A stretch of DNA of 64,000 nt from Deltaproteobacteria bacterium (GTDB taxonomy: Bacteria > Desulfobacterota > Desulfobacteria > Desulfobacterales > Desulfosarcinaceae), in NCBI GenBank assembly GCA_021824175.1, contig JAKALP010000010.1:124001-188000 (forward strand), given 5' to 3'. The first letter of the stretch is position 1, and the number at the start of each line of letters is the position of its first letter. The position numbers were made by a program, and so were the translations under genes. Of the stretch, positions 1 through 64,000 are shown one piece after another. The notes under the pieces were generated by a model. That model did no database searches. It worked only from the letters and a program-made list of their open reading frames with translations, and was not told the DNA's origin.

Positions 1-78
1 TTTAATATCCCGGAATCGGCGTTACCCACAATTCGGGTTGTGAAGTTATCGCCCCAAGGATATGTTGAGGAAACTTAA
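1..78 (+). CDS. C-terminal end of an unidentified upstream gene
   Basis: An open frame enters from the left edge and gives 25 residues, ending in a TAA at the end of the feature. It lies about 50 bases upstream of rng on the same strand. In related bacteria a B12-binding radical SAM protein often precedes this RNase, so that is a possible identity, but too little is visible to assign one. Confidence 0.5.
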   Translation, partial: FNIPESALPTIRVVKLSPQGYVEET

Positions 79-126
79 TGCCAGCCGCGGTCTGGATAAT
101 GACCCCAACTAATGAGATTAGAGTTT

Positions 127-1680
127 ATGGCCAACAAGAAAATCATCATCAATGACATGCCCCATGAAACCCGCGTGGCTCTCGTGGAAGAGGGCAACAT
201 CGTCGAGCTTTTCATCGAACGCCAAGGGGCTTCGGACAGCTCGGGCAATATTTATAAGGGCCGGATCCAGCGCGTTCTGCCCGGAATGCAGGCCGCTTTT
301 GTGGATGTGGGTCTGAGCCAAGCCGCCTTTTTGTATGTGAATGACATTAAAAGCGACAGCTTCGAGGATCTCGAATCGGTTTTTGGCGAGACGGATCGCG
401 ATGGGTATATGCCCATGGGCCCTGATCCGGACAATGGGTCCGCGCCCCGCGCCAGCGACAAAGGGACGGTGAACATTGTCGATTTGATCAGTGAAGGGCA
501 GGAAATTTTGGTCCAAGTGGCCAAGGCCCCCATGGGTACCAAGGGGGCCCGCATCACCACCTATATTTCTCTTCCCGGTCGTTTTCTGGTGCTGATGCCG
601 ACCTCCAACCATATCGGTGTTTCGCGCCGCATCGAAGATGAATCCGAACGTCTGCGTTTGAAGGAAACCGTAACCGGTCTGCGTCAGGACAATCTAGGAT
701 ACATCGTGCGCACCGCAGCCGAAGGGGTCGAGGCCTCCAAACTGGCCCAGGAGATGGAGTTTCTTAAAAACCTGTGGGCCGGTATCCAGCGCAAATATCA
801 GCATGCACCAGCGCCCTGTCTAATCCACCAAGAGCTGGATGTCAGCTTGCGAGCTGTCCGGGATTTATTGGTGCACGAAGCTGAGAAACTGATCATCGAC
901 TCCCGCAGCGGATGCCAGGAGATCTTGAATTTCTTAGAAACCTTTATGCCCAATTTGAAAGACGCCGTTGAGCTCTACGAAGGACACGAGCCTATCTTTG
1001 ACGCCTACAATTTAGAAGGAGATATCTTCCGGGCTTTGCGCCGCAAAGTGTGGCTCAAATCCGGCGGCTACATCATCATCGAGCAAACCGAGGCCTTGGT
1101 CGCCATCGATGTGAATACCGGCCGGTATGTGGGCAAACACAATCTGGAGGAAACTATCCTGAAAACCAATCTGGAGGCGGTCAAGGAAATTGCTTTCCAG
1201 GTCCGGTTAAGGGATTTGGGCGGTATAATCATTATTGATTTCATTGATATGGAGAAAAAGACCAATCAGGAAAAAGTGTTCACTGCTCTCAAGGAGGCTT
1301 TTTCCAAAGATCGCAGCAAAACCCACATTTTGCCCATGTCGGAGATGGGGCTGATCCAGATGACCCGCAAACGCATCCGGCAGCCATTGTCCAGGCAATT
1401 ATGCGAGGCGTGCTTTTACTGTGAGGGGGAAGGCTATCTACTCTCGGCCCGTACTATATGCTACAACATTCATCGAGAAATTCTGCGCAATATGAACGAT
1501 ATGATGGGAGCCGGCATCACCCTGAAGGTCAATCCCCAAATTGCCGAACTACTTTTGGGCGAAGAAAATCATATCATCATATCCCTTGAAAAGAGCATTG
1601 GGCGTCGGGTGACTATTTATCCCGAAGCGCGTTTTCATCTAGAAGAATTTGATGTACTGGAGACCTACAGTACGGACTAG
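127..1680 (+). CDS. rng: Ribonuclease G/E family endoribonuclease
   Basis: This is an endoribonuclease of the RNase E/G family, which cleaves single-stranded RNA in 16S rRNA maturation and mRNA turnover. An N-terminal S1 domain (residues about 35-165) carries a long insert relative to E. coli RNase G. The DNase I-like catalytic core contains the two metal-binding aspartate motifs AIDVNTG and IIDFIDM, and a Zn-link-like CxxCxxC stretch (CEACFYC) follows. The length of about 517 residues fits RNase G rather than the much longer RNase E. An in-frame ATG lies five codons upstream; I prefer the internal ATG because MANKK is a typical start and a weak AGAG precedes it. The gene sits directly before rpmH on the same strand. 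Confidence 0.93.
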   Translation: MANKKIIINDMPHETRVALVEEGNIVELFIERQGASDSSGNIYKGRIQRVLPGMQAAFVDVGLSQAAFLYVNDIKSDSFEDLESVFGETDRDGYMPMGPDPDNGSAPRASDKGTVNIVDLISEGQEILVQVAKAPMGTKGARITTYISLPGRFLVLMPTSNHIGVSRRIEDESERLRLKETVTGLRQDNLGYIVRTAAEGVEASKLAQEMEFLKNLWAGIQRKYQHAPAPCLIHQELDVSLRAVRDLLVHEAEKLIIDSRSGCQEILNFLETFMPNLKDAVELYEGHEPIFDAYNLEGDIFRALRRKVWLKSGGYIIIEQTEALVAIDVNTGRYVGKHNLEETILKTNLEAVKEIAFQVRLRDLGGIIIIDFIDMEKKTNQEKVFTALKEAFSKDRSKTHILPMSEMGLIQMTRKRIRQPLSRQLCEACFYCEGEGYLLSARTICYNIHREILRNMNDMMGAGITLKVNPQIAELLLGEENHIIISLEKSIGRRVTIYPEARFHLEEFDVLETYSTD

Positions 1681-1696
1681 AGTCTTCGAATACTTG

Positions 1697-1726
1697 TTGA
1701 CATCTTTTCGGGCATGTGATTATTTT
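1697..1726 (+). promoter_or_regulatory. Sigma70-like promoter ahead of rpmH
   Basis: A perfect TTGACA is followed after 18 bases by TATTTT. It lies about 100 bases upstream of the rpmH start, in the rng-rpmH gap, and would drive the rpmH-rnpA-yidD-yidC-khpB series. Confidence 0.55.
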
Positions 1727-1826
1727 CACGGGTTATTCGAGTTAATTAGCTGTTAACAAACCGAATTTTTTCGGAATTGGATAGGATCCGACACCAAAGA
1801 CAATCGCGAAATAAGGGAATGCAATC

Positions 1827-1961
1827 ATGAAAAGAACCTATCAGCCAAGCAAGATCAGACGAGTACGGACACACGGGTTTCGCAAAAGACTCTCCACCAG
1901 GGGAGGGCGCCTCGTTCTAAAGAGAAGACGCGCCAAAGGTCGCAAGCGTTTGGCCCTCTGA
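1827..1961 (+). CDS. rpmH: 50S ribosomal protein L34
   Basis: This 44-residue protein begins [18 protein letters not shown] and is followed by the Arg/Lys-rich tail typical of L34, a component of the large ribosomal subunit. The full family length is present. An AAGGGA-like ribosome site lies about 10 bases upstream. Its position directly ahead of rnpA, yidD and yidC is the conserved bacterial order. The gene is short enough to be missed by length-filtered gene callers. Confidence 0.97.
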
Positions 1962-2032
1962 TTTCGAACAGGGCAGAACCCAATTAACTGAGTAATTTTA
2001 AGCGACCAGATGGTCGGTACAAAACTGCGGGA

Positions 2033-2407
2033 TTGGAATTACAGGCAAAACATAGAGGGTACAGTTTCAGCGACGCCGACAGGCTTCTAAAGCGGCACCA
2101 ATTTGTTTACCTTGCAGATCATGGGAAAAAGGTGCAAAATCAATACTTTGTTGGATTTTTCGAATCTAGTCGCGTCGAGCGCTGCCGTTTGGGCATCACT
2201 GTCAGCAGGCGGGTGGGCAAAGCCGTTACACGAAACCGCATCAAGCGGGTCGTGCGGGAGTATTTCAGAATAAATAGATCTATCTTTAAACACCTTTGGG
2301 ATATTCATCTGATTGCCAAAAAGGAAGCCGCCGCCTGTAATACCCGAAGTACAATGATGGCTCTTGAACAAATTTTTAAACGGATTGAATCTACTGCAAA
2401 TGGGTAG
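2033..2407 (+). CDS. rnpA: Ribonuclease P protein component
   Basis: This is the protein subunit of RNase P, which helps the catalytic RNA remove tRNA 5' leaders. The 124-residue product shows the family signature in [19 protein letters not shown] (the RNR motif) and an N-terminal LLKRHQF segment. I see no in-frame ATG before the conserved region. A TTG at the given start, preceded by GCGGGA, is the best available initiation codon. It is co-transcribed with rpmH and overlaps yidD by 8 bases. Confidence 0.94.
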
Positions 2408-2624
2408 CCCATTGGCCATTATGACTGCCAAAACAGTCATTCGCGCATACCAGCTTATAATCTCGCCACTTATAGGTCCGGCCTGTCGGTTCGTACCCTC
2501 CTGTTCCCACTACGCTATAGAAGCAATTGAGCGCTATGGGGTTCTGAAGGGCGGCTGTATGGCTTTGCGGCGGTTATTGCGTTGCCATCCCTGGGGCAGT
2601 GGCGGATTCGATCCTGTGCCCTGA
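2400..2624 (+). CDS. yidD: Membrane protein insertion efficiency factor YidD
   Basis: This small amphipathic protein is thought to assist YidC-dependent membrane insertion at the inner face of the cytoplasmic membrane. The diagnostic motifs are [19 protein letters not shown] (the two conserved cysteines) and [16 protein letters not shown] at the C-terminus. The given ATG overlaps the end of rnpA and suggests translational coupling. An ATG seven codons downstream would also leave a complete family domain, so the start is uncertain by those seven residues. The length of 67-74 residues is normal. Confidence 0.92.
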
Positions 2625-2745
2625 CATATTGCCCGTTAATGCTATTACGGGCGCGGTACGCGCCCTGAGCCCATCATCTCCAGCCCATCATGGGGCTAAG
2701 CCTGCTAATTCGTTCCGCCCTGTCGCTGCCTTGAAGGAGTAGAGT

Positions 2746-4425
2746 ATGGATAACTGGCGCCTCATATTGGCCATTGGGCTGTCGTTTCTGGTTTTTTTAT
2801 TGTGGAGCATTGCCTTTTCGCCCAAGCAGCCCCCAAAATCAAAGATTACCCCTAATGAGACAACTACCCAATCAAACGCATCAAATCAGAATGCCACAGT
2901 AACTCCAACTCCCGCCGAACCAAATCAGGCTAAAATTTTGAACACGCCACCAACCGTCGCAAGCTCGGATGTAATTGAAGATCACCCCGCACGCCAAATC
3001 GTCGTGAATACTCCGCTGTTTCGGATGACCCTCTCAGAAAAGGGGGCCGCTGTGGTCAGCATGGTGCTTAAAAATTATAAGGAAACCGTCGCGGCCGACT
3101 CCCCTTTAAAGGAGCTTATTCCTCCAGCGTTGAGCGGTGGAACAGCTTTGCTTTCTTTGACGGGTGTGACCGGTAACGGCACCTCCCACGGCCTTTACAC
3201 CACACAATCCGCAGACTCGATTCTAATCGACCATGATCCGCAACAGGTCCTGTTCACATACACCACGTCGGATAATATCCACATTGTCAAGTCGTACCGC
3301 TTCTTTCCGGACAGCTATCTAGTGGATTTGACGGTGGCAATCACCAATGGGGGCTCCAAGCCAATTTCCGGAGAAATTAAACTTGGCCTTCGCGACCTGA
3401 CAAGCGCAGATCCTGCTACGCGTTCTTATGGATTTGAAGGTCCCAGCGGTTATGTCAACGGCAAGCTGGAGCAAGTAAAAATCAAAAAGATCGACGAACA
3501 AAACAGACTTGCCGGAAAGATAGAGTGGATTGCTATTGAACGGCTCTATTTCATGGATTCTTTGGTCTGTAAGACTCCCGTTGAAGGTTACATGGCATTA
3601 TCTAAGCAGGATAATACCATCACCAATCAGATGGTCCTTCCTCTAAAGGACTTGGCCGTCGGTGAGCAACGCGACTCGGAGTTTAGCCTGTTTATGGGGC
3701 CCAAAAGCATCTCCATACTCAAGGCCGCCGGTCATCACTTGGATCGCGCCTTGGATTTCGGTTGGGTCGATTTTATTGCACGGCCATGTCTGTATTTTAT
3801 GAACTTTATTTACAAGTACATTCCCAATTACGGCATTGCCATCATCCTGCTGACCATTATTACACGGCTCATCTTCTGGCCCTTGGCTCAGAAAAGCTAT
3901 AAGTCCATGAATGATATGCGCAGGCTACAGCCGTTGATGCAGGAAATCCGCGAAAAGTATAAAGACGATAAAGTCAAACTCAATCAGGAAACCATGGCTC
4001 TTTATCGCACCTATAAGATCAACCCGCTGGGAGGGTGCCTGCCCATGATTATCCAGTTGCCTGTCTTTTTCGCGCTTTATCGCATGCTCTACCAGGCCAT
4101 AGAGCTCCGACACGCTCCTTTTTTTGGCTGGATCAATGACCTATCTGCCCCCGATCGTTTACTCCACTTTGATTTCAAAATTCCATTTATGAGTCCACCT
4201 TATGGCATTCCGGTTTTGACGCTCATTATGGGCGCTACAATGCTGGTACAGCAAAAGATGTCACCCCCGGCGGGCGATCCAACCCAAGCCAAAATGATGA
4301 TGCTGATGCCCATCGTCTTTACTTTCATTTTCATCAATTTCCCTTCCGGCTTGGTCCTATACTGGCTTGTGAGCAACCTGGTTTCCATTACTCAGCAATA
4401 CCTGACTCAAAAAAAGGCCGCCTGA
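2746..4425 (+). CDS. yidC: Membrane protein insertase YidC
   Basis: YidC inserts and folds inner-membrane proteins, alone or with SecYEG. The 559-residue product is of the Gram-negative type. It has an N-terminal membrane segment (residues about 5-22), a Ser/Thr/Asn/Gln-rich linker, a large periplasmic beta domain (about 80-340), and a C-terminal five-helix core including the coiled hairpin around QKSYKSMNDMRRLQP and the conserved NPLGGCLPMIIQLP. A strong AAGGAG precedes the ATG. It lies between yidD and khpB in the usual order. Confidence 0.97.
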   Translation: MDNWRLILAIGLSFLVFLLWSIAFSPKQPPKSKITPNETTTQSNASNQNATVTPTPAEPNQAKILNTPPTVASSDVIEDHPARQIVVNTPLFRMTLSEKGAAVVSMVLKNYKETVAADSPLKELIPPALSGGTALLSLTGVTGNGTSHGLYTTQSADSILIDHDPQQVLFTYTTSDNIHIVKSYRFFPDSYLVDLTVAITNGGSKPISGEIKLGLRDLTSADPATRSYGFEGPSGYVNGKLEQVKIKKIDEQNRLAGKIEWIAIERLYFMDSLVCKTPVEGYMALSKQDNTITNQMVLPLKDLAVGEQRDSEFSLFMGPKSISILKAAGHHLDRALDFGWVDFIARPCLYFMNFIYKYIPNYGIAIILLTIITRLIFWPLAQKSYKSMNDMRRLQPLMQEIREKYKDDKVKLNQETMALYRTYKINPLGGCLPMIIQLPVFFALYRMLYQAIELRHAPFFGWINDLSAPDRLLHFDFKIPFMSPPYGIPVLTLIMGATMLVQQKMSPPAGDPTQAKMMMLMPIVFTFIFINFPSGLVLYWLVSNLVSITQQYLTQKKAA

Positions 4426-4444
4426 TTCAAGGGGAGGTTATCCG

Positions 4445-5239
4445 ATGTCACAGTATACCGAATTTGAAGGCAAAAGCGTTGAAAAGGCGCTGGAAAGCGC
4501 CAGCAAGACATTGAATTTGCCGGTGGAAAAGCTTCAATACGATATTATTTCCTACGGGTCTTCGGGGATTTTCGGATTAGTCGGCATTAAAAAGGCCAAA
4601 ATCCGCATCACGACAAGTGACTTTAAAGGTGGCTCGCAAATCCAAAAAGAGGCTCGCAGCAAGGCTCGCGACCTAGTCAAAGATGCCTTTGAGGTCGAAG
4701 ATGATGGTGAAGAATCTGCTGTCTCACCTACCATTGAACCTGCGTCGGAAACCGTTTCCGTAGACCTGCAAGCCGTTGCCCAACACGGGGAGCAGGCGCT
4801 CCAAAAGATTATTGATTTTATCTCTGAAGGCTCTCGGGTTGCATCTCAACAGACAAATGGTCGTATCACGTTCAATGTTGAAGGCGGCAACAGTGCCTTG
4901 CTGATCGGCAAGCGAGGACAGACCCTGGAAGCGCTTCAATATCTTGTTGAAAAAATCATCAACAAACAAAACGACGCCCGTATCCGTGTCTTGGTGGATG
5001 TGGAGGGGTATCTCGGCGCTCGCAAAGATAATCTTCAGCGCCTGGCCATCAAAATGGCTGAGAAAGCACAGAAGACCAATAAGCCAGTCACCATCGGCCA
5101 GATGAATGCCTATGATCGACGCATTGTGCATTTGCATTTGAAGGATAATCAGGCGGTGCGTACTCAAAGCGTGGGCGATGGATACTACCGCAAGCTTGTA
5201 ATTTTCCCTAAACGTCGGCGCGGCAAGAGTAGCCATTGA
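4445..5239 (+). CDS. khpB: RNA-binding protein KhpB (Jag)
   Basis: This is a predicted cytoplasmic RNA-binding protein, called Jag, SpoIIIJ-associated or KhpB. It has an N-terminal Jag_N domain (residues 1-52, including YGSSGIFGLVGIKKAKIRI), a linker, a KH domain with the loop IGKRGQTLEALQ near residue 155, and an R3H domain with the RRIVHLHL signature near residue 225. A GGGGAGG site precedes the ATG, and only 19 bases separate it from yidC, so the two are probably in one operon. Its exact role in this group is not established. Confidence 0.93.
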   Translation: MSQYTEFEGKSVEKALESASKTLNLPVEKLQYDIISYGSSGIFGLVGIKKAKIRITTSDFKGGSQIQKEARSKARDLVKDAFEVEDDGEESAVSPTIEPASETVSVDLQAVAQHGEQALQKIIDFISEGSRVASQQTNGRITFNVEGGNSALLIGKRGQTLEALQYLVEKIINKQNDARIRVLVDVEGYLGARKDNLQRLAIKMAEKAQKTNKPVTIGQMNAYDRRIVHLHLKDNQAVRTQSVGDGYYRKLVIFPKRRRGKSSH

Positions 5240-5377
5240 TCAACTCGTCGGTTGCTCATCAACCGCGAATCTTTTGGTCCAAATATTGGCAGCGTCATTG
5301 TCCGGCATCCCCCTAGAGCGTTCTTTTATAAACGGGTAGCGCCTGGTCGCAACAACGGTTGCGCGGTCTGCAACAGA

Positions 5378-6772
5378 ATGGATATAGACACCATCACAGC
5401 CATAGCCACTGCGCCGGGTCGCGGCGGGATCGGAATTGTTCGTTTATCTGGTCCACAGGCCTTGAGCATTGCCCGTAAGCTCTTCCACACGACAGCCCAT
5501 CAATTGCCGGAAAGCTCTTTTGATTTTCCTGCCCATCGTCTGATCCACGGGACCGTTGCTGATTTTGTCTCCGGAAAAGTTATTGATGAAGCATTGATGG
5601 CTTACATGCCGGCGCCTCACTCCTACACCAAAGAAGAGGTCGTTGAGCTTCAGCTTCATGGTAGTCCAATCGTTTTGGGGGTTGTGCTCAACGCCACAAT
5701 CTCCGCTGGTGCGCGATTGGCTGAGCCTGGTGAATTCACCCGCAGGGCCTTTCTTAATGGCCGCCTCGATCTGACCCAGGCCGAAGCGGTTGCCGACCTG
5801 ATCAACGCCCAAAGTGAATCTGCCTATAGGTCCGCGATATCCCAGCTCACCGGCGCACTATCTCAAAAGATCGCTCCCATCATCGAAGCATTGACGCACG
5901 TTCATGCGGAAATCGAAGCGAGCATCGAGTTTGGCGAAGATGTTGCGGTTGACTTTAATCGAGAAAACCTCCGCTCTCTTCTTGCTATTCAAATTTTGCC
6001 CAGATTGCATGCCCTGGCCGACAGCTACCAGCAAGGTCAGGCGCTTCGTGAAGGGCTGCGGCTAGCTATAGTCGGCCGACCCAATGTGGGCAAAAGCAGC
6101 CTGCTCAATACCCTGCTGAACCAAGAGCGCGCCATTGTGACCCCAATGCCCGGCACCACCCGGGATACCATTGAAGCGCCGCTGATATTTGATGGCTACC
6201 CCATAGTAGCCATCGATACCGCCGGCATTCATCCGAGCAACGACCCGGTGGAGTCTATCGGTGTTCAAAAAGCCCAAGAGACTCTCGCGGCGGCGGATCT
6301 GGTCTTGCTCGTAGTTGAAGCGCAGGTTCCCTTTGGTCCTGACGATTCCGCCATATGGGAGCAGGCCAAATCCAAGCCGACCCTGCTGGTCATCAATAAA
6401 ATCGATTTAATTCCCGCTCATCAGAAGATCGCAATTCCGCCCGACTTTGAATCGCTTTCTATAGCAAAGATATCGGCTTTGACAGGCGAAGGCATTGATG
6501 ATCTTAAATCCCGAATTGTTCAAAAAGGCTTCTCATCTATTGAGAAGAATACAGAAAGTGTTATCATCACCCAGCAGCGCCACAAGCACTGCTTGGACAA
6601 AGCCATTTCGCTTCTGGAGCAGACCGTCGACACCTGTCAGCAGGGTGCTTTCGAAGAGCTTCTAGTTATGGATTTGCAGAGCACAATTAGGGCCCTGAAC
6701 CAGCTTCTTGGGAAGGAAGTCAGCACCGATGTTTTAGATACGATTTTTCAAAGATTTTGTATTGGCAAATAA
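5378..6772 (+). CDS. mnmE: tRNA uridine-5-carboxymethylaminomethyl modification GTPase MnmE
   Basis: MnmE works with MnmG to modify the wobble uridine of certain tRNAs. The 464-residue product has an N-terminal folate-binding domain starting MDIDTITAIATAPGRGGIG, a G domain with P-loop GRPNVGKSS (about residue 233), the switch region PGTTRDT, the NKID motif, and the invariant C-terminal FCIGK. An open frame extends 42 codons further upstream from a TTG, but that extension has no family counterpart, so the ATG at the conserved N-terminus is chosen. No strong ribosome site is visible there. Confidence 0.95.
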   Translation: MDIDTITAIATAPGRGGIGIVRLSGPQALSIARKLFHTTAHQLPESSFDFPAHRLIHGTVADFVSGKVIDEALMAYMPAPHSYTKEEVVELQLHGSPIVLGVVLNATISAGARLAEPGEFTRRAFLNGRLDLTQAEAVADLINAQSESAYRSAISQLTGALSQKIAPIIEALTHVHAEIEASIEFGEDVAVDFNRENLRSLLAIQILPRLHALADSYQQGQALREGLRLAIVGRPNVGKSSLLNTLLNQERAIVTPMPGTTRDTIEAPLIFDGYPIVAIDTAGIHPSNDPVESIGVQKAQETLAAADLVLLVVEAQVPFGPDDSAIWEQAKSKPTLLVINKIDLIPAHQKIAIPPDFESLSIAKISALTGEGIDDLKSRIVQKGFSSIEKNTESVIITQQRHKHCLDKAISLLEQTVDTCQQGAFEELLVMDLQSTIRALNQLLGKEVSTDVLDTIFQRFCIGK

Positions 6773-6789
6773 ACATGGTATGAGAGGAT

Positions 6790-6805
6790 TGTTTCACGTG
6801 AAACA
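6790..6805. promoter_or_regulatory. parS site (ParB-binding centromere)
   Basis: TGTTTCACGTGAAACA is a perfect 16-bp palindrome identical to the widely conserved bacterial parS consensus. It lies 18 bases after the mnmE stop, in a block that flanks the origin in many bacteria. ParB would load here and spread for origin segregation. No parA or parB is in the window, and I saw no second copy. Confidence 0.9.
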
Positions 6806-6820
6806 ATAATGGAGCGAATC

Positions 6821-7492
6821 ATGGATCTTAAACCTTTTTTTGAACAATATGAAGCCTTGGTGAAGCTGGTGGATGAGGCCTTTGCCAAGGTAAAAGCGAG
6901 GTTTCCAGAGCAGGTATGTTGCAAGGTGACCTGTTCGGACTGTTGTCATGCCCTGTTTGATTTGAGTTTGGTAGAGGCGATGTATATTAAGACCAAGATA
7001 GATGGCATGTTTACAGGCGCTGCGCTGGAGGCGCTCCAGGAACGGGCCAATGAAGCCGACCGAAAAATCTATCGGATCAAGCGCCAGGCCTACCAGGAGC
7101 GTGAAGGGGGTAAAGATGAGACCGCCATCTTAGAAGAGATGGCCAAACAGCGCGTTCGGTGTCCGGCCTTGGATGAAACCGATTGCTGCGCCATTTACCC
7201 CATTCGTCCGATCACCTGCCGCATCTATGGAGTTCCTACTGAAATCGGCGGCCGCGCCCATACTTGTGGCATGAGCGGATTTCGGGCTGGCGATGCATAT
7301 CCCACCATGAAGCTGGATGTGGTGCACAAACGGTTATATGAGATTTGCTTTGCTTTGGCGCAGAGCATAAACACTCGCTATCCTAGTCTGGCGGATATGA
7401 TGGTGCCTCTTTCCATGGCGATTCTTACCGATTATTCGGAGGAGTACCTTGGGGTCGTTACGGATCAAAAAGCCGATGCGGCCAAAGAGTAG
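6821..7492 (+). CDS. YkgJ-family cysteine-cluster protein
   Basis: This 223-residue protein has the CxxCxxCC-type cluster of the YkgJ (UPF0153) family, seen as CCKVTCSDCCHALF near residue 31. A second Cys-rich block contains DETDCCAIYPIRPITCRIYG and a later HTCGM. Such proteins are predicted to bind zinc or an iron-sulfur cluster; the function is unknown. The start is the ATG preceded by GGAGCG; an ATG four codons upstream is less likely. It forms a close pair with the next small gene. Confidence 0.85.
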   Translation: MDLKPFFEQYEALVKLVDEAFAKVKARFPEQVCCKVTCSDCCHALFDLSLVEAMYIKTKIDGMFTGAALEALQERANEADRKIYRIKRQAYQEREGGKDETAILEEMAKQRVRCPALDETDCCAIYPIRPITCRIYGVPTEIGGRAHTCGMSGFRAGDAYPTMKLDVVHKRLYEICFALAQSINTRYPSLADMMVPLSMAILTDYSEEYLGVVTDQKADAAKE

Positions 7493-7500
7493 GGGGCACT

Positions 7501-7848
7501 ATGGTTCGGGACGCCATTGAACGGGAAGAGCGTAAGCGAGCAATTTTTGATAGTATGAGTGCTCGTGGTCAGCAACGGATATTAAAAATCGGTTATGAAA
7601 ATTGGGACCCTTTTGAGGAACCCAAGGATCCCATCGATATCCGCAAAGATGCCACCAAGCGGACCACCCAACAGCTGGTTCGGGACTTCCTGCAGCAATG
7701 CGGTCATGAAAAGTACAGTAATGCTTATGGCCGTGGGGTGCTTGAAATCGCGATCGGAATTGTAAATGAGGACGATCGTTTTATCGGCATGTTTGAGTTT
7801 GCCAAGTGGTACGTGGAGCAAGTGAAGATGGCCCAACAAAGTGAATGA
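7501..7848 (+). CDS. Conserved-looking hypothetical protein, 115 residues
   Basis: I do not recognise a family. The protein is soluble and charged, without cysteines suited to a metal site beyond one, and without a signal peptide or membrane segment. It starts 8 bases after the YkgJ-like gene behind a GGGGG-type ribosome site and ends before a strong hairpin. It is therefore probably co-transcribed with the YkgJ-like gene. Codon use looks the same as its neighbours, which supports a real gene. Confidence 0.75.
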   Translation: MVRDAIEREERKRAIFDSMSARGQQRILKIGYENWDPFEEPKDPIDIRKDATKRTTQQLVRDFLQQCGHEKYSNAYGRGVLEIAIGIVNEDDRFIGMFEFAKWYVEQVKMAQQSE

Positions 7849-7878
7849 GCTAATTTCTGCTCGGCTTTTGATGATTTG

Positions 7879-7924
7879 AAATACAAATGCCTCCCAGTTC
7901 ACTTGCCGGGGGGCATTTGTATTT
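7879..7924. terminator. Long-stem terminator or attenuator hairpin
   Basis: A 17-bp stem (one G-T wobble) with a 12-base loop pairs AAATACAAATGCC...CCC with GGG...GGCATTTGTATTT. The A-rich and T-rich ends allow function in both directions. It ends 12 bases before the next start codon, so it separates the small hypothetical gene from the methyltransferase or attenuates the latter. Confidence 0.75.
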
Positions 7925-7936
7925 AGGAGTTGGCCC

Positions 7937-8761
7937 TTGAGTTCCATAGAGGACGTTAAGTTTCAATTGTGGCAACTGCTGGCGGGTGATCAGCTACGAG
8001 TCACCCCGGTAGATGTGTTACGCCAGCTCCGGGCTAAACTTCCTGGAGCAAGCGCTACATTGATTCGCAAAGCGATTCAGCAAATGGTCGATGCCGGAGA
8101 ATTGCTATACACTCAGCCTAGTGGGGTCACCCATCTTCAGTTGGGCGGGGTGGGGGTAGTGCGGCTGGGCATGAGTAGCTCGCTTGGAATGGGAATGACA
8201 CTGAGAAAGGTCGATACGCTGCCAGTGATCCTTCTGGAACCAGGTCTGGCTTTTGGAGCGGGGGATCATCCAACAACCCAACTGTCCCTGCAGGGATTGA
8301 ATTGGGCGCTCTCACAGATGCACAGGTTCGCTGATTCGCAGGGGTTGCGGGTATTGGATGTGGGCACTGGAACAGGCGTGCTGGCTATTGCAGCCATTTT
8401 GATGGGGGCCCACAAAGCGGTGGCAATAGATTTGGATCCAGCGGCATGTTATGAGGCCAGCCGCAACGCGGCGCGCAATGGCGTACGATCTGAACTCGCA
8501 ATTGTGGCGGGCTCGCTGGAGGCCGTGGGAAACATCCCCTTTGATGTGATTGTGGCCAATCTGCGTCCTCCGACCATCGTGAGTCTTCTGCCTCGAATGG
8601 CGACTTTGCGGTCCGTGAAGGGCTATTGGGTTTTCTCGGGTTTTCGGCCCGATGAGGCGCGCCGGATTGAGCAGTCTTTTCCCGAAAACATGAGGCCCCT
8701 ACATCGGCTGCAGAATAGGGGGTGGTCGGCTCTGGTTGCCGGCCAATATATTGAATTATAG
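7937..8761 (+). CDS. PrmA-like (ribosomal protein L11 methyltransferase family) SAM methyltransferase
   Basis: The C-terminal two thirds match the PrmA family. LEPGLAFGAGDHPTTQLSL (near residue 97) is the family signature before the SAM fold, VLDVGTGTGVLAIAA is motif I, and VIVANLRPP corresponds to the catalytic NxxxP region, which is ANI(L/V)A in standard PrmA. The first 80 residues look like a winged-helix-type domain (VRQLRAKLPGASATLIRKAIQ-like pattern) instead of the usual PrmA substrate-recognition domain. L11 may therefore not be the substrate. The start is a TTG with AGGAG seven bases upstream. Confidence 0.8.
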   Translation: MSSIEDVKFQLWQLLAGDQLRVTPVDVLRQLRAKLPGASATLIRKAIQQMVDAGELLYTQPSGVTHLQLGGVGVVRLGMSSSLGMGMTLRKVDTLPVILLEPGLAFGAGDHPTTQLSLQGLNWALSQMHRFADSQGLRVLDVGTGTGVLAIAAILMGAHKAVAIDLDPAACYEASRNAARNGVRSELAIVAGSLEAVGNIPFDVIVANLRPPTIVSLLPRMATLRSVKGYWVFSGFRPDEARRIEQSFPENMRPLHRLQNRGWSALVAGQYIEL

Positions 8762-8845
8762 CAATAAGCTGTCACGTTGGAAAAAAGGCTGCCCAGAGCA
8801 TTGGGGCGACGACGATCGTTTGATTTTGGCGATTTGGTGCATTGC

Positions 8846-8882
8846 CCCCCGTAAAGCCTTATTGGGCGTGGCTTTGCGGGGG
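8846..8882. terminator. Convergent-gene terminator hairpin
   Basis: A 13-bp stem (CCCCCGTAAAGCC with GGCTTTGCGGGGG, one wobble) lies between the rightward methyltransferase gene and the leftward rubredoxin-like gene. It is placed to stop transcription from both sides, although no long T-run is present. Confidence 0.55.
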
Positions 8883-8901
8883 TGCGGGAGGCCCCAAAAG
8901 G

Positions 8902-9732
8902 TTAATCCCTAAAAACCAGTTTTCCACCATACCAACCGGCAAGGCCGGCGGTTCCCAGGTTAGCGATGTTGAGGAGGAAAAATAGCAAGTTTGAAAAAAT
9001 GCTGTTGCTATAAACGTCGGGCGTAACGATCCACCAGATCGACAGCAAAAGCGACAGAAGGGTAACGATCGAGCCGCATATCATTTTAACTTTAAACACC
9101 TTGGTCATGCGGCCGTTGAAACGATTGATCCAGTCGATGAGCCCGGTGGCTAAAACAATGGGCATGGCCAGGGTTACAATGTAGGTGTTAAAGCGCGCGG
9201 CCGTCGCAAAACCTTCGGACCCGAATAGGATGGCCAAAACGGTGAAAAGCACTGACACAGGTAAAAGTCCGTTGGGGATATGAACGGCGATGGGATGGCC
9301 GTGAAACTTGGTCACTTGCTTGAGAAGGTCAGCGTAAGGTGAGACCTGGAAAAGACGGCGAACCCGTTCAACTGCAGGGGATTCAGATCTATCCTCTGCC
9401 TGGCGTTGGTCTGGCGCGGACGATGGGGTAAATGGAGAATCGGAAAGGGTAGCCGAGCTGGCCGCTGCCTGGACTGGTTCAAATAGGCTCTTATCGGCAC
9501 CACAAACAGGGCATTTGTCCGGAGGGGCGTCACCAGTGTGAACATAGCCGCAAACCGTGCAACGCCACTGGGTGATACCACCGGCGGAAGGGACCTTTTC
9601 TTGTGGCCGAGCCTCGTCATCGGCGGATAGCAGTTGAAAAAGACTCTTGTCGGCGCCACAGACTGGACATTTGTCCGGTGGTTCTTCCCCCGTGTGGATG
9701 TAGCCACATACAGTACATTTCCATTGTTTCAT
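8902..9732 (-). CDS. Membrane protein with two rubredoxin-like domains and a DUF2231 domain
   Basis: Two nearly identical small iron-binding modules (CTVCGYIHTGEEPPDKCPVCG near residue 5, CTVCGYVHTGDAPPDKCPVCG near residue 59) resemble the rubredoxin-like domain of rubrerythrin. A flexible linker follows, then a DUF2231 membrane domain with about four transmembrane helices. The layout suggests an electron-carrying protein tethered to the inner membrane. The start chosen is the ATG behind GAGGGGT, 15 codons inside the longest open frame, because it begins directly at the first metal-binding module. Redox partners are not evident nearby. Confidence 0.85.
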   Translation of the reverse strand: MKQWKCTVCGYIHTGEEPPDKCPVCGADKSLFQLLSADDEARPQEKVPSAGGITQWRCTVCGYVHTGDAPPDKCPVCGADKSLFEPVQAAASSATLSDSPFTPSSAPDQRQAEDRSESPAVERVRRLFQVSPYADLLKQVTKFHGHPIAVHIPNGLLPVSVLFTVLAILFGSEGFATAARFNTYIVTLAMPIVLATGLIDWINRFNGRMTKVFKVKMICGSIVTLLSLLLSIWWIVTPDVYSNSIFSNLLFFLLNIANLGTAGLAGWYGGKLVFRD

Positions 9733-10046
9733 AATGACCCCTCGCGGTATCAGATTGAATTGAACTCCAAGCATCAAGCCTGTTGCGAAGCATGGATAGA
9801 AAAGAGGTATAAGCGGCAGGCGCCAAAGGCTGATCGATGCTCGTTGGGTTAGTATCAGAACATCACCTGGAGTTCAATTTTAATATGGATAGCCAGGCTA
9901 TTGAGGCCGGCCCGGATGACCTGGCAAAAACACAACACCGCTTGTGAGTTGACATCTACCAGACCTGCCCGTATGTTGGCCCAGTTTTGTGGGGATTTTT
10001 AAGGTTGTTAAGAACGCCATATTCTTGGGAGAAAAGGTGGTTTTGT
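9733..10046. promoter_or_regulatory. Divergent intergenic region with an 11-bp inverted repeat
   Basis: This 314-base region separates the leftward rubredoxin-like gene from the rightward pepD and must hold both promoters. ATTGAACTCCA at 9759-9769 is repeated as TGGAGTTCAAT at 9868-9878, a possible pair of regulator half-sites. No additional gene is convincing. Confidence 0.4.
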
Positions 10047-11513
10047 ATGGGTCCAGAGATTGCCAGGGTGCTTGAGTATTTTGAACGAATCAGCGCCATT
10101 CCCCGTTGTTCCAGAAACGAGGGGCGTATCGGTCAATGGTTACGAGAGTGGGCCCTTGGAATTGGCTATGAAGTGAGCGGCGATCCAGCCGGAAATTTGG
10201 TGGTGCGAGTGCCGGCTTCGCCAGGCGTTGCGCAGGCCCCCACGGTGGTGATTCAAGGTCATATGGATATGGTGTGTGAAAAAACTCCGGATTCACCGCA
10301 TGATTTTCACCGCGATCCGATTCGTTGTATTCAGGATGGGGAGTGGTTGCGGGCGGACCGCACGACTCTGGGGGCAGACAACGGAATTGCCATTGCATAC
10401 GCAATGGCCCTGGTGGAAGATCGTTCCCTGGCCCATCCTCCACTTGAGTTGCTGTTTACGGTGGATGAGGAGACAGGACTCAATGGCGTGAAAAAATTGG
10501 CGCCTGGATTATTAACCGGTCGCATGATGATCAACCTCGATTCTGAGGATGAAGGGGTATTTACAATTGGATGCGCCGGGGGGCGCGAAACCAATCTTGG
10601 ACTGAGGGCTGCAAAAGAGAGCCTGCCATCGGACTGGAAAATCTTTAAGCTCGTCGTTGGCGGCTTGCGCGGCGGCCATTCGGGTATTGATATTGATAAA
10701 CAGAGGGGCAACGCCATTCAGTTGCTGGCTCGAACTTTGGCCCGGATTGAGTCGGAAACAGCGTGTCGGATCATGAGCATCAAGGGGGGAACCCGCCATA
10801 ATGCGATCGCCCGCGATGCCGAAGCCATCATTGCTTTAGGGGGCGCCGTCGAAGACTCGCTTAAAATGTTGGCTATTGAAATGGAGCAACGCTTTAAAAC
10901 CGAGTACAAGGTCACCGAGACCGGCTTATCTGTTAGCGTGCAGGCCTGCAATCCTGCGCAAGCTTGGTCCTTTACTTCCACGGACTCCCAGCGTTTGATC
11001 CGGCTATTGCTGGCGTTGCCCCACGGTGTCGCGGGTATGTCGCCTACGCTGGCTCACATGGTGGAGACTTCCAATAACTTGGCAAAGGTGACCTCCAGCG
11101 AAGATCACATCGCAATACTATGCAGCCAGCGCAGCGCTCTAGTTTCCCGGCTTGAGGAAATTACGGCTAAGGTGCATGCCGTGGCGACATTGGCCGGCGC
11201 TACCGTAGGCGAAGAAAATCAATACCCGCCCTGGCCCCCGAATCCAGACGCATTTCTACTCTCCCAATCCCAGGCGACCTATGAACGCCTATTTGGCAAA
11301 GCGCCACTGATTCAGGTCATCCATGCCGGATTGGAGTGCGCCATTATTGGGGATCGATATCCTGGAATGCAAATGATCTCTTTTGGCCCCACGATCCAGA
11401 GCCCGCATTCCCCCAGCGAACGTCTCCATATTCCATCCGTAGAGAAAGTCTGGCGGTTCCTGGCGGCTTTATTAAGGGATCTATGTTCCCATCGCGAGGC
11501 ACCAAGCACGTAG
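10047..11513 (+). CDS. pepD: Aminoacyl-histidine dipeptidase / cytosol non-specific dipeptidase (M20)
   Basis: This is a zinc-dependent dipeptidase of family M20C that hydrolyses X-His and other dipeptides in the cytoplasm. The 488-residue length is normal for PepD. Metal-ligand motifs are visible in order: QGHMDMVCEK (His and Asp), GADNGIA (bridging Asp), DEETGLNG (catalytic Glu), NLDSEDEG and the C-terminal SPHSPSERLHI. The lid domain carries LRGGHSGIDI. The start is the ATG behind AAAAGG; a 20-codon upstream extension is judged unlikely. It is monocistronic as far as can be seen. Confidence 0.93.
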   Translation: MGPEIARVLEYFERISAIPRCSRNEGRIGQWLREWALGIGYEVSGDPAGNLVVRVPASPGVAQAPTVVIQGHMDMVCEKTPDSPHDFHRDPIRCIQDGEWLRADRTTLGADNGIAIAYAMALVEDRSLAHPPLELLFTVDEETGLNGVKKLAPGLLTGRMMINLDSEDEGVFTIGCAGGRETNLGLRAAKESLPSDWKIFKLVVGGLRGGHSGIDIDKQRGNAIQLLARTLARIESETACRIMSIKGGTRHNAIARDAEAIIALGGAVEDSLKMLAIEMEQRFKTEYKVTETGLSVSVQACNPAQAWSFTSTDSQRLIRLLLALPHGVAGMSPTLAHMVETSNNLAKVTSSEDHIAILCSQRSALVSRLEEITAKVHAVATLAGATVGEENQYPPWPPNPDAFLLSQSQATYERLFGKAPLIQVIHAGLECAIIGDRYPGMQMISFGPTIQSPHSPSERLHIPSVEKVWRFLAALLRDLCSHREAPST

Positions 11514-11581
11514 GATAGACCCAAAGAGCACGCAGGAGATGCCATGAACCGCCGGCATCCGCCTCTCAATTATGAGTTTGT

Positions 11582-12178
11582 CTACTGCTTGGCGACGGTC
11601 TTCTCTCTGATCAGGTAGAAGAAAAAAGTAATGTTGCCCTTCATTTCTCCCAGGCCCAGCAGTGTGTTGTCATCGATTTTACGGAAGTAATCCATGATGG
11701 GTTTGTTATCATAGATCAAGCTGGCGGAGACTTTGTCGCGAAATTTTACTTCACGCAGCTGGGCCATACCCCACTTATCAAAGGAGTAAATGGTGCCGTC
11801 GGGCTTGCGGGCCAGCAGGGGCTCGGCGTTGTTGGCTGAGTTGAAGCGTTTGCCGTACCAGTTGATGGGGTCCGGCGATTGGCCGGCATCGAATTTACCC
11901 CCCTTCCAAGTACCGAGCATGAAATCAATATTCACGGGGTCGAGCTGATCATAAAGCGGCATAATCTCTGCCGTGGTGTAGGCCTGCCCACTTTGGATCA
12001 TGGCCAGCAAACGGGCGGAAGCTTGAACTTTAGCGCATTCGGTAGCAGGACGGACATTCCGGTTTTCAACGGGTTGGTCTTCGGTTGGTTGAGAAGGGGA
12101 TGGGCCAATCGTAGCGCAACTGAGCACGAAGCAAAAAATGGCAAGTCCGGTCACAAGGTTGAGATGTCTGGCTTTCAT
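11582..12178 (-). CDS. Lipoprotein with GXWXG and DUF4334 domains
   Basis: A signal peptide with lipobox FVLSC (Cys about residue 21) predicts a lipid-anchored periplasmic protein. The mature part holds a GXWXG motif (MLGTWKGG) followed by WYGKRF, and a DUF4334 pattern near the end (PIMDYFRKIDDNTLLGLGEM). These domains usually occur together in soluble proteins of unknown function. A lipoprotein form is less usual. It is a single gene between convergent and divergent neighbours. Confidence 0.8.
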   Translation of the reverse strand: MKARHLNLVTGLAIFCFVLSCATIGPSPSQPTEDQPVENRNVRPATECAKVQASARLLAMIQSGQAYTTAEIMPLYDQLDPVNIDFMLGTWKGGKFDAGQSPDPINWYGKRFNSANNAEPLLARKPDGTIYSFDKWGMAQLREVKFRDKVSASLIYDNKPIMDYFRKIDDNTLLGLGEMKGNITFFFYLIREKTVAKQ

Positions 12179-12464
12179 TCGGTGATTCCTTTGCTTGGGA
12201 GAAATATGGTCGATAAAAGTTGACCTGTTTATGGATAGATGAAAGGGCAGAAGAGATCAAAACCATCTAGCTCGTGCCCGATCCATGGCACTAAGCAACA
12301 TGTATGCCCAAATCCATTGGTTGCATTTTTGTAATAATTACAGGGTAATAGAAAATTTGGCGGCTAAAAGAACCACTATTCGCTGTGTCTTGGCACACGG
12401 GTGTGTCGCGAAAGGCGCTATACCTGGCACGCCATTGTAGACAGCACGGGAGATTATCAGGAAT
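12179..12464. other. Gene-free spacer
   Basis: About 285 bases lie between the DUF4334 lipoprotein start and the end of the histidine kinase gene. The part near 12300-12380 is AT-rich and would hold the lipoprotein promoter. I see no gene or strong hairpin. Confidence 0.5.
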
Positions 12465-15400
12465 CTAAAATAGGGCTCGGGATTCTGGGTTTACCCCAAG
12501 GCTTTGGTGCGTATCTTTTCCGTCGTGACGGCTGGCCACGTTCGGAACCTCTTCCGCTGAGACCCGACCGAGTGATTTACGGATTTCAGCGTCCAGTTCT
12601 TTGACGACCAAGGGTTTCATGACAAAGCCCTTGATGCCGGCGGCGGAATTCTGCGGGGGAAGCTCCTCGCTGTAACAGGTGCACAGGAGGATGGGCAATT
12701 GGGGCAAAGCCTCATACAAGCGGGCAGCCATGGACACGCCGGACAAGCCGGGCATACTCATGTCGGCAATGACCAAATTCACTTTGTCGGGATTATTTAA
12801 AGTATACGCCAACGCCTTCTGGGCATCGGTGAAGCCATCGGCGCGGTAGCCCAAAGTTTTAAGCATTTGGATGCCCATCTCCACCAAATGGGGTTCATCA
12901 TCGACAAACACGAGCGTGACGCCGTCAGCGGCCGGAGATGGGCGGTTTGGTAGGGGCTCTAATTGACGTTGCTCGTTTACGGCCGGCAGATAAACATCAA
13001 ATTGACTGCCGTGGGGCGATGACTTCACGGCAATGGCGCCCTTGAGTTTGCTGACAATCCCGTGCACCACAGACAAGCCCAAGCCGGCGCCTTCATTTTT
13101 ATCTTTGGTGCTGAAAAAGGGATCAAAGATACGATCCATGATTTGGGGCGGGATACCGGGCCCTGTATCCGCGATGCTGATGCAGACAAATGTTCCTGCG
13201 CGCACACCCGGATAGCGATCGGTAAAGGCTTTGTCCAGATGGGTATCTTTATCGGATATGGTAAGACACCCACCGCATTTCTTCATGGCATAACCAGCAT
13301 TGGTGCCGAGGTTGGAGACGATCTGGTGAATTTGAGCCGGATTGGCCTTCACCTTGGCGGTCGAGTTGTGATGCGTTCGGATGTCGATGCTGCGAGGCAG
13401 GCTATCCCGGATCAGTTTGGCCGTCTCTTTGAGAATCGGTCTAACGTTAAGGGGGTGGCTTTCCAACTCATTCTGGCGGCTGAAAGCCATAATCTGTTGA
13501 ACGAGTTCTTTGGCGCGACCGGCCGATTTCAGTACATGTTTCAGTCGACCGGCGGTAGTAGTGGTTTCGGGCAATTCGCTGAGAGCGATTTCCGTGTATC
13601 CCATAACTGAGGCCAGAATGTTGTTAAAGTCGTGGGCGATGCCGCCGGCCAATGTGCCGATGGCTTCCATTTTCTGGGCCTGACGCAGATCCTTTTCCAA
13701 TAAAACCCGCTTGGTGTCATCAAACACATAGCCGCGGACCTCGCGCAGCGCATGGTCCTGATCAAATATGCCGATAAGATTGGCGATACCATAGAATGGT
13801 TGCCCATCGTGGCGATGAAACTCCAGCTCGATGCCTTCCAGACGATCTTCGGTCTGAAGCCGGTCCATCAACTCGGAGTGATCCTCGATAGTAAGGAAAC
13901 TGCTTCCCGGCAAAGATGATTTGACTTCTTCAACGCTGTTATAGCCGAACATCTTGGCCAGAGCCGGATTGCAGTCAAGAATCTGGCCGTCATTGGACAT
14001 AAGAAAATCACCCGTGAGGTCATCCTCAAAGAACTGACGATAACATGCTTCACTGGCGCGCAATTCAGCTTCAACTATTTTAAGCCTGCTGATGTCGATG
14101 AAACTTTCGATGAGATAATTTCGGCCCCGACGCTGGATATGCGCCACACTTTTCAAAATAGGCAAAATGGAACCATCGGCGCGTAACAACCGGCGCTCGG
14201 ATAAATCCAGGGTGGCACCGTGATCGGTTACCGGACAATTGCCGACATCGTTGGGGCACACCAGCCGGTGACAGAGCTTGCCCACCACGGCCTCCCGAGG
14301 ACCATCGAAAATCGTCAAGCCAGCGGCATTAATGTCCACTACATGATGATCAGCGGCATCAACCACCATCACTCCGCAATGGATGGAATCCAGCAGATGG
14401 CGAAGATACTTTTCATTGTCGGCCCTTTCGTTCTGGTGTTGCTGGCGTGCGTCCAGCAAAGTGTCAATGGTCTGGGCCAATTGGCCGATTTCGTCGGTGG
14501 ACTGGATGCCTATCCTTTCAAAGTGGTCCGGGGAGTGGGCGATGGAGCTGACTTTGTAGGACAACTCCTCCAACCGGTTAATTATGAGCCGGTCCAGCAA
14601 AAAGAGGAGCAATGCGATAAACGCCAAGCCAAAACCAAACAGCATCAAGGCATTTTGACGCCAAGTTGTAAGGCCATAGTGGAAAATGTCACGGTCTCGC
14701 ACAATTTTGAGGAGCAGGGTGGGCCTATTGAACAGGTCGGGCAACACAGCATATCCGGCAATGGTTTGGCGGTCTATGGCACTCGCATAGATCGCCAGGC
14801 CTTGGGATTCCTGGCCGGAGGTCTCTTGGGGGGCCGCTGGTTTTTGGCTCGGCTCTATCCGGGTGATTTCAATTTGGGTATTGGTGTGTTTAGAAAGCTT
14901 TTGGACCTCCAAGGTATCAAACATTCGGCCCAGGACCAGGGTGCCATGGATCGGGCCCTTAAACTCGCTGGTGACGATGGGGCGACCGGCCACCAGGAAA
15001 GGGCTGTCAGGGGTCATTACAATGCCGGACCAGTGGCTGTTTTCGCTTTGATTGGATAACAACCGGGAGTGACCCTCAATGGCTGCCACCAGTGGCTCGT
15101 AAGAGATTGTGGTTTGTGAGGGATCGAGGGCAAAGAATTTGCTGAAAACCAAGAGGTGGTCTTGATTAAAAAAAAGCATGAAATTGAGGCGCAGATTGGC
15201 AAACGTGGTGTCCGGCAGATTGTTTTCCACAAACGCCGGGTTAAGATCCACCACGAACCGATACGCATCATCCCACGGAGCCCAGTCTCCGGCAATGGCC
15301 TCCAAGTGGGCCAGCGTATCCTCTATTTCATTGTGGATGCGTTCGACGTGGGTTTGCGTTTTTTTCAACTCCAACTGGGCAAACCGCCCAGCGACCAGAT

Positions 15401-15515
15401 GATAGGAAGCGCCGGCCAACACCGCCACCAGTGCCAAAATGACGCCACCCACAATGGAGAGGATTTTTATGCGAATGCTCACAGGGCCTGATTTCCTCAT
15501 ATTATCCACGGCCAT
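12465..15515 (-). CDS. Hybrid sensor histidine kinase (CHASE4-HAMP-PAS-PAS-HisKA-HATPase-REC)
   Basis: This 1016-residue inner-membrane sensor begins with a transmembrane helix, then a periplasmic CHASE4-like domain (DWAPWDDAY, GRPIV). A second helix, HAMP (about 325-375) and two PAS domains (about 385-620) follow. The HisKA box is GGIAHDFNNILASVMGY, and an HATPase_c domain has NLGTNAGYA and DTGPGIPP. A C-terminal receiver has the FVDDEP acidic pair and the phospho-acceptor IADMSMPG. No separate response regulator is adjacent, so the receiver may relay to an unlinked partner. An ATG five codons in (MRKSG) is an alternative start. Confidence 0.92.
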   Translation of the reverse strand: MAVDNMRKSGPVSIRIKILSIVGGVILALVAVLAGASYHLVAGRFAQLELKKTQTHVERIHNEIEDTLAHLEAIAGDWAPWDDAYRFVVDLNPAFVENNLPDTTFANLRLNFMLFFNQDHLLVFSKFFALDPSQTTISYEPLVAAIEGHSRLLSNQSENSHWSGIVMTPDSPFLVAGRPIVTSEFKGPIHGTLVLGRMFDTLEVQKLSKHTNTQIEITRIEPSQKPAAPQETSGQESQGLAIYASAIDRQTIAGYAVLPDLFNRPTLLLKIVRDRDIFHYGLTTWRQNALMLFGFGLAFIALLLFLLDRLIINRLEELSYKVSSIAHSPDHFERIGIQSTDEIGQLAQTIDTLLDARQQHQNERADNEKYLRHLLDSIHCGVMVVDAADHHVVDINAAGLTIFDGPREAVVGKLCHRLVCPNDVGNCPVTDHGATLDLSERRLLRADGSILPILKSVAHIQRRGRNYLIESFIDISRLKIVEAELRASEACYRQFFEDDLTGDFLMSNDGQILDCNPALAKMFGYNSVEEVKSSLPGSSFLTIEDHSELMDRLQTEDRLEGIELEFHRHDGQPFYGIANLIGIFDQDHALREVRGYVFDDTKRVLLEKDLRQAQKMEAIGTLAGGIAHDFNNILASVMGYTEIALSELPETTTTAGRLKHVLKSAGRAKELVQQIMAFSRQNELESHPLNVRPILKETAKLIRDSLPRSIDIRTHHNSTAKVKANPAQIHQIVSNLGTNAGYAMKKCGGCLTISDKDTHLDKAFTDRYPGVRAGTFVCISIADTGPGIPPQIMDRIFDPFFSTKDKNEGAGLGLSVVHGIVSKLKGAIAVKSSPHGSQFDVYLPAVNEQRQLEPLPNRPSPAADGVTLVFVDDEPHLVEMGIQMLKTLGYRADGFTDAQKALAYTLNNPDKVNLVIADMSMPGLSGVSMAARLYEALPQLPILLCTCYSEELPPQNSAAGIKGFVMKPLVVKELDAEIRKSLGRVSAEEVPNVASRHDGKDTHQSLGVNPESRALF

Positions 15516-15670
15516 GCCGCAGCCGGAGTTGCGACTGATAAATTAATATCGGCGTTGTGGATAAAAGCTTGAATGGCAAGCCGAGCCTAAGTGTTTGCGG
15601 GCTTTGCTTGAGGATTAGGCCTGAACCGTACCCAGAAACGGGCCGTTCTCTATTGGCGCCGGGGGAAGGA

Positions 15671-18274
15671 TTAGGTCATATCAGATTCCGGCTGCAATCG
15701 GCTGTGGCGCACCCATTTGGCGGAAAGTTTAGGAAATCCGCTGATTATGGATAGCAGAATGGTAGCTGCATAGGGTGATGACTGCACCAGCAAAACGAGG
15801 ATCCAGAGGTGCAGGTCAAGGGAGATGCTGGGCTGACGGAGGAAAACCCCGACGATGGCTCCCAGAAATGCGAGCAGTATGAGCACTTCTTGGTAGGCAT
15901 TGGCCAGGGCCCGAACCAATGCCAGTTTGGTGGCCAATTTGGGGGTGCGGTAAAAGGGTTTGTTGCGCGTAAAAAAACCCGTGACCATCGCCTTGGCAAT
16001 GGTATGGGAAAGGGCAAAACCGGCGATGGCCGCCGACAGAGTTTGGGCCACGGTGGCTTGGATGCGCATGCGGTATAAAAAAATGAGCTTACCCACCTTG
16101 AAGGTGAAGAGGCTCAGAGGCAAAAGCGACAGGGCGATCAGTGGTGGGTCAACCTTTTTAGGCCAAAGGATCATACCCAAGGACCATGCCAGGGCTCCGA
16201 AGTTAAAGGCCAGATTGATGCCGTCGGAGATCCAGGGCAACCAGCCGGCCATGAAGTGGTAGCGCTGGCCCAGGGTCAACCGATTGGATTTGCGGCCAAG
16301 CAAAAACACGGCGTGACGCCGCAAGATTTGAACGGCGCCATAAGCCCAGCGGAAGCGCTGTTTCTGGAAGTCGCTAAATGTGTCAGGCATCAGGCCTTGG
16401 CCGTAACTTTTGGGAATGTATATCGCGTCGTAGGATAGCTCGAAGATGCGCAGGCCCAGTTCAGCATCTTCCGTAATGCACCACTCCGCCCAACCGCCGA
16501 CCTCTTTAAGCACACTGTGCCGGACCATGGTCATGGTGCCGTGCTGGATAATGGCATTGCGTTCGTTGCGAGTCACCATACCGATGAAGAAGAAGCCCTG
16601 ATATTCGGAAAAACAGATGGCCTTGAAGGCATTGGCTTGATCATCGCGATAATCCTGGGGCGCTTGGACCAGGGCAATGCGGGCATTGGAGAACTGCGGC
16701 GCCAAATCTTTGAGCCAGTTGGGGTTAACGGTGTAGTCGCTGTCAATGACCGCGACGATTTCAGCTTGGGGGGCGGTGAGGCGCAAAGCATAGTTCAGGG
16801 CGCCGGCTTTGAATCCGATCAGGGGGTCCACATGGTAGAACCGGAAGCGTTCGCCCAGCTTTTGACAGTGCCGTTCAACGGGTTGCCAGACGTTCGGGTC
16901 TTTGGTGTTGTTGTCGATGACCAGCACCTCAAAGCGCGGATAATCCAGGGCGGCCAGTGCGTTGAGGGTTTCAATCATCATATCTGGCGGTTCGTTATAG
17001 GCCGGCACATGGACCGAGACAAAGGGCAGTTGATCTTCAGGCAGATAAAGGGGATGGAAGGCGCGCCGCCGGCGGTAGACCCATTGGGTTTCCGCCCATT
17101 CATGGGCCTCGGTCAGCAACACCATGATCACTCCGATCATGCCGATGAACATGGTGATGCCCACCACAATGGTGGAGATGGTCAAGTATTGGTGAATATA
17201 GTCATAGACGATCAGAACCGCGGCGGTGGCCGCGAAATAGGTCACCACCGCCAGAAAACTGCGGCCGCGGCTACGCAGGGTGTGGCTGTCGCGGAGCATG
17301 AGCGTGAACATGACCGCGGCCACGACCACTGAGATAATCGCTAATACACGCCAGTTGGGGATGGCCACGATGGGCGCCGAGAATGGAAATTTGGGATGGC
17401 GTTCTACATCATAAACCCCCCAGTAGGCCCCGACCGCTCCTTCGGTGACACGTTTCCAGGGTTGATCAAAAGCCTCCATCACATAGTAGGTGTATTTTTC
17501 TTTTTCCGCGCGCGCCAGAAACCGTCGCAAAAAGACGGCTTCGTTGGCCATGCTGGCCACCGCGCCTTGACGGGTACGGCCATTGCTGGGCCAACCCACT
17601 TCGGCAATGACAATGGGTTTGTTGGGAAATCGGGCTTTAAGCTCGTCAATGCGTTTGACAATATAGTCTACGGCCTGGTCCACATCGACGCCCTCCCAAT
17701 AGGGCAACATGTGAACAGCCAGAAAATCCACATGGGCGGCCAATTCGGGATGTTTGAGCCACACATGCCATGGTTCCGCCGTGCTCACCGGCACGGGAAT
17801 GGCCTGGCGCACACGGTCCAGGTAAGCACACAGTTGCGCGATGGTAACCTCTTCGCGCAGCGCGGATTCGTTCCCCACGATGGCGCGCACCACATTGGCA
17901 TTGGCCCTGGCAATTTCGATCATCTTTTGGATTTCGGTTTCATTGCGTTCCAGGTCCCCGCTCATCCAGGCGCCCAAGGTCACGTTAAGTCCGTGCTTTT
18001 TGGCCAGAGCCGGGATACTGGCGATGGTGCCTTCAACGGTATAGGTTCGAATGGCATGGGTTTTCCCGGAGAGAAGGGCGAGATCTTCGTTAATTTGAGC
18101 TTCACTGGGGTAATTGCCGGTGGTCGGGTCCTGCCCGTCTCGCATGGGCTGGAAGGAGAAACCTTGGATGCGGGAAGGCCAGGGGGGTTCCTGCTCCGGC
18201 CGGTTCATATAACCCCATATGCAGAAGGACAGCACGGCAAGTGCTAAGCCGATGATGATATTCGCGCGCCTCAT
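15671..18274 (-). CDS. GH17-GT2 fusion beta-glucan synthase (NdvB type)
   Basis: This 867-residue membrane enzyme fuses a periplasmic GH17-like domain to a processive GT2 synthase. The GH17 part (about 35-310) contains the acid/base Glu in AIVGNES and the nucleophile Glu in VIAEVGWPSNGR. After several membrane helices, the GT2 part has VPAYNEPP, the DxD-type VIDSDY, the catalytic TEDAELG and QKQRFRWAYGA (QxxRW). More helices follow to the C-terminus. The same arrangement occurs in NdvB of Pseudomonas, which makes beta-1,3-linked glucans for periplasmic or biofilm use. Product linkage here is inferred only from that similarity. Confidence 0.85.
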   Translation of the reverse strand: MRRANIIIGLALAVLSFCIWGYMNRPEQEPPWPSRIQGFSFQPMRDGQDPTTGNYPSEAQINEDLALLSGKTHAIRTYTVEGTIASIPALAKKHGLNVTLGAWMSGDLERNETEIQKMIEIARANANVVRAIVGNESALREEVTIAQLCAYLDRVRQAIPVPVSTAEPWHVWLKHPELAAHVDFLAVHMLPYWEGVDVDQAVDYIVKRIDELKARFPNKPIVIAEVGWPSNGRTRQGAVASMANEAVFLRRFLARAEKEKYTYYVMEAFDQPWKRVTEGAVGAYWGVYDVERHPKFPFSAPIVAIPNWRVLAIISVVVAAVMFTLMLRDSHTLRSRGRSFLAVVTYFAATAAVLIVYDYIHQYLTISTIVVGITMFIGMIGVIMVLLTEAHEWAETQWVYRRRRAFHPLYLPEDQLPFVSVHVPAYNEPPDMMIETLNALAALDYPRFEVLVIDNNTKDPNVWQPVERHCQKLGERFRFYHVDPLIGFKAGALNYALRLTAPQAEIVAVIDSDYTVNPNWLKDLAPQFSNARIALVQAPQDYRDDQANAFKAICFSEYQGFFFIGMVTRNERNAIIQHGTMTMVRHSVLKEVGGWAEWCITEDAELGLRIFELSYDAIYIPKSYGQGLMPDTFSDFQKQRFRWAYGAVQILRRHAVFLLGRKSNRLTLGQRYHFMAGWLPWISDGINLAFNFGALAWSLGMILWPKKVDPPLIALSLLPLSLFTFKVGKLIFLYRMRIQATVAQTLSAAIAGFALSHTIAKAMVTGFFTRNKPFYRTPKLATKLALVRALANAYQEVLILLAFLGAIVGVFLRQPSISLDLHLWILVLLVQSSPYAATILLSIISGFPKLSAKWVRHSRLQPESDMT

Positions 18275-18622
18275 AAGCGTCCTAAGTTGTTTTTATCAGC
18301 AACACAGATGGTCAGTGTAAAGAATTGGTAATCGGTTGGCTGGATCAATTGTGTGGGTTATTGCCATGACTTTGTTCAGTTATCCGCGCTTTTGGCGCGA
18401 CTGCTCCCAATAACAGTCTAACAAACGGATATCCTTATAGATCGGAAAGTTTATAAAAACAAGAGGCAAGCGGGTGATGGTAGGCCCAGGTTGGGGCCTG
18501 CGTTAATCCCGCTCGCCTTGGTTTGCCGTACAATCGGCGCTTGGTAGTTGGACCATTACAGCAACTTCAAACACTCGGTATAAAATGAGGCTGTACGCTT
18601 GACCATATATATGTGGATAAGC
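18275..18622. other. Intergenic region with a GC-rich hairpin
   Basis: The 348 bases upstream of the glucan synthase hold no gene. A nested hairpin at 18464-18519 has the inner stem AGGCCC/GGGCCT (18482-18487 with 18494-18499) and an outer AAGCGGG/CCCGCT-type stem. It is placed to act as a terminator for the leftward outer-membrane gene that ends at 18623. Confidence 0.4.
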
Positions 18623-19435
18623 TTAAAAGATTGCGAATGTCAGGCGAAGCCCCCATCTATACGTGTAGGAGTCTGGTTGAAGGTAATAATAATTTCCAAC
18701 ATACACCCTGTCTGACTCCCCGAATTGGAACGACTCATAGAAGAAACAGAGGCCAAATCTTTTGTATTCAAAAGTCGCATCAACATAGGGCGAAGGTATA
18801 AAGGCTTTAGGTTCAAGGGTAATCGTGCCCCCCAAGTCAACCGTATTGCGGACCCAAAGCGGTACAATGGCTCCGCCAGAGAGATTGAGCATGAAATCTG
18901 GCTTGAAAGGGAAGGCAAACGCAAGGCCAGCCTTGCTATAGAGGTCTATCCAGTTTTCGGTGTATCCAGTAGCGAAATCGTTACTTTGGATATCGCGACT
19001 CCATGGAGAAAATCCCAAATTTATGTTGGGCTCGACAAACAACCATTCTTTGCTGGTTTTGCAAAGCCAACCCAAATGGCCTTCTACGGTGGCGCCAAAG
19101 TAATTGACCTTGGTCTGGGCCGGAGTGCCATCCTGTGTCTGGCCATCGTAGTCGACCTTTCCAAAATTAAGCCGGAGCGTACCGCCGTAAGTCAGCCGGT
19201 AGGGATCATCTTCTGAGGTGTTTGATTTGCGGGTAAGGTATTGGAAAGTAAAACCGGTCCCCCATATTATGCCATCTTCTTGGAGAAGTTTTTCACCATT
19301 ATAATGCTCATCCCAATAGAAATCTGCGCCTTCAACAAAGACTTTGAGCTTATACTTGAAGGGGGCGTAATCATCGGCATGCAGGGTAGAAACTGAAACT
19401 AGGAGATATAAAACGGCGGCGAGGATTTTAGGCAA
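18623..19435 (-). CDS. Predicted outer-membrane beta-barrel protein
   Basis: An N-terminal signal peptide ends at about residue 20 (TLHA-DDY). The rest alternates hydrophobic and polar residues in aromatic-rich strands and ends in a terminal Phe (LRLTFAIF), the usual outer-membrane assembly signal. The 270-residue length suits a barrel of 10-12 strands. No specific family is recognised. It stands alone between the glucan synthase and the flavoprotein gene, both on the same strand but at a distance. Confidence 0.75.
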   Translation of the reverse strand: MPKILAAVLYLLVSVSTLHADDYAPFKYKLKVFVEGADFYWDEHYNGEKLLQEDGIIWGTGFTFQYLTRKSNTSEDDPYRLTYGGTLRLNFGKVDYDGQTQDGTPAQTKVNYFGATVEGHLGWLCKTSKEWLFVEPNINLGFSPWSRDIQSNDFATGYTENWIDLYSKAGLAFAFPFKPDFMLNLSGGAIVPLWVRNTVDLGGTITLEPKAFIPSPYVDATFEYKRFGLCFFYESFQFGESDRVYVGNYYYLQPDSYTYRWGLRLTFAIF

Positions 19436-19641
19436 GATTTATCTCCTTTTCATCAGGACAAGGTTGAGCAAGTAGGGTCGGTTCAAGAAAGGCTGTAATC
19501 ATCGAATGCGGCGAGTATGTCAAACCAGCAATTGTGTGTCAATCGCAGATTTTTTCGCTTGCTGCCCAAGCCCGGCGTCTTAACCAACATCCACGCCAAG
19601 GCGGGTCAACAAGCCTTATTGGCCGCCTATCGCGAGGACGG

Positions 19642-21489
19642 CTACTTCTCTTCCAGCAATTTTTCAAACACATAGGGCAGGCACTCTTCTTCGCGCATGG
19701 GGCGGCCCGCCACAGCCGAGTGCATGTCGAGCCATTCGCGCTTGTTGGCTGCGATATAAGTCGGCAGGTCGTGGGCTTCGAGGAAGTTTTGGGTGCGATG
19801 TTCCACCTGTTGCCAGGCGGCTTTGCGGATTTCGGGGTAAGCATTGATCAGGGCGTTGGCTCCAGCGATGTAGTGGGACCAGGCGCGTTCGGCTATGGGA
19901 AGTTTATAGATGCCCGCTGTTTGAATCATGGCATTAAATTCAGGCTGGTTAAAAAAGCGCAGAAATACTTCCAGGTAGAACTTGGCCATCTCCAGCACAC
20001 TAGAACCAAAAAAAGAGTTGAAGGCATCGTCGTCGATGTAGGCATCGGCCAGATACATGAAGTCTTTATCCAGATAGTTGACATTGTAGGTCTCGCTGTA
20101 GCCGCACAGGGCTTGAACCAGCGGGGCGTTGCGCAAAAAACCCACGCAGTTGATCACCACGTCAGCCTCGATGCGTTGATTCCCATTCACGATCACCCCT
20201 TGCTCGTAGAGGCTGGTAATGTCGCCCTTCACGGTTTTTAACTTCTTCAGGTAGTGACCGACGAACCAGATATCGGAGACACTGATGGTGTGGCCCGTGT
20301 GTTTGATTTTGCCCATCCAGCACTCCGGTTCGGTGGCGCCGCTGCGTTTATACAAGTTCTTCCATAGCAGCATATTGCGCATATTGCTTTTGTTGGCGTG
20401 CTTGAATTCGTCATCATAGGGCGTGGCAAAGTTCAGGTAGTCAATGATCTTGGGACAAACCGTGCCATGGCGCCGGCAAACCACGGTCACCTGTTTGGCC
20501 CCGGCTTCCAGGGCCGTGCGCGCATTTTCAATGGCAAAGGCGCCCATGCCAACCACCACGACCCGTTTGCCGCGCCAGTCAAGGCCCAGGGTTTCATCCG
20601 AAAAACCATTCAGGATGCGGCCCTGGAATTGCTTCTGGTTCTCCCATTGAATGCTTCGCGGGTCGCCTACGCGATCGTTGATGGCCAAAATTACTCCCTT
20701 GGCCGACAGGTGGTGCGTATGCCCTTCCCGGCGAAGCACGACTTCATACCCCGCATCATTTTTTGAGATTTTCTCCACGGTTGTGTTGAGAAATAGTTGA
20801 TCGCGGCTTTCATTGGCCAGGGCGGCAATGTCTTCCAATATCTCACGGGTCATGGAGTGATCGCGATTGGTACGATAGGATTGCTCGATCAAACGATATG
20901 CCCCTTCGGAAGAGTTGACCTGGGAAGTGGTGTTGGCATAGAGCGACCAGATCCCCCCCACAACGGCCCGTTTGTCCACCACGCAGAAAGAGAGCCCTTT
21001 TGATTTGATTTGCTGGGCCGCATAGAGCCCGGTGACCCCCGCGCCCACAATGCACACATCCACCTGCTGGGGCAGCGGCGCTGGATTTAACAAGCTCAGC
21101 TTTTGCGGTTTAATGGCAAAGTGGGATTGGGCCCAATCCTTGATGAGTTGGGGCAGGGCGGCCAATTCGCTCCCGGAAATGGGAATGATCTCCAGAGCTA
21201 ACGTCTGGGGGTCCAGCGTGGGGCTGGCCGGGCCGGCGACAAACAGGGCGTGCGGGTAACAGGTGGAGCGGATGGCCTTTAGTCGACCAAGCAAATCCAG
21301 AATGAACGGCGCTTGCTCGGCGCTGCAAAGAAATACAAAGGGCAGATCCGCGTAGGTGCGAAGTCGGTCAAGGGTGGCTTTGGCATCCTTGCTCTCTATG
21401 GATATCATGTGTTCAACCGCGGGTCTTAAGCCGCAAAAATCGGCCACTCGGAATCTTACAGGGTTCAGCGCTTGGTCAGTCGGAGTCAT
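19642..21489 (-). CDS. FMO-like FAD/NAD(P)-binding monooxygenase or oxidoreductase
   Basis: Residues 1-130 form an unrecognised N-terminal domain. An FAD-binding Rossmann motif (CIVGAGVTGLYAAQ), a region resembling flavin-containing monooxygenases (GGIWSLYANTTSQVN), and a second NAD(P)H-binding motif (VVVVGMGAFAIENAR) follow. The 615-residue length exceeds a simple FMO because of the extra N-terminal domain. It diverges from the MetE-core gene across 154 bases and lies 2 kb from a PKS gene. This context suggests, but does not show, tailoring of a small molecule. The substrate is unknown. Confidence 0.78.
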   Translation of the reverse strand: MTPTDQALNPVRFRVADFCGLRPAVEHMISIESKDAKATLDRLRTYADLPFVFLCSAEQAPFILDLLGRLKAIRSTCYPHALFVAGPASPTLDPQTLALEIIPISGSELAALPQLIKDWAQSHFAIKPQKLSLLNPAPLPQQVDVCIVGAGVTGLYAAQQIKSKGLSFCVVDKRAVVGGIWSLYANTTSQVNSSEGAYRLIEQSYRTNRDHSMTREILEDIAALANESRDQLFLNTTVEKISKNDAGYEVVLRREGHTHHLSAKGVILAINDRVGDPRSIQWENQKQFQGRILNGFSDETLGLDWRGKRVVVVGMGAFAIENARTALEAGAKQVTVVCRRHGTVCPKIIDYLNFATPYDDEFKHANKSNMRNMLLWKNLYKRSGATEPECWMGKIKHTGHTISVSDIWFVGHYLKKLKTVKGDITSLYEQGVIVNGNQRIEADVVINCVGFLRNAPLVQALCGYSETYNVNYLDKDFMYLADAYIDDDAFNSFFGSSVLEMAKFYLEVFLRFFNQPEFNAMIQTAGIYKLPIAERAWSHYIAGANALINAYPEIRKAAWQQVEHRTQNFLEAHDLPTYIAANKREWLDMHSAVAGRPMREEECLPYVFEKLLEEK

Positions 21490-21643
21490 TTCTCACAGCC
21501 TCTTGCGTTGATGTCTTATGGGGGGTGTTGATTGTTTTTGCAAACTTAGGACATATTATTAAAAAAACAAGTTTAGACCACCTGATAATTCCCAAGCATC
21601 GAAGCCAGACGATTTGGAAAACGCATAAAAGGAGCTCCTCGCC

Positions 21644-22780
21644 ATGGAAATTAAGACCACCCATGTGGGATCATTGCCCCGGCCGGCGGCCATGCAGACC
21701 CAGATATTGAAAAAAGAGACCATTACCCATGGGGATCTCAACACCTATCTGGCTGATATCCTGGAGCAGCAGATGGCCCTGGGCCTTTCTTACATCAACA
21801 ACGGCGAGCTGCCTCGGGCCGACTATGTGAGCGCCACGGTGGCGCGCATTGCCGGATTCGATGCCACGGGTGTGGCCCCCATTCCCAAGGACATGGAGGA
21901 ACTGCCCGAATATTCCCGACGTTTTGGCGGCCGCAATGGATTGATTACACTCAACCCCAAGGCACCGGTCAAACTGCCGGCGTGTTCCCGCCCCTTGGCC
22001 TATGTCGGCGAAGCGGCCCTGCGCCAGGAGCTGGAGATGATGGTCCGCGCCCACAGCGAGTTGAAGAAGAAATATCCCCAAAGTGAATCCCAACTCTTTT
22101 TTACGGCGCCGTCCCCCGGCACCGTCGCGCTCTTTCTGGAGAATAATTACTACCCCAATTATCAAGCCTATGTGGCGGCCGTGGGTGAAGTCCTTCGAAG
22201 GGAGTATGAGATCATCTCTTCCTATGGCGTGCTTCTGCAGGTTGATTGTCCGGATCTGGCCATGGGACGACATACCCGTTTTCGCCAGATGAAAGAAGAT
22301 CAATTCCTGGAAGTCATCGACATCAATGTGCGAGTCCTGAACCAGGCCCTGGCCAACATCGATGGGCGCAGCTGTCGGGCCCACATCTGCTGGGGCAACT
22401 ATGCCGGCACCCACCACTGCGACATCGAACTGAGCCACATCTTCGAGCCGATCATGCGAGTGGCGCCCAAATATATTTCCCTGGAATCCAGCAATCATCG
22501 GCATGCCCATGAGTGGGAAGTATTTAAGCGCTTCATCTTCCCGGAAGAAAAAGTGTTGATGCCGGGCGTCATTGACACCACCTCCACCATTGTGGAGCAT
22601 CCCCAATTGGTGGCGCAGCGCATCTTAACCTTTGCCCGCATCCTGGGGCCGGAGCGGGTGGTGGCCTCCACGGACTGCGGTTTTGCTTCCACGGCTTCGG
22701 CCGCCAGTGTGTCCGGAGAGGTGGCTTGGCTGAAATTGCAAGCCATGGTGGAGGGTGCCCGGCTGGCAAGCAGGCAGTAA
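21644..22780 (+). CDS. MetE-core (UROD/cobalamin-independent methionine synthase II-like) zinc thiol transferase
   Basis: This 378-residue protein matches the catalytic half of MetE and relatives such as epoxyalkane:coenzyme M transferase, which activate a thiol at zinc. The likely zinc ligands are visible: HIC in RAHICWGN, Glu in SLESSN, and Cys in STDCGFAS. The N-terminus (TTHVGSLPRP) is typical of the family, and the N-terminal half of full MetE is absent. A GGAG ribosome site precedes the ATG. The acceptor thiol and donor are unknown. It sits next to the divergent FMO-like gene. Confidence 0.82.
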   Translation: MEIKTTHVGSLPRPAAMQTQILKKETITHGDLNTYLADILEQQMALGLSYINNGELPRADYVSATVARIAGFDATGVAPIPKDMEELPEYSRRFGGRNGLITLNPKAPVKLPACSRPLAYVGEAALRQELEMMVRAHSELKKKYPQSESQLFFTAPSPGTVALFLENNYYPNYQAYVAAVGEVLRREYEIISSYGVLLQVDCPDLAMGRHTRFRQMKEDQFLEVIDINVRVLNQALANIDGRSCRAHICWGNYAGTHHCDIELSHIFEPIMRVAPKYISLESSNHRHAHEWEVFKRFIFPEEKVLMPGVIDTTSTIVEHPQLVAQRILTFARILGPERVVASTDCGFASTASAASVSGEVAWLKLQAMVEGARLASRQ

Positions 22781-22810
22781 CGTTCTTTCACAGTGTAGTA
22801 CTAATTTTTT

Positions 22811-22878
22811 TATCCGTGCCATCCGTGTCATCCGTGGTCAAAATTTTTTACCACGGATAGCACGGATTACACGGATGG
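22811..22878. repeat. Palindromic ATCCGTG repeat
   Basis: Three ATCCGTG units (ATCCGTGCC, ATCCGTGTC, ATCCGTGGTC) are followed by TTTTTTA and then the mirror CACGGAT units. The whole folds into a long hairpin between the MetE-core gene and the endolysin gene. It resembles a dispersed intergenic palindromic repeat and could also act as a terminator. Confidence 0.7.
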
Positions 22879-22914
22879 ATGCAATGCATCGAACCACAAA
22901 AGGGAGGCTTAACT

Positions 22915-23382
22915 ATGAGCACCTTCAAGTTGGGAGCCAAATCATTGAAAGAGCTCGAGGGCGTCCATGCGGATCTGGTGGCTGTGGTCAAGCGGGCCAT
23001 TGAACTCACGGTGCAGGATTTTGCCGTGCATGACGGCCTGCGCACCTTGGAAGAACAGCGGCGGCTGGTGGCCCAAGGGGCCAGCCAAACGCTGGATTCC
23101 CGGCACGTCACCGGCCATGCCGTGGATCTGGTGCCTTATATTAACGGCAAGCTGCGCTGGGAATGGGACCCAATTTATAAAATTGCCGATGCCGTGCGGG
23201 TGGCGGCCAGGGAGAAGAATATTCCTATCCGCTGGGGCGGGGCCTGGGATGTCGCGTTCACCGAGGTGGATGATTCACCCGAAGATCTCGTGGCCGATTA
23301 CACCGCCCGGCGACGCCAGGCAGGCAAGAAGGCCTTTATCGATGGCCCCCATTACGAGCTGCCCAAGGCCAAATATCCCTAG
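22915..23382 (+). CDS. Phage-type M15 endolysin (L-alanyl-D-glutamate peptidase-like)
   Basis: The 155-residue protein has the start typical of phage endopeptidases (KLGAKSLKELEGVHADL). Zinc-ligand motifs are SRHVTGHAVDLVP (His and Asp) and GPHYEL (His). It would cleave peptide crosslinks in peptidoglycan. No signal peptide is visible, as in phage enzymes that need a holin. No holin, spanin or other phage gene is nearby, so it appears isolated or domesticated. The start is the ATG behind AGGGAGG, 12 codons inside the longest open frame. Confidence 0.88.
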   Translation: MSTFKLGAKSLKELEGVHADLVAVVKRAIELTVQDFAVHDGLRTLEEQRRLVAQGASQTLDSRHVTGHAVDLVPYINGKLRWEWDPIYKIADAVRVAAREKNIPIRWGGAWDVAFTEVDDSPEDLVADYTARRRQAGKKAFIDGPHYELPKAKYP

Positions 23383-23441
23383 CGGTCTTGAGGTGAAGCA
23401 GAATTACCCGCTGGTGGTTAGAAGCACGATTCCTATTGCCA

Positions 23442-26417
23442 TTAATTGACGCGGATTTGTCGGGTCAGGGTCAAAATTTGATCTACCAGCTGATCGATGA
23501 GCGGGAATTCAAAGACCACATCCGGGTCCAGCTCGATCTTCAGCTCTTCTTCCAGTTGGGAGACCAGTTCCGTGATACTCATGGAATCCAGGCCTTGTTC
23601 GGTCAAGGCGATTTGCGGATCGATGGTTTCAATGCTGGTCAGACTGAAGAAGAGCGCATTGATCCGGGCCATAATATCTTCGCGGGTCGGCCCCGCGCCA
23701 GTGTCCTTGGATTTACTTTCGCTGCGCCCCCTCTTTTCTTCAAGAATCCCCACCAGTTGGTCGATCAACGGGTAGTCAAAAAGTAGGTCCGGGTCCAGTT
23801 CCAACTTTAATTCTTCTTCCAGCAGGCTGATCAGCTCCGTGGCGCTCATGGAGTCCAGCCCTTGCTCGGCCAGGGGCAGATCTTTGTCGATCTGCTCGAT
23901 GCCGGTGAGCCTGAAAAAAAGGTTGGACACCAGGGATCGGAGATCTTGATCGGTGGTTTGTGCTTTGGCTGGTTCGTTCGTTTCTTTCTTTACTACGGCC
24001 GCGGCTTCCTGAAAAAAAGTGTGTTTCAGGGCCGGCGCGCCGGCGCGATCAAAGGGAATGGCGATGGGTTGCACGGCTTTGCGCACGGTTGGCGCCACGC
24101 CCTTTACCACGATGTGGGCATTGGTACCGCCAAAGCCAAAGCTGCTGATCCCGGTGTAAGCCAGCGGATCGAGGGGCGTTTGCTGGGTCACCACCTGGAT
24201 AGGGTGGGAGCCAAAGTCGATGAAGGGGTTGGGACGATTCAGATGCAGGTTGGGCGGAATGGCGCCGAAATTGAGCGCCAGCACGGCCTTGATCAGGCCG
24301 GCCATGCCGGCCGCCGACTCCAGGTGGCCCAGATTGGATTTGACCGCGCCCAGGTAGCAGAGACCGGCGCGCTCCTTGGCCACCGTGTTTTGGATGGCGG
24401 AAACTTCAATGGGGTCGCCGATTTTGGTGCCCGTGCCATGGCACTCCACATAGGTGATTTGTTGGGGCGCAATGCCGGCTTCCTGGCAGGCGGCCCGAAT
24501 AACTTCTTCCTGGGCCTCGGGATGGGGTGCCGTCAGGGTCTGGGCCCGGCCGCCGTTTTGATTGACTGCTGAACCGGAAAGCTCGGCATAGTAGTTATTC
24601 GCCAGCTCCTTGTTGACCAGCAGCACCAAGCCGCCGCCCTCGGCCCGACCATAACCGTCGGCCGCGTCGTCAAAGGTTTTACAGCGATCATTTTTGGAAA
24701 GAAAACCCGAGCGCCGCATGGCATCGGAAAAGCCGCGATCCAGAATCATGTTGACGCCGCCGGCAATGGCGTAATCCACCCGGCCGGCCTCGATGTCCTT
24801 GGCGGCATAGTGCAGGGCCACCAGAGAAGAAGAGCAGGCCGTGTTGGAAACCCAGCTGGGGCCGCGCAGATCGTAGTGATAGCTGATGCGGGCCGCGATG
24901 ATGCTGGGGTTGGTGCCCGTGGGGTAGTAAACCGATTGGAGGTTGCCGGCGTACTCCTGGCTCCAGGCGCCGATGTAGACCCCCACGCGTCGGCGGTCGA
25001 GAGTTTGGGGGTCGAGCCCCGCATCGCGCCAAAGCATTTCAGTTAATTCCAGGGCCAGAATCTGCTGAGGGTCCATGGTCTGGGCCTCGGCTTCGGCAAT
25101 ACCGAAGAATTTAAAATCAAAGCGCGTCAGCGTGTCATTTAAAAAACCGGCTTCCAAACCAGCGCGGCCGGGGTTGGGGCCCACCTGATCCCGCCGGCTG
25201 AGCAGCATTTGCCAGAATTGGGGCAAGGTCTCCACATCCTTCGGAAAACGGCAGCTCATGCCGGCAATAACCACGCTGTTTTTCCGACTGCCCGTTGAAA
25301 GTACTTCCTGTTCGGTCTGGCTTATGCCGAAACCTTTAATCAACTGATCAATGGTTTTATAGCGGTAGAAATCCTGGGGCGCCAGGGAAGGGAAGAACGC
25401 CTGAAGATGTTCGGACATCTCCGTGAAGGTGATGGAAGTAAAACCCTGGTAGGCCAGGGCGATCTTGAAATCCAGCGGATCTTTGAATGCCTTGAGATGC
25501 TGTTTCAAACTCTCCACGAAGACGGCCTCATCCAGTTGCCGGCGCTGATGCAAAATCCAGCGGATTTCATCTTCGCCTCTAAACATGGAGGAAGCATAAC
25601 TGTATTTGTCAAAGACGCGGCAGCACTGTTCCAGCACGGGATGAAAGCCGATTTCGATGATTTGCCATTTCTCACCGGCATATTGTTCTTTAATCGCCCC
25701 CATGGCGGCCACAAAATCCACGGTGCCGGTGAGCCAGCGTCGCCAATACCCGGCATCCAGTTGGGTTTCAAACCGCCCGGTAACGCCCGACATGAAGATC
25801 CCGTCCGTGATGCGCTGAGACGGCGCCACATCGACCTGATCGAAGAATCGCCGGTAATCGGGATGGTGCCAGGGGTGGGGCAGGCGCAGACGCACAAACT
25901 CGGGATGATTCTTTAAAACCGGCGCCAACTCTTCGGCATAGCCGCTCAGGGTGACATGTTTGCGGTCCCCATCCATAAAATTGATGGAAGAGACGTGGAC
26001 CAGCAGGCCGGCGATTTGCTCGTCGGACAAGCGGCCATGCCACATCTCGCCTTCCAACTGAGCGGTGATGGCGCCGATGCGGTGGGTCAGCAGGATCACC
26101 TCCTCCAGAGAATAGAGTCCGGCCTGATACGCGGCCGCCAGCTCACCAATGCTGTGGCCGATGACTGCATCGGGTCGATAACCCCACGCGGTCCAAAGGT
26201 CGGCCAGGCAAATCTGTGTCACCAGGGTCAACAGCGGGCTCTGGGGGCAGCGATGGCGCCCGATTTCAGCCTGCCATAGCCCATCCAAGTCCAGATTCAA
26301 TCTGGCTTTAACAATGGCTTCGATTTCCGGCCAGCGTTTCGAGTGTTTGATGAGGGTTGATCGGCTGTGATCGTGGCTGGTGCCTTCGCCGGAGTATAAA
26401 AAGAGGACGCGCTTCAT
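23442..26417 (-). CDS. Type I polyketide synthase module, AT-(ACP-like)-KS-ACP-ACP
   Basis: The 991-residue protein starts with an acyltransferase (catalytic GHSIGE, Ser about 89). A carrier-like segment follows (GFTSITFTEM near 355) with Ser in the phosphopantetheine position but Thr in place of the usual Asp. A full ketosynthase has TACSSS, ECHGTGTKIGDP and NLGHLESAAG, and two tandem acyl carrier proteins each carry GLDSMS. Ketoreductase, dehydratase and thioesterase domains are absent. The AT-first order is unusual, since normal modules read KS-AT. The start is the ATG behind GAGGTGG. The product cannot be predicted; the nearby FMO-like and MetE-core genes may act with it. Confidence 0.88.
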   Translation of the reverse strand: MKRVLFLYSGEGTSHDHSRSTLIKHSKRWPEIEAIVKARLNLDLDGLWQAEIGRHRCPQSPLLTLVTQICLADLWTAWGYRPDAVIGHSIGELAAAYQAGLYSLEEVILLTHRIGAITAQLEGEMWHGRLSDEQIAGLLVHVSSINFMDGDRKHVTLSGYAEELAPVLKNHPEFVRLRLPHPWHHPDYRRFFDQVDVAPSQRITDGIFMSGVTGRFETQLDAGYWRRWLTGTVDFVAAMGAIKEQYAGEKWQIIEIGFHPVLEQCCRVFDKYSYASSMFRGEDEIRWILHQRRQLDEAVFVESLKQHLKAFKDPLDFKIALAYQGFTSITFTEMSEHLQAFFPSLAPQDFYRYKTIDQLIKGFGISQTEQEVLSTGSRKNSVVIAGMSCRFPKDVETLPQFWQMLLSRRDQVGPNPGRAGLEAGFLNDTLTRFDFKFFGIAEAEAQTMDPQQILALELTEMLWRDAGLDPQTLDRRRVGVYIGAWSQEYAGNLQSVYYPTGTNPSIIAARISYHYDLRGPSWVSNTACSSSLVALHYAAKDIEAGRVDYAIAGGVNMILDRGFSDAMRRSGFLSKNDRCKTFDDAADGYGRAEGGGLVLLVNKELANNYYAELSGSAVNQNGGRAQTLTAPHPEAQEEVIRAACQEAGIAPQQITYVECHGTGTKIGDPIEVSAIQNTVAKERAGLCYLGAVKSNLGHLESAAGMAGLIKAVLALNFGAIPPNLHLNRPNPFIDFGSHPIQVVTQQTPLDPLAYTGISSFGFGGTNAHIVVKGVAPTVRKAVQPIAIPFDRAGAPALKHTFFQEAAAVVKKETNEPAKAQTTDQDLRSLVSNLFFRLTGIEQIDKDLPLAEQGLDSMSATELISLLEEELKLELDPDLLFDYPLIDQLVGILEEKRGRSESKSKDTGAGPTREDIMARINALFFSLTSIETIDPQIALTEQGLDSMSITELVSQLEEELKIELDPDVVFEFPLIDQLVDQILTLTRQIRVN

Positions 26418-26516
26418 TTTCCACCTCAATGATTTTGTCTATGCATGTTGACGGGCACTATTACCATCGGGTGGAATCTTGTCAAAAGGCGGCTATAAAC
26501 CATCTCAAAAAGAAAA

Positions 26517-26540
26517 AGGGCCGTGGTTACCCACAGCCCT
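26517..26540 (-). terminator. Rho-independent terminator of the xylan cluster
   Basis: On the minus strand AGGGCTGTGG-GTAA-CCACGGCCCT (one mismatch) is followed by TTTTTCTTTTT. It lies 68 bases beyond the stop of the last gene (GH62) of the leftward xylan-degradation cluster. Confidence 0.8.
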
Positions 26541-26607
26541 GAATTGAAGTTTTGGGCTTACTCTATTCTATCAGCCCTCGAAATAAGGAACCTTCCGAAG
26601 CAGCCCA

Positions 26608-27735
26608 CTATTTTTTAAACGTGAGCAGGCCTGGCCGATAGGGAAGCTTACCGTAGTCGCCGCTGGAGCTGGGATTGCGCCCCTGATAGAGCATCTGCAG
26701 ATTGCACGGATCGATGGTCATGGTCTGATCCGGATTACTGCGTATCAGATCCCCGTGGCTGATGTCGTTGGTCCAGAGGCCGCTCGGGAACGTGACGTTG
26801 GCTTTGCCGGCAAAGGGCTTGCTCTCGCTGGCGGCCAGCGGCGTCCATGAACCTCCCAGACTCGTGGCCGTGAAGGAACGGAAATATCTTCCGCCGCTGC
26901 CGATGGCTTCGACGATCATGAGGTACTGGTTCGCTCCTTTGACTTTATAGACCTGCACGGCCTCGAATAGGTTGTTCTGTGAATCGGACATGATGGTCGT
27001 GGCAGCGCCGAAGGTGCCCGGAAAGTTACCGATGGCCATGGAGGACCGGTAGACCTTGCCGTTATCGCCGGTGAAGAAGAGATAGCAATTGGTGCTGTCG
27101 CAGATCATCGTTTGATCGATGGGGCCCGTGCTGGAACCGGAGATGCTGCCGTTGAAGAGCGTGTGCCCCCAGGACCAGCCATTGGCATTGGCCGGGTTGC
27201 TTGAAGTGGCGTAGCTGAAGGCCGGCCCGCCCCACTGGTAGCAAAGCACCCAGACATTCTTCGGAGCGAAGTAGAACAGGGTCGGCGCGACGGCGTTTTG
27301 AGGCAGGGCCACCTGTTGGGCGGAGCCCATCTGAGACCAGTCATTGAAGACCATCATGGCCGATCCCCATGAAGACCCGGTATCGTGGGTCGTCATGTAG
27401 ACCACATGCTGGCCATTGTAATCGGCGGTGGTGAAATCCTTGAGCGACACCCAGCCGGATTTGGGTTGCGCCAGAGGGCCCGATGACGTCCACTGGAATG
27501 TTGACGGCAGTGAACAGGTGCCACTGCTGCTGGTGCTCGAAGAGCTGCTGGAACTGGAAGAACTGCTCGATGAAGAACTGGAGCTGCCGCTGTCGCACCC
27601 TCCCGAACTGCTCGAAGATGAGTTGGAGCCTGAACTAGAGCTTGAGCTGCCGCTTGAGCCGCCATCACAGCCCAACGCTATAAAGCATAGGCCTAAAAGA
27701 ATAATTGCGGCTGAAAGAATATATCTCTTCTGCAT
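26608..27735 (-). CDS. GH62 alpha-L-arabinofuranosidase lipoprotein with polySer linker
   Basis: This enzyme is predicted to remove arabinose side chains from xylan. A lipobox signal (IALGC) is followed by a Cys-bounded serine tract (about residues 28-75). The GH62 catalytic domain begins [16 protein letters not shown] and contains [23 protein letters not shown] and MLYQGRNPS, all typical of the family. The protein would be anchored in a membrane with the enzyme on a flexible spacer. AAGGAGAT precedes the ATG; an upstream open-frame extension of 43 codons overlaps the GH10 gene and is rejected. It is the last gene of the cluster. Confidence 0.88.
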
Positions 27736-27755
27736 ATATATCTCCTTTATCATAA

Positions 27756-28808
27756 TCAGTGCGTCGCCAAGTAATTGACCAGCCAGGTCATGGCTGGCCG
27801 CAGCTGCCCATTGCGAATCAGCCCGCTGTTGGCTACCCAGGTCTGGCCGTAGATGTAGCCCCACAAAGTAATGCCGTGAACTTGCGGATCTTCGTAAAAC
27901 AAGGGGAACTGTTGGGACATGATCTGGCGTTGCTGATTGTCATCGGCGATATTGACGTCATACTCCGAGATGTAGATCGGCACGCCGATACCTTTGATCT
28001 TCTTGAAATTGGTTTGCAGCTCGGTGAAGGCTTGGCTCTCCAGACCATGGGCCTGACAGCCGACGCCGTCCAGCAGACCGCGAGCCTTGACCTTGTTGGC
28101 AATGGCGATGTATTTGTCCGTATCCCAGCGAAATTCATTGTAGTCGTTTAAGAGGAGGGTGGAGTTGGGGCAATACTGGCGGGCTTTTTCAAAAGCCCAG
28201 ATCACCCAGTCATGTCCGGTGGAACCCGTGCCGCCGATGGCCGTGTACCAACTGGGCCGATTATGATCCGGCTCATTGACCACATCGATCAGGTCCGTAT
28301 CCGGATAGCGCTCGCAATAGAGCCGAATCCACTCTTCCACTTCTGCTTTCTGCTCGCTGGCGGAGAGATTATTCATCCAGCTGGGATACTGGGCGCCCCA
28401 GACAAAAGCGTGCTGCTTGTAGGGTATGCCATGCTGCTTGGCATAGTTGTAGGCGCGATCAATGCCCGACCAGTTCATCACATCACGGGTCGCCTCAACG
28501 GAGCCCCATTTGCCTTCATTTTCACAAGTAATCTGATCCCAGTATTTGGAAAAGTCCGAGGGAATCTGCCCCTTTTGGGTGATGTTGCCCACAAACTTGC
28601 CGGCACTGCCGGATGACGAAGACGAGGAAGAGGACGAGGAGGATGTTGTGGAGGAAGAAGAACTGCTCGAACTGCCGCCGTTGCATCCGCCCGAACTGCT
28701 TGAAGATGAACTGCTTGAAGATGAGCTGGAGCCGCCGTCACAGCCGAAAGCGATCAAACCTAAACCAAGAAAGATAATTGCTGCTGAAATAAAAAGCCTC
28801 TTTTTCAT
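27756..28808 (-). CDS. GH10 endo-beta-1,4-xylanase lipoprotein with polySer linker
   Basis: This is a predicted endoxylanase. The lipobox IAFGC and the start of the linker are almost the same as in the GH62 protein, pointing to a shared secretion cassette. Ser-rich tracts with internal Cys run to about residue 65. The GH10 domain shows [22 protein letters not shown], the acid/base Glu in DVVNEPD and the nucleophile Glu in PIYISEYDV. At about 285 residues it is a compact single-domain GH10. A strong AAAGGAGG precedes the ATG, and 20 bases separate it from GH62. Confidence 0.92.
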
Positions 28809-28883
28809 CGAAAGCCTCCTTTGAAGTAAGCAAATCAAAATATAGACGATGCCTGATCCCTATCCAGAAGCCAATGAGCCGCG

Positions 28884-30572
28884 TCATTCACTGACTCTAA
28901 AATAATCAAAGTCAACATAGCCGCCAATGGATTGGGTGCCGTAATTAAACAAGGCAAACCGATACCCCATGAAGTGGGGCATGGTGTAACTCATCTGCAA
29001 CGTGTTGCCGATGGATTGCCAGTTCGAGCCATCCAGGCTGTAGTAAAATGTCGCGTCATCCGCCTGGTTCTGGAAATTCATTTTAATTCTTAAATAGACG
29101 CGGTCCTGGTTGATAGTGACTTTGGCCACCTGTTGGGCGGAGCCTGAACCGGCATTGACCATGACGATGGATTTCGTGGACCCGGATTTGGTCACCCCCA
29201 CGAAACCAAAGTTCTTCTGCAATGCGCCGAGCCCGGCAAAATCGCCAGCCTTCAGGCCGCCGGTTTCCATGGCAATGGTGGCGGTGCAGGTCGGGCCGAA
29301 AGTCCTTTGGGTGAGCGTGTTGCGGGTATTGACGAAACTGCTGTCCACGCGGGTGTTGGTCAGCCGGAAATAGCCGGAGCGACTGGTCAGGGACCACCCC
29401 GCGGCATCAGGGTTGTGATTCCACTGCCACGCACGGTCCAGAGTGGAAGCGCTGAACTCATCGGAACGCACGATGCCGCTTATGCCTTTATCTGCCACCG
29501 TAAAGTCGAGGTTTTGCGGAGCAGTCCCATTCGTGCCGAGCACCGGCCAATTGTTCTGCCAGATCATCGGTACGAGATAAGGAATACGCCCCACCGAACC
29601 ATTATCCTTAAATAGGAAAGCATACCATTTACCGGATGGCGTATCGATAAAGCCGCCTTGGGCGACGCCCTGGTTCTGAAGCACGACCTTTCCCTCGTAA
29701 CTGCCCGTGAGACTGGTCGAGCGGTAGGCCAATTGGGTGCGCATGCCCCCGGAAGGCCAGCAGATCAGCGAAACATAATACCAGCCATTAATTTTTTGCA
29801 TGTGCGCGCCTTCGGACGCCACGTTGAAACGAGTTCCCGCAATGGCCGAGGAATTATAGATGAGGGTCTGGTTCAGACCGCCCGATTTAATCGCGGAAGC
29901 ATCGGCGGTCAGTTCAATGATCTTGATGTCGTCGATGCCGTAGATCAGAAATGCACGTCCGTTTTCGAAAAAAAGCGATGCGTCGTGATAGACCGCATTC
30001 AAGATCGAGGTTGTCCAAGATCCACTCTCAATATTGCTGGTCTTGAAGACATAGGTTTTGTTGGTGGTGTAGGAAAAGGTGCTGACGTAATAGGTTCCGT
30101 TGACATAACAGATGCTGCTGGCCCAGGAGCCGTCGCCGTAAGCATCCTGACCGTTGGCCAGATTCATCGCATCACCGCCGGCCAGGGACTGATACGCATA
30201 GTTCACGATCTCCCAGTTTTTCAGATCCGTGGATTTCATAATCGGCACGCCCGGATTCATATGCATCGTGGTGCTGCTCATATAGTAGGTGTTGCCCACT
30301 CGAATAACGGAAGGGTCGGGCACATCCGCCCAAATGACGGGGTTGGTGGCGGTAACGGTGCCCCCGGAGGACGATGAGCTGCTTGAGCTTGAAGAGCCGC
30401 TTGAACTGGAGGAGCTGCTTGAGCCGGTGCCGTCACAACCGCCGGTACTGCTGGACGATGAACCGGAGCTGCCGCCGTCGCAGCCCATTGCGGTAAAAAT
30501 AAGCAATAGGGTTAATAGAAAAGAGAGGCCCGTTTTCTTTGCTGCCGCGTTAAATAAAAACTTGGGATTCAT
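28884..30572 (-). CDS. GH43 beta-xylosidase/arabinofuranosidase lipoprotein with C-terminal beta-sandwich
   Basis: A lipobox (TAMGC) and a Cys/Ser-rich linker (about residues 31-70) precede a five-bladed GH43 domain. The expected acidic triad is ADVPDPSVI (base Asp), YHDASLF (Asp) and VASEGAHM (acid Glu). Residues about 370-560 form a concanavalin-like C-terminal domain of the GH43_C2 kind, which often shapes the active site of xylosidases. Xylosidase versus arabinofuranosidase activity cannot be told from sequence. AAGGAAAG precedes the ATG. It is 75 bases upstream of GH10. Confidence 0.88.
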   Translation of the reverse strand: MNPKFLFNAAAKKTGLSFLLTLLLIFTAMGCDGGSSGSSSSSTGGCDGTGSSSSSSSSGSSSSSSSSSSGGTVTATNPVIWADVPDPSVIRVGNTYYMSSTTMHMNPGVPIMKSTDLKNWEIVNYAYQSLAGGDAMNLANGQDAYGDGSWASSICYVNGTYYVSTFSYTTNKTYVFKTSNIESGSWTTSILNAVYHDASLFFENGRAFLIYGIDDIKIIELTADASAIKSGGLNQTLIYNSSAIAGTRFNVASEGAHMQKINGWYYVSLICWPSGGMRTQLAYRSTSLTGSYEGKVVLQNQGVAQGGFIDTPSGKWYAFLFKDNGSVGRIPYLVPMIWQNNWPVLGTNGTAPQNLDFTVADKGISGIVRSDEFSASTLDRAWQWNHNPDAAGWSLTSRSGYFRLTNTRVDSSFVNTRNTLTQRTFGPTCTATIAMETGGLKAGDFAGLGALQKNFGFVGVTKSGSTKSIVMVNAGSGSAQQVAKVTINQDRVYLRIKMNFQNQADDATFYYSLDGSNWQSIGNTLQMSYTMPHFMGYRFALFNYGTQSIGGYVDFDYFRVSE

Positions 30573-30587
30573 AGTGGCTTTCCTTAA

Positions 30588-31967
30588 TTAGTTGCCACAG
30601 CCGCTCGTACTGCTCGAAGAAGAACTGGAACTGCTGGAACTATTGCCGTTACATCCCCCAGAGGGCGATGGTGTTGGAGTCGGAGCAGGCGTCGGTGTAG
30701 GCGTAGGACCAGGATTGCCGCCGATGCCGCCGATAAAGGTGGTTACGCTCTGCGCCGGCAATGAAGCCGTGAATTGGCCTCCAGACACATTAAGATTGGA
30801 TCTGGCGGCAATATTATCACTTGCGGAGGTCACAAAAGGCGCAACGCTGGTCACGCTGCCATTTTGAATGGCAAAGCTTTGATTCACGGCCGAATTGCCG
30901 CTGTTAATGGCGACAATCACTGCTTTTCCATCCCCTTTGTAGGCGGATACATAGATATTGGTTGTCGGATTAGAGGTCGCATTGACGCGATAATATCCAT
31001 TGCGAACAAATTTCGCGAATTGGCCAAGGACATATCCCCGTTTCTGAACTTGTCCGGATTTGTTGTACAACCCATTGGCATCGCTGATGATCCACCACCA
31101 TACATAGGCATTGAAATTGGCGGTGGTCATGCAATCATGAATCTCTTTGGCGGTCGTTAAACACGCGGTTAAGGATTGATCGTTTATTAGATGTTCCGTC
31201 ATCCATAACTCTTTGCCTTTGCTCTTTGCCAAAGGGTAGTCGGCCAAGCCGCCCCCATAAAGGTGCCCGCCGATAATCGAGACCAAAGAAGCGGCGGTTG
31301 AATCATTCAGCGTGGGGTCCGACATGGCATGATTGAAATTCAGGGATTCAGGCATCATTAACCGGGTGCTGCTCGAAATCACCGAACCATTGCTTTTGAT
31401 GAAAGCGCGGAATTGTTCGGCGGTCCAGGTGCAGCCTTCGTAATCCGGATCCCAATCCGGTTCATTTTGAATGGAAATGGCGTGGAGCGGAACGCCGTTA
31501 TTTTTAAAATAATCGGCGAACGCTTTTAGGTACTGGGCATATTCCGCATAATAAGAGGTGCTTAGTGATCCTCCCACGGTGTTCTTATTGGTCTTCATGT
31601 AGGCGGGTGGGGTCCACGGCGTGGCAAAAACAATGGCGCCTCTTGCAACGGCCTTCTTGGCATTGGAAAGTTCATCCGCCCAGGCCGAGTAGTTGCCGCT
31701 TTTCCAATTGTCATTCGGGGCAATCCGGCATCTGTTGATGCTCAGGCCCTGTGCTTTATAGATGGTGTCCATGTACTGATCGCTTAAGGCGCCGCACCAC
31801 ACACTGGCCGCTCCAAAACCTCTGATTACCTGGTTGGTCTGGTCTAAGACAATGTAGGCAACTCCCGCCGCCGCATTTACCGTCAATATGGGGCCAAGCA
31901 CGAGCAACGGCGTAATGATTAAAAACAGGGTAAACGGCAGTATCCTCTTAATCTTTTTCAACATCAT
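30588..31967 (-). CDS. GH30 xylanase with C-terminal Pro/Thr and polySer tail
   Basis: This is a secreted GH30 enzyme with a signal peptide (to about residue 33) and a (beta/alpha)8 domain with acid/base Glu in ISIQNEPDWDP and nucleophile Glu in LWMTEHL, plus the side beta-domain. It resembles subfamily 8 glucuronoxylanases. The loop after VWWWI reads ISDANGL where the glucuronate-binding Arg usually lies, so it may not need glucuronic acid branches. Unlike its neighbours it has no lipobox. Its serine tract is C-terminal, after a Pro-Thr linker, and ends in SGCGN. It is the first gene of the tightly spaced group of four. Confidence 0.85.
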   Translation of the reverse strand: MMLKKIKRILPFTLFLIITPLLVLGPILTVNAAAGVAYIVLDQTNQVIRGFGAASVWCGALSDQYMDTIYKAQGLSINRCRIAPNDNWKSGNYSAWADELSNAKKAVARGAIVFATPWTPPAYMKTNKNTVGGSLSTSYYAEYAQYLKAFADYFKNNGVPLHAISIQNEPDWDPDYEGCTWTAEQFRAFIKSNGSVISSSTRLMMPESLNFNHAMSDPTLNDSTAASLVSIIGGHLYGGGLADYPLAKSKGKELWMTEHLINDQSLTACLTTAKEIHDCMTTANFNAYVWWWIISDANGLYNKSGQVQKRGYVLGQFAKFVRNGYYRVNATSNPTTNIYVSAYKGDGKAVIVAINSGNSAVNQSFAIQNGSVTSVAPFVTSASDNIAARSNLNVSGGQFTASLPAQSVTTFIGGIGGNPGPTPTPTPAPTPTPSPSGGCNGNSSSSSSSSSSSTSGCGN

Positions 31968-32505
31968 CTTCTCTCCTGATAATTAGGGTTGTGGAGCGCG
32001 CACCGTTATGATTGTTTTCAGATGTCTTTGAAAGGCACTGAAAAGCCGGACGATTGGCCCGTGTCGCAAAAATGCGGATGGGGCGATTTCATCCAATGAA
32101 AGCGTCCAATGGGGGGCGTTTTCAGTGAAGGGGGATGTGCTTGCTGGCACCTGACTGGGGGGTCAACCCGATTTAGGTGCAAGCGGTGTGCCATGGGCGC
32201 GCGGTTTAAGTCGCCCCAAATTATTGGAAATTTTATGCGTGGGGGACGCTTTGGATGGGACATGTCCCAGGGCGTGGCGTCTCATAGTGGGCGTGTCGCA
32301 CTTTCAGCCCACAAAAAGCCGATTTTTCCCTCTTATGCCGTTGTTACGCGGTGTTTAATTAGAGACCCGATCCGATGGGTCGCGGATCGGGTCTTTTCAT
32401 GCAAAGTAGCTGCTTCGAAAATTAGATCGAAGCGTTCCCGTCTTTTCCAGGCGTTGGTTGCTCCGCCAAGCCGGCGGGAGGCCTGGCCGCCTGGACGGTA
32501 GCCCT
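31968..32505. other. Gene-free region upstream of the GH30 group
   Basis: This 538-base region lies between the esterase gene and the four-gene xylan group, all leftward. It must hold the leftward promoter, but no confident sigma70 match was found. Its clearest feature is a rightward-facing terminator at 32363-32394. Open frames within it do not look coding. Confidence 0.45.
32363..32394 (+). terminator. Rightward rho-independent terminator with no obvious gene
   Basis: AGACCCGATCCG pairs perfectly with CGGATCGGGTCT (12 bp, 8-base loop) and is followed by TTTT on the plus strand. All neighbouring genes are leftward. The transcript it ends is unknown, possibly a small RNA. Confidence 0.6.
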
Positions 32506-33231
32506 TTACTTTAAGTTGCGGTTCATCCAGGAGACCACGCTCGCGCTCAGGGCAGGGTGGTTCGTGCCCAGGGAGGACCAGGACATATGATCGGCCGTTG
32601 GGAAAAGTTGATAGTCTTTGGTGATGCCGAAAGGCAGCAGATTGAATTCATTCAGAGTCATGACACCGGTGGCCAGGGTGTCCAACCCGCCGGCCTGGAT
32701 CAGGGTAGCGGCCCGGACACCGGAAAGGCTGAGGAACTCCTCTTGCCAGGGGGCCATGCCGATGGTGGACTTCAGCTGGGAGCCCAGGTTACTCGAAGCC
32801 CACAAAGCGCCGCCGCCGCCTTTGGAGTGGCCGCAAACCTGTAATTTGCTGGTATTGATCTTGCCGCGCAGCGTGCCGCTGGTGTTCAAGCTTTTCAGCT
32901 TGGCGATACCCGATTGGTGGGCGGCACGCCAGCCGCTGACCATGCCCAGGAGATTGGTCGGGGTCATGGCCAGCACCACGTAACCGTTGGACGCCACGTC
33001 ACGGGCCAGCCATTCCACTTCGGAATAGGTGCCCATAAAACCACTCATCATGGTAGTGGCGGGTATTGCGCCGGAGATAGTGCACGGGTAGTATAATTTG
33101 GCACCGGCGGTGTTGCTAACCGTGGTGGTGGCGGTGCACACCGAGCTTGATCCGCTATCACAGCCATAACCGATCAGGGCCACCAAGGAGAGTACTAATA
33201 TGATCAACGTGCTTTTGTTGAGTTTCCGCAT
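32506..33231 (-). CDS. PETase/cutinase-like alpha/beta-hydrolase lipoprotein
   Basis: Lipobox (IGYGC) predicts lipid anchoring. The fold and motif order follow the polyester hydrolase/cutinase family: oxyanion segment GFMGTYSEVEWLA, nucleophile GHSKGGGG, the APW segment that matches the TPW of PET hydrolases, catalytic Asp in GGLDTLA and catalytic His in ADHMSW. The residue after the nucleophile is Lys where known PET hydrolases have Met. In this context it may instead be an esterase acting on acetyl or hydroxycinnamoyl groups of xylan. GGGAGG precedes the chosen ATG, five codons inside the longest frame. Confidence 0.78.
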   Translation of the reverse strand: MRKLNKSTLIILVLSLVALIGYGCDSGSSSVCTATTTVSNTAGAKLYYPCTISGAIPATTMMSGFMGTYSEVEWLARDVASNGYVVLAMTPTNLLGMVSGWRAAHQSGIAKLKSLNTSGTLRGKINTSKLQVCGHSKGGGGALWASSNLGSQLKSTIGMAPWQEEFLSLSGVRAATLIQAGGLDTLATGVMTLNEFNLLPFGITKDYQLFPTADHMSWSSLGTNHPALSASVVSWMNRNLK

Positions 33232-34459
33232 TTTAAAGCCTCCCATGAATTAATGATGTTTTCTTCTAACGCTACTTGAGTTTTTACTTCCCGTCTTGAG
33301 TTGATTTACCTGTTTTGCGTGAGTCGTTGCCTTGTGGTCACCTCCTTTTTTCCGCCTGTCAGGGCGCTCTGTTGTCTCGACGTTGGGTGAATAAGGGGGC
33401 GTCGAGTTCACATTCATTGGGTCTTTAAGAGTCAAAACAAACATAGCGGCATCCTCCCGAACTGCTGGAACCGCTGGTGTCGCCGCCGCGGTCGGGCATG
33501 CTTTTGAAGAAGAGCCAGGCCAAGCAGACTCAGACCGTGTTCGCTCGTCATGAGGCAAGCGCAACATCGGGGCGCGTATTCCTGCGGCAGTGAGCGGATC
33601 TCTCCCGTGAGATCGCGTTAAACGGGCTTATAAACGTTGGGGGGGGGGGCGAAAATCAGGCATTAAGAACTTAGTAGGATTTTTTATTCCGTGAGGCTTC
33701 TCCGATTTAAGGTTTTGATAATGTTCAACTAACGCCATAGGGCGTCGAATCTAAATTCACGCAACGGGTCGGCCAAGAGGCTTGCGACGACTTAGCCGAC
33801 CCGGTCCTCACTTGGGAGGGAGAAAAGATAGTGCCATTATCTGCTCTTCAGGAAGAGCTTCTCACGGTTTTAACGACGATGGTTTTCTGCCTCATTGTTC
33901 CCATGGGTACAATTTCGCCAATGGCCTCTCCAACCAGGCAGATTTTCGTTGCCGTACAAACGGCAATAGTTTTTAGTTTGCAACAAAAGTGCCATTTTTT
34001 TTATTAGGAACAACTTTGTGAAATGTTGAATAAAAAAGAAATTCAGGAAGGAAGCAAGAACCGAGACATGTCTCAGATGGGGACGCGACAATATGCGACA
34101 TATATCACAAATTGAACTGCTTGATCTTGCAAGATCCTTTCAATTTTAAACGGTGGATCATGTTCAATCTTCAATCCCATATCCTTCGAATTTGCCCTGA
34201 ATTGGGCAAAGCAGAACCCTTTCGATTGGGTAAACAAGGTTATACTCACGCCATCTAAACCGACTCCAAAAACCGCCATCACAAATAGTTGCAACATAAA
34301 TTCAATTGGTTATATAGACATGCCACCCTGTGGCATGCGCGTTGCTTCCATGGGGTATTCGGGCGAAGTACCAAATATGCAAGGGAATGGAACTGTGATG
34401 TTGTGCTGTCGTGGAGTGGAATCGGTCCCGGGGTATGAACAAGCGCCGCCGTGCAAAAT
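33232..34459. other. 1.2-kb region without a convincing gene
   Basis: Several short open frames exist on both strands but none looks coding. The region holds a remnant of a Ser/Gly-rich linker (33449-33487), an 11-G tract (33639-33649), a short terminator-like hairpin TTGCCG-TACAAA-CGGCAA at 33949-33966 followed by TAGTTTTT, and a GGGTCGGC/GCCGACCC inverted repeat near 33767-33803. It looks like a decayed junction between the xylan cluster and the protease pair. Confidence 0.5.
33639..33649. repeat. 11-base poly-G tract
   Basis: A run of eleven G residues lies in non-coding DNA. A second run of the same length occurs at 37874-37884, on the other side of the protease gene pair. Confidence 0.8.
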
Positions 34460-35600
34460 ATGGCTGATATCAAATCGATTGCCTTCGGATTTCAAGCCAA
34501 ACCTGCTGTTTAAAGATGCTGATGGCGATCGGGTGATCGAGTACCGGATCTCTGATCTGGCCAAATACCTGCTCAATCCCAAATCCTTCGAAGTAATGAA
34601 TCGTCTGGTGGGGTGTAAAATCTGCTTCAAGGATTCCTCTTTTTCGAAAATAGAAAATAAAATCAATACGTTTCTAAAAAGCGTGTTCAAAATAGATTTA
34701 GCCGACCGCAAGGCCGATCCTCAGACCGAAACCCTGATTTCAGATCAGCCCGACCCGCTGCCGGAGATGACAGAGCCTGCCTTGCAGTTCCATGTCGAAC
34801 AAATCCAGGCGCTCTTGACGCCGTATGACCCGATCCGCGCGAGAATTTCAGAGCTCGACCTCACCAAAGTAATTGCTGTGGCGGGGGTCTGCGACGATCC
34901 TGAAGGCCGTCGCACGCTGCTGGACATCAAGGGATCCATTGCCCAAAAAATCGATTACGTTTTAACCCATATCCAAAAAGAGATCGCCGTCACCGTCAAA
35001 AAAGCCCACCTGGATAAGGGGCTGTTTGAAATGAGGGGGTTCGATCTTAAATCCTTTGACCCTGAAAACGCCTCCCGCCTGGTCATCGTCACCCAAAACA
35101 GCCGCTATGAGGCCTATGTGCTCACGCCGGGCGGGGAGGTGGCGTTCCATGTCGAAGATGCCGTGCTCGTCAAATATCTGCATTTCTTCCAGGCATCGCT
35201 AAAGACCAACGCGCAACTCAGAGCGCTATTACACCAGTGCATGATGGGCCATATTCAGCCCTTGAAACTGTTCTTCACCAAAGAACTTGCAATCAACTAC
35301 TTCAAGACCGATCTTCCCAAACTCTACAAGGAAGTGTTTGAAACCAACTTAATCCCCCTGGATGCGAAAAATACCATTGTCCAGGCCTTGAACCAGAAGC
35401 AGAGAGGCATTGCCCTTAAATATTTGCCTGATGCCGAGCAGGGCCGGCCCCGGCCGATCACCAGCATATTTGTGATGCATGACGTTGAAGCGCTGGCTGC
35501 CGTCAAAACAGCGCTGCCGCAGGTGTACACCCAGCTCAACAAGAAGATCGGCGTTTTGGAAAATGAGAAGTATTATCTGATGGATTCAATGGAAGTGTAG
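34460..35600 (+). CDS. Uncharacterised protein paired with LonB, apparent frameshift near its start
   Basis: I do not recognise a family. About 380 residues, soluble and charged, with no signal peptide or membrane segment; helical stretches dominate. The gene ends 4 bases before the LonB start, so the two are surely co-transcribed. The main frame is open from 34320, but its first 60 codons do not look coding. A second frame starting at ATG 34460 (MADIKSIAFGFQAKPAV) flows naturally into the main frame (KDADGDRVIEYRISDL) if one T is removed near 34508-34511. This implies a real frameshift or a sequence error. It may be an adaptor, substrate or regulator of the protease. Confidence 0.65.
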
Positions 35601-35604
35601 ACCT

Positions 35605-37866
35605 ATGGCCCACGAATTCAAGGAACAAGATTATCAATGGATTCAGGAACTGATGAAGTATCCGCAGTCCCTTGCCGAAAAGCTCGACTTTTTTGAGAGC
35701 ACATCGGAAATTGAGATACCGCAAGACTCCATCGAAAGAGTGATCTTCCAGGACAGGGCCAAGCAGGCCATCCGCAAAGTGGCCCAGAACAAGGGACACA
35801 TCCTCATGGTGGGGAAACCGGGCACCGGCAAATCCCTGCTGGCCGATATGTTTGAGAAAGTACTCCAGGAGTCTTTTGGGGAGTATATCAGACCCCGGCA
35901 GGCCATTGTCGCCTATCCCGGAAAGGACAGGAACCACATCCGCGTCGCCTATGAATCGCCCGAAAAAGTCGATCTTTTGCTGTCGGAACTCAACAATAGC
36001 ATTTACGCGGCTGGCAGCCAGAGGAGAAAATTCAACCTATCGGGGCAGATTCAATCCGTTCAAAAAGTAAAAAAGATCCTGATGGTCTCGGCCGCGGCAA
36101 GCATCGCCGTGGGCCTGTTCTTCCCGCCGGCCCTTATCCTGGCCGGCATGGCCGGCATTGGCGCCATATTCATGTTCATGCAGGAGAACAACCACAAGGT
36201 CCAGGAAAAGATCCAGCAGGAGGCGGGCGCGGAAAAGACCCACAACGTAAAGCACCTTTACGATCTTGTGCCCGAAATCCTCTATGATCCCAGAAAAGAT
36301 ACAAACCTCATGGCGCGCGTGGCGGAACCGGCCGCCAGAAGCATGAAAGGCGGGTTCCGGCATGATCCCTATCAGTCTTCCAATCTGCAGACCCCGGCGC
36401 ACAAAAGGGCCTATCTCGGCGCCCATGCCAAAGCACCCATTATCTACGTGGATGAACTCAAGACCCTGATCAAGGCCGGCTACATGCCCGACATGCTGGA
36501 GATCATGCAGAACAAGCACTATATCCTGGAGGGCGGCCAAAATACCGGCAGCGGCGCGGCCGACAAGTCGGAAAACGCGCTGAGAGCCGACAACATCATT
36601 GTGGCCAGTTGCAACCATGATACCCTGCGCTACTTGCGCGAGGAGGGCGACGGCGCCTTTTTAAGCCGCATCGAAGCCAAGGGCGAGATCATCCAGATGG
36701 AAAGCGAGGTCCCTGAAACGCCCAGCACGCTCCGGCAGGCGGCCCAGTATATCCGACAAGAGGTCGTCAACCTCGATGCCGAGTTTCAGCAAGCATGGGG
36801 CCAGATCATTGAAAAGGAAGGCTACGAAGGCATCCGCAACCGTAGTGAATATCTTTTCGGCCAAGCCTTGCCCGAAGATTTCAAACTCAAGGCCAGAGAT
36901 TTTTCCCGAACCGCTGTCATGGAAATCATCCGGGAGTTGCGCTGCCGGGCCTTTGACGGGAAGTTGAGCGCGATCCTAAGACCCATCAACGGCATTTTGA
37001 AGACCGCTCAATTTGAAGCTATACTGGAAAATGCCACCAGCGTCGAGCCGCGCCATGTCCGGCGCGCCATAGAGACCCACCTCTCTCTGGAAGGTGAAAT
37101 CGCCAGGGCGACCCAGCAGAACAAAAAGGATCTGAAGAAGTATATCGATTCCATGACTGATTCAATTGGCTACATTGTCGGGTTAGCGGTCATTGGCTCG
37201 GAATCCGGCGGCCGAATGTACGGTCAGCCCCTGCCGATCCACTGTCAGATCAACGCCGGCCATTCCGATCTGGTCACGGCGCCCGGTAAAATAGGCGACA
37301 TTGCCAAGGCAGCCGCCCAAAACGTTCGGGCCTCCATCAAAAAAGTGCTGGCCAAAATCAATGCGCCCTATATGGGCTATGAAATGCATGTGGAGTATAT
37401 CCAGGCCCATGGCGGCGTGGAGGGCGACAGCGCCTCGGTGGCCATGGATGTGGCCCTCATCTCCGATTTCATCCAGCGGCCCGTCAACCAGAAAGTCGGC
37501 GTGACCGGCTCTTTGACCGGGGAGATCATCCTCTCCGTGGGCGGGGTTACCGAAAAAGTAAAATCGATCATGGATCTGGATCTCGGCATGCAAGGCGCCT
37601 GCATTCCGTGGCAGAACAAGCGGGACGTGGAACCGCTTTTAATCAACATGGACTTTGCCGCCATCCAACACGACACCATTCCGGGCATCCGCATCTTCAG
37701 GCAGCAAAACCATACGGCCCCCTTTGATATTTACTTCTGCAAAACAAAGTACCACGCCTATCAGATTCTCATGGGGCTGAATCAAAAAGAGGTGGAAGAT
37801 CTGATGGCCCAAAGAAGTAAAAATGACCTGGCCTTTCAACAAAACGTGAGCCGCGATGCTGCGTGA
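35605..37866 (+). CDS. Membrane-anchored LonB-type ATP-dependent protease
   Basis: This 753-residue protein follows the archaeal LonB plan. The AAA+ domain has Walker A GKPGTGKS (about residue 70) interrupted by an insert with two transmembrane helices (about 155-192). Walker B is IIYVDEL, and a C-terminal S16 protease domain contains the catalytic Ser in GGVEGDSASVAM and Lys in GGVTEKVKS. The large N-terminal domain of bacterial LonA is absent. It would degrade proteins at the cytoplasmic face of the inner membrane. The preceding unknown gene lies only 4 bases away. Heat-shock control is not evident from sequence. Confidence 0.9.
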   Translation: MAHEFKEQDYQWIQELMKYPQSLAEKLDFFESTSEIEIPQDSIERVIFQDRAKQAIRKVAQNKGHILMVGKPGTGKSLLADMFEKVLQESFGEYIRPRQAIVAYPGKDRNHIRVAYESPEKVDLLLSELNNSIYAAGSQRRKFNLSGQIQSVQKVKKILMVSAAASIAVGLFFPPALILAGMAGIGAIFMFMQENNHKVQEKIQQEAGAEKTHNVKHLYDLVPEILYDPRKDTNLMARVAEPAARSMKGGFRHDPYQSSNLQTPAHKRAYLGAHAKAPIIYVDELKTLIKAGYMPDMLEIMQNKHYILEGGQNTGSGAADKSENALRADNIIVASCNHDTLRYLREEGDGAFLSRIEAKGEIIQMESEVPETPSTLRQAAQYIRQEVVNLDAEFQQAWGQIIEKEGYEGIRNRSEYLFGQALPEDFKLKARDFSRTAVMEIIRELRCRAFDGKLSAILRPINGILKTAQFEAILENATSVEPRHVRRAIETHLSLEGEIARATQQNKKDLKKYIDSMTDSIGYIVGLAVIGSESGGRMYGQPLPIHCQINAGHSDLVTAPGKIGDIAKAAAQNVRASIKKVLAKINAPYMGYEMHVEYIQAHGGVEGDSASVAMDVALISDFIQRPVNQKVGVTGSLTGEIILSVGGVTEKVKSIMDLDLGMQGACIPWQNKRDVEPLLINMDFAAIQHDTIPGIRIFRQQNHTAPFDIYFCKTKYHAYQILMGLNQKEVEDLMAQRSKNDLAFQQNVSRDAA

Positions 37867-37873
37867 AATACGC

Positions 37874-37884
37874 GGGGGGGGGGG
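37874..37884. repeat. 11-base poly-G tract
   Basis: Eleven G residues lie between the LonB stop and the end of the decayed DUF4143 ATPase gene. Its twin is at 33639-33649. Confidence 0.8.
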
Positions 37885-37888
37885 CCAT

Positions 37889-38802
37889 TTATGCAACCCT
37901 TTCGCCTTCCGCCCTAAGCCTGAGCAGGGCCAGCGGCAGCGGCTGAGTGGGAACCCCTTGAATCTCCCCGTTTTGGCGGGCACGGGTCAAGATCCGTCCA
38001 TTGGCATATCACAGGATCTGATTTAGACTTTTGGGCCTAATCTGACCGGTCCACTTAATTTCAACAGGGTGGAAGTGATTCCCTGCACATAGGCGATATC
38101 CACCTCGCCGCCGGTTTTGATATAATACGTCGGATAGTGCCTGCCGAAGTGGGTGACGGCACATGCTTCGACCAGCGCCGCCGCGGCTTTCGGATCGGCC
38201 AGCAGGGGCCCTACCTGCCGGCCGAAAGGATCTTCGTCGGGTTTGAGCCATGCGCGCACCGCATGGAAAATAAATGGGTTCGTGAACATCCACGCAATCG
38301 GCTTTGCCTCTTCTTCCCGGAAGCGCATCCGGGCTTCTTGGATGATGACCAGATCCGAACCGGTCAGCACGACCACACCATTTTCCAGCAAACCCGCGTC
38401 CGCCAGATATGTAATCCCCTTATCCCAATCCCGGATGTAGGTTACCTCATCTATGATCAGATAGCGGATATCCCCGGCCGGCATCTCTTGAAGCGTCTGC
38501 GTGATCAGCCGGACCAGTGAATGATGATCGTCAATCAGCTCTCCGGTGAGGAAAGCAATCCGGCTGGGCAAAACGCTTTTCTCCATGAGCGTCGCCATCC
38601 ATAGTTTGGCCAAGGTGGTTTTGCCGATTTAACGCCCACCACCCAAGGTGTATATGCCGGGGGTTGCAAACGGCAGCCGATCCAATAGGGATGAACGGTG
38701 TGCCCAGATCTGCTTTTTGAGCTGCCCAAAATGAAGATCTCGATCCAGAAATTAAACAAAATCAGACATATGGGTGTTATGCGGGAAAAAACGGATGTCC
38801 AT
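37889..38802 (-). pseudogene. Decayed AAA_14/DUF4143 ATPase gene
   Basis: Reading the minus strand and bridging lesions gives a recognisable ATPase of the AAA_14-DUF4143 family. From ATG at 38802 the frame passes a TAA after SDFV, then reads FLDRD and LDRLPFATPGIYTLGGGR. A second TAA sits inside Walker A just before IGKTTLAK. Walker B (YLIIDEV) and TGSDL follow. The region between RMRF and the C-terminal domain is shortened, suggesting an internal deletion. After EVDIAYVQG the frame shifts to NHFHPVEIKWTGQIRPKS, meets a TGA, and ends with GVPTQPLPLALLRL. At least three stops and one frameshift make it non-functional. Confidence 0.8.
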
Positions 38803-38989
38803 GGGAACCTCGGAAAAAAGACAACTAAACTTAATCAGGCATAATGTTTAAATTTATTCAATCCATATTGATTAAATTTGAATATAGTTGTTAAGGCTTA
38901 TCTTAAAGACATCTCACTGATTTCACCTGCGGCATAGCCCCTTTTTCGTTCCAACACCGTCATTAATCTGAATCAAAGATTTGTGCCTC

Positions 38990-39415
38990 TTACATCTTCT
39001 CTTTGGTTAGCACGAGAAGGACCGCTTGGCGGTTAAACGGCCCTATCTCAACTGTTCTAAAGCCTTCATATTTCATGTTGTGAGCCCAGATTTTGAGATG
39101 CTCATAATCAAGTCCTAATCCCTGAGATTCGTAATGTCCACTGAAGCTGAGGTGATAAAAACTTTTAAGTCGGCTTTCACCTTTTTTGACAGTACACCGC
39201 CCCATGCCTGCAACATGGCATTTAGCGCTAACCGAAGAGGGCGGTTCTTTAGAATTGCGATCACGATCATACTGATCGAGAATCTCTTTCAGCAGAGTTG
39301 AATATAGTTGACAGACATCACCCCAGTAAATCCAAGGTGATCCTCCACGCCATTGGACTTGCAGGTAGTTATGATCGCCTGGCGGCAAATTGGACAGATC
39401 TGAAATCATATCCAT
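38990..39415 (-). CDS. Hypothetical protein, 141 residues
   Basis: No family is recognised. The product is soluble and mixed alpha/beta in composition. Its start overlaps the end of the next upstream gene by 10 bases, suggesting coupled translation. The pair lies in an AT-richer stretch downstream of a CI-like repressor gene, so phage or island origin is plausible. Codon use is acceptable but the gene is not certain. Confidence 0.55.
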   Translation of the reverse strand: MDMISDLSNLPPGDHNYLQVQWRGGSPWIYWGDVCQLYSTLLKEILDQYDRDRNSKEPPSSVSAKCHVAGMGRCTVKKGESRLKSFYHLSFSGHYESQGLGLDYEHLKIWAHNMKYEGFRTVEIGPFNRQAVLLVLTKEKM

Positions 39416-39741
39416 TGGGAGACTTTAAAATTAACGATCCAAACGCGGCCCAGATCAGGATTGCCCCGCACAAAGCCGTATCGTTTGCCGCTGATGTCAT
39501 CATGAAGCACGGTCATGACTTGCACCGCGCTTGCGCCGGCGTCGCGGAACCACTTGACTACCCGCTCCAAATCAATGGACGCATAACCATCCAGACTTAA
39601 ATAAGCGCGATAGCTGCGCCTGCCAGTTCTTTTAACAACTTTGCATGCGCCCGCGCTTTTGGTAATTTCGCCGCGCGAAAGTTCCCAAAGATATAAACGC
39701 AAGCGTTGATTCAGTTGGAAACGGAACTTCTCGATATTATG
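39406..39741 (-). CDS. Hypothetical protein, about 111 residues
   Basis: No family is recognised. The preferred start is the ATG giving MHNIEKFRFQLNQRLRLYLW; the frame is open another 31 codons upstream but that part looks non-coding. It is basic in its first half. It overlaps the following gene (MDMISDLS...) by 10 bases and was probably transcribed with it from the AT-rich region upstream. Confidence 0.55.
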   Translation of the reverse strand, partial: HNIEKFRFQLNQRLRLYLWELSRGEITKSAGACKVVKRTGRRSYRAYLSLDGYASIDLERVVKWFRDAGASAVQVMTVLHDDISGKRYGFVRGNPDLGRVWIVNFKVSQWI

Positions 39742-39836
39742 CATCACTCTGCGGCGCCTCCCCGGTTCACCTGCGAACTCAGATCGAAAAGCGATTGAAA
39801 AACCAGCCAGCACAAGCCAATTTGAAGAGAACACAG

Positions 39837-39945
39837 AGCGCTAATTAAAATATTAATATAATTATAGCGCAGCATAAGATATTGCGTCAAGTATTAAAAA
39901 AATATTAATAATATGCGTTGATATCGCAATTAAAATATTAAAATT
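39837..39945. promoter_or_regulatory. AT-rich region with three repeated AAATATTAA motifs
   Basis: ATTAAAATATTAATATAATTA, ATTAAAAAAATATTAATAATA and ATTAAAATATTAAAATTTTA-like segments recur within 110 bases between two leftward genes. They would hold the promoter of the two small genes and may be binding sites for the neighbouring CI-like repressor. Confidence 0.45.
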
Positions 39946-40563
39946 TTATTTACTTGTGCGGTGACCGGTGCAGGCGGGGCGTTTTAACTGGCGTAAGTCG
40001 AACAATTGGTTTAACTCTTCCATTGCGGCGGCGGTTCCAAATTTCTTCACGTCGTGATTGCGTTTCAACCAGTGAAAAATTTCAATCAATTTATCATCAT
40101 CAATATTTTGCTTTGCAAATTCCAGCGCCATTCTTAATACAAGGTCGATGATCATGCGGATACTGGTGGCGGCATTGAGAAAATCTCCCGGAGACGGCAA
40201 TGCGGCTTGTAAACCGCTGGCGGCTTCGTGGATTTTCCGCTCTTTTCGAAGTTTAATATTCTCGCGTTCAAGCCCGGCAAATTTGTTTTGGGCTTCGCGG
40301 AAGTTATCTTGCATTTTATCAATGGCGGATGCATTTCGGTGCTCTATCTTTTTAGAGCCGATATTAAAAAATAGCCAGTCCGCCGATATTTTTTTTGCTT
40401 TAAGGATTTCAACAAGTTTATCGGCGGGCATAAATTTTTTTTTGTAAATATTTGAAATAGTCCCTTGCGACAGACCTATGGTCTTAGCCCACCAGCTTTG
40501 CGTTTCCTCATCCAAGACTTCGAACAATCGTTCGAAAAAAGCATCTTTTTCTTTTGCGTTCAT
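39946..40563 (-). CDS. Phage CI-type helix-turn-helix regulator
   Basis: Residues 1-70 match the phage CI repressor DNA-binding domain, including WWAKTIGLSQGTISNIYKKK and KKISADWLFFNIG. A coiled-coil stretch (about 75-110) and a helical C-terminal domain without a LexA-like protease signature follow. It is predicted to be a DNA-binding transcription regulator. It diverges from the response-regulator gene. The context (small unknown genes, low GC) suggests a phage or island relic. Confidence 0.78.
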   Translation of the reverse strand: MNAKEKDAFFERLFEVLDEETQSWWAKTIGLSQGTISNIYKKKFMPADKLVEILKAKKISADWLFFNIGSKKIEHRNASAIDKMQDNFREAQNKFAGLERENIKLRKERKIHEAASGLQAALPSPGDFLNAATSIRMIIDLVLRMALEFAKQNIDDDKLIEIFHWLKRNHDVKKFGTAAAMEELNQLFDLRQLKRPACTGHRTSK

Positions 40564-40649
40564 TGAGCACTTAATTCTTTACAATTAGAATTTGTTCAAT
40601 ATATAAAGCTTATTACACGATACTAATAAATATCATGGCGGCAAAGGTT

Positions 40650-41021
40650 ATGTCGAATAATATTTTAATAATTGACGATGAAAAAATATTTGTGGATCTG
40701 GTTGCAGACATTTTGCAGGAACATAACTACCAGGTGGTTGCCGCATACAATGTCACCCAGGCATTTGCGGAGCTTAAGTCGTTCAAACCCGATATCGTCT
40801 TGCTCGATGTGAAACTACCGTTTAAAAACGAGGGCCTTGAATTTTTGGATCGATTTAGAAAAACCCAGGGCTTTGAGGATACGCCGGTCATCATTCTGAG
40901 CGCTAAAGTTCAACTGCATGAGATTAATGCCGGCCTGGAGGCCGGGGCGAATTTATACCTGTGCAAACCGGTTTTGATAGAAGACGTAATTGAGCATATT
41001 GAAAGGATTTTGAATTCATGA
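40650..41021 (+). CDS. Single-domain response regulator (REC)
   Basis: The 123-residue product is a lone receiver domain with acidic pair IDDE, phospho-acceptor Asp in VLLDVKLP, conserved Ser/Thr region IILSAKV and Lys in LYLCKPV. No output domain is present, so it likely relays phosphate or acts through protein contacts. The chosen ATG lies five codons in, behind AAAGG. The histidine kinase gene 210 bases downstream on the same strand is the probable partner. Confidence 0.87.
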   Translation: MSNNILIIDDEKIFVDLVADILQEHNYQVVAAYNVTQAFAELKSFKPDIVLLDVKLPFKNEGLEFLDRFRKTQGFEDTPVIILSAKVQLHEINAGLEAGANLYLCKPVLIEDVIEHIERILNS

Positions 41022-41232
41022 AGATTTTACTTCTATCCGACCACCACCAACGGCAAACCGGACAAGTTTCGCAAAGCGTATCTTCCTCCCCTCAATTTGG
41101 CTATTTATGAATCTATCGATATATAGACGGTCATCAGGGGCCGTGGTTTGACAGCGACTTCTGCTCGGTGTCAAAATTCTTTGGACGCTCGCACTGCTAT
41201 AAACCATCCCTATACCATGGATATTTTCAAGC
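41022..41232. other. Spacer between response regulator and kinase genes
   Basis: A 35-codon open frame follows directly after the regulator stop (KPDKFRKAYLPPLNLAIYE is part of it). It looks protein-like but has no start codon, so it may be a fragment. No promoter was recognised. Confidence 0.3.
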
Positions 41233-43230
41233 ATGGAAAATAGACCGTATAATGCCCTCCTGTTTGACAATTATCTAAATTACCTTAAAGACTTCTATCC
41301 TCAAATTGATCGGGTAAAATTGCTGAATGATGCGGGTATCGAATCCTGGGAGATGGATATTGGACACTGGTTTTCGCAGGAAGAAGTTGAGCGTTTCTAT
41401 GATGCCGTACTCAAGGTTACGGGCAATCCCAATATTGCCATCGAAGCCGGAAGGCATACGGTCTATGTCTTGCCTAAAAATTTTATGCGTGAAACCGCTC
41501 TAGGCTTTTTAACCCCCGACGCTTTCTTCGATAAATTAAACCAAATGATGCCACTTTATTGCAAGGTTACATCTGTTACGGCAGAGCGTGTCGCCGGCAA
41601 CTCTTACAATATCATCTTAAACTGGATAAATGGAGCCAAGCCCAAAGCGTTTCAGTGTGATCGTTTTCGTGGATTTCTTGAAGCCATCGTATTGGTTTAC
41701 CGCAAAACCATCCCGAAGATTATTCACGATGAGTGCTATTTCAAAAATGCTTCTCGCTGTGTTTATCGTGTTACTTGGGAGCGCTCGCCCTCGCAATCTC
41801 TTCATTTCGCGAGAGGCATAGTCTTCTGTATCGTCCTACTCGGCTCTTTTTTCTTCGTTAAATCAAAATTGTCCGGCGCTTTTTATGGTTTGTCCGCGGC
41901 CTTTATTATTGCCTTTCTATCCTGGTTTATAGAGCGTTTGGAGAAACGTGCTTTTCTCGACACTTTTTCAAAACAAAGTCTTCAACCCCGCGATGTCTAT
42001 CTGAGTCATGCGAAATATTATGACTCTATGAATATCATAAGCGAAGTCGGACACGCCCTGGGTCATACCACATCGATTCCCGATTCTTTGATCAGATTAA
42101 GCAAAATTTTGATAGATCTTGGACATTGCTGCGGGATTTTGGGTATTGTTGACGACAATAACAATCCGGTGTGCTTTCAAGCCATCTACCTGTTCGATAA
42201 ACGAGATAATTATTTCTTTGATCTAAATCCAATTCAAAAGGGCTCTATTTCGTTCCTGTTTGACCCCGCGTTAAAGAAGGCCATTATTCGAGACATTCAA
42301 TATCTGAGTGGCCTGTTGCCTTCCTGGATAATTGAAAAACTCAATTCCTTTGGGATATCCGACGCGGTTTATATCCCGATCTCGGATAAAAACCCCTTAG
42401 GATTTATTTTGTTGAAAAACATGGAAACGGGCTTAAAGATGCCGGACCTGAATTTACTGCACACCATCGCTTCAAATGCTGCCTTGCACTTTACCAATAT
42501 TTTGTATTACAAGGCTGACAGCGAAAAATCACGAAAAGATTTTATCACGGACGCTTCCCATGAGATGTTGATGCCTATCCAGATCGCAAACGCAGCCACT
42601 TATAAAATCAAGGCGCTGGCAAAAGACAAACTTTATAATAATCGCTCTCTTTATAATACGGTTCAAATTCTCGATAAAGCCATTACCAAACTCAATGTTT
42701 TAGGAAAAAACATCATTTCTCTTTCCAATAATTCCGAGCGCAAGGCTGATTTTGCCCCCGTTATTTTGGCGGATATCTTAGACTCTATAAAACCTGAAAT
42801 AGAAATTTTGGTATCTACTTACCAACACGATATTATTTGTAATACTACCAACCAAATAAAATCGATCCGTTGCGAAAAAATCTGGTTTTCCAAACTGCTA
42901 TTAAATCTCATACAAAATGCGGCAAAATATACGCCGCCGGGCGGCATAATCGAAGTATCCTTTGAAACCACTGATAACGAAATTTTGATTTCAGTGCGTG
43001 ATAATGGGATAGGAATTGAACCCGAATTTCATGAAAAGATATTTGATCGGTTTTTTCAAATTACTCCCAACGAAAGCGGCGCGGGAATTGGGCTATCATT
43101 TTGCAAAGAAGTTGTCTCGCGAATGGGCGGCTATATTACATTGATCAGCCCAGTATTTCCAGATAAGCTTGAAAGAAAGGGCAGCGAATTCATCATTTAT
43201 TTGCCCATCAATTTAATCGCCAAAACGTAA
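41233..43230 (+). CDS. Membrane sensor histidine kinase with N-terminal V4R-like sensing region
   Basis: The 665-residue product begins with a cytoplasmic region of about 185 residues ending in a Cys-containing segment (ECYFKNASRCVYRVTW) reminiscent of V4R-type small-ligand domains. Two transmembrane helices (about 195-240) follow, then a GAF-like domain (about 270-420). The HisKA box has His in FITDASHEMLMP and the HATPase domain has NLIQNAAKYTPPGG, DNGIGIEPEF and GAGIGLSFCKE. The phospho-acceptor and ATP sites look intact. The gene is visibly AT-richer than the hdr genes downstream. The receiver gene upstream is its likely partner. Confidence 0.82.
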   Translation: MENRPYNALLFDNYLNYLKDFYPQIDRVKLLNDAGIESWEMDIGHWFSQEEVERFYDAVLKVTGNPNIAIEAGRHTVYVLPKNFMRETALGFLTPDAFFDKLNQMMPLYCKVTSVTAERVAGNSYNIILNWINGAKPKAFQCDRFRGFLEAIVLVYRKTIPKIIHDECYFKNASRCVYRVTWERSPSQSLHFARGIVFCIVLLGSFFFVKSKLSGAFYGLSAAFIIAFLSWFIERLEKRAFLDTFSKQSLQPRDVYLSHAKYYDSMNIISEVGHALGHTTSIPDSLIRLSKILIDLGHCCGILGIVDDNNNPVCFQAIYLFDKRDNYFFDLNPIQKGSISFLFDPALKKAIIRDIQYLSGLLPSWIIEKLNSFGISDAVYIPISDKNPLGFILLKNMETGLKMPDLNLLHTIASNAALHFTNILYYKADSEKSRKDFITDASHEMLMPIQIANAATYKIKALAKDKLYNNRSLYNTVQILDKAITKLNVLGKNIISLSNNSERKADFAPVILADILDSIKPEIEILVSTYQHDIICNTTNQIKSIRCEKIWFSKLLLNLIQNAAKYTPPGGIIEVSFETTDNEILISVRDNGIGIEPEFHEKIFDRFFQITPNESGAGIGLSFCKEVVSRMGGYITLISPVFPDKLERKGSEFIIYLPINLIAKT

Positions 43231-43290
43231 TTTACTCCCCATCCGCCCATTCAGACAGAACTACTTCTTCCACATTACTCCTGCTGCCTA

Positions 43291-44142
43291 TTAGGCTACC
43301 AATCGTCGCTGCTTCAGCAACGGCAGCGGATCGACCAGATGCTTGGTGAGCCAATTCTTTTTTAGGGGCAGGCCATAGGCCAGTGTCAGCAGTTCGGAGA
43401 AGTGAAAGATGGGCAGCTTCTCTTTGAGGTTGCAGCGGATCTCCAGATTGAGGTGGCACATGGCGCAGGCCGTGACCAGACATTCGGCGCCGGCATTGAT
43501 GGCCCCCTGCATAATTTGATTGACCATGGGGGTCACCACATCGGGCCGGGCCACGGACAAAAAGGTGCCGCAGCAACGGGAGGCATAATCCCAAATCAAG
43601 GATTCGGCCCCAAAGTGACTCAATAAATTCTCCATCAAGCCGTAATAGCGATTTTCATGGCGCAGCTGGGGTGGATAGGCCAGCATGCAACCATAATAAG
43701 GCGCGAATTTAAGCCCCTGCAACGCCTCCGAAGGCGCGCTGCCCAGGTGGCCATTGGCTTTCATGAGTTCGAAGAAATGAATGATCTGCAAGTCCAAATC
43801 CGGCTCGCGGCCCCAGCGGCGCTCGTACTCCTCACAGGCGGCCGGGTCTTCCTTCAAGCGGTGGTGGGCCGATTTGAGCCGCAGAATGCAGCTGGGGCAG
43901 GCCACCAGCAGCGGGCGTCCTTTGGGCGCCAGGGAGAGGTTGCGGCAGGCCAGGTGAAACGCCACGTCGGAGCGGATGCTGTGGGCTGATGAACTGCCGC
44001 AACAGTTCCAATCATTGAGCTCCTGCAGACGCATGCCCATGTGGGCGCAAACTTTTTTGAGGGATTGGTTGTTTTCCTTGGCGCTCGTGGCCAAGGAACA
44101 TCCTGGGAAGTAAGAAATATTTTCAAGGGTTTGGGTTTTCAT
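43291..44142 (-). CDS. hdrB: Heterodisulfide reductase subunit B-like protein
   Basis: Two CCG domains are seen: NISYFPGCSL with WNCCGSSSA, and PYYGCMLAYPP with SRCCGTFLSVARPD. In HdrB these bind noncubane iron-sulfur clusters that reduce disulfides. The 283-residue length is normal. In non-methanogens such proteins join electron-transfer complexes with HdrA, Qmo or related units. The gene lies 3 bases downstream of hdrC. No hdrA is in view. Confidence 0.88.
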   Translation of the reverse strand: MKTQTLENISYFPGCSLATSAKENNQSLKKVCAHMGMRLQELNDWNCCGSSSAHSIRSDVAFHLACRNLSLAPKGRPLLVACPSCILRLKSAHHRLKEDPAACEEYERRWGREPDLDLQIIHFFELMKANGHLGSAPSEALQGLKFAPYYGCMLAYPPQLRHENRYYGLMENLLSHFGAESLIWDYASRCCGTFLSVARPDVVTPMVNQIMQGAINAGAECLVTACAMCHLNLEIRCNLKEKLPIFHFSELLTLAYGLPLKKNWLTKHLVDPLPLLKQRRLVA

Positions 44143-44145
44143 GGA

Positions 44146-44679
44146 TCACTTTTCCGCTTCACTGAAGAGCTTGGCCACCACTTTGGGATCGGCAATTTTG
44201 GAGGGCATCAAATCCAGTTTGCGTTTGGCCATCATCTTGAGGCCCACGTCCATGTCTGTAAAGAAATCCCTTCGGCGTAGCTTGTAGCGCATCATAATTT
44301 CCAGCTTGTGAGTCCGGCCGTAGCGTTGGATGGAATTCAATACCTCCTGGTGGAAACTAAGAATGGCGGACTCATTGATTTTGACTTTGTTTTCAATGGC
44401 GATTTCCCGCAGGGCGTCCATCATGCCGGGGATGTCAATGGCCATGGGGCAGGCAATGGAGCAGGTGTTGCACCCCACGCAAAGCCAAATATCGGGGCTT
44501 TCCAACACCTCCCGCACAAAACCGTACTGGATCAGACGGATCACCCCATTGGGGCGGTAGGTCATGGCGTGGGAAAACGGGCAGCCTCCCGCGCAACTCA
44601 TGCACTGCAAGCAACGCCGAAACTCTTCGCCGCTGCGCTGCACCACGGTGTCACAAAAGCTGGTATCAATCTCTAACAT
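44146..44679 (-). CDS. hdrC: Heterodisulfide reductase subunit C-like ferredoxin protein
   Basis: This is a two-cluster ferredoxin of the HdrC type: CLQCMSCAGGCPFSH and CVGCNTCSIACPMAIDIP supply the ligands for two 4Fe-4S clusters. At 177 residues it matches the family. The start is the ATG behind GAGGCAATG; a 24-codon upstream extension is less likely. It forms an operon with hdrB. A 20-bp palindrome about 125 bases upstream may be its operator. Confidence 0.88.
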   Translation of the reverse strand: MLEIDTSFCDTVVQRSGEEFRRCLQCMSCAGGCPFSHAMTYRPNGVIRLIQYGFVREVLESPDIWLCVGCNTCSIACPMAIDIPGMMDALREIAIENKVKINESAILSFHQEVLNSIQRYGRTHKLEIMMRYKLRRRDFFTDMDVGLKMMAKRKLDLMPSKIADPKVVAKLFSEAEK

Positions 44680-45014
44680 GTCATTGCCTCGATTCGGGAG
44701 CGAAATCTCACCGGCCGCCAGGATCATCGCTGTGCTTCGGCTCGCTTGCATAGCATCACCTCTCTTTCGGTGATCAGCTATACGCCGGCCAAAGTAGCAT
44801 GCCCTTGACTTAAGTCAAGGGGGAGCGTCGGGCTTAAATATCTGTAATGCTCAAATGACAAACAGCCGATACTTTCACTGGTGGAAGGGCGGGGTTTTAT
44901 CCGCGGATCAAGCGGCCCTTACCATCAATTACATCTTTTTACTGGCCTTCTTTCCGGCGATCTCTTATATTTGGAAGGAAACCGTAATTGTTTTAACCCC
45001 TTTGGGAAGCAACG
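44680..45014. other. Divergent region between hdrC and the NERD-like gene
   Basis: This 335-base region holds the promoters of both genes. Its main feature is the perfect palindrome at 44802-44821. An open frame that starts at 44855 and overlaps the next gene in another frame is not considered real. Confidence 0.5.
44802..44821. promoter_or_regulatory. Perfect 20-bp palindrome resembling a Crp/Fnr operator
   Basis: CCCTTGACTTAAGTCAAGGG is fully self-complementary and fits the TTGA-N6-TCAA layout of Crp/Fnr-family sites. It lies between the divergent hdrC and NERD-like genes. The regulator is not identified. Confidence 0.6.
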
Positions 45015-45947
45015 ATGGATACCCTATCCCGCTATCTGCTGCCGATCGGTGCCCTAATAGCCACACTGATTTGTTGGACCGTCCTGGCCCTGGCTCAAAA
45101 GCTCTGGGCCCAACGCACCATCAAAACCAAGCATTCGCCGGCCGGACAATCCGGGGCATCGATAATGCCGGAAGGGCAGTCAGCGCTGGAGGCGCTTGGA
45201 TTGCGGGTGCGGATGGCCTGGAGTGCCGTTGCAGGGACTCCGGTCATTTACTGCGCAACCTTTTGGATTGCCCAGCAGACGCAAAGCGTGGCCCTGGGAG
45301 CGCAAGCCATAGCCTTGTTCATCGTCAGTGGGTTGGCCCTTTGGGGCCTGACCGTTCTCTATTGGCGTCAAGCTGTCGCCCGGCAACGCAGGGAACAGTG
45401 GGAAATCACCGCCAGACAGATGGTGGATCGGGCCATCGGCAGCCTCGAACAACGGGGATATTCGGTGCTCCGTGATTTTACCCTCGATAAGGTAAAGATA
45501 GACTACCTCATGATCGGCCCCAAAGGGGTTTTCACGATGCACGCCGTGGCCTATCCCATTCCCACTTCGTCGGACCAATTGGCAGACGCCACCGTGACCT
45601 ATGACGGCCGGACCTTGTTTTTCCCCAATGAAAAGGATCAGCTGAGTATTGAGAGCGCCCAAACCGGCGTGGAAATTTTTTCGGAATGGCTTTCCGAGCA
45701 GTTGGGGACGCCCATTGCGGCCCGAGCCATTCTGGCCCTGCCGGGCTGGCAGATCAAACGCATTTCAGCCGAAGGCATATCGGTCATTCATCCGGGGCAA
45801 CTGGAGGCCCTGTTCCAGTATGTCAAAGCCCGACCCCTGACACCGGAGCTTATCCGCCAAATCGAAGATCTGATCCAACGTCAAATGGGCAAGCCCCACA
45901 ACTCTCCCAATCCAAGTACCGAAAAAGAGACAACCATCACGACATAG
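45015..45947 (+). CDS. Membrane protein with a NERD-like domain lacking the usual catalytic motif
   Basis: The 310-residue product has an N-terminal membrane helix (about 5-28) and two further hydrophobic segments (about 75-115). A soluble domain resembling NERD (nuclease-related domain) follows, where KIDYLMIGPKGVFTMHAV matches the family pattern. The usual (I/V)E(V)K motif is replaced by MHAV, so nuclease activity is doubtful. The C-terminus is a short helical extension. It diverges from hdrC; cspA-like follows downstream with its own promoter. Confidence 0.6.
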   Translation: MDTLSRYLLPIGALIATLICWTVLALAQKLWAQRTIKTKHSPAGQSGASIMPEGQSALEALGLRVRMAWSAVAGTPVIYCATFWIAQQTQSVALGAQAIALFIVSGLALWGLTVLYWRQAVARQRREQWEITARQMVDRAIGSLEQRGYSVLRDFTLDKVKIDYLMIGPKGVFTMHAVAYPIPTSSDQLADATVTYDGRTLFFPNEKDQLSIESAQTGVEIFSEWLSEQLGTPIAARAILALPGWQIKRISAEGISVIHPGQLEALFQYVKARPLTPELIRQIEDLIQRQMGKPHNSPNPSTEKETTITT

Positions 45948-45990
45948 CCGCCACTCGGCAATAAAATTTGGGCTAACCTTGCCAAATGAC

Positions 45991-46018
45991 TTGACATCGA
46001 CAGAACCGCGAATAAAAT
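45991..46018 (+). promoter_or_regulatory. Sigma70-like promoter of the cold-shock gene
   Basis: TTGACA, a 16-base spacer and TAAAAT. Transcription would start near 46025 and leave a leader of about 115 bases, as is common for cold-shock genes whose leaders respond to temperature. Confidence 0.65.
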
Positions 46019-46137
46019 AAAACTAATCTTTAAAGGCCTGCCGTCTATTCGAGGCCGGTTTTAAGCTGAAGGTGCAAGAGCCAAATGGTGACCTGAAGTT
46101 TGGGACCAAGAGAAATCTATGAAAGGAGGACACCATA

Positions 46138-46338
46138 ATGGCCAACGGCACAGTTAAATGGTTCAATGAGAAAAAGGGCTTTGGTTTTATCGAACAAGAA
46201 GGTGGCCCTGATGTGTTTGTGCATCACTCCGGTATCAACGCCAAAGGTTTCCGCTCGCTGAGCGAAGGCGATCGCGTAACCTTTACCGTGGAGCAAGGGA
46301 AAAAAGGCCCGTCCGCCGTCAATGTAACGGTGGTCTAA
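46138..46338 (+). CDS. Cold-shock domain protein (CspA family)
   Basis: The 66-residue single cold-shock domain has both RNA-binding motifs, KGFGFIEQ (RNP1) and DVFVHHS (RNP2), and starts [17 protein letters not shown]. It binds single-stranded RNA and acts as a chaperone. A strong AAAGGAGG precedes the ATG. A long leader with a good promoter lies upstream and a terminator directly follows, so it is monocistronic. Confidence 0.97.
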
Positions 46339-46359
46339 GCCGCTTCAACAAAAAACAAA

Positions 46360-46391
46360 GGGCATGCCGCCATGCGCGGCATGCCCTTTTT
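46360..46391. terminator. Bidirectional rho-independent terminator
   Basis: GGGCATGCCGC-CATGC-GCGGCATGCCC (11 bp) is followed by TTTTTTG and preceded by an A-run. It sits between the converging cold-shock and FG-GAP genes and can serve both. Confidence 0.88.
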
Positions 46392-46411
46392 GTTTGTATC
46401 AACTGTGTCTA

Positions 46412-48211
46412 CTAAGGCTTCTGGGGCGCGGGCGTTTTGAGCTCAAACGCAATGAACGTGCTCTGGGCATCGGTAAAAATTAGGGCCCCCTCTTTATTAA
46501 CCAGGGCGATCAATAGTTCTTGCTGACCGTCATTGTTAAAATCAGCGACCACAAAATCCTGAACGCGGCCACTGAGTTCTTGGGTTTGCCACAGCGGCGC
46601 AAGACCTAGGCCATCCCACCCAAAAGCTTCGAGGTGGGAATTTTTAAAGAACCGCTGCTGGGAAAAGGTACGACTCATTTTGCCCTGATTGGTCGCGGCC
46701 AATACCTCCACCTTACCGTTGTTGTCCAGGTTCACCAAGCGCACTCGGATCGGCAAATACTCCTTAAGGGCATCGTTACCGTCGCCCCTGGAAGGCGGCC
46801 AGTAGTAAAGGGTGGTGCCGCCGAAAGGTTCGTCGCTGGTCCAGAGGTATTTGCCGCTGGGCGAAAGCACTCGCAACTGGTCATTGGAATCCAATACCGC
46901 CATGACTTCGTCGCCTTCATTCATGATATCCCCCAGGGCCAGGCCCAGAAGATTGGCTTTGCCTTTGGATAGTATTTTACGGTCCGGCCCATACTCACCG
47001 CCGGCATACTTCATTTCGAAGATCGGGTCATCAAAAACGCTATAAGTGCTGGATTGCTTTTGCCCGAGAAGCATTGGTGGTTGGTTGGCACGGCGCATGA
47101 TCCGGTAGAAATAATAACTCTTCTCCACTATGGTCTTGAATGTTTTGCCATCATATTCCAAAACATAAGAACTCACGCCATTGAGACCGGAAGTAAAGGC
47201 CGTGACAAAGATCTCCGGCATGCCGTTGCCATTGATGTCGCCGATATCCACACTGATATTGCGGACAAACTTATCGGTCTTAATCTCCGCGATGGTTTGC
47301 TGCCGATCATGGGCAAAACGATAGATGTAAATCTTCTCAGGCGTGGCGACCACGGTTTCCAACTGGCCGTCGCCGTCCACATCGCCCACATCCATGCCGG
47401 TGATCAGGTAGTTATAAGTTTGGCCTTTCCAGAAATTGGCCGCCGCGCTTCCGGAGGCCGCTCCTTTGGCCGGCACAAAGGCTGGATTCAATGTGCTTCC
47501 CTGGGGCGCGGCGCCCGCGCCCAGCGGGCTGATAGGCGCGGGGCCTTCGGGTTTTGGAACCTGGCCGTCCTGCAAGAGTTTCTCGGGATGCATGTGCACA
47601 TCGGGCGCGGCTGCGGCGGCTGCCGCGCCGGCCGCGGCGCCGGCTGCTACGCCGGCGGCCGTACCCGCGGCAGCGCCCGTCGGGCCTCCGGCTGGCACCG
47701 CCGCCACCGGAGCGGCCGCTGCCGGCATCTGGGTATGAAACACCTGCTGGTCAATGTCCGCGGCCATTTGATTGATTTGGGGGATCACGCCCCCCATGCC
47801 CTGGGCTTGTTTAAAAAAGGGCGCCGGCGGCTTGGCGCCGGTCACATCCAGCATTTTGGCGTCAATACTGACGCTTTCGCCCAACAACGTAATACTGCCG
47901 TTCAGGGCATAGTCGGCCTTGAGCTGCTTGCCCACGGCCATGGCCAGAGCGTCGCCGCTCTGGCCCTTGAGGCCCGCGATGGCCGCCTCCGTGCTCATGG
48001 GGTCGATCACCTCCACCTTGCCGGGCGAGGACAAGCGCGAGGTCAGCATCTCCACGATGCCCTTCTGCAAGAAGGTGTAGTCCTTGTCCGCGTGGATGGT
48101 AAAAGGCAAAATGACCACTCTGGCCGGATCGGCCGCAAAGGCGTTGAGTGGAAGGAGAATAAGACCAAAGAATACGACCAGCGGTTTTAAGTTCTGTAAG
48201 AAGCGTTTCAA
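46412..48211 (-). CDS. Exported FG-GAP/VCBS repeat protein with Ala/Gly-rich linker
   Basis: A signal peptide (to about residue 27, AFA-ADP) precedes an N-terminal domain (about 28-165) similar to TolB- or FlgO-like N-terminal folds (VVILPFTIHADKDYTFLQ). A low-complexity Ala/Gly/Pro linker (about 165-265) follows, then an FG-GAP/VCBS beta-propeller with Ca-binding-like DVDGDGQLE, DINGNGMPE and DFNNDGQQE motifs. It is a probable periplasmic or surface protein of unknown role. It is leftward and ends at the shared terminator after the cold-shock gene. Confidence 0.75.
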   Translation of the reverse strand: MKRFLQNLKPLVVFFGLILLPLNAFAADPARVVILPFTIHADKDYTFLQKGIVEMLTSRLSSPGKVEVIDPMSTEAAIAGLKGQSGDALAMAVGKQLKADYALNGSITLLGESVSIDAKMLDVTGAKPPAPFFKQAQGMGGVIPQINQMAADIDQQVFHTQMPAAAAPVAAVPAGGPTGAAAGTAAGVAAGAAAGAAAAAAAPDVHMHPEKLLQDGQVPKPEGPAPISPLGAGAAPQGSTLNPAFVPAKGAASGSAAANFWKGQTYNYLITGMDVGDVDGDGQLETVVATPEKIYIYRFAHDRQQTIAEIKTDKFVRNISVDIGDINGNGMPEIFVTAFTSGLNGVSSYVLEYDGKTFKTIVEKSYYFYRIMRRANQPPMLLGQKQSSTYSVFDDPIFEMKYAGGEYGPDRKILSKGKANLLGLALGDIMNEGDEVMAVLDSNDQLRVLSPSGKYLWTSDEPFGGTTLYYWPPSRGDGNDALKEYLPIRVRLVNLDNNGKVEVLAATNQGKMSRTFSQQRFFKNSHLEAFGWDGLGLAPLWQTQELSGRVQDFVVADFNNDGQQELLIALVNKEGALIFTDAQSTFIAFELKTPAPQKP

Positions 48212-48247
48212 AGGGGATGCTCCAAAATGGTTGTAAGTGTTAAGTAG

Positions 48248-48674
48248 TAAAGTTTAAAGTTAAGGTGTTCCGGCTATATTTTTATGCAATGAATGGATCA
48301 GGCCTTGTAAAATACTCGAAATCTCTTTCAATTCAACGATCCATTTACGATGTCTATCCACATCATGGATTAATCCCGCCTCCGAAGCTATGGAGAGCTG
48401 GGTTCTCAACTCCGCGGCCGAGCCTTTGGCGATGCGAAGAAATCTGATGAATTCAGGGGATGTTCCTCTTTCCGCGCCTTCCGCGATGTTGCTGGCGACC
48501 GATACGGCTGATCTTGTCATTTGATCCTTTAATCCGTAAGCCTTACAATCCTTCAAAGACAAAAATAGCTCAACGGCTAATTTTTTCGCCCGCTTCCAGA
48601 CTTCCAGATCCTCAAAAGAACTATAGGCCATATTGTTAAACCATAAAGGTAAACTACCTTAACTTTAAACTTTA
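48248..48674. mobile_element. Inverted-repeat-bounded element carrying a four-helix-bundle gene
   Basis: Perfect 19-bp terminal inverted repeats, TAAAGTTTAAAGTTAAGGT at 48248-48266 and its complement at 48656-48674, enclose one small gene. The left repeat contains that gene's stop codon. The right end reaches to within 6 bases of the gatB stop. The arrangement suggests a small inserted element or intervening sequence; no transposase is present. Confidence 0.6.
48260..48631 (-). CDS. Four-helix-bundle protein (S23 / 23S rRNA intervening-sequence family)
   Basis: The 123-residue product matches the S23 family: FEDLEVWKRAKKLAVELF at the start, DQMTRSAVSVASNIAEGAERG in the middle and a helical C-terminus. 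These proteins were first found in intervening sequences of 23S rRNA genes and as free-standing chromosomal genes. The function is unknown. The gene is enclosed by perfect 19-bp inverted repeats, so it may move as a unit. Confidence 0.9.
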   Translation of the reverse strand: MAYSSFEDLEVWKRAKKLAVELFLSLKDCKAYGLKDQMTRSAVSVASNIAEGAERGTSPEFIRFLRIAKGSAAELRTQLSIASEAGLIHDVDRHRKWIVELKEISSILQGLIHSLHKNIAGTP

Positions 48675-48679
48675 GTACT

Positions 48680-50113
48680 TTAACCTTTTAACTTTTTTTC
48701 CAATATCTCATTCACCATCTTCGGATTGCCCTTGCCCTTGGTGGCTTTCATGACCTGGCCCACGAAAAATCCCATCAGCTTGGCCTCGCCGGCCTTGAAG
48801 CGGGACACCTCGCCGGGGAGTTTGGCCAGCACCTGATCCACCGCGGCTTCCAGGGCGGAGCTGTCGGAAACCTGCACCAAGCCCTTCTCTTTGACAATGG
48901 CCTCGGCGGTCTTGCCTGTGGCCGCCATCTCGTCGAACACGGTCTTGGCGATTTTGCCGCTGATGGTGCCCTGGTCCAGCAACTTGAGCAAGGCCGCCAG
49001 CCCATCGGCGCTCACCGGCGACTGTTCGATGGCGCGATCCTGGGCATTGAGCAACCCCAGCAGCGGTCCCATGACCCAGTTGCTGGCCACCTTGGGCTGG
49101 TTGAAGGACCGCAGGCAGGTTTCAAAGTAATCGGCCAGCTCGCGGCTGGAGGTCAACACCCCGGCATCATACTCGGGCAGCTGATAGTCGGTCACAAAGC
49201 GGGCCCGGCGCTGGTCAGGCAATTCAGGCAGGCTCTGGCGCACAGCCTCGATCCAGGCCGGATCGATCACCAGCGGCACCAGGTCGGGATCAGGGAAATA
49301 GCGGTAATCGTGGGCCTCTTCTTTGCTGCGCATGGAAAAGGATTGGCCTTTGTCCGCGTCCCACAGCCGAGTCTCCTGCACCACTGTGCCGCCATCCAAC
49401 AGGATTTCGGTCTGGCGGGCGATTTCGTACTGGATGGCCTTTTCCACATGTTTAAAGGAGTTGAGGTTCTTGGTCTCGGTGCGCGTGCCAAAGGCTGAGC
49501 TGCCCTTGGGCCGCAGTGACACGTTGGCATCGCAACGGAAACTGCCCTCTTCCATGTTGCCGTCGCCGATATCGATCCAGCGGATGATGGCCCGCAAGAT
49601 ACGCAGGTAGGCGCCGGCCTCTTCGGCCGAACGCATATCCGGCTCGCTGACGATTTCGATCAACGGCACGCCGGTGCGGTTGAGATCTACCAAGCTGATG
49701 GGCCGCTTGGGATCGTGAATCAGCTTGCCGGCATCCTCCTCCATGTGAATGCGGGTCAGACCAATGCGCCGGGCTTGGCCGTTGACCAGGATATCCACAT
49801 AGCCCTTGACGGCAATGGGCAGCTCAAACTGCGAAATCTGGTATCCTTTGGGCAGATCCGGGTAAAAATAGTTCTTGCGCGCAAAACGATTCTGCCCTGG
49901 CACCGTGCAATGGGTGGCCAGGGCCATGCGCAGGCTGTATTCCACCACTTTTTTGTTGAGCACCGGCAGCGAGCCGGGCATGCCCAGGCACACCGGACAG
50001 GTATGGGTGTTGGGGGGTGCGCCGAATTGGGTGGAACAGCCGCAGAATATTTTGGTTTGGGTCTTGAGTTGGGCGTGCACTTCCAGCCCGATCACAGGTT
50101 CGAATGCGGTCAT
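48680..50113 (-). CDS. gatB: Aspartyl/glutamyl-tRNA amidotransferase subunit B
   Basis: GatB is the transamidase subunit that, with GatC and GatA, converts Glu-tRNA(Gln) or Asp-tRNA(Asn) to the amide form. The 477-residue product starts [24 protein letters not shown] and has the zinc-binding CGCS/CPVC cysteines, [15 protein letters not shown] and the C-terminal YqeY-like tail domain ([20 protein letters not shown]). The start is the ATG behind GGAAGG; 14 upstream codons are rejected. gatA and gatC are not adjacent. Confidence 0.95.
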
Positions 50114-50219
50114 GGGGGCTACCTTCCTCTTCTTGAATCGGGCGGAGCGATCCAAGCACCGCCAAATCTGCTGAATTTGACCAATTCAAGCCCCTAAGTC
50201 AAGGGAATTGTCCCCTTCA

Positions 50220-50248
50220 TTGACAAGGTCCGGGCGAATCGGTAGTAG
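50220..50248 (+). promoter_or_regulatory. Sigma70-like promoter for DUF2065-queA
   Basis: TTGACA, 17 bases, TAGTAG, about 60 bases ahead of the DUF2065 start in the gap divergent from gatB. Confidence 0.5.
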
Positions 50249-50307
50249 CAGTGAAAATTGCGGCGGTGGCGGCATGGATGTGGATTTGACCGCTGGAAGG
50301 GGTGCCA

Positions 50308-50496
50308 ATGCGTTTTCTTTTGTGTGTGATCGGCATGGTCATGTTCGTGGAGGGGTTACCCTATTTCGCCTTTCCCGAAAAGATGCGGCCCTGGCTCAAA
50401 AAACTGCTGGAAACACCGGAAAGCAGCCTGCGGCGGCTGGGGTTCGGGCTGATGGCGGCTGGACTGCTTTTATTCTATTTGGGGTCGCGGCAATGA
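50308..50496 (+). CDS. DUF2065 small membrane protein
   Basis: The 62-residue product has two transmembrane helices around a central EKMRPWLKKLLETPESSLRRLG segment typical of DUF2065 (YjeT-like). The function is unknown. A GGAAGGGG site precedes the ATG (an in-frame GTG two codons upstream is possible). Its stop overlaps the queA start as ATGA, so the two are translated together. Confidence 0.85.
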   Translation: MRFLLCVIGMVMFVEGLPYFAFPEKMRPWLKKLLETPESSLRRLGFGLMAAGLLLFYLGSRQ

Positions 50497-51530
50497 CCTT
50501 CCTCCTCAGCGATTATGATTATCACCTGCCCGAAGAGCTGATCGCCCAACACCCGGTGGCCCATCGGGACCTTTCCCGGCTCCTGCGCCTGGACCGGATC
50601 ACGGGTCAATGCACGCATGGCCAATTCAGTGATATCGCTGATCTGCTCGCGCCCGGCGATGTACTGGTGGTCAACAACACCCAAGTCATTCCCGGCCGGC
50701 TGTTGGGCCAAAAGGAGAGCGGCGGGCGGGTGGAAGTACTGATTCTCGATTACGCCCAGGGGGTCCCCAGGCGGATCTTCACCTGCCTGGTCAAAGCCTC
50801 CAAGCGCCCCAAGCCCGGCAGCATACTGATCTTCCAGGACGGGCTGCAAGCCAAGGTGTTGGCGCATCAGGAACGCACCTGCACTCTGATGTTTGACGGC
50901 GTGGCCGATTTCGAGCAGGCCCTGGAACGCATCGGCCATGTGCCCCTGCCGCCCTATATTCGGCGCGGGGATACCCAAGAGGATCAGCGCACCTATCAAA
51001 CCGTCTATGCCCGCCACAAAGGCGCCATTGCCGCGCCCACGGCCGGCTTGCATTTCACGGCCGCCTTGCTGGATCAGCTGGCCGCCAAAGGGGTTCTCAT
51101 CGCGCCCATTACGCTACATGTGGGCTACGGCACTTTTCTACCCGTGGAGAGCGAAGATATCCGTCAGCACGAGATGCATTCCGAATGGTTCACCCTGCCC
51201 GGCCCGACCGCCGAAATCATTCACCAGGCCAAGGCCGCCGGCCGCCGCATCGTGGCCGTGGGCACCACCAGCGTGCGCACCCTGGAATACTGCGCCCAGT
51301 CCGATGGAAAAGTACTCCCCCAAAGCGGCCCGTGCGATCTCTTCATCTACCCCGGTTACACCTTTAAAACCGTGGATGCCATCATCACCAATTTCCACCT
51401 GCCCAAATCCACCCTCATCATGCTGGTCTCGGCCTTTGCCGGCCGGGAAAGTGTCCTGGCCGCCTACGTCGAAGCCGTGCGCCTGCGCTACCGCTTCTTC
51501 AGCTATGGGGACGCCATGCTGATCTCATAA
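50493..51530 (+). CDS. queA: S-adenosylmethionine:tRNA ribosyltransferase-isomerase
   Basis: QueA transfers and isomerises the ribosyl part of SAM onto 7-aminomethyl-7-deazaguanine in tRNA, the penultimate queuosine step. The 345-residue product starts MTFLLSDYDYHLPEELIAQ and has RDLSRLLRL, AAPTAGLHFT, HVGYGTFLPV and the late FHLPKSTLIMLVSAFAG signature. The ATG overlaps the DUF2065 stop by 4 bases. A longer open frame to the left is not part of the protein. Confidence 0.95.
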   Translation: MTFLLSDYDYHLPEELIAQHPVAHRDLSRLLRLDRITGQCTHGQFSDIADLLAPGDVLVVNNTQVIPGRLLGQKESGGRVEVLILDYAQGVPRRIFTCLVKASKRPKPGSILIFQDGLQAKVLAHQERTCTLMFDGVADFEQALERIGHVPLPPYIRRGDTQEDQRTYQTVYARHKGAIAAPTAGLHFTAALLDQLAAKGVLIAPITLHVGYGTFLPVESEDIRQHEMHSEWFTLPGPTAEIIHQAKAAGRRIVAVGTTSVRTLEYCAQSDGKVLPQSGPCDLFIYPGYTFKTVDAIITNFHLPKSTLIMLVSAFAGRESVLAAYVEAVRLRYRFFSYGDAMLIS

Positions 51531-51578
51531 GCAGTCTTAATGACGAGCAGTAAAGAAGAGATCGACCCCTCTCATCTT

Positions 51579-52658
51579 CTATGACGTGGCCGATTGCGGT
51601 GTCACCATGCTGGGTGTGGACCCTGTTTTGCGCGGGACCCGACCGTCCATCACCTTGCGCCAAAGCGACGGCACGATGGCCAGCAGGATCATGCCCGCAT
51701 AGCCGGTGGGAAGCTGCGGGCTCTCATTAAAATGCTTAAGAATCTGATATCTGCTTCCTGGCGAAGCATGATGGTGGGAGTGCCGTTGCAGATTGAAAAG
51801 ATAAATATTGGTAAGAATATTGCTGGAGTTCCAGGAATGGGTGACATTGACCGGCTCAAAGCGGCCGTTGGGTAACTGTTTGCGCAACAGGCCGTAATGC
51901 TCGATATAGTTGACCACCTCGAGCAGTGAAATGGCCACCAGGCTCTGTCCGAGGAAGTAAAACACGGCCGCGGGGCCTAAAAATACCCGAATGGCCACTA
52001 CCAGGGCCAGCTCAGCCAGCGCATACTTCAAAAAGCGGTTTTCCACACTCCAAGCCCGCCCGCCCTTTTTAATGAGGCGCTGCTTCTCTATATGCCAGGA
52101 GCTGGCCAGGCCGCCGAGGACCGTGCGCGGCCAGAAGGCATAAAAAGACTCGCCCAAGCGGGCCGTGGCCGGATCATCGGGCGTGGCGACATTGCGGTGA
52201 TGACCCACCACGTGTTCTACGGCCCAGTGCATGTACATCACTGACCAGAGCATGAACCGGGAGAGCAACGGTTCGAGCTTATTGTTCACCCGATGCTGCA
52301 GCTCATGGGAGACATTGATGCCCATCACGCCCGAGGAGGTGCCCATGGAGAGCGTAAAAAGGAAGGCCTCAAATAGGCTCAAACGGCCGCTGGCGATAAT
52401 AAACGCCCCCCAGATGACTATGCCCACCTGAACCAGCGCGCAGAGCCAGGTAATCACTTTGAAACGAAACTCATCCTTAATGCGCTCTATGGTTTCAGGA
52501 TCGGGGTTCTTGGAGGATGTGCCGATAAGCAGATCCAGCAACGGGATCACTCCAAATACAGCAACTACCGTCGAGAAGTTAAACACGCCACCAGCCACAT
52601 AGCCTTGAATCACACTGAAAGGAACGAGAAAGATCAGGTAATAGGGAATTGAGCTCAT
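51579..52658 (-). CDS. alkB: AlkB-type alkane 1-monooxygenase
   Basis: This is an integral-membrane non-heme di-iron hydroxylase. The histidine boxes are complete and in order: HELQH, EHVVGHHRNVATPDDPA, NYIEHYGL and LQRHSHHHA. The 359-residue product has about six transmembrane helices. It would hydroxylate the end carbon of alkanes or similar chains using O2 and rubredoxin. A consensus AAGGAGGATG precedes the ATG; a 50-codon upstream extension is rejected. No alkane-specific rubredoxin or rubredoxin reductase gene is adjacent. Oxygen dependence is odd for an apparently anaerobic lineage. Confidence 0.92.
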   Translation of the reverse strand: MSSIPYYLIFLVPFSVIQGYVAGGVFNFSTVVAVFGVIPLLDLLIGTSSKNPDPETIERIKDEFRFKVITWLCALVQVGIVIWGAFIIASGRLSLFEAFLFTLSMGTSSGVMGINVSHELQHRVNNKLEPLLSRFMLWSVMYMHWAVEHVVGHHRNVATPDDPATARLGESFYAFWPRTVLGGLASSWHIEKQRLIKKGGRAWSVENRFLKYALAELALVVAIRVFLGPAAVFYFLGQSLVAISLLEVVNYIEHYGLLRKQLPNGRFEPVNVTHSWNSSNILTNIYLFNLQRHSHHHASPGSRYQILKHFNESPQLPTGYAGMILLAIVPSLWRKVMDGRVPRKTGSTPSMVTPQSATS

Positions 52659-52963
52659 GAAATCATCCTCCTTGGGAATCTTCTTCGAAACGCGCACACG
52701 TGCGGCTGGCTCTATGTTGCCGGCCCCTGCGAACGCCACGGTGGTTAAAGCAGGGAATGAAGCCCTTAGGGGGAAGAAGAATGCGGAAAGGCACCGGCGC
52801 CCAGCCACCTAAATGATATGGCAGAGTCCTAAAAAAGTGTCAAGCTATGCAACAACCCATAATATTGTAAACATTTCAGGTAGCGACACCGGGGAACGGG
52901 ATTGGAATTGGATCTTATCTGCCTACAACAAAGCCATCTCAATAAAGTTTAGATGGCTTGTCA
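52659..52963. other. Spacer upstream of alkB
   Basis: This 305-base spacer contains the alkB promoter region. Near its right end is a hairpin AAGCCATCT-AGATGGCTT (52931-52959), placed as a possible terminator for the leftward dioxygenase gene. No gene is seen. Confidence 0.45.
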
Positions 52964-53779
52964 TCACCACAACAGGGCCACCGCGCGTTTGCCCAGGATA
53001 TAATCATCGAAGATCTTTTTTGCGGGCTTATTCGCCATCCCAAAGCACACATGCAGCGGCAGCAGATGCTCCTCACGGGGATGACAGTAGCGCGCGGATG
53101 GGGCATGTGCCCATTCGAGGAGGCGCTGGGTGCGCTCCGAAGGGGATAGCGGGCCGGTGCAACTTTCAATCAGCCAGTCTTGAAAGGCATCATTGGCCGG
53201 GTCGGGGAAATTTTCTCCCTGCCACACAAAGGCCCGCATGTTGTGAAACGAAAAACCAGAGCCGATCACCAGAATATTTTCAGACATCAACGCCTGTAAG
53301 GCCGCGCCGAGCGCGATGTGCGCCGTGGGGTCCAGTCCGCGCAACAGCGAAAGCTGCGCCACTGGAATATCGGCCTGGGGATACATCAAGGCCAGCGGAA
53401 TAAACACGCCGTGGTCATATCCCCGCTGGGAGTCAATGTTTGCCTGAATAATATTTTGGTTCAACAGCCCGGCGATCCGCTGGGTCAGTCCCGGATTTCC
53501 CGGCGCCGCATAGGTGATTTGATAAGCCTCATGCGGAAAACCATAATAATCGTACAACATCGCAGGCCTTGGTGCGCCCAACAGAGTAGAGCGGTTCTCT
53601 TCCCAATGGGCGCTGATGACCAAGATAGCGTCCGGTCTTCTCAACCGCGAAGGAAGTCGCCGCATAAATGCCACCATGGACTGGTGGCTGGGATCGCCCA
53701 GCAAAGGCAGCGGGCCGCCACCATGGGAGAAGTAGACGATTTGGGCGTTATAGCTGGAGTTATTCGGAGTCATCATCAT
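52964..53779 (-). CDS. DODA-type extradiol aromatic ring-opening dioxygenase family protein
   Basis: This belongs to the LigB-like/YgiD family of metal-dependent extradiol dioxygenases. Likely metal ligands are His in YFSHGGGPLP, His in ISAHWEE and His in YDHGVFIPL; CHPREEHLLPLHV supplies further active-site residues. The 271-residue length is typical of single-subunit DODA proteins. Family members open catechol-type rings with O2, but the substrate here is unknown. It lies next to alkB, also an oxygen-dependent enzyme, and the two may have been acquired together. Confidence 0.88.
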   Translation of the reverse strand: MMMTPNNSSYNAQIVYFSHGGGPLPLLGDPSHQSMVAFMRRLPSRLRRPDAILVISAHWEENRSTLLGAPRPAMLYDYYGFPHEAYQITYAAPGNPGLTQRIAGLLNQNIIQANIDSQRGYDHGVFIPLALMYPQADIPVAQLSLLRGLDPTAHIALGAALQALMSENILVIGSGFSFHNMRAFVWQGENFPDPANDAFQDWLIESCTGPLSPSERTQRLLEWAHAPSARYCHPREEHLLPLHVCFGMANKPAKKIFDDYILGKRAVALLW

Positions 53780-53889
53780 AATGCTGCTGGTTTTGCTTTT
53801 CCGGCAAACAAGCTGAGAAAAAGAGAGGGTTCTTTACTTCAGGCGACACCAAAAAGATGAAATCATCTTCTGATCTTCCAAAACCCTAA

Positions 53890-54144
53890 TCATACCGTCA
53901 CGGTGAGCTTTACGCCCAGTCCGTGCAGAACCTTGATTATAGTATCATATCGAGGTTTTGCGCCCGGCGTTAGCGCCTTATATAGACTCTCGCGGCCCAA
54001 GCCCGCGCTTTTGGCAATGGCTGCCATGCCGCGAGCTTTGGCGACATCGGATACGGCCGCTAAAAACACATCCGGATTTTCGTTTTCCAGCGCCGCGGTA
54101 AGATATTCGGCGATCCACCCCATTAAAGATTTGAAGCGTAACAT
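53890..54144 (-). CDS. HigA-like addiction-module antidote protein, apparently without toxin
   Basis: The 84-residue product matches the putative antidote family with a Cro/CI-type helix-turn-helix. DVFLAAVSDVAKARGMAAIAK precedes SAGLGRESLYKALTP and YDTIIKVLHGLGVKLTV ends it. Normally a RelE/HigB-like toxin gene lies just upstream, but here only its own promoter and a 22-bp palindrome are found there. Strong AGGAGGAAGG precedes the ATG. It may be an orphan antitoxin that represses itself. Confidence 0.85.
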   Translation of the reverse strand: MLRFKSLMGWIAEYLTAALENENPDVFLAAVSDVAKARGMAAIAKSAGLGRESLYKALTPGAKPRYDTIIKVLHGLGVKLTVTV

Positions 54145-54185
54145 GGCCTTCCTCCTCCTGCGCTGATTTCCCCAATAGGCGCGCA

Positions 54186-54237
54186 AAAATAGAATGCATT
54201 CTATTTTGGATTACGGCGGAGCCAAAGGAGTTGTCAA
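54186..54237 (-). promoter_or_regulatory. Promoter and 22-bp palindromic operator of the antitoxin gene
   Basis: On the minus strand TTGACA (54237-54232), an 18-base spacer and TAATCC (54213-54208) are followed immediately by the perfect palindrome AAAATAGAATGCATTCTATTTT split across 54186-54207. The palindrome covers the expected transcription start, which suits autorepression by the antitoxin. Confidence 0.72.
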
Positions 54238-54329
54238 TAATAATTTAGGATGCTGGATCTGAAGGAAAACCTGTTCAATCTGGCGCTGGAAGAAAACGGA
54301 TAGGTGTTGACCGAGGGCTGCACCGGGTT

Positions 54330-54612
54330 GGCTGCGGCGGGGTCTTCAATTGTCTGCCCGTGCTCCTCGATGGAGAAGTTCATGCCTGCCGTCGCTTTTC
54401 TTCCCTGCTCGGCAACATTGCAAAAGCAATCGTTAGAGGAGATCGACTTCTCCGGACTTGCCTATCGTTAGCACCGCGGCCTGCGGGCCTGCAACAGCTG
54501 CCCATTGAAACACGCCTGCGGTGGCTGCATGGCCGCTTCCGGCCGGCACGCAGGCAATGCTGTGCGGACCTATTTTTTGCTGGAAACACTAGTCCGCGAA
54601 TGTTGCCCATGA
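54330..54612 (+). pseudogene. Remnant of a radical SAM protein (SPASM C-terminal part)
   Basis: In one frame the DNA reads GCGGVFNCLPVLLDGEVHACRR then FSSLLGNIAK. After a frameshift near 54422 it continues QSLEEIDFSGLAYR, a TAG, then LRACNSCPLKHACGGC. The pattern (dGEVxACRR, GNI, SLeEI, CxxCxxxxxCGGC) is that of the SPASM/Twitch Fe-S domain of radical SAM peptide-modifying enzymes. The N-terminal radical SAM core is not found nearby. At least one frameshift and one stop make it a pseudogene. Confidence 0.6.
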
Positions 54613-54629
54613 AATCATTCCAAGCCATC

Positions 54630-55004
54630 TCAAAGGCTTTTCCCCGAAAGTCTTTTATTGACGTCGGAGAAGCGTTTGGACAGAGTGCGGGATACGGAAA
54701 TGGCAAAGTTCGGATTGCTTTTGATCATCTCCGCGAAATTGTTTTGGTTGATAACGCGCACCATACAGGCTTCGGCCGCCTCCACCGTGGCGTTTCTGGG
54801 TTCCCCCGTGATGAAGAGTTTGAAAAATCCGTCAGCGATGTAGACAAAAGCCGGCTCGTCGGTTATCGCCAGAAGATTACTTCCTTTCGGGACCTTCCGC
54901 TCTTCTCCGATGCTTTTGATAGGATCGTAGATCGCCTTGGATAATTGCTTGTAATGAGCATACATCTTGTCCAGATATTCAGGGATTTCAATCATTGCAA
55001 GCAT
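54630..55004 (-). CDS. Small cyclic-nucleotide-binding-fold protein without DNA-binding domain
   Basis: The 124-residue product resembles a truncated Crp/Fnr sensor domain. VPKGSNLLAITDEPAFVYIADG recalls the cNMP beta-roll and the C-terminal helix (SVSRTLSKRFSDVNKRL) recalls the dimer helix. No helix-turn-helix follows. Ligand-binding Arg/Glu of true cAMP sites is not evident. GAGGAGG precedes the ATG (a TTG sits just before it). It is a possible stand-alone ligand or redox sensor; its stop is shared with a repeated AAGCCATCTCAA motif. Confidence 0.6.
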   Translation of the reverse strand: MLAMIEIPEYLDKMYAHYKQLSKAIYDPIKSIGEERKVPKGSNLLAITDEPAFVYIADGFFKLFITGEPRNATVEAAEACMVRVINQNNFAEMIKSNPNFAISVSRTLSKRFSDVNKRLSGKSL

Positions 55005-55179
55005 CAATTTCCTCCTCAGGCAATGTTCTCGCCTTATTATACCAGGGGATGGACTGGCCCCAAAAGAGCGCTTGCCCGCTCAAGCGCGAATCCAGTCTTA
55101 CCGATTGGCCTCTGGCTGGATGACCATCCCTTGACCTTTGTTATGGTTTCACCTCTATCCCTGTCCATACCGAGGCCGT

Positions 55180-55893
55180 TTACTTCAACGCGTTCTTCAA
55201 TACTTCCAGCAAAGCGGCATGCCCGCCATTGAATACGGCCAGATGACCCCCGGAAAGCGGAATCATTTCGGCTTCCCGACCGGCCTCGCGCAGCACTTCC
55301 ACCGCTCCGCGGCCGCTGCTGAAATTGATCAGCGAATCATCCGTGGCGTGCAGGGCCTTGATCATGGCTACGTCGCCCCCGCCGGGCTTCGGTTTGACCG
55401 TCCCATCCAAATAACCAGAAATGGGAATGATCATGGAGTAAAGTTCCGGATGTATGGCGGCCTGGTAGTAAGCCATGCACCCGCCGCCTGAAAAACCGAG
55501 CAGAATAGGTTTTCGGACCGACCCGTACTTTTTGGAGAGAATTTGGACCATCTCCGCGATGCCTTCGCCATGCAACCTCAGTGGGTCGCCGCCCATGGGC
55601 CAGGCATGGCCGGTAGCATGCGGCAAAGGGGCCTCCATCAGCACAATACGGGCGGGCACGCGAAGATCTTGGAGCAACGTCTTGTAGAAATTGCTCGGGG
55701 TATCCCCGTTGCCGTGCAGGGCGAAGATCAGGGGCGGGTTATCGCAACCGCTCCCAACGGTTTTGATCAGATAGCGGTATTGGAGGCCGCTGCCAGACGT
55801 TTGGAAAACCCTGGGATGATGCATCCACCACAGAAGCAGGGCCACGCCGAGGGTCGCGGCCACGATGATTTTCTTCAATCGGGTGTCTTCCAT
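55180..55893 (-). CDS. Exported alpha/beta-hydrolase (carboxylesterase/dienelactone hydrolase-like)
   Basis: An N-terminal hydrophobic anchor (about residues 8-24) precedes an alpha/beta-hydrolase fold. The nucleophile is in LLGFSGGGCMAYY, the oxyanion region is IFALHGNGDTP, a likely Asp is in LHATDDSL and a likely His in SGGHLAVF. The length of 237 residues matches phospholipase/carboxylesterase-type enzymes. The substrate is unknown. It is last in a leftward run and overlaps the preceding TPR gene by 19 bases. Confidence 0.8.
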   Translation of the reverse strand: MEDTRLKKIIVAATLGVALLLWWMHHPRVFQTSGSGLQYRYLIKTVGSGCDNPPLIFALHGNGDTPSNFYKTLLQDLRVPARIVLMEAPLPHATGHAWPMGGDPLRLHGEGIAEMVQILSKKYGSVRKPILLGFSGGGCMAYYQAAIHPELYSMIIPISGYLDGTVKPKPGGGDVAMIKALHATDDSLINFSSGRGAVEVLREAGREAEMIPLSGGHLAVFNGGHAALLEVLKNALK

Positions 55894-56474
55894 TTTCCTT
55901 CCCGATCTGGCGGCCGTGCGCCCCTCGCCAATTGCTCTTGAAGAGTTAATGCCCAGCGGTGCACCGCATCATCGTCCTTCGTCGCATCCAAAACCAGCTT
56001 CAGATGGCGGCGGGCCTGGATCGTGTCACCGTAGCCCTCCACAAGAATCTGGGCTTTGAGAAACAGCGCCTCAGCAAAACATGGATCTTTGGCCAATATC
56101 TCCTCCAGCTTCACCATGGCCGCGTCAAATTGGCGGTTGCGTTTCAGCACCCGAACAATGTCCAGCGTGCCCTGAAATTGTTCCCGCAATGTCCAGGTAT
56201 GATTGCTGCCGCGATAGATAATACCTGCGAAATGACCCAGGCGGTCAGTGGAGAATTCCACGATGATGGCCAGGGTCAGGCAGCAGAGCAGCCAGAAGAG
56301 CGCGCCCAGCCATCCCCACCAGTAGATAAATAAAGGCAGGCCCAATAGCCCCCAGCGTAAAAACACAAGTAGAATTCTTAAAAAGAAGGTCCGTTCCGCT
56401 GAATCGATATCTTTCAGAGGCTTTTTCTTCTTGGGCGCTATATTGTCATTATCCCGCCGATCTTCCATCGTCAT
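55875..56474 (-). CDS. Membrane protein with C-terminal TPR-like region
   Basis: A charged N-terminus (about 1-28) is followed by two or three transmembrane helices (about 30-75). A soluble region then carries a TPR-like pair (RVLKRNRQFDAAMVKLEEIL, CFAEALFLKAQILVEGYG). It overlaps the hydrolase gene downstream and starts 3 bases after the small membrane gene upstream, so all are in one operon. The function is unknown. Confidence 0.7.
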   Translation of the reverse strand: MTMEDRRDNDNIAPKKKKPLKDIDSAERTFFLRILLVFLRWGLLGLPLFIYWWGWLGALFWLLCCLTLAIIVEFSTDRLGHFAGIIYRGSNHTWTLREQFQGTLDIVRVLKRNRQFDAAMVKLEEILAKDPCFAEALFLKAQILVEGYGDTIQARRHLKLVLDATKDDDAVHRWALTLQEQLARGARPPDREGKWKTPD

Positions 56475-56477
56475 CCT

Positions 56478-56768
56478 TCAATGGCCGGATTGTTGCTTGG
56501 CCAGCGCCACTGTGAGCGCGATCAAGGCCATCCAGGCCAGAGCGCTGACCAGGCAGCCGGGACTCTCTTTGTCCACCACTGGATGACGGAACCCGCCGAA
56601 TCCGGTGATGCCGCCCACCAGATCCCCGAACCAGATACAGAACAGTACCGGCGCGAGCGCCACCGTAATGGCCAGCAGCGCCTTGACCCCTTCGGTGGAA
56701 TAAGTGGTGATGATGCAAAATAGTGCGAGCAATAAAGAGATGAAGCGATTGATGACGGTTTTGTTCAT
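56478..56768 (-). CDS. Small integral membrane protein of unknown function
   Basis: The 96-residue product has about three transmembrane helices and a central GDLVGGITGFGGFRHP loop. No family is recognised. Its start overlaps the end of the hydrolase gene upstream (56765), and its end abuts the TPR gene, so it belongs to the same leftward operon. Confidence 0.65.
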   Translation of the reverse strand: MNKTVINRFISLLLALFCIITTYSTEGVKALLAITVALAPVLFCIWFGDLVGGITGFGGFRHPVVDKESPGCLVSALAWMALIALTVALAKQQSGH

Positions 56769-57601
56769 AAATGCTCCACTCCCAGACGACGACCCTTTTT
56801 AGCAGCGGCAACCGGAAGATTGCTTTTCAGGAAACGCTTCACGGCCGCGATTACTTCCTCCGGTTTCTCCTTGTGGGGCATATGGCCGCAGTTTGGAAGC
56901 ACCAATAATTCCGAAACACCACCTGCCTTGCCGGCGATGAATTCGGGAAACGCCGTTGAACCATATTCATCCCTGTCCCCGTGAATAGCCAATACCGGGC
57001 AGATAACTTTGCCGATGCTGTCTTCCAGGCTCCAACCAGAGAAGCCCGCCGCAAGCCAGATCTCTGTCCAGGCGCGCAGGACCCATTGGGCTTTCTGGCC
57101 ATGCCACCGTTCCAGCCGCTCAATCTGTTCCGGCAGGTTAAAGGCTTGTTTCGCTTCCATTATTCCCGCTACGGTCAGATCCTCGACAAACGCCTGGGCC
57201 GCCATTGTGATGACAGCCACGCACTGGGCATCGCGGGCGGCAATGTGGATCGCCATTGCGCCGCCGACACTGTGGCCGCATAGAACATATTGGGTGAGAG
57301 ACAACTCTCTTTTTACTACTGGAAAATATTTGATGGCTTCTTCTTCAATGAAGTTAAATCCAGGCAAGTCAAGACGGGCATCGGATTTTCCAAAGCCCAA
57401 CCGATCATAAGCGATCACCCGCCGGGATAGGTTTTGCGCTAAAACCTCCGGAAAATCGCGCCACAATTCTACACACCCCAGTGAATCGTGAAGCAAAACA
57501 ATGGGGACCTCCGATGAACGATTCTCCGGAATCCATGTTTTGGCATAAATCCTACCCTCCAAAGACTTGATTTCACACTCTTGGATTTTCATGCCGCTCA
57601 T
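56765..57601 (-). CDS. Alpha/beta-hydrolase
   Basis: This is a cytoplasmic alpha/beta-hydrolase of 278 residues with the nucleophile elbow LCGHSVGGAMA, an HDSLG oxyanion segment, the acid in IHGDRDEYG and the catalytic His in NCGHMPHKEKPE. It resembles the broad esterase/peroxidase/C-C hydrolase group, with no specific substrate. AAAGGATAAGA precedes the ATG. It heads a leftward run of four tightly packed genes. Confidence 0.85.
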   Translation of the reverse strand: MSGMKIQECEIKSLEGRIYAKTWIPENRSSEVPIVLLHDSLGCVELWRDFPEVLAQNLSRRVIAYDRLGFGKSDARLDLPGFNFIEEEAIKYFPVVKRELSLTQYVLCGHSVGGAMAIHIAARDAQCVAVITMAAQAFVEDLTVAGIMEAKQAFNLPEQIERLERWHGQKAQWVLRAWTEIWLAAGFSGWSLEDSIGKVICPVLAIHGDRDEYGSTAFPEFIAGKAGGVSELLVLPNCGHMPHKEKPEEVIAAVKRFLKSNLPVAAAKKGRRLGVEHL

Positions 57602-58277
57602 TCTTATCCTTTTGATTTACGCTGACCCATGCGGCAGGCAGCGATCCTTTGCTGGTTTGCGCATCGCACGGGTAATTGACCTGATATTATTATCGTCTCC
57701 CCCCAGATTGGATACTCGTGCCCCCCAATGAGCTGTTGAAGCCCTCCGCATGGCCCCGCGACCAGCAACGGGTCGATTATAAAAATATATCGTACCAGGA
57801 ATCTCGCTAGAAGCCAGCACCAAAATTGGTCTTTTGGTTGATGCCTCCTTGCGGTCCGACCGCGCATGGCAAATGTAACTATTTGTCATTAAAACCGCAC
57901 GTTTTGCCCATAGCCACCTGTGGATGACGCCATTTTTATGGCTTGTGGCAAACCACCACACCGGATACCCGTCGCGTGAAAATGGCGGAAAACGCTTTTT
58001 GATACCTGATCTATCCATCCACGTGTTCTCGATTGACAATGATCTGATAAAGATTGTACTGACATGTCAGGTCATAGTTAGGTTTCCGTCTCCATCCGTT
58101 ATCTGATCCACAAAATTGGTTTGTTCTCCGATGACCACCGTCGGGCAAGGGGGAAGGCCCCGTCGGTGAGAGCTTCAAAGGAGCACAATGGCACAGGGGG
58201 ATAAGGCACTGCCCATTGGCGTGTGGGCGTATTTTATCCTCGGGGCTGATGACATGCGGAAAAGGGAGGCTAAAGAG
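57602..58277. other. 676-base region without a convincing gene
   Basis: It lies between divergent genes. A leftward open frame of 140 codons (57617-58039) is present, but its residue make-up does not look like a protein. CTGACATGTCAG at 58059-58070 is a 12-bp palindrome. No terminator or clear promoter was found. Confidence 0.45.
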
Positions 58278-59060
58278 ATGAAAGAGATGAAGATTATCGC
58301 GATGGTGCTATTTCTGTGCTTTATGCTCAGCGGATGCAATTTGTGGTATCGGGACGCCGACGGTGATGGCTTTGGAGACCCTAAAACTTCCATCCGTCAG
58401 ACCGAACAACCAGCCGGGTACGTAGCAGATCACACGGATTGCAATGACCAGGACGCCACCATCCATCCCGGCGCCATCGAGGTCGTGGACTGGCGGGACA
58501 ACCAGTGCCCAGGCGACCCTGGTTATGGAAAAATTGACGAACCGAATATCGAGGACTTCTCCACCTTCGGCGTTTTTCAATATCAGGACTCACCCGCCAC
58601 GGTGGGATTCTGCCCTGTTTTGGACTCGGTTCACACGGCCACAATTTCCAAAAAAGAAGATGGGTATTACGTTGAAATGTCGTTTATCCAGGTGCGCGCG
58701 AATGCGCCCGGCGATTGTCCCGCCTTAGGGGAGCCCATGATCAATGAAGCGCAATTGGTTGCTGGCGCAGATCCTTGCTTCGAGCTGGTGTCGTTGCCGT
58801 CCCGCATGTTTACCAACACGGAAGTAGAAGAGATGGACCATCTTTTTACTACCATCGAAGTTATCGTGACCGATTATGTGACGGCCAATCCCTTTGTGGA
58901 AGGCCTTTGCGTGGATCCCTGCCTGACCATCCAGATCAGTTGGGACGGCTATGATTTTGATCAACAATCTCCCGCCTGCTATCATAAAGGGAAGTATTTC
59001 GAAAAGCTCAGCACCTCTTCACAACAGCAACTCGTGTCGTTCCTGAATAGTCTACGATAA
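58278..59060 (+). CDS. Lipoprotein with a MopE-type metal-binding repeat
   Basis: A signal peptide with lipobox FMLSGC predicts a lipoprotein. Directly after the Cys comes one copy of the MopE-like Asp-rich motif (WYRDADGDGFGDPKTS, then HTDCNDQDATIHPGA and a final Cys), common in cell-surface proteins of deltaproteobacteria and thought to bind metal. The remaining 190 residues, with six further cysteines, match no family I know. A GGGAGG site precedes the ATG; an ATG three codons later is possible. Confidence 0.78.
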   Translation: MKEMKIIAMVLFLCFMLSGCNLWYRDADGDGFGDPKTSIRQTEQPAGYVADHTDCNDQDATIHPGAIEVVDWRDNQCPGDPGYGKIDEPNIEDFSTFGVFQYQDSPATVGFCPVLDSVHTATISKKEDGYYVEMSFIQVRANAPGDCPALGEPMINEAQLVAGADPCFELVSLPSRMFTNTEVEEMDHLFTTIEVIVTDYVTANPFVEGLCVDPCLTIQISWDGYDFDQQSPACYHKGKYFEKLSTSSQQQLVSFLNSLR

Positions 59061-59066
59061 AAAATC

Positions 59067-59098
59067 CCGCGGGACAAAAGCTGGCTTTTGTCCCGCGG
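59067..59098. terminator. 14-bp hairpin downstream of the MopE-type gene
   Basis: CCGCGGGACAAAAG pairs perfectly with CTTTTGTCCCGCGG around a CTGG loop. The adjoining A-run is on the left, so the T-run follows the hairpin on the minus strand; on the plus strand it has no T-run. Confidence 0.6.
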
Positions 59099-59316
59099 AT
59101 GATTCTATTCTTGAACAAGAGTCCTTTTCTGACACGGCTCTTCTTCTTCGAGGCCTTGCCGCTCGCGGATCGCCTGGCCGCCGAAGGCCGGCTGTCACAG
59201 ATCGGACCGGAAGCAATACGTTGCGACGATTCAGCAAATTATCAACGGCACTGAAAGATCATCCATTAAGATCTTTGCGATAGATCGCGCTTCACTACCA
59301 ACCATAGGAGAACATC

Positions 59317-60384
59317 ATGAAAGTACTCGCCCTTAATTCAAGCCCCCGCGCGGAGGGCCAAAGCAAAACCGAGATGATCCTCAAACCGTTTGTGGAAGGG
59401 ATGCGCCAGGCCGGCGCCCAGGTGGAGGTCGTCAATCTGCGGCAGAAGACCATCCGCAACTGCGCCGGCTGTTTTACCTGCTGGACCAAGACGCCCGGCG
59501 TGTGCATCCACAAGGATGACATGACGCGGGAGCTCTATCCCAAGTGGCTGGCGGCGGATATTGCCGTTTATGCGTCGCCCCTGTATCACTACACCATGAC
59601 CGCCTCCATGAAGGCTTTTATCGAAAGAACCTTGCCGGTGCTGGAGCCCTTCTTCGAGCAGCGCGACGGCAAAACATGGCACCCGCTGCGGCACCCCGCG
59701 CCCAAAGCCGTGGTCATGTCCGTGGCCGGTTTTCCGGAAATGAAAGTATTTGACCAGCTCTCCGCCTATGTTCAATTTTTATTCAAGCAAGGCCTGTTGG
59801 CTGAAATCTACCGGCCGGGCGCTGAAAGCCTGGCTCATTTGGCGTCCAGCTCCGTGCGAGAAAAAATTTTGGCGGCCCTGTACCGCGCTGGCGAAGAAAT
59901 CATTCAAACGCAAAAGATCCGGCCGGAAACCCTCAGCCAGATCACCCAGCCCATCGGCATCGAATCCCAGTTCGCCAAACTCGGCAACCTCATGTGGCGC
60001 ACCTGCATCGCCGAATCGGTGACCCCCAAAGAGATGGTGGCCCGCGGTATCGCGCCCCGGCCCGATTCCATCGAAACCTTCATGCTGATCCTGCCCCTGG
60101 GGTTTCAAGCGGCCAAGGCCGGCAACCTCGCGGCAACCCTGCAATTCGACTTTTCGGGCGAAATCGCCGGTTCGTGCCACTTTGTCATCGCCAAGGGCCA
60201 GATGAAGGCCGTGGCCGGCTCCGCGGCGAAGCCGGATCTTACCATCAAAACACCCTTTGCTCTCTGGGCCGACATCATGACCGGCAAGGCCGACGGTCAG
60301 AAGACCTTCATGGAACAAAAATACCAGGCCGCCGGCGACTTCTCCCTGTTGATGAAGTTCGGCGAGCTTTTTGAGAAAGGATAA
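59317..60384 (+). CDS. Fusion of an NADPH-dependent FMN reductase/iron-sulfur flavoprotein domain with an SCP2 domain
   Basis: Residues 1-190 form a flavodoxin-like domain starting VLALNSSPRAEGQSKTEM with NCAGCFTCW, the Cys cluster common in iron-sulfur flavoproteins of anaerobes, and the ASPLYHY flavin loop. The middle is helical. Residues about 275-355 match the SCP2 sterol-carrier fold (DFSGEIAGSCHFVI, KTPFALWADIMTGK). SCP2 binds hydrophobic ligands, so the protein may reduce a lipid-like or quinone substrate. A GGAG site precedes the ATG. It appears to be a single gene. Confidence 0.82.
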   Translation: MKVLALNSSPRAEGQSKTEMILKPFVEGMRQAGAQVEVVNLRQKTIRNCAGCFTCWTKTPGVCIHKDDMTRELYPKWLAADIAVYASPLYHYTMTASMKAFIERTLPVLEPFFEQRDGKTWHPLRHPAPKAVVMSVAGFPEMKVFDQLSAYVQFLFKQGLLAEIYRPGAESLAHLASSSVREKILAALYRAGEEIIQTQKIRPETLSQITQPIGIESQFAKLGNLMWRTCIAESVTPKEMVARGIAPRPDSIETFMLILPLGFQAAKAGNLAATLQFDFSGEIAGSCHFVIAKGQMKAVAGSAAKPDLTIKTPFALWADIMTGKADGQKTFMEQKYQAAGDFSLLMKFGELFEKG

Positions 60385-60458
60385 CGCCGCTGGCTATCAC
60401 AAGCCATCTCAATCAACGGATTTTGATCAAGATTGCGATGGTTGGTAAAGTAACGACA

Positions 60459-60603
60459 TCGTGCGTGAACGAAAAGCCCATATTTTTCCAAGTTCAAGGC
60501 GGAGGCAAAATTTTAACCGGATACGTACACGTAGTATTTCGAGGATTAAAATTTTGCCCCAACGCGGAAATTGGGAAAATAGGGGGTTTTCGTTCACGCA
60601 CGA
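60459..60603. repeat. 145-bp inverted-repeat element (MITE-like)
   Basis: TCGTGCGTGAACGAAAA (60459-60475) is the exact complement of TTTTCGTTCACGCACGA (60587-60603). An inner perfect pair GGCAAAATTTTAA/TTAAAATTTTGCC makes the whole fold into one long hairpin. No gene is inside and no clear target duplication is visible. It lies between the FMN reductase gene and the HesB selenoprotein gene. Confidence 0.72.
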
Positions 60604-60604
60604 C

Positions 60605-60894
60605 CTAACACGGCTCGGAGGCCGGCGAACAGATCACAAAGCCTTCACCATACCAGGAATCTTTGTAATCGATCGCGGTTTGATGGAGAAGCTCTTCTTC
60701 TCGCCGGTCATACACAAAGTCGATGCCGTTTAAGTGCACGGTTTCATCTCCGGCCCTTGGTTCATCCAGAACCATTGCCAAACGCGGCCCGACTCAGCCG
60801 TAACCCTGCTGCATCAGGCGAATCGCCTTGGTGGAATACTCCTTGAGCACTTTGAGAAGTTCAGTTCTGGCGGTTTTCGTCATGGTAATTTCAA

Positions 60895-60898
<4 letters not shown>
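60605..60898 (-). CDS. HesB/IscA-like selenoprotein (in-frame UGA as selenocysteine)
   Basis: Reading through one TGA (60796-60794) gives a 97-residue HesB-like protein. The context is [18 protein letters not shown], in which U occupies the first metal/cluster Cys position of IscA-type proteins. A shortened C-terminal pair of cysteines follows (ICSPASEPC). Related Sec-containing HesB-like proteins are known in deltaproteobacteria. A hairpin with stem TGGTTC/GAACCA lies about 20 bases after the UGA and fits a bacterial SECIS. The ATG overlaps the uvrA stop (ATGA), so translation is coupled to uvrA. A role in Fe-S handling or redox is inferred. Confidence 0.85.
60750..60796 (-). promoter_or_regulatory. 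Candidate SECIS element
   Basis: The region directly after the UGA codon folds as TGGTTC-TGGAT-GAACCA (60774-60758) with an outer GGCC/GGCC pairing. Distance and position suit recognition by SelB. Confidence 0.6.

Positions 60899-64000
<3,102 letters not shown>

Follow-up and report, generated by a model that had tools for sequence, protein, structure and literature searches.

A probable HesB-like selenoprotein gene of a divergent clade, with an in-frame UGA and a covarying SECIS hairpin, in a member of the Desulfosarcinaceae

The A-type carriers of Fe-S clusters (IscA, SufA and ErpA) have three conserved cysteines, one placed early in the protein and two in a C-terminal CGC motif. HesB-like selenoproteins have long been known (PMC1794560, PMC1088965), and the initial annotation of the locus described here rightly treated them as an established family. 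Their SECIS structures have been drawn (PMC1794560, legend), and their UxGP motif is among those listed in PMC13188914. For the HesB-like selenoprotein of Methanococcus maripaludis, the function is described as not clear, and a disruption mutant can still fix nitrogen (PMC11097638). The rules for bacterial SECIS elements given in PMC13188914 comprise a loop of 3-9 nt with a G within its first two positions, a stem of 4-16 bp, a loop located 16-37 nt after the UGA and a free-energy limit of -7.5 kcal/mol. A second type of cluster with a UGA-reading anticodon has been described in the Desulfobacterales, in which selC*, a tRNA-Cys with a UCA anticodon, is followed by selB* and cysS* (PMC7609411); target genes for it do not appear to be named there.

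The gene, its homologs and selection on its product

The sequence analyzed is a 64,000-nucleotide stretch of contig JAKALP010000010.1 (assembly GCA_021824175.1), referred to throughout as the window. On its minus strand, an open frame of 97 codons, counting its single in-frame TGA, is followed by a TAG stop (Table 1). The initial annotation had proposed both this frame and the overlap of its ATG (60898-60896) with the stop TGA of uvrA (60897-60895) as ATGA, and the sequence confirms the two at these coordinates. A GGAGG, contained in uvrA, lies four bases 5' of the ATG. The list of window open reading frames of at least 60 aa holds no entry for 60605-60898 on the minus strand. Taken together, the evidence presented below indicates that the frame, here called hesB, is a working selenoprotein gene in which the UGA at codon 35 would be read as selenocysteine (Sec), with a probability of about 0.93.

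Table 1. Coordinates of features at the hesB locus, in window positions.
Feature	Coordinates	Strand	Basis or remarks
Probable HesB-like selenoprotein gene (hesB)	60605..60898	-	97 aa with Sec at codon 35; stop TAG 60605-60607
In-frame TGA, codon 35, predicted to be read as selenocysteine	60794..60796	-	conserved TGA and canonical Sec machinery
Predicted bacterial SECIS hairpin UGGUUC-UGGAU-GAACCA	60758..60774	-	five-pair core 60759-60773; loop 25 nt after UGA
GGAGG, likely ribosome-binding site of hesB, within uvrA end	60903..60907	-	sequence
uvrA, 3' part	60895..64000	-	stop overlaps hesB start; neighbor, functional link not supported

The predicted product passes the Pfam Fe-S_biosyn model (PF01521; 31.7 bits versus a cut-off of 26.3). 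Scored with C substituted for U, its best NCBIfam match is IscA_HesB_Se (NF038090), at 53.1 bits and thus under the cut-off of 85, and HesB_rel_seleno (TIGR01911) gives 38.3 bits, under a cut-off of 66.35. The UxGP motif is present as U35-V-G-P, with U in all seven close sequences described below and C in the same column of five Cys-type homologs, and in the printed alignments residue 35 falls on a Cys of both HI1723 and AQ_1857. The proposal that Sec replaces the conserved IscA/HesB Cys is borne out by these alignments, and the motif, the Fe-S_biosyn match and the conserved TGA support the assignment as a HesB-like selenoprotein, very probably from a divergent clade of the known family.

Homologs were sought at several phylogenetic levels. 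At least 170 of the 194 genomes in the order gave some match at E ≤ 0.001; among the matches listed, most were ordinary HesB proteins with 23-38% identity, many of them with one TGA, and, the window's own gene aside, only two were close forms (70 and 71% identity). The family-wide search found a close form in 5 of 30 genomes at E ≤ 1e-12, all of which fall among the 11 genomes of the window's genus, and a scan of named genomes located five close loci, including Desulfobacterales, Desulfobacteraceae and Desulfatitalea (two). Seven distinct close sequences are thereby available, including that of the window, to which the others are 61-75% identical. All seven carry TGA at codon 35, and none of the close homologs found indicates the genuine stop at this codon that the initial annotation had named as counter-evidence. 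More distant homologs were taken from 27 loci (L025-L051), of which L034 did not match the motif pattern and was left out; the remaining 26 have TGA (21) or a Cys codon (5) at the codon-35 position. The second Sec-type gene of the window genome (L126) was read but left out of alignment A2. In the inferred tree the seven close sequences form one clade on a long branch, with a support of 98/100 from a bootstrap that had not settled, and the tool warns of long branches meeting (L046 with the clade of seven), which leaves any placement of its nearest kin tentative. Comparison of the window gene with that of genome G087, a single pair, yields dN/dS values of 0.24/1.44 before the TGA and 0.17/1.70 after it, indicating that the protein is under purifying selection on either side of this codon.

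The hairpin downstream of the UGA

The SECIS-like hairpin that the initial annotation had placed after the UGA is supported, and comparison across 28 sequences strengthens the case through covariation. The predicted structure has a loop of 5 nt (UGGAU, with G in the second position) and a stem of 6 bp, and in loop size, stem, loop G and spacing it conforms to the layout rules given in PMC13188914. The apical hairpin alone has a free energy of -6.8 kcal/mol, just short of the -7.5 kcal/mol limit, and the 46 nt from the UGA reach -15.8 kcal/mol. Folding of these 46 nt is not unusually good (z = -1.16), and equally good hairpins were found at 107 of the 2174 TGA sites of the window (4.9%; all frames on both strands, single-stem test). 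What raises the hairpin above chance is the combination of a TGA in 7/7 close sequences, low dN/dS and a core pairing with covariation in the 28 sequences.

The seven close sequences and the 21 Sec-type homologs align without gaps from the TGA onward (n = 28), and core columns 24-28 pair with columns 34-38 in all 140 of 140 cells. Seventeen sequences have C-G as the middle core pair and 11 have U-A, a two-sided change; of the other core pairs, two are invariant and two change on one side, covariation being present in one of the five pairs. At the codon level, the 11 sequences with Val GTT have Glu GAA and the 17 with Ala GCT have Glu GAG, such that the third base of the Glu46 codon, a silent position, changes in step with the middle base of codon 43. 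Covariation scores 0.226, versus a shuffled mean of 0.128 and with 0 of 500 shuffles as high, and pairing falls to 15-48% when the core alignment is slid. Two of the five pairing measures do not exceed the shuffles: the number of two-sided pairs (1 versus 0.9) and that of further pair types (3 versus 4.0). The two codon states (GTT:GAA and GCT:GAG) are separated by three changes on the best tree, of which well-supported branches force only one. The covariation may therefore rest on one to three events, and the shuffle figures overstate the number of independent events accordingly. In the five Cys-type homologs the hairpin is not formed, with 1-4 of the 6 pairs present. Synonymous change within hesB is lowest in the 7-codon window 40-46; constraint over codons 42-48 is not significant alone (P about 0.07) and was set aside as independent evidence for the hairpin. 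The window genome also encodes an ordinary HesB-like selenoprotein (L126, positions 1498-1824; G000 contig C10), whose gene has an in-frame TGA and a hairpin of the GCT...GAG state.

Predicted role and genomic context

A search of solved structures by sequence returned HI1723 (E = 0.0003), AQ_1857 and, weakly, E. coli IscA (E = 0.02-0.03). The AlphaFold2 model of the product (33 aligned sequences) has a mean pLDDT of 92.7 and a pTM of 0.84, and the solved folds nearest to it are HI1723, E. coli IscA (TM-score up to 0.81), AQ_1857, SufA and DsrR, the twelve best structural matches being 17-27% identical to it in sequence. The three-Cys arrangement of A-type carriers is altered, the first position being Sec and the tail presenting Cys90 and Cys97 with no CGC. 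By eye, Cys97 lies approximately at the start of the C-terminal Cys motif of IscA, and Cys90 is extra and special to the clade.

As regards the role of the product, our first choice, held tentatively, is that of an Fe-S or metal carrier, in which Sec35, together with Cys97 and the extra Cys90, would most likely bind metal or an Fe-S cluster, possibly with a part in redox chemistry. The tail CSPxSEPC, and with it both cysteines, is kept in six of the seven close sequences, and the folds near the model include that of a [2Fe-2S]-bound IscA; both observations argue against a selenoprotein that carries neither Fe-S nor metal and whose Sec35 would be a redox nucleophile on its own or a carrier of S or Se. 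The seventh sequence (L059, positions 2537-2830) keeps the TGA and has lost both C-terminal cysteines, with W and V in their stead (VVWSPASEPV), from which it appears that three-ligand binding by Sec35, Cys90 and Cys97 is not universal. Since this member keeps Sec35 only, the lone-Sec role follows close behind and is itself quite conceivable; in its favor are also the invariance of Sec35 in 7/7 sequences, the joint loss of Cys90 and Cys97, the lack of the Cys-rich tail of ordinary members and the presence of DsrR, of IscA-like fold, among the near folds. The short-tailed clade may help to clarify the function of HesB-like selenoproteins.

The initial annotation had regarded an operon with uvrA as the new part of the finding, and this claim is not supported. 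The ATGA overlap and the ribosome-binding site inside uvrA would fit translational coupling in the window genome, and could be read as a functional operon in which the carrier meets metal or redox demands of UvrA or of DNA repair under stress. The distribution of the two genes makes that reading improbable. A tblastn search of the loci that hold the six other close sequences, with the 1034-residue window part of UvrA as query, returned no hit, a result that for L059, L061 and L064 covers short stretches of 6.1, 4.9 and 3.3 kb. At E ≤ 1e-110, uvrA is present in 10 of the 11 genomes of the genus, at 12 loci, and hesB follows it in the window genome only (at L132, where the uvrA end was not properly read, hesB was sought over the whole locus). 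None of the nine other congeners with uvrA has hesB in the flank after it: five lack a close hesB at E ≤ 1e-12, and four (G152, G194, G198 and G199) hold it elsewhere. Among predicted proteins of at least 90 aa in the stretches compared, the seven hesB loci share no neighbor, the five cross-locus hits being frames that overlap the hesB genes themselves. The literature searched contains no paper joining HesB, selenoprotein and uvrA, and since the link is not conserved, the missing precedent is no gain. A conserved uvrA-hesB operon was therefore rejected. The gene seems to be a solitary one that occurs at different genomic places, and probably came to lie beside uvrA through local rearrangement; the adjacency looks accidental to the window genome, and the link should not be carried forward.

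Two further features of this region were recorded. A palindromic repeat, MITE-like or REP-like, with 58-nt arms that are 83% complementary, occupies window positions 60459-60603, one base from the hesB stop, and recurs at 33 other places of the genome at E ≤ 5e-26; its position hints at local rearrangement in the window genome. Rfam matches to MIR1515 and MIR403 at 60453-60612 sit on this multi-copy repeat, far below their gathering scores, and were discarded. The window uvrA continues beyond the window in an open frame of 1841 aa and apparently encodes a double-length UvrA; open frames of 1769-1841 aa are found in seven other genomes of the genus, and contig C30 of the window genome carries another uvrA, whose open frame of 946 aa is of ordinary length.

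Decoding of the UGA and comparison with known systems

The window genome (6.07 Mb in 61 contigs, 99.5% complete, 3.4% contamination) contains one selA match, a canonical full-length selB on contig C31 and a canonical tRNA-Sec on C32. Two selD genes, on C22 and C51 (L018 and L019), score above the cut-off, and both contain an in-frame TGA. The search for selA, selB, selC and selD proposed by the initial annotation thus finds all of them, and selB and selC, whose absence it had taken as decisive against its reading, are both in place. On the Sec reading, translation of hesB would start at the ATG overlapping the uvrA stop, and SelB with GTP and Sec-tRNA-Sec, tethered to the downstream hairpin, would insert Sec at codon 35 in place of termination. 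The resulting 97-aa product would fold like the IscA/HesB proteins (A-type carriers), its Sec35 taking the position of the first conserved Cys of IscA. That Sec is inserted in the cell is what we infer from these genomic data.

A second UGA-anticodon system (selC* UCA tRNA, selB* and cysS*) was observed in the window genome on contig C22 (170000-184000; L054), where a formate dehydrogenase alpha gene is followed by the UCA tRNA, the second selB, a cysteine-tRNA ligase paralog, double-cubane reductase and activase genes, selD and yedF. In a survey of the order that scored at most six candidates per genome, selB* stands apart in at least 20 of 194 genomes, and 18 of 20 loci have a UCA tRNA upstream of it. 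Read by eye, the selC* gene of the window genome ends in U-CCA and sets A1 against C72, versus A1-U72 in 11 of the 16 other tRNAs compared and G-C in the other 5.

The machinery was compared across the seven distinct genomes with hesB (G218 and G219 repeat G198 and G199). Canonical full-length SelB is encoded in all seven, and a canonical tRNA-Sec over the cut-off in six, none being found in G198, a genome that is 64% complete. A second SelB at E ≤ 1e-50 occurs among these seven in the window genome only; shorter partial matches (open frames of 400-417 aa, probably EF-Tu) were left out of the count. Five genomes (G087, G152, G194, G199, which is 91% complete, and G217) keep the UGA and have one full-length canonical SelB and one tRNA-Sec(UCA) each, with no SelB* at E ≤ 1e-50 and no further hits over the tRNA-Sec cut-off, the next best of those typed being Ser, Leu, Trp and Cys(GCA) tRNAs. 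Typing was applied to part of the hits (12 loci, then 20 on rechecking, with 10 in common), and the 20 rechecked loci comprise five tRNA-Sec and 15 tRNAs for Ser, Leu, Trp, Phe or, at L086, Cys(GCA). These five genomes seem able to read the hesB UGA only as Sec. Since they retain the UGA with canonical SelB and tRNA-Sec and without selB*, Sec is by far the better reading, and decoding of hesB does not need the selC* system, even if the latter is present in the window genome and reads UGA in principle.

Two ways in which the second system might nevertheless act on hesB were weighed. Because each of the two UGA-anticodon tRNAs of the window genome has its own elongation factor, it is conceivable, and distinctly improbable, that the codon is read as Sec when selenium is available and as Cys via SelB* in its absence, so that one codon would act as a Sec/Cys switch with no second gene. 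Still less likely is that the window-genome UGA is read as cysteine by the selC* tRNA-Cys(UCA), SelB* and CysRS* of C22. The UCA tRNA, SelB paralog and cysteine-tRNA ligase paralog do adjoin there, as in the clusters reported for Desulfobacterales (PMC7609411), but the five genomes with canonical machinery keep the UGA, the ordinary HesB selenoprotein gene of the window genome bears the same kind of hairpin, and A1 faces C72 in the selC* of the window genome, versus A1-U72 in most of the others seen by eye. The Sec reading is hence retained. UGA normally terminates translation, and the adjoining uvrA itself ends in TGA, but purifying selection on both sides of codon 35, a TGA in 7/7 sequences down to 61% identity, the covarying hairpin and a confident IscA-like predicted fold that spans the TGA leave hardly any room for a genuine stop, with hesB as a decaying remnant or chance frame.

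What is new here is a divergent clade of HesB-like selenoproteins falling under the curated cut-offs, together with comparative support for its SECIS element. The covariation of codon 43 with the third base of the Glu46 codon, in two states, provides such support for the SECIS of the family and a ready test for it. Given scores below the curated models, genes of this clade are probably dropped or truncated in annotation.

Compared with the HesB-like selenoproteins represented by TIGR01911 and NF038090, the window clade shares the predicted Sec at UxGP, an IscA/HesB-type domain of about 100 aa and a hairpin in the same position as in the 21 ordinary Sec-type genes of the order. It differs from them in its low identity to the 26 ordinary members aligned (31-38%), in scoring under both NCBIfam cut-offs, in four extra residues before the last strand (DSWYGEGF), which among the 26 ordinary members are found in L046 only, in a short CSPxSEPC tail that replaces the Cys-rich tail, and in the lack of shared gene neighbors. 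With respect to E. coli IscA, SufA and their kin, the predicted fold is alike and residue 35 occupies the conserved Cys position of HI1723 and AQ_1857, whereas Sec would stand in for that Cys and, by eye, one Cys lies near the C-terminal Cys pair, with Cys90 in addition.
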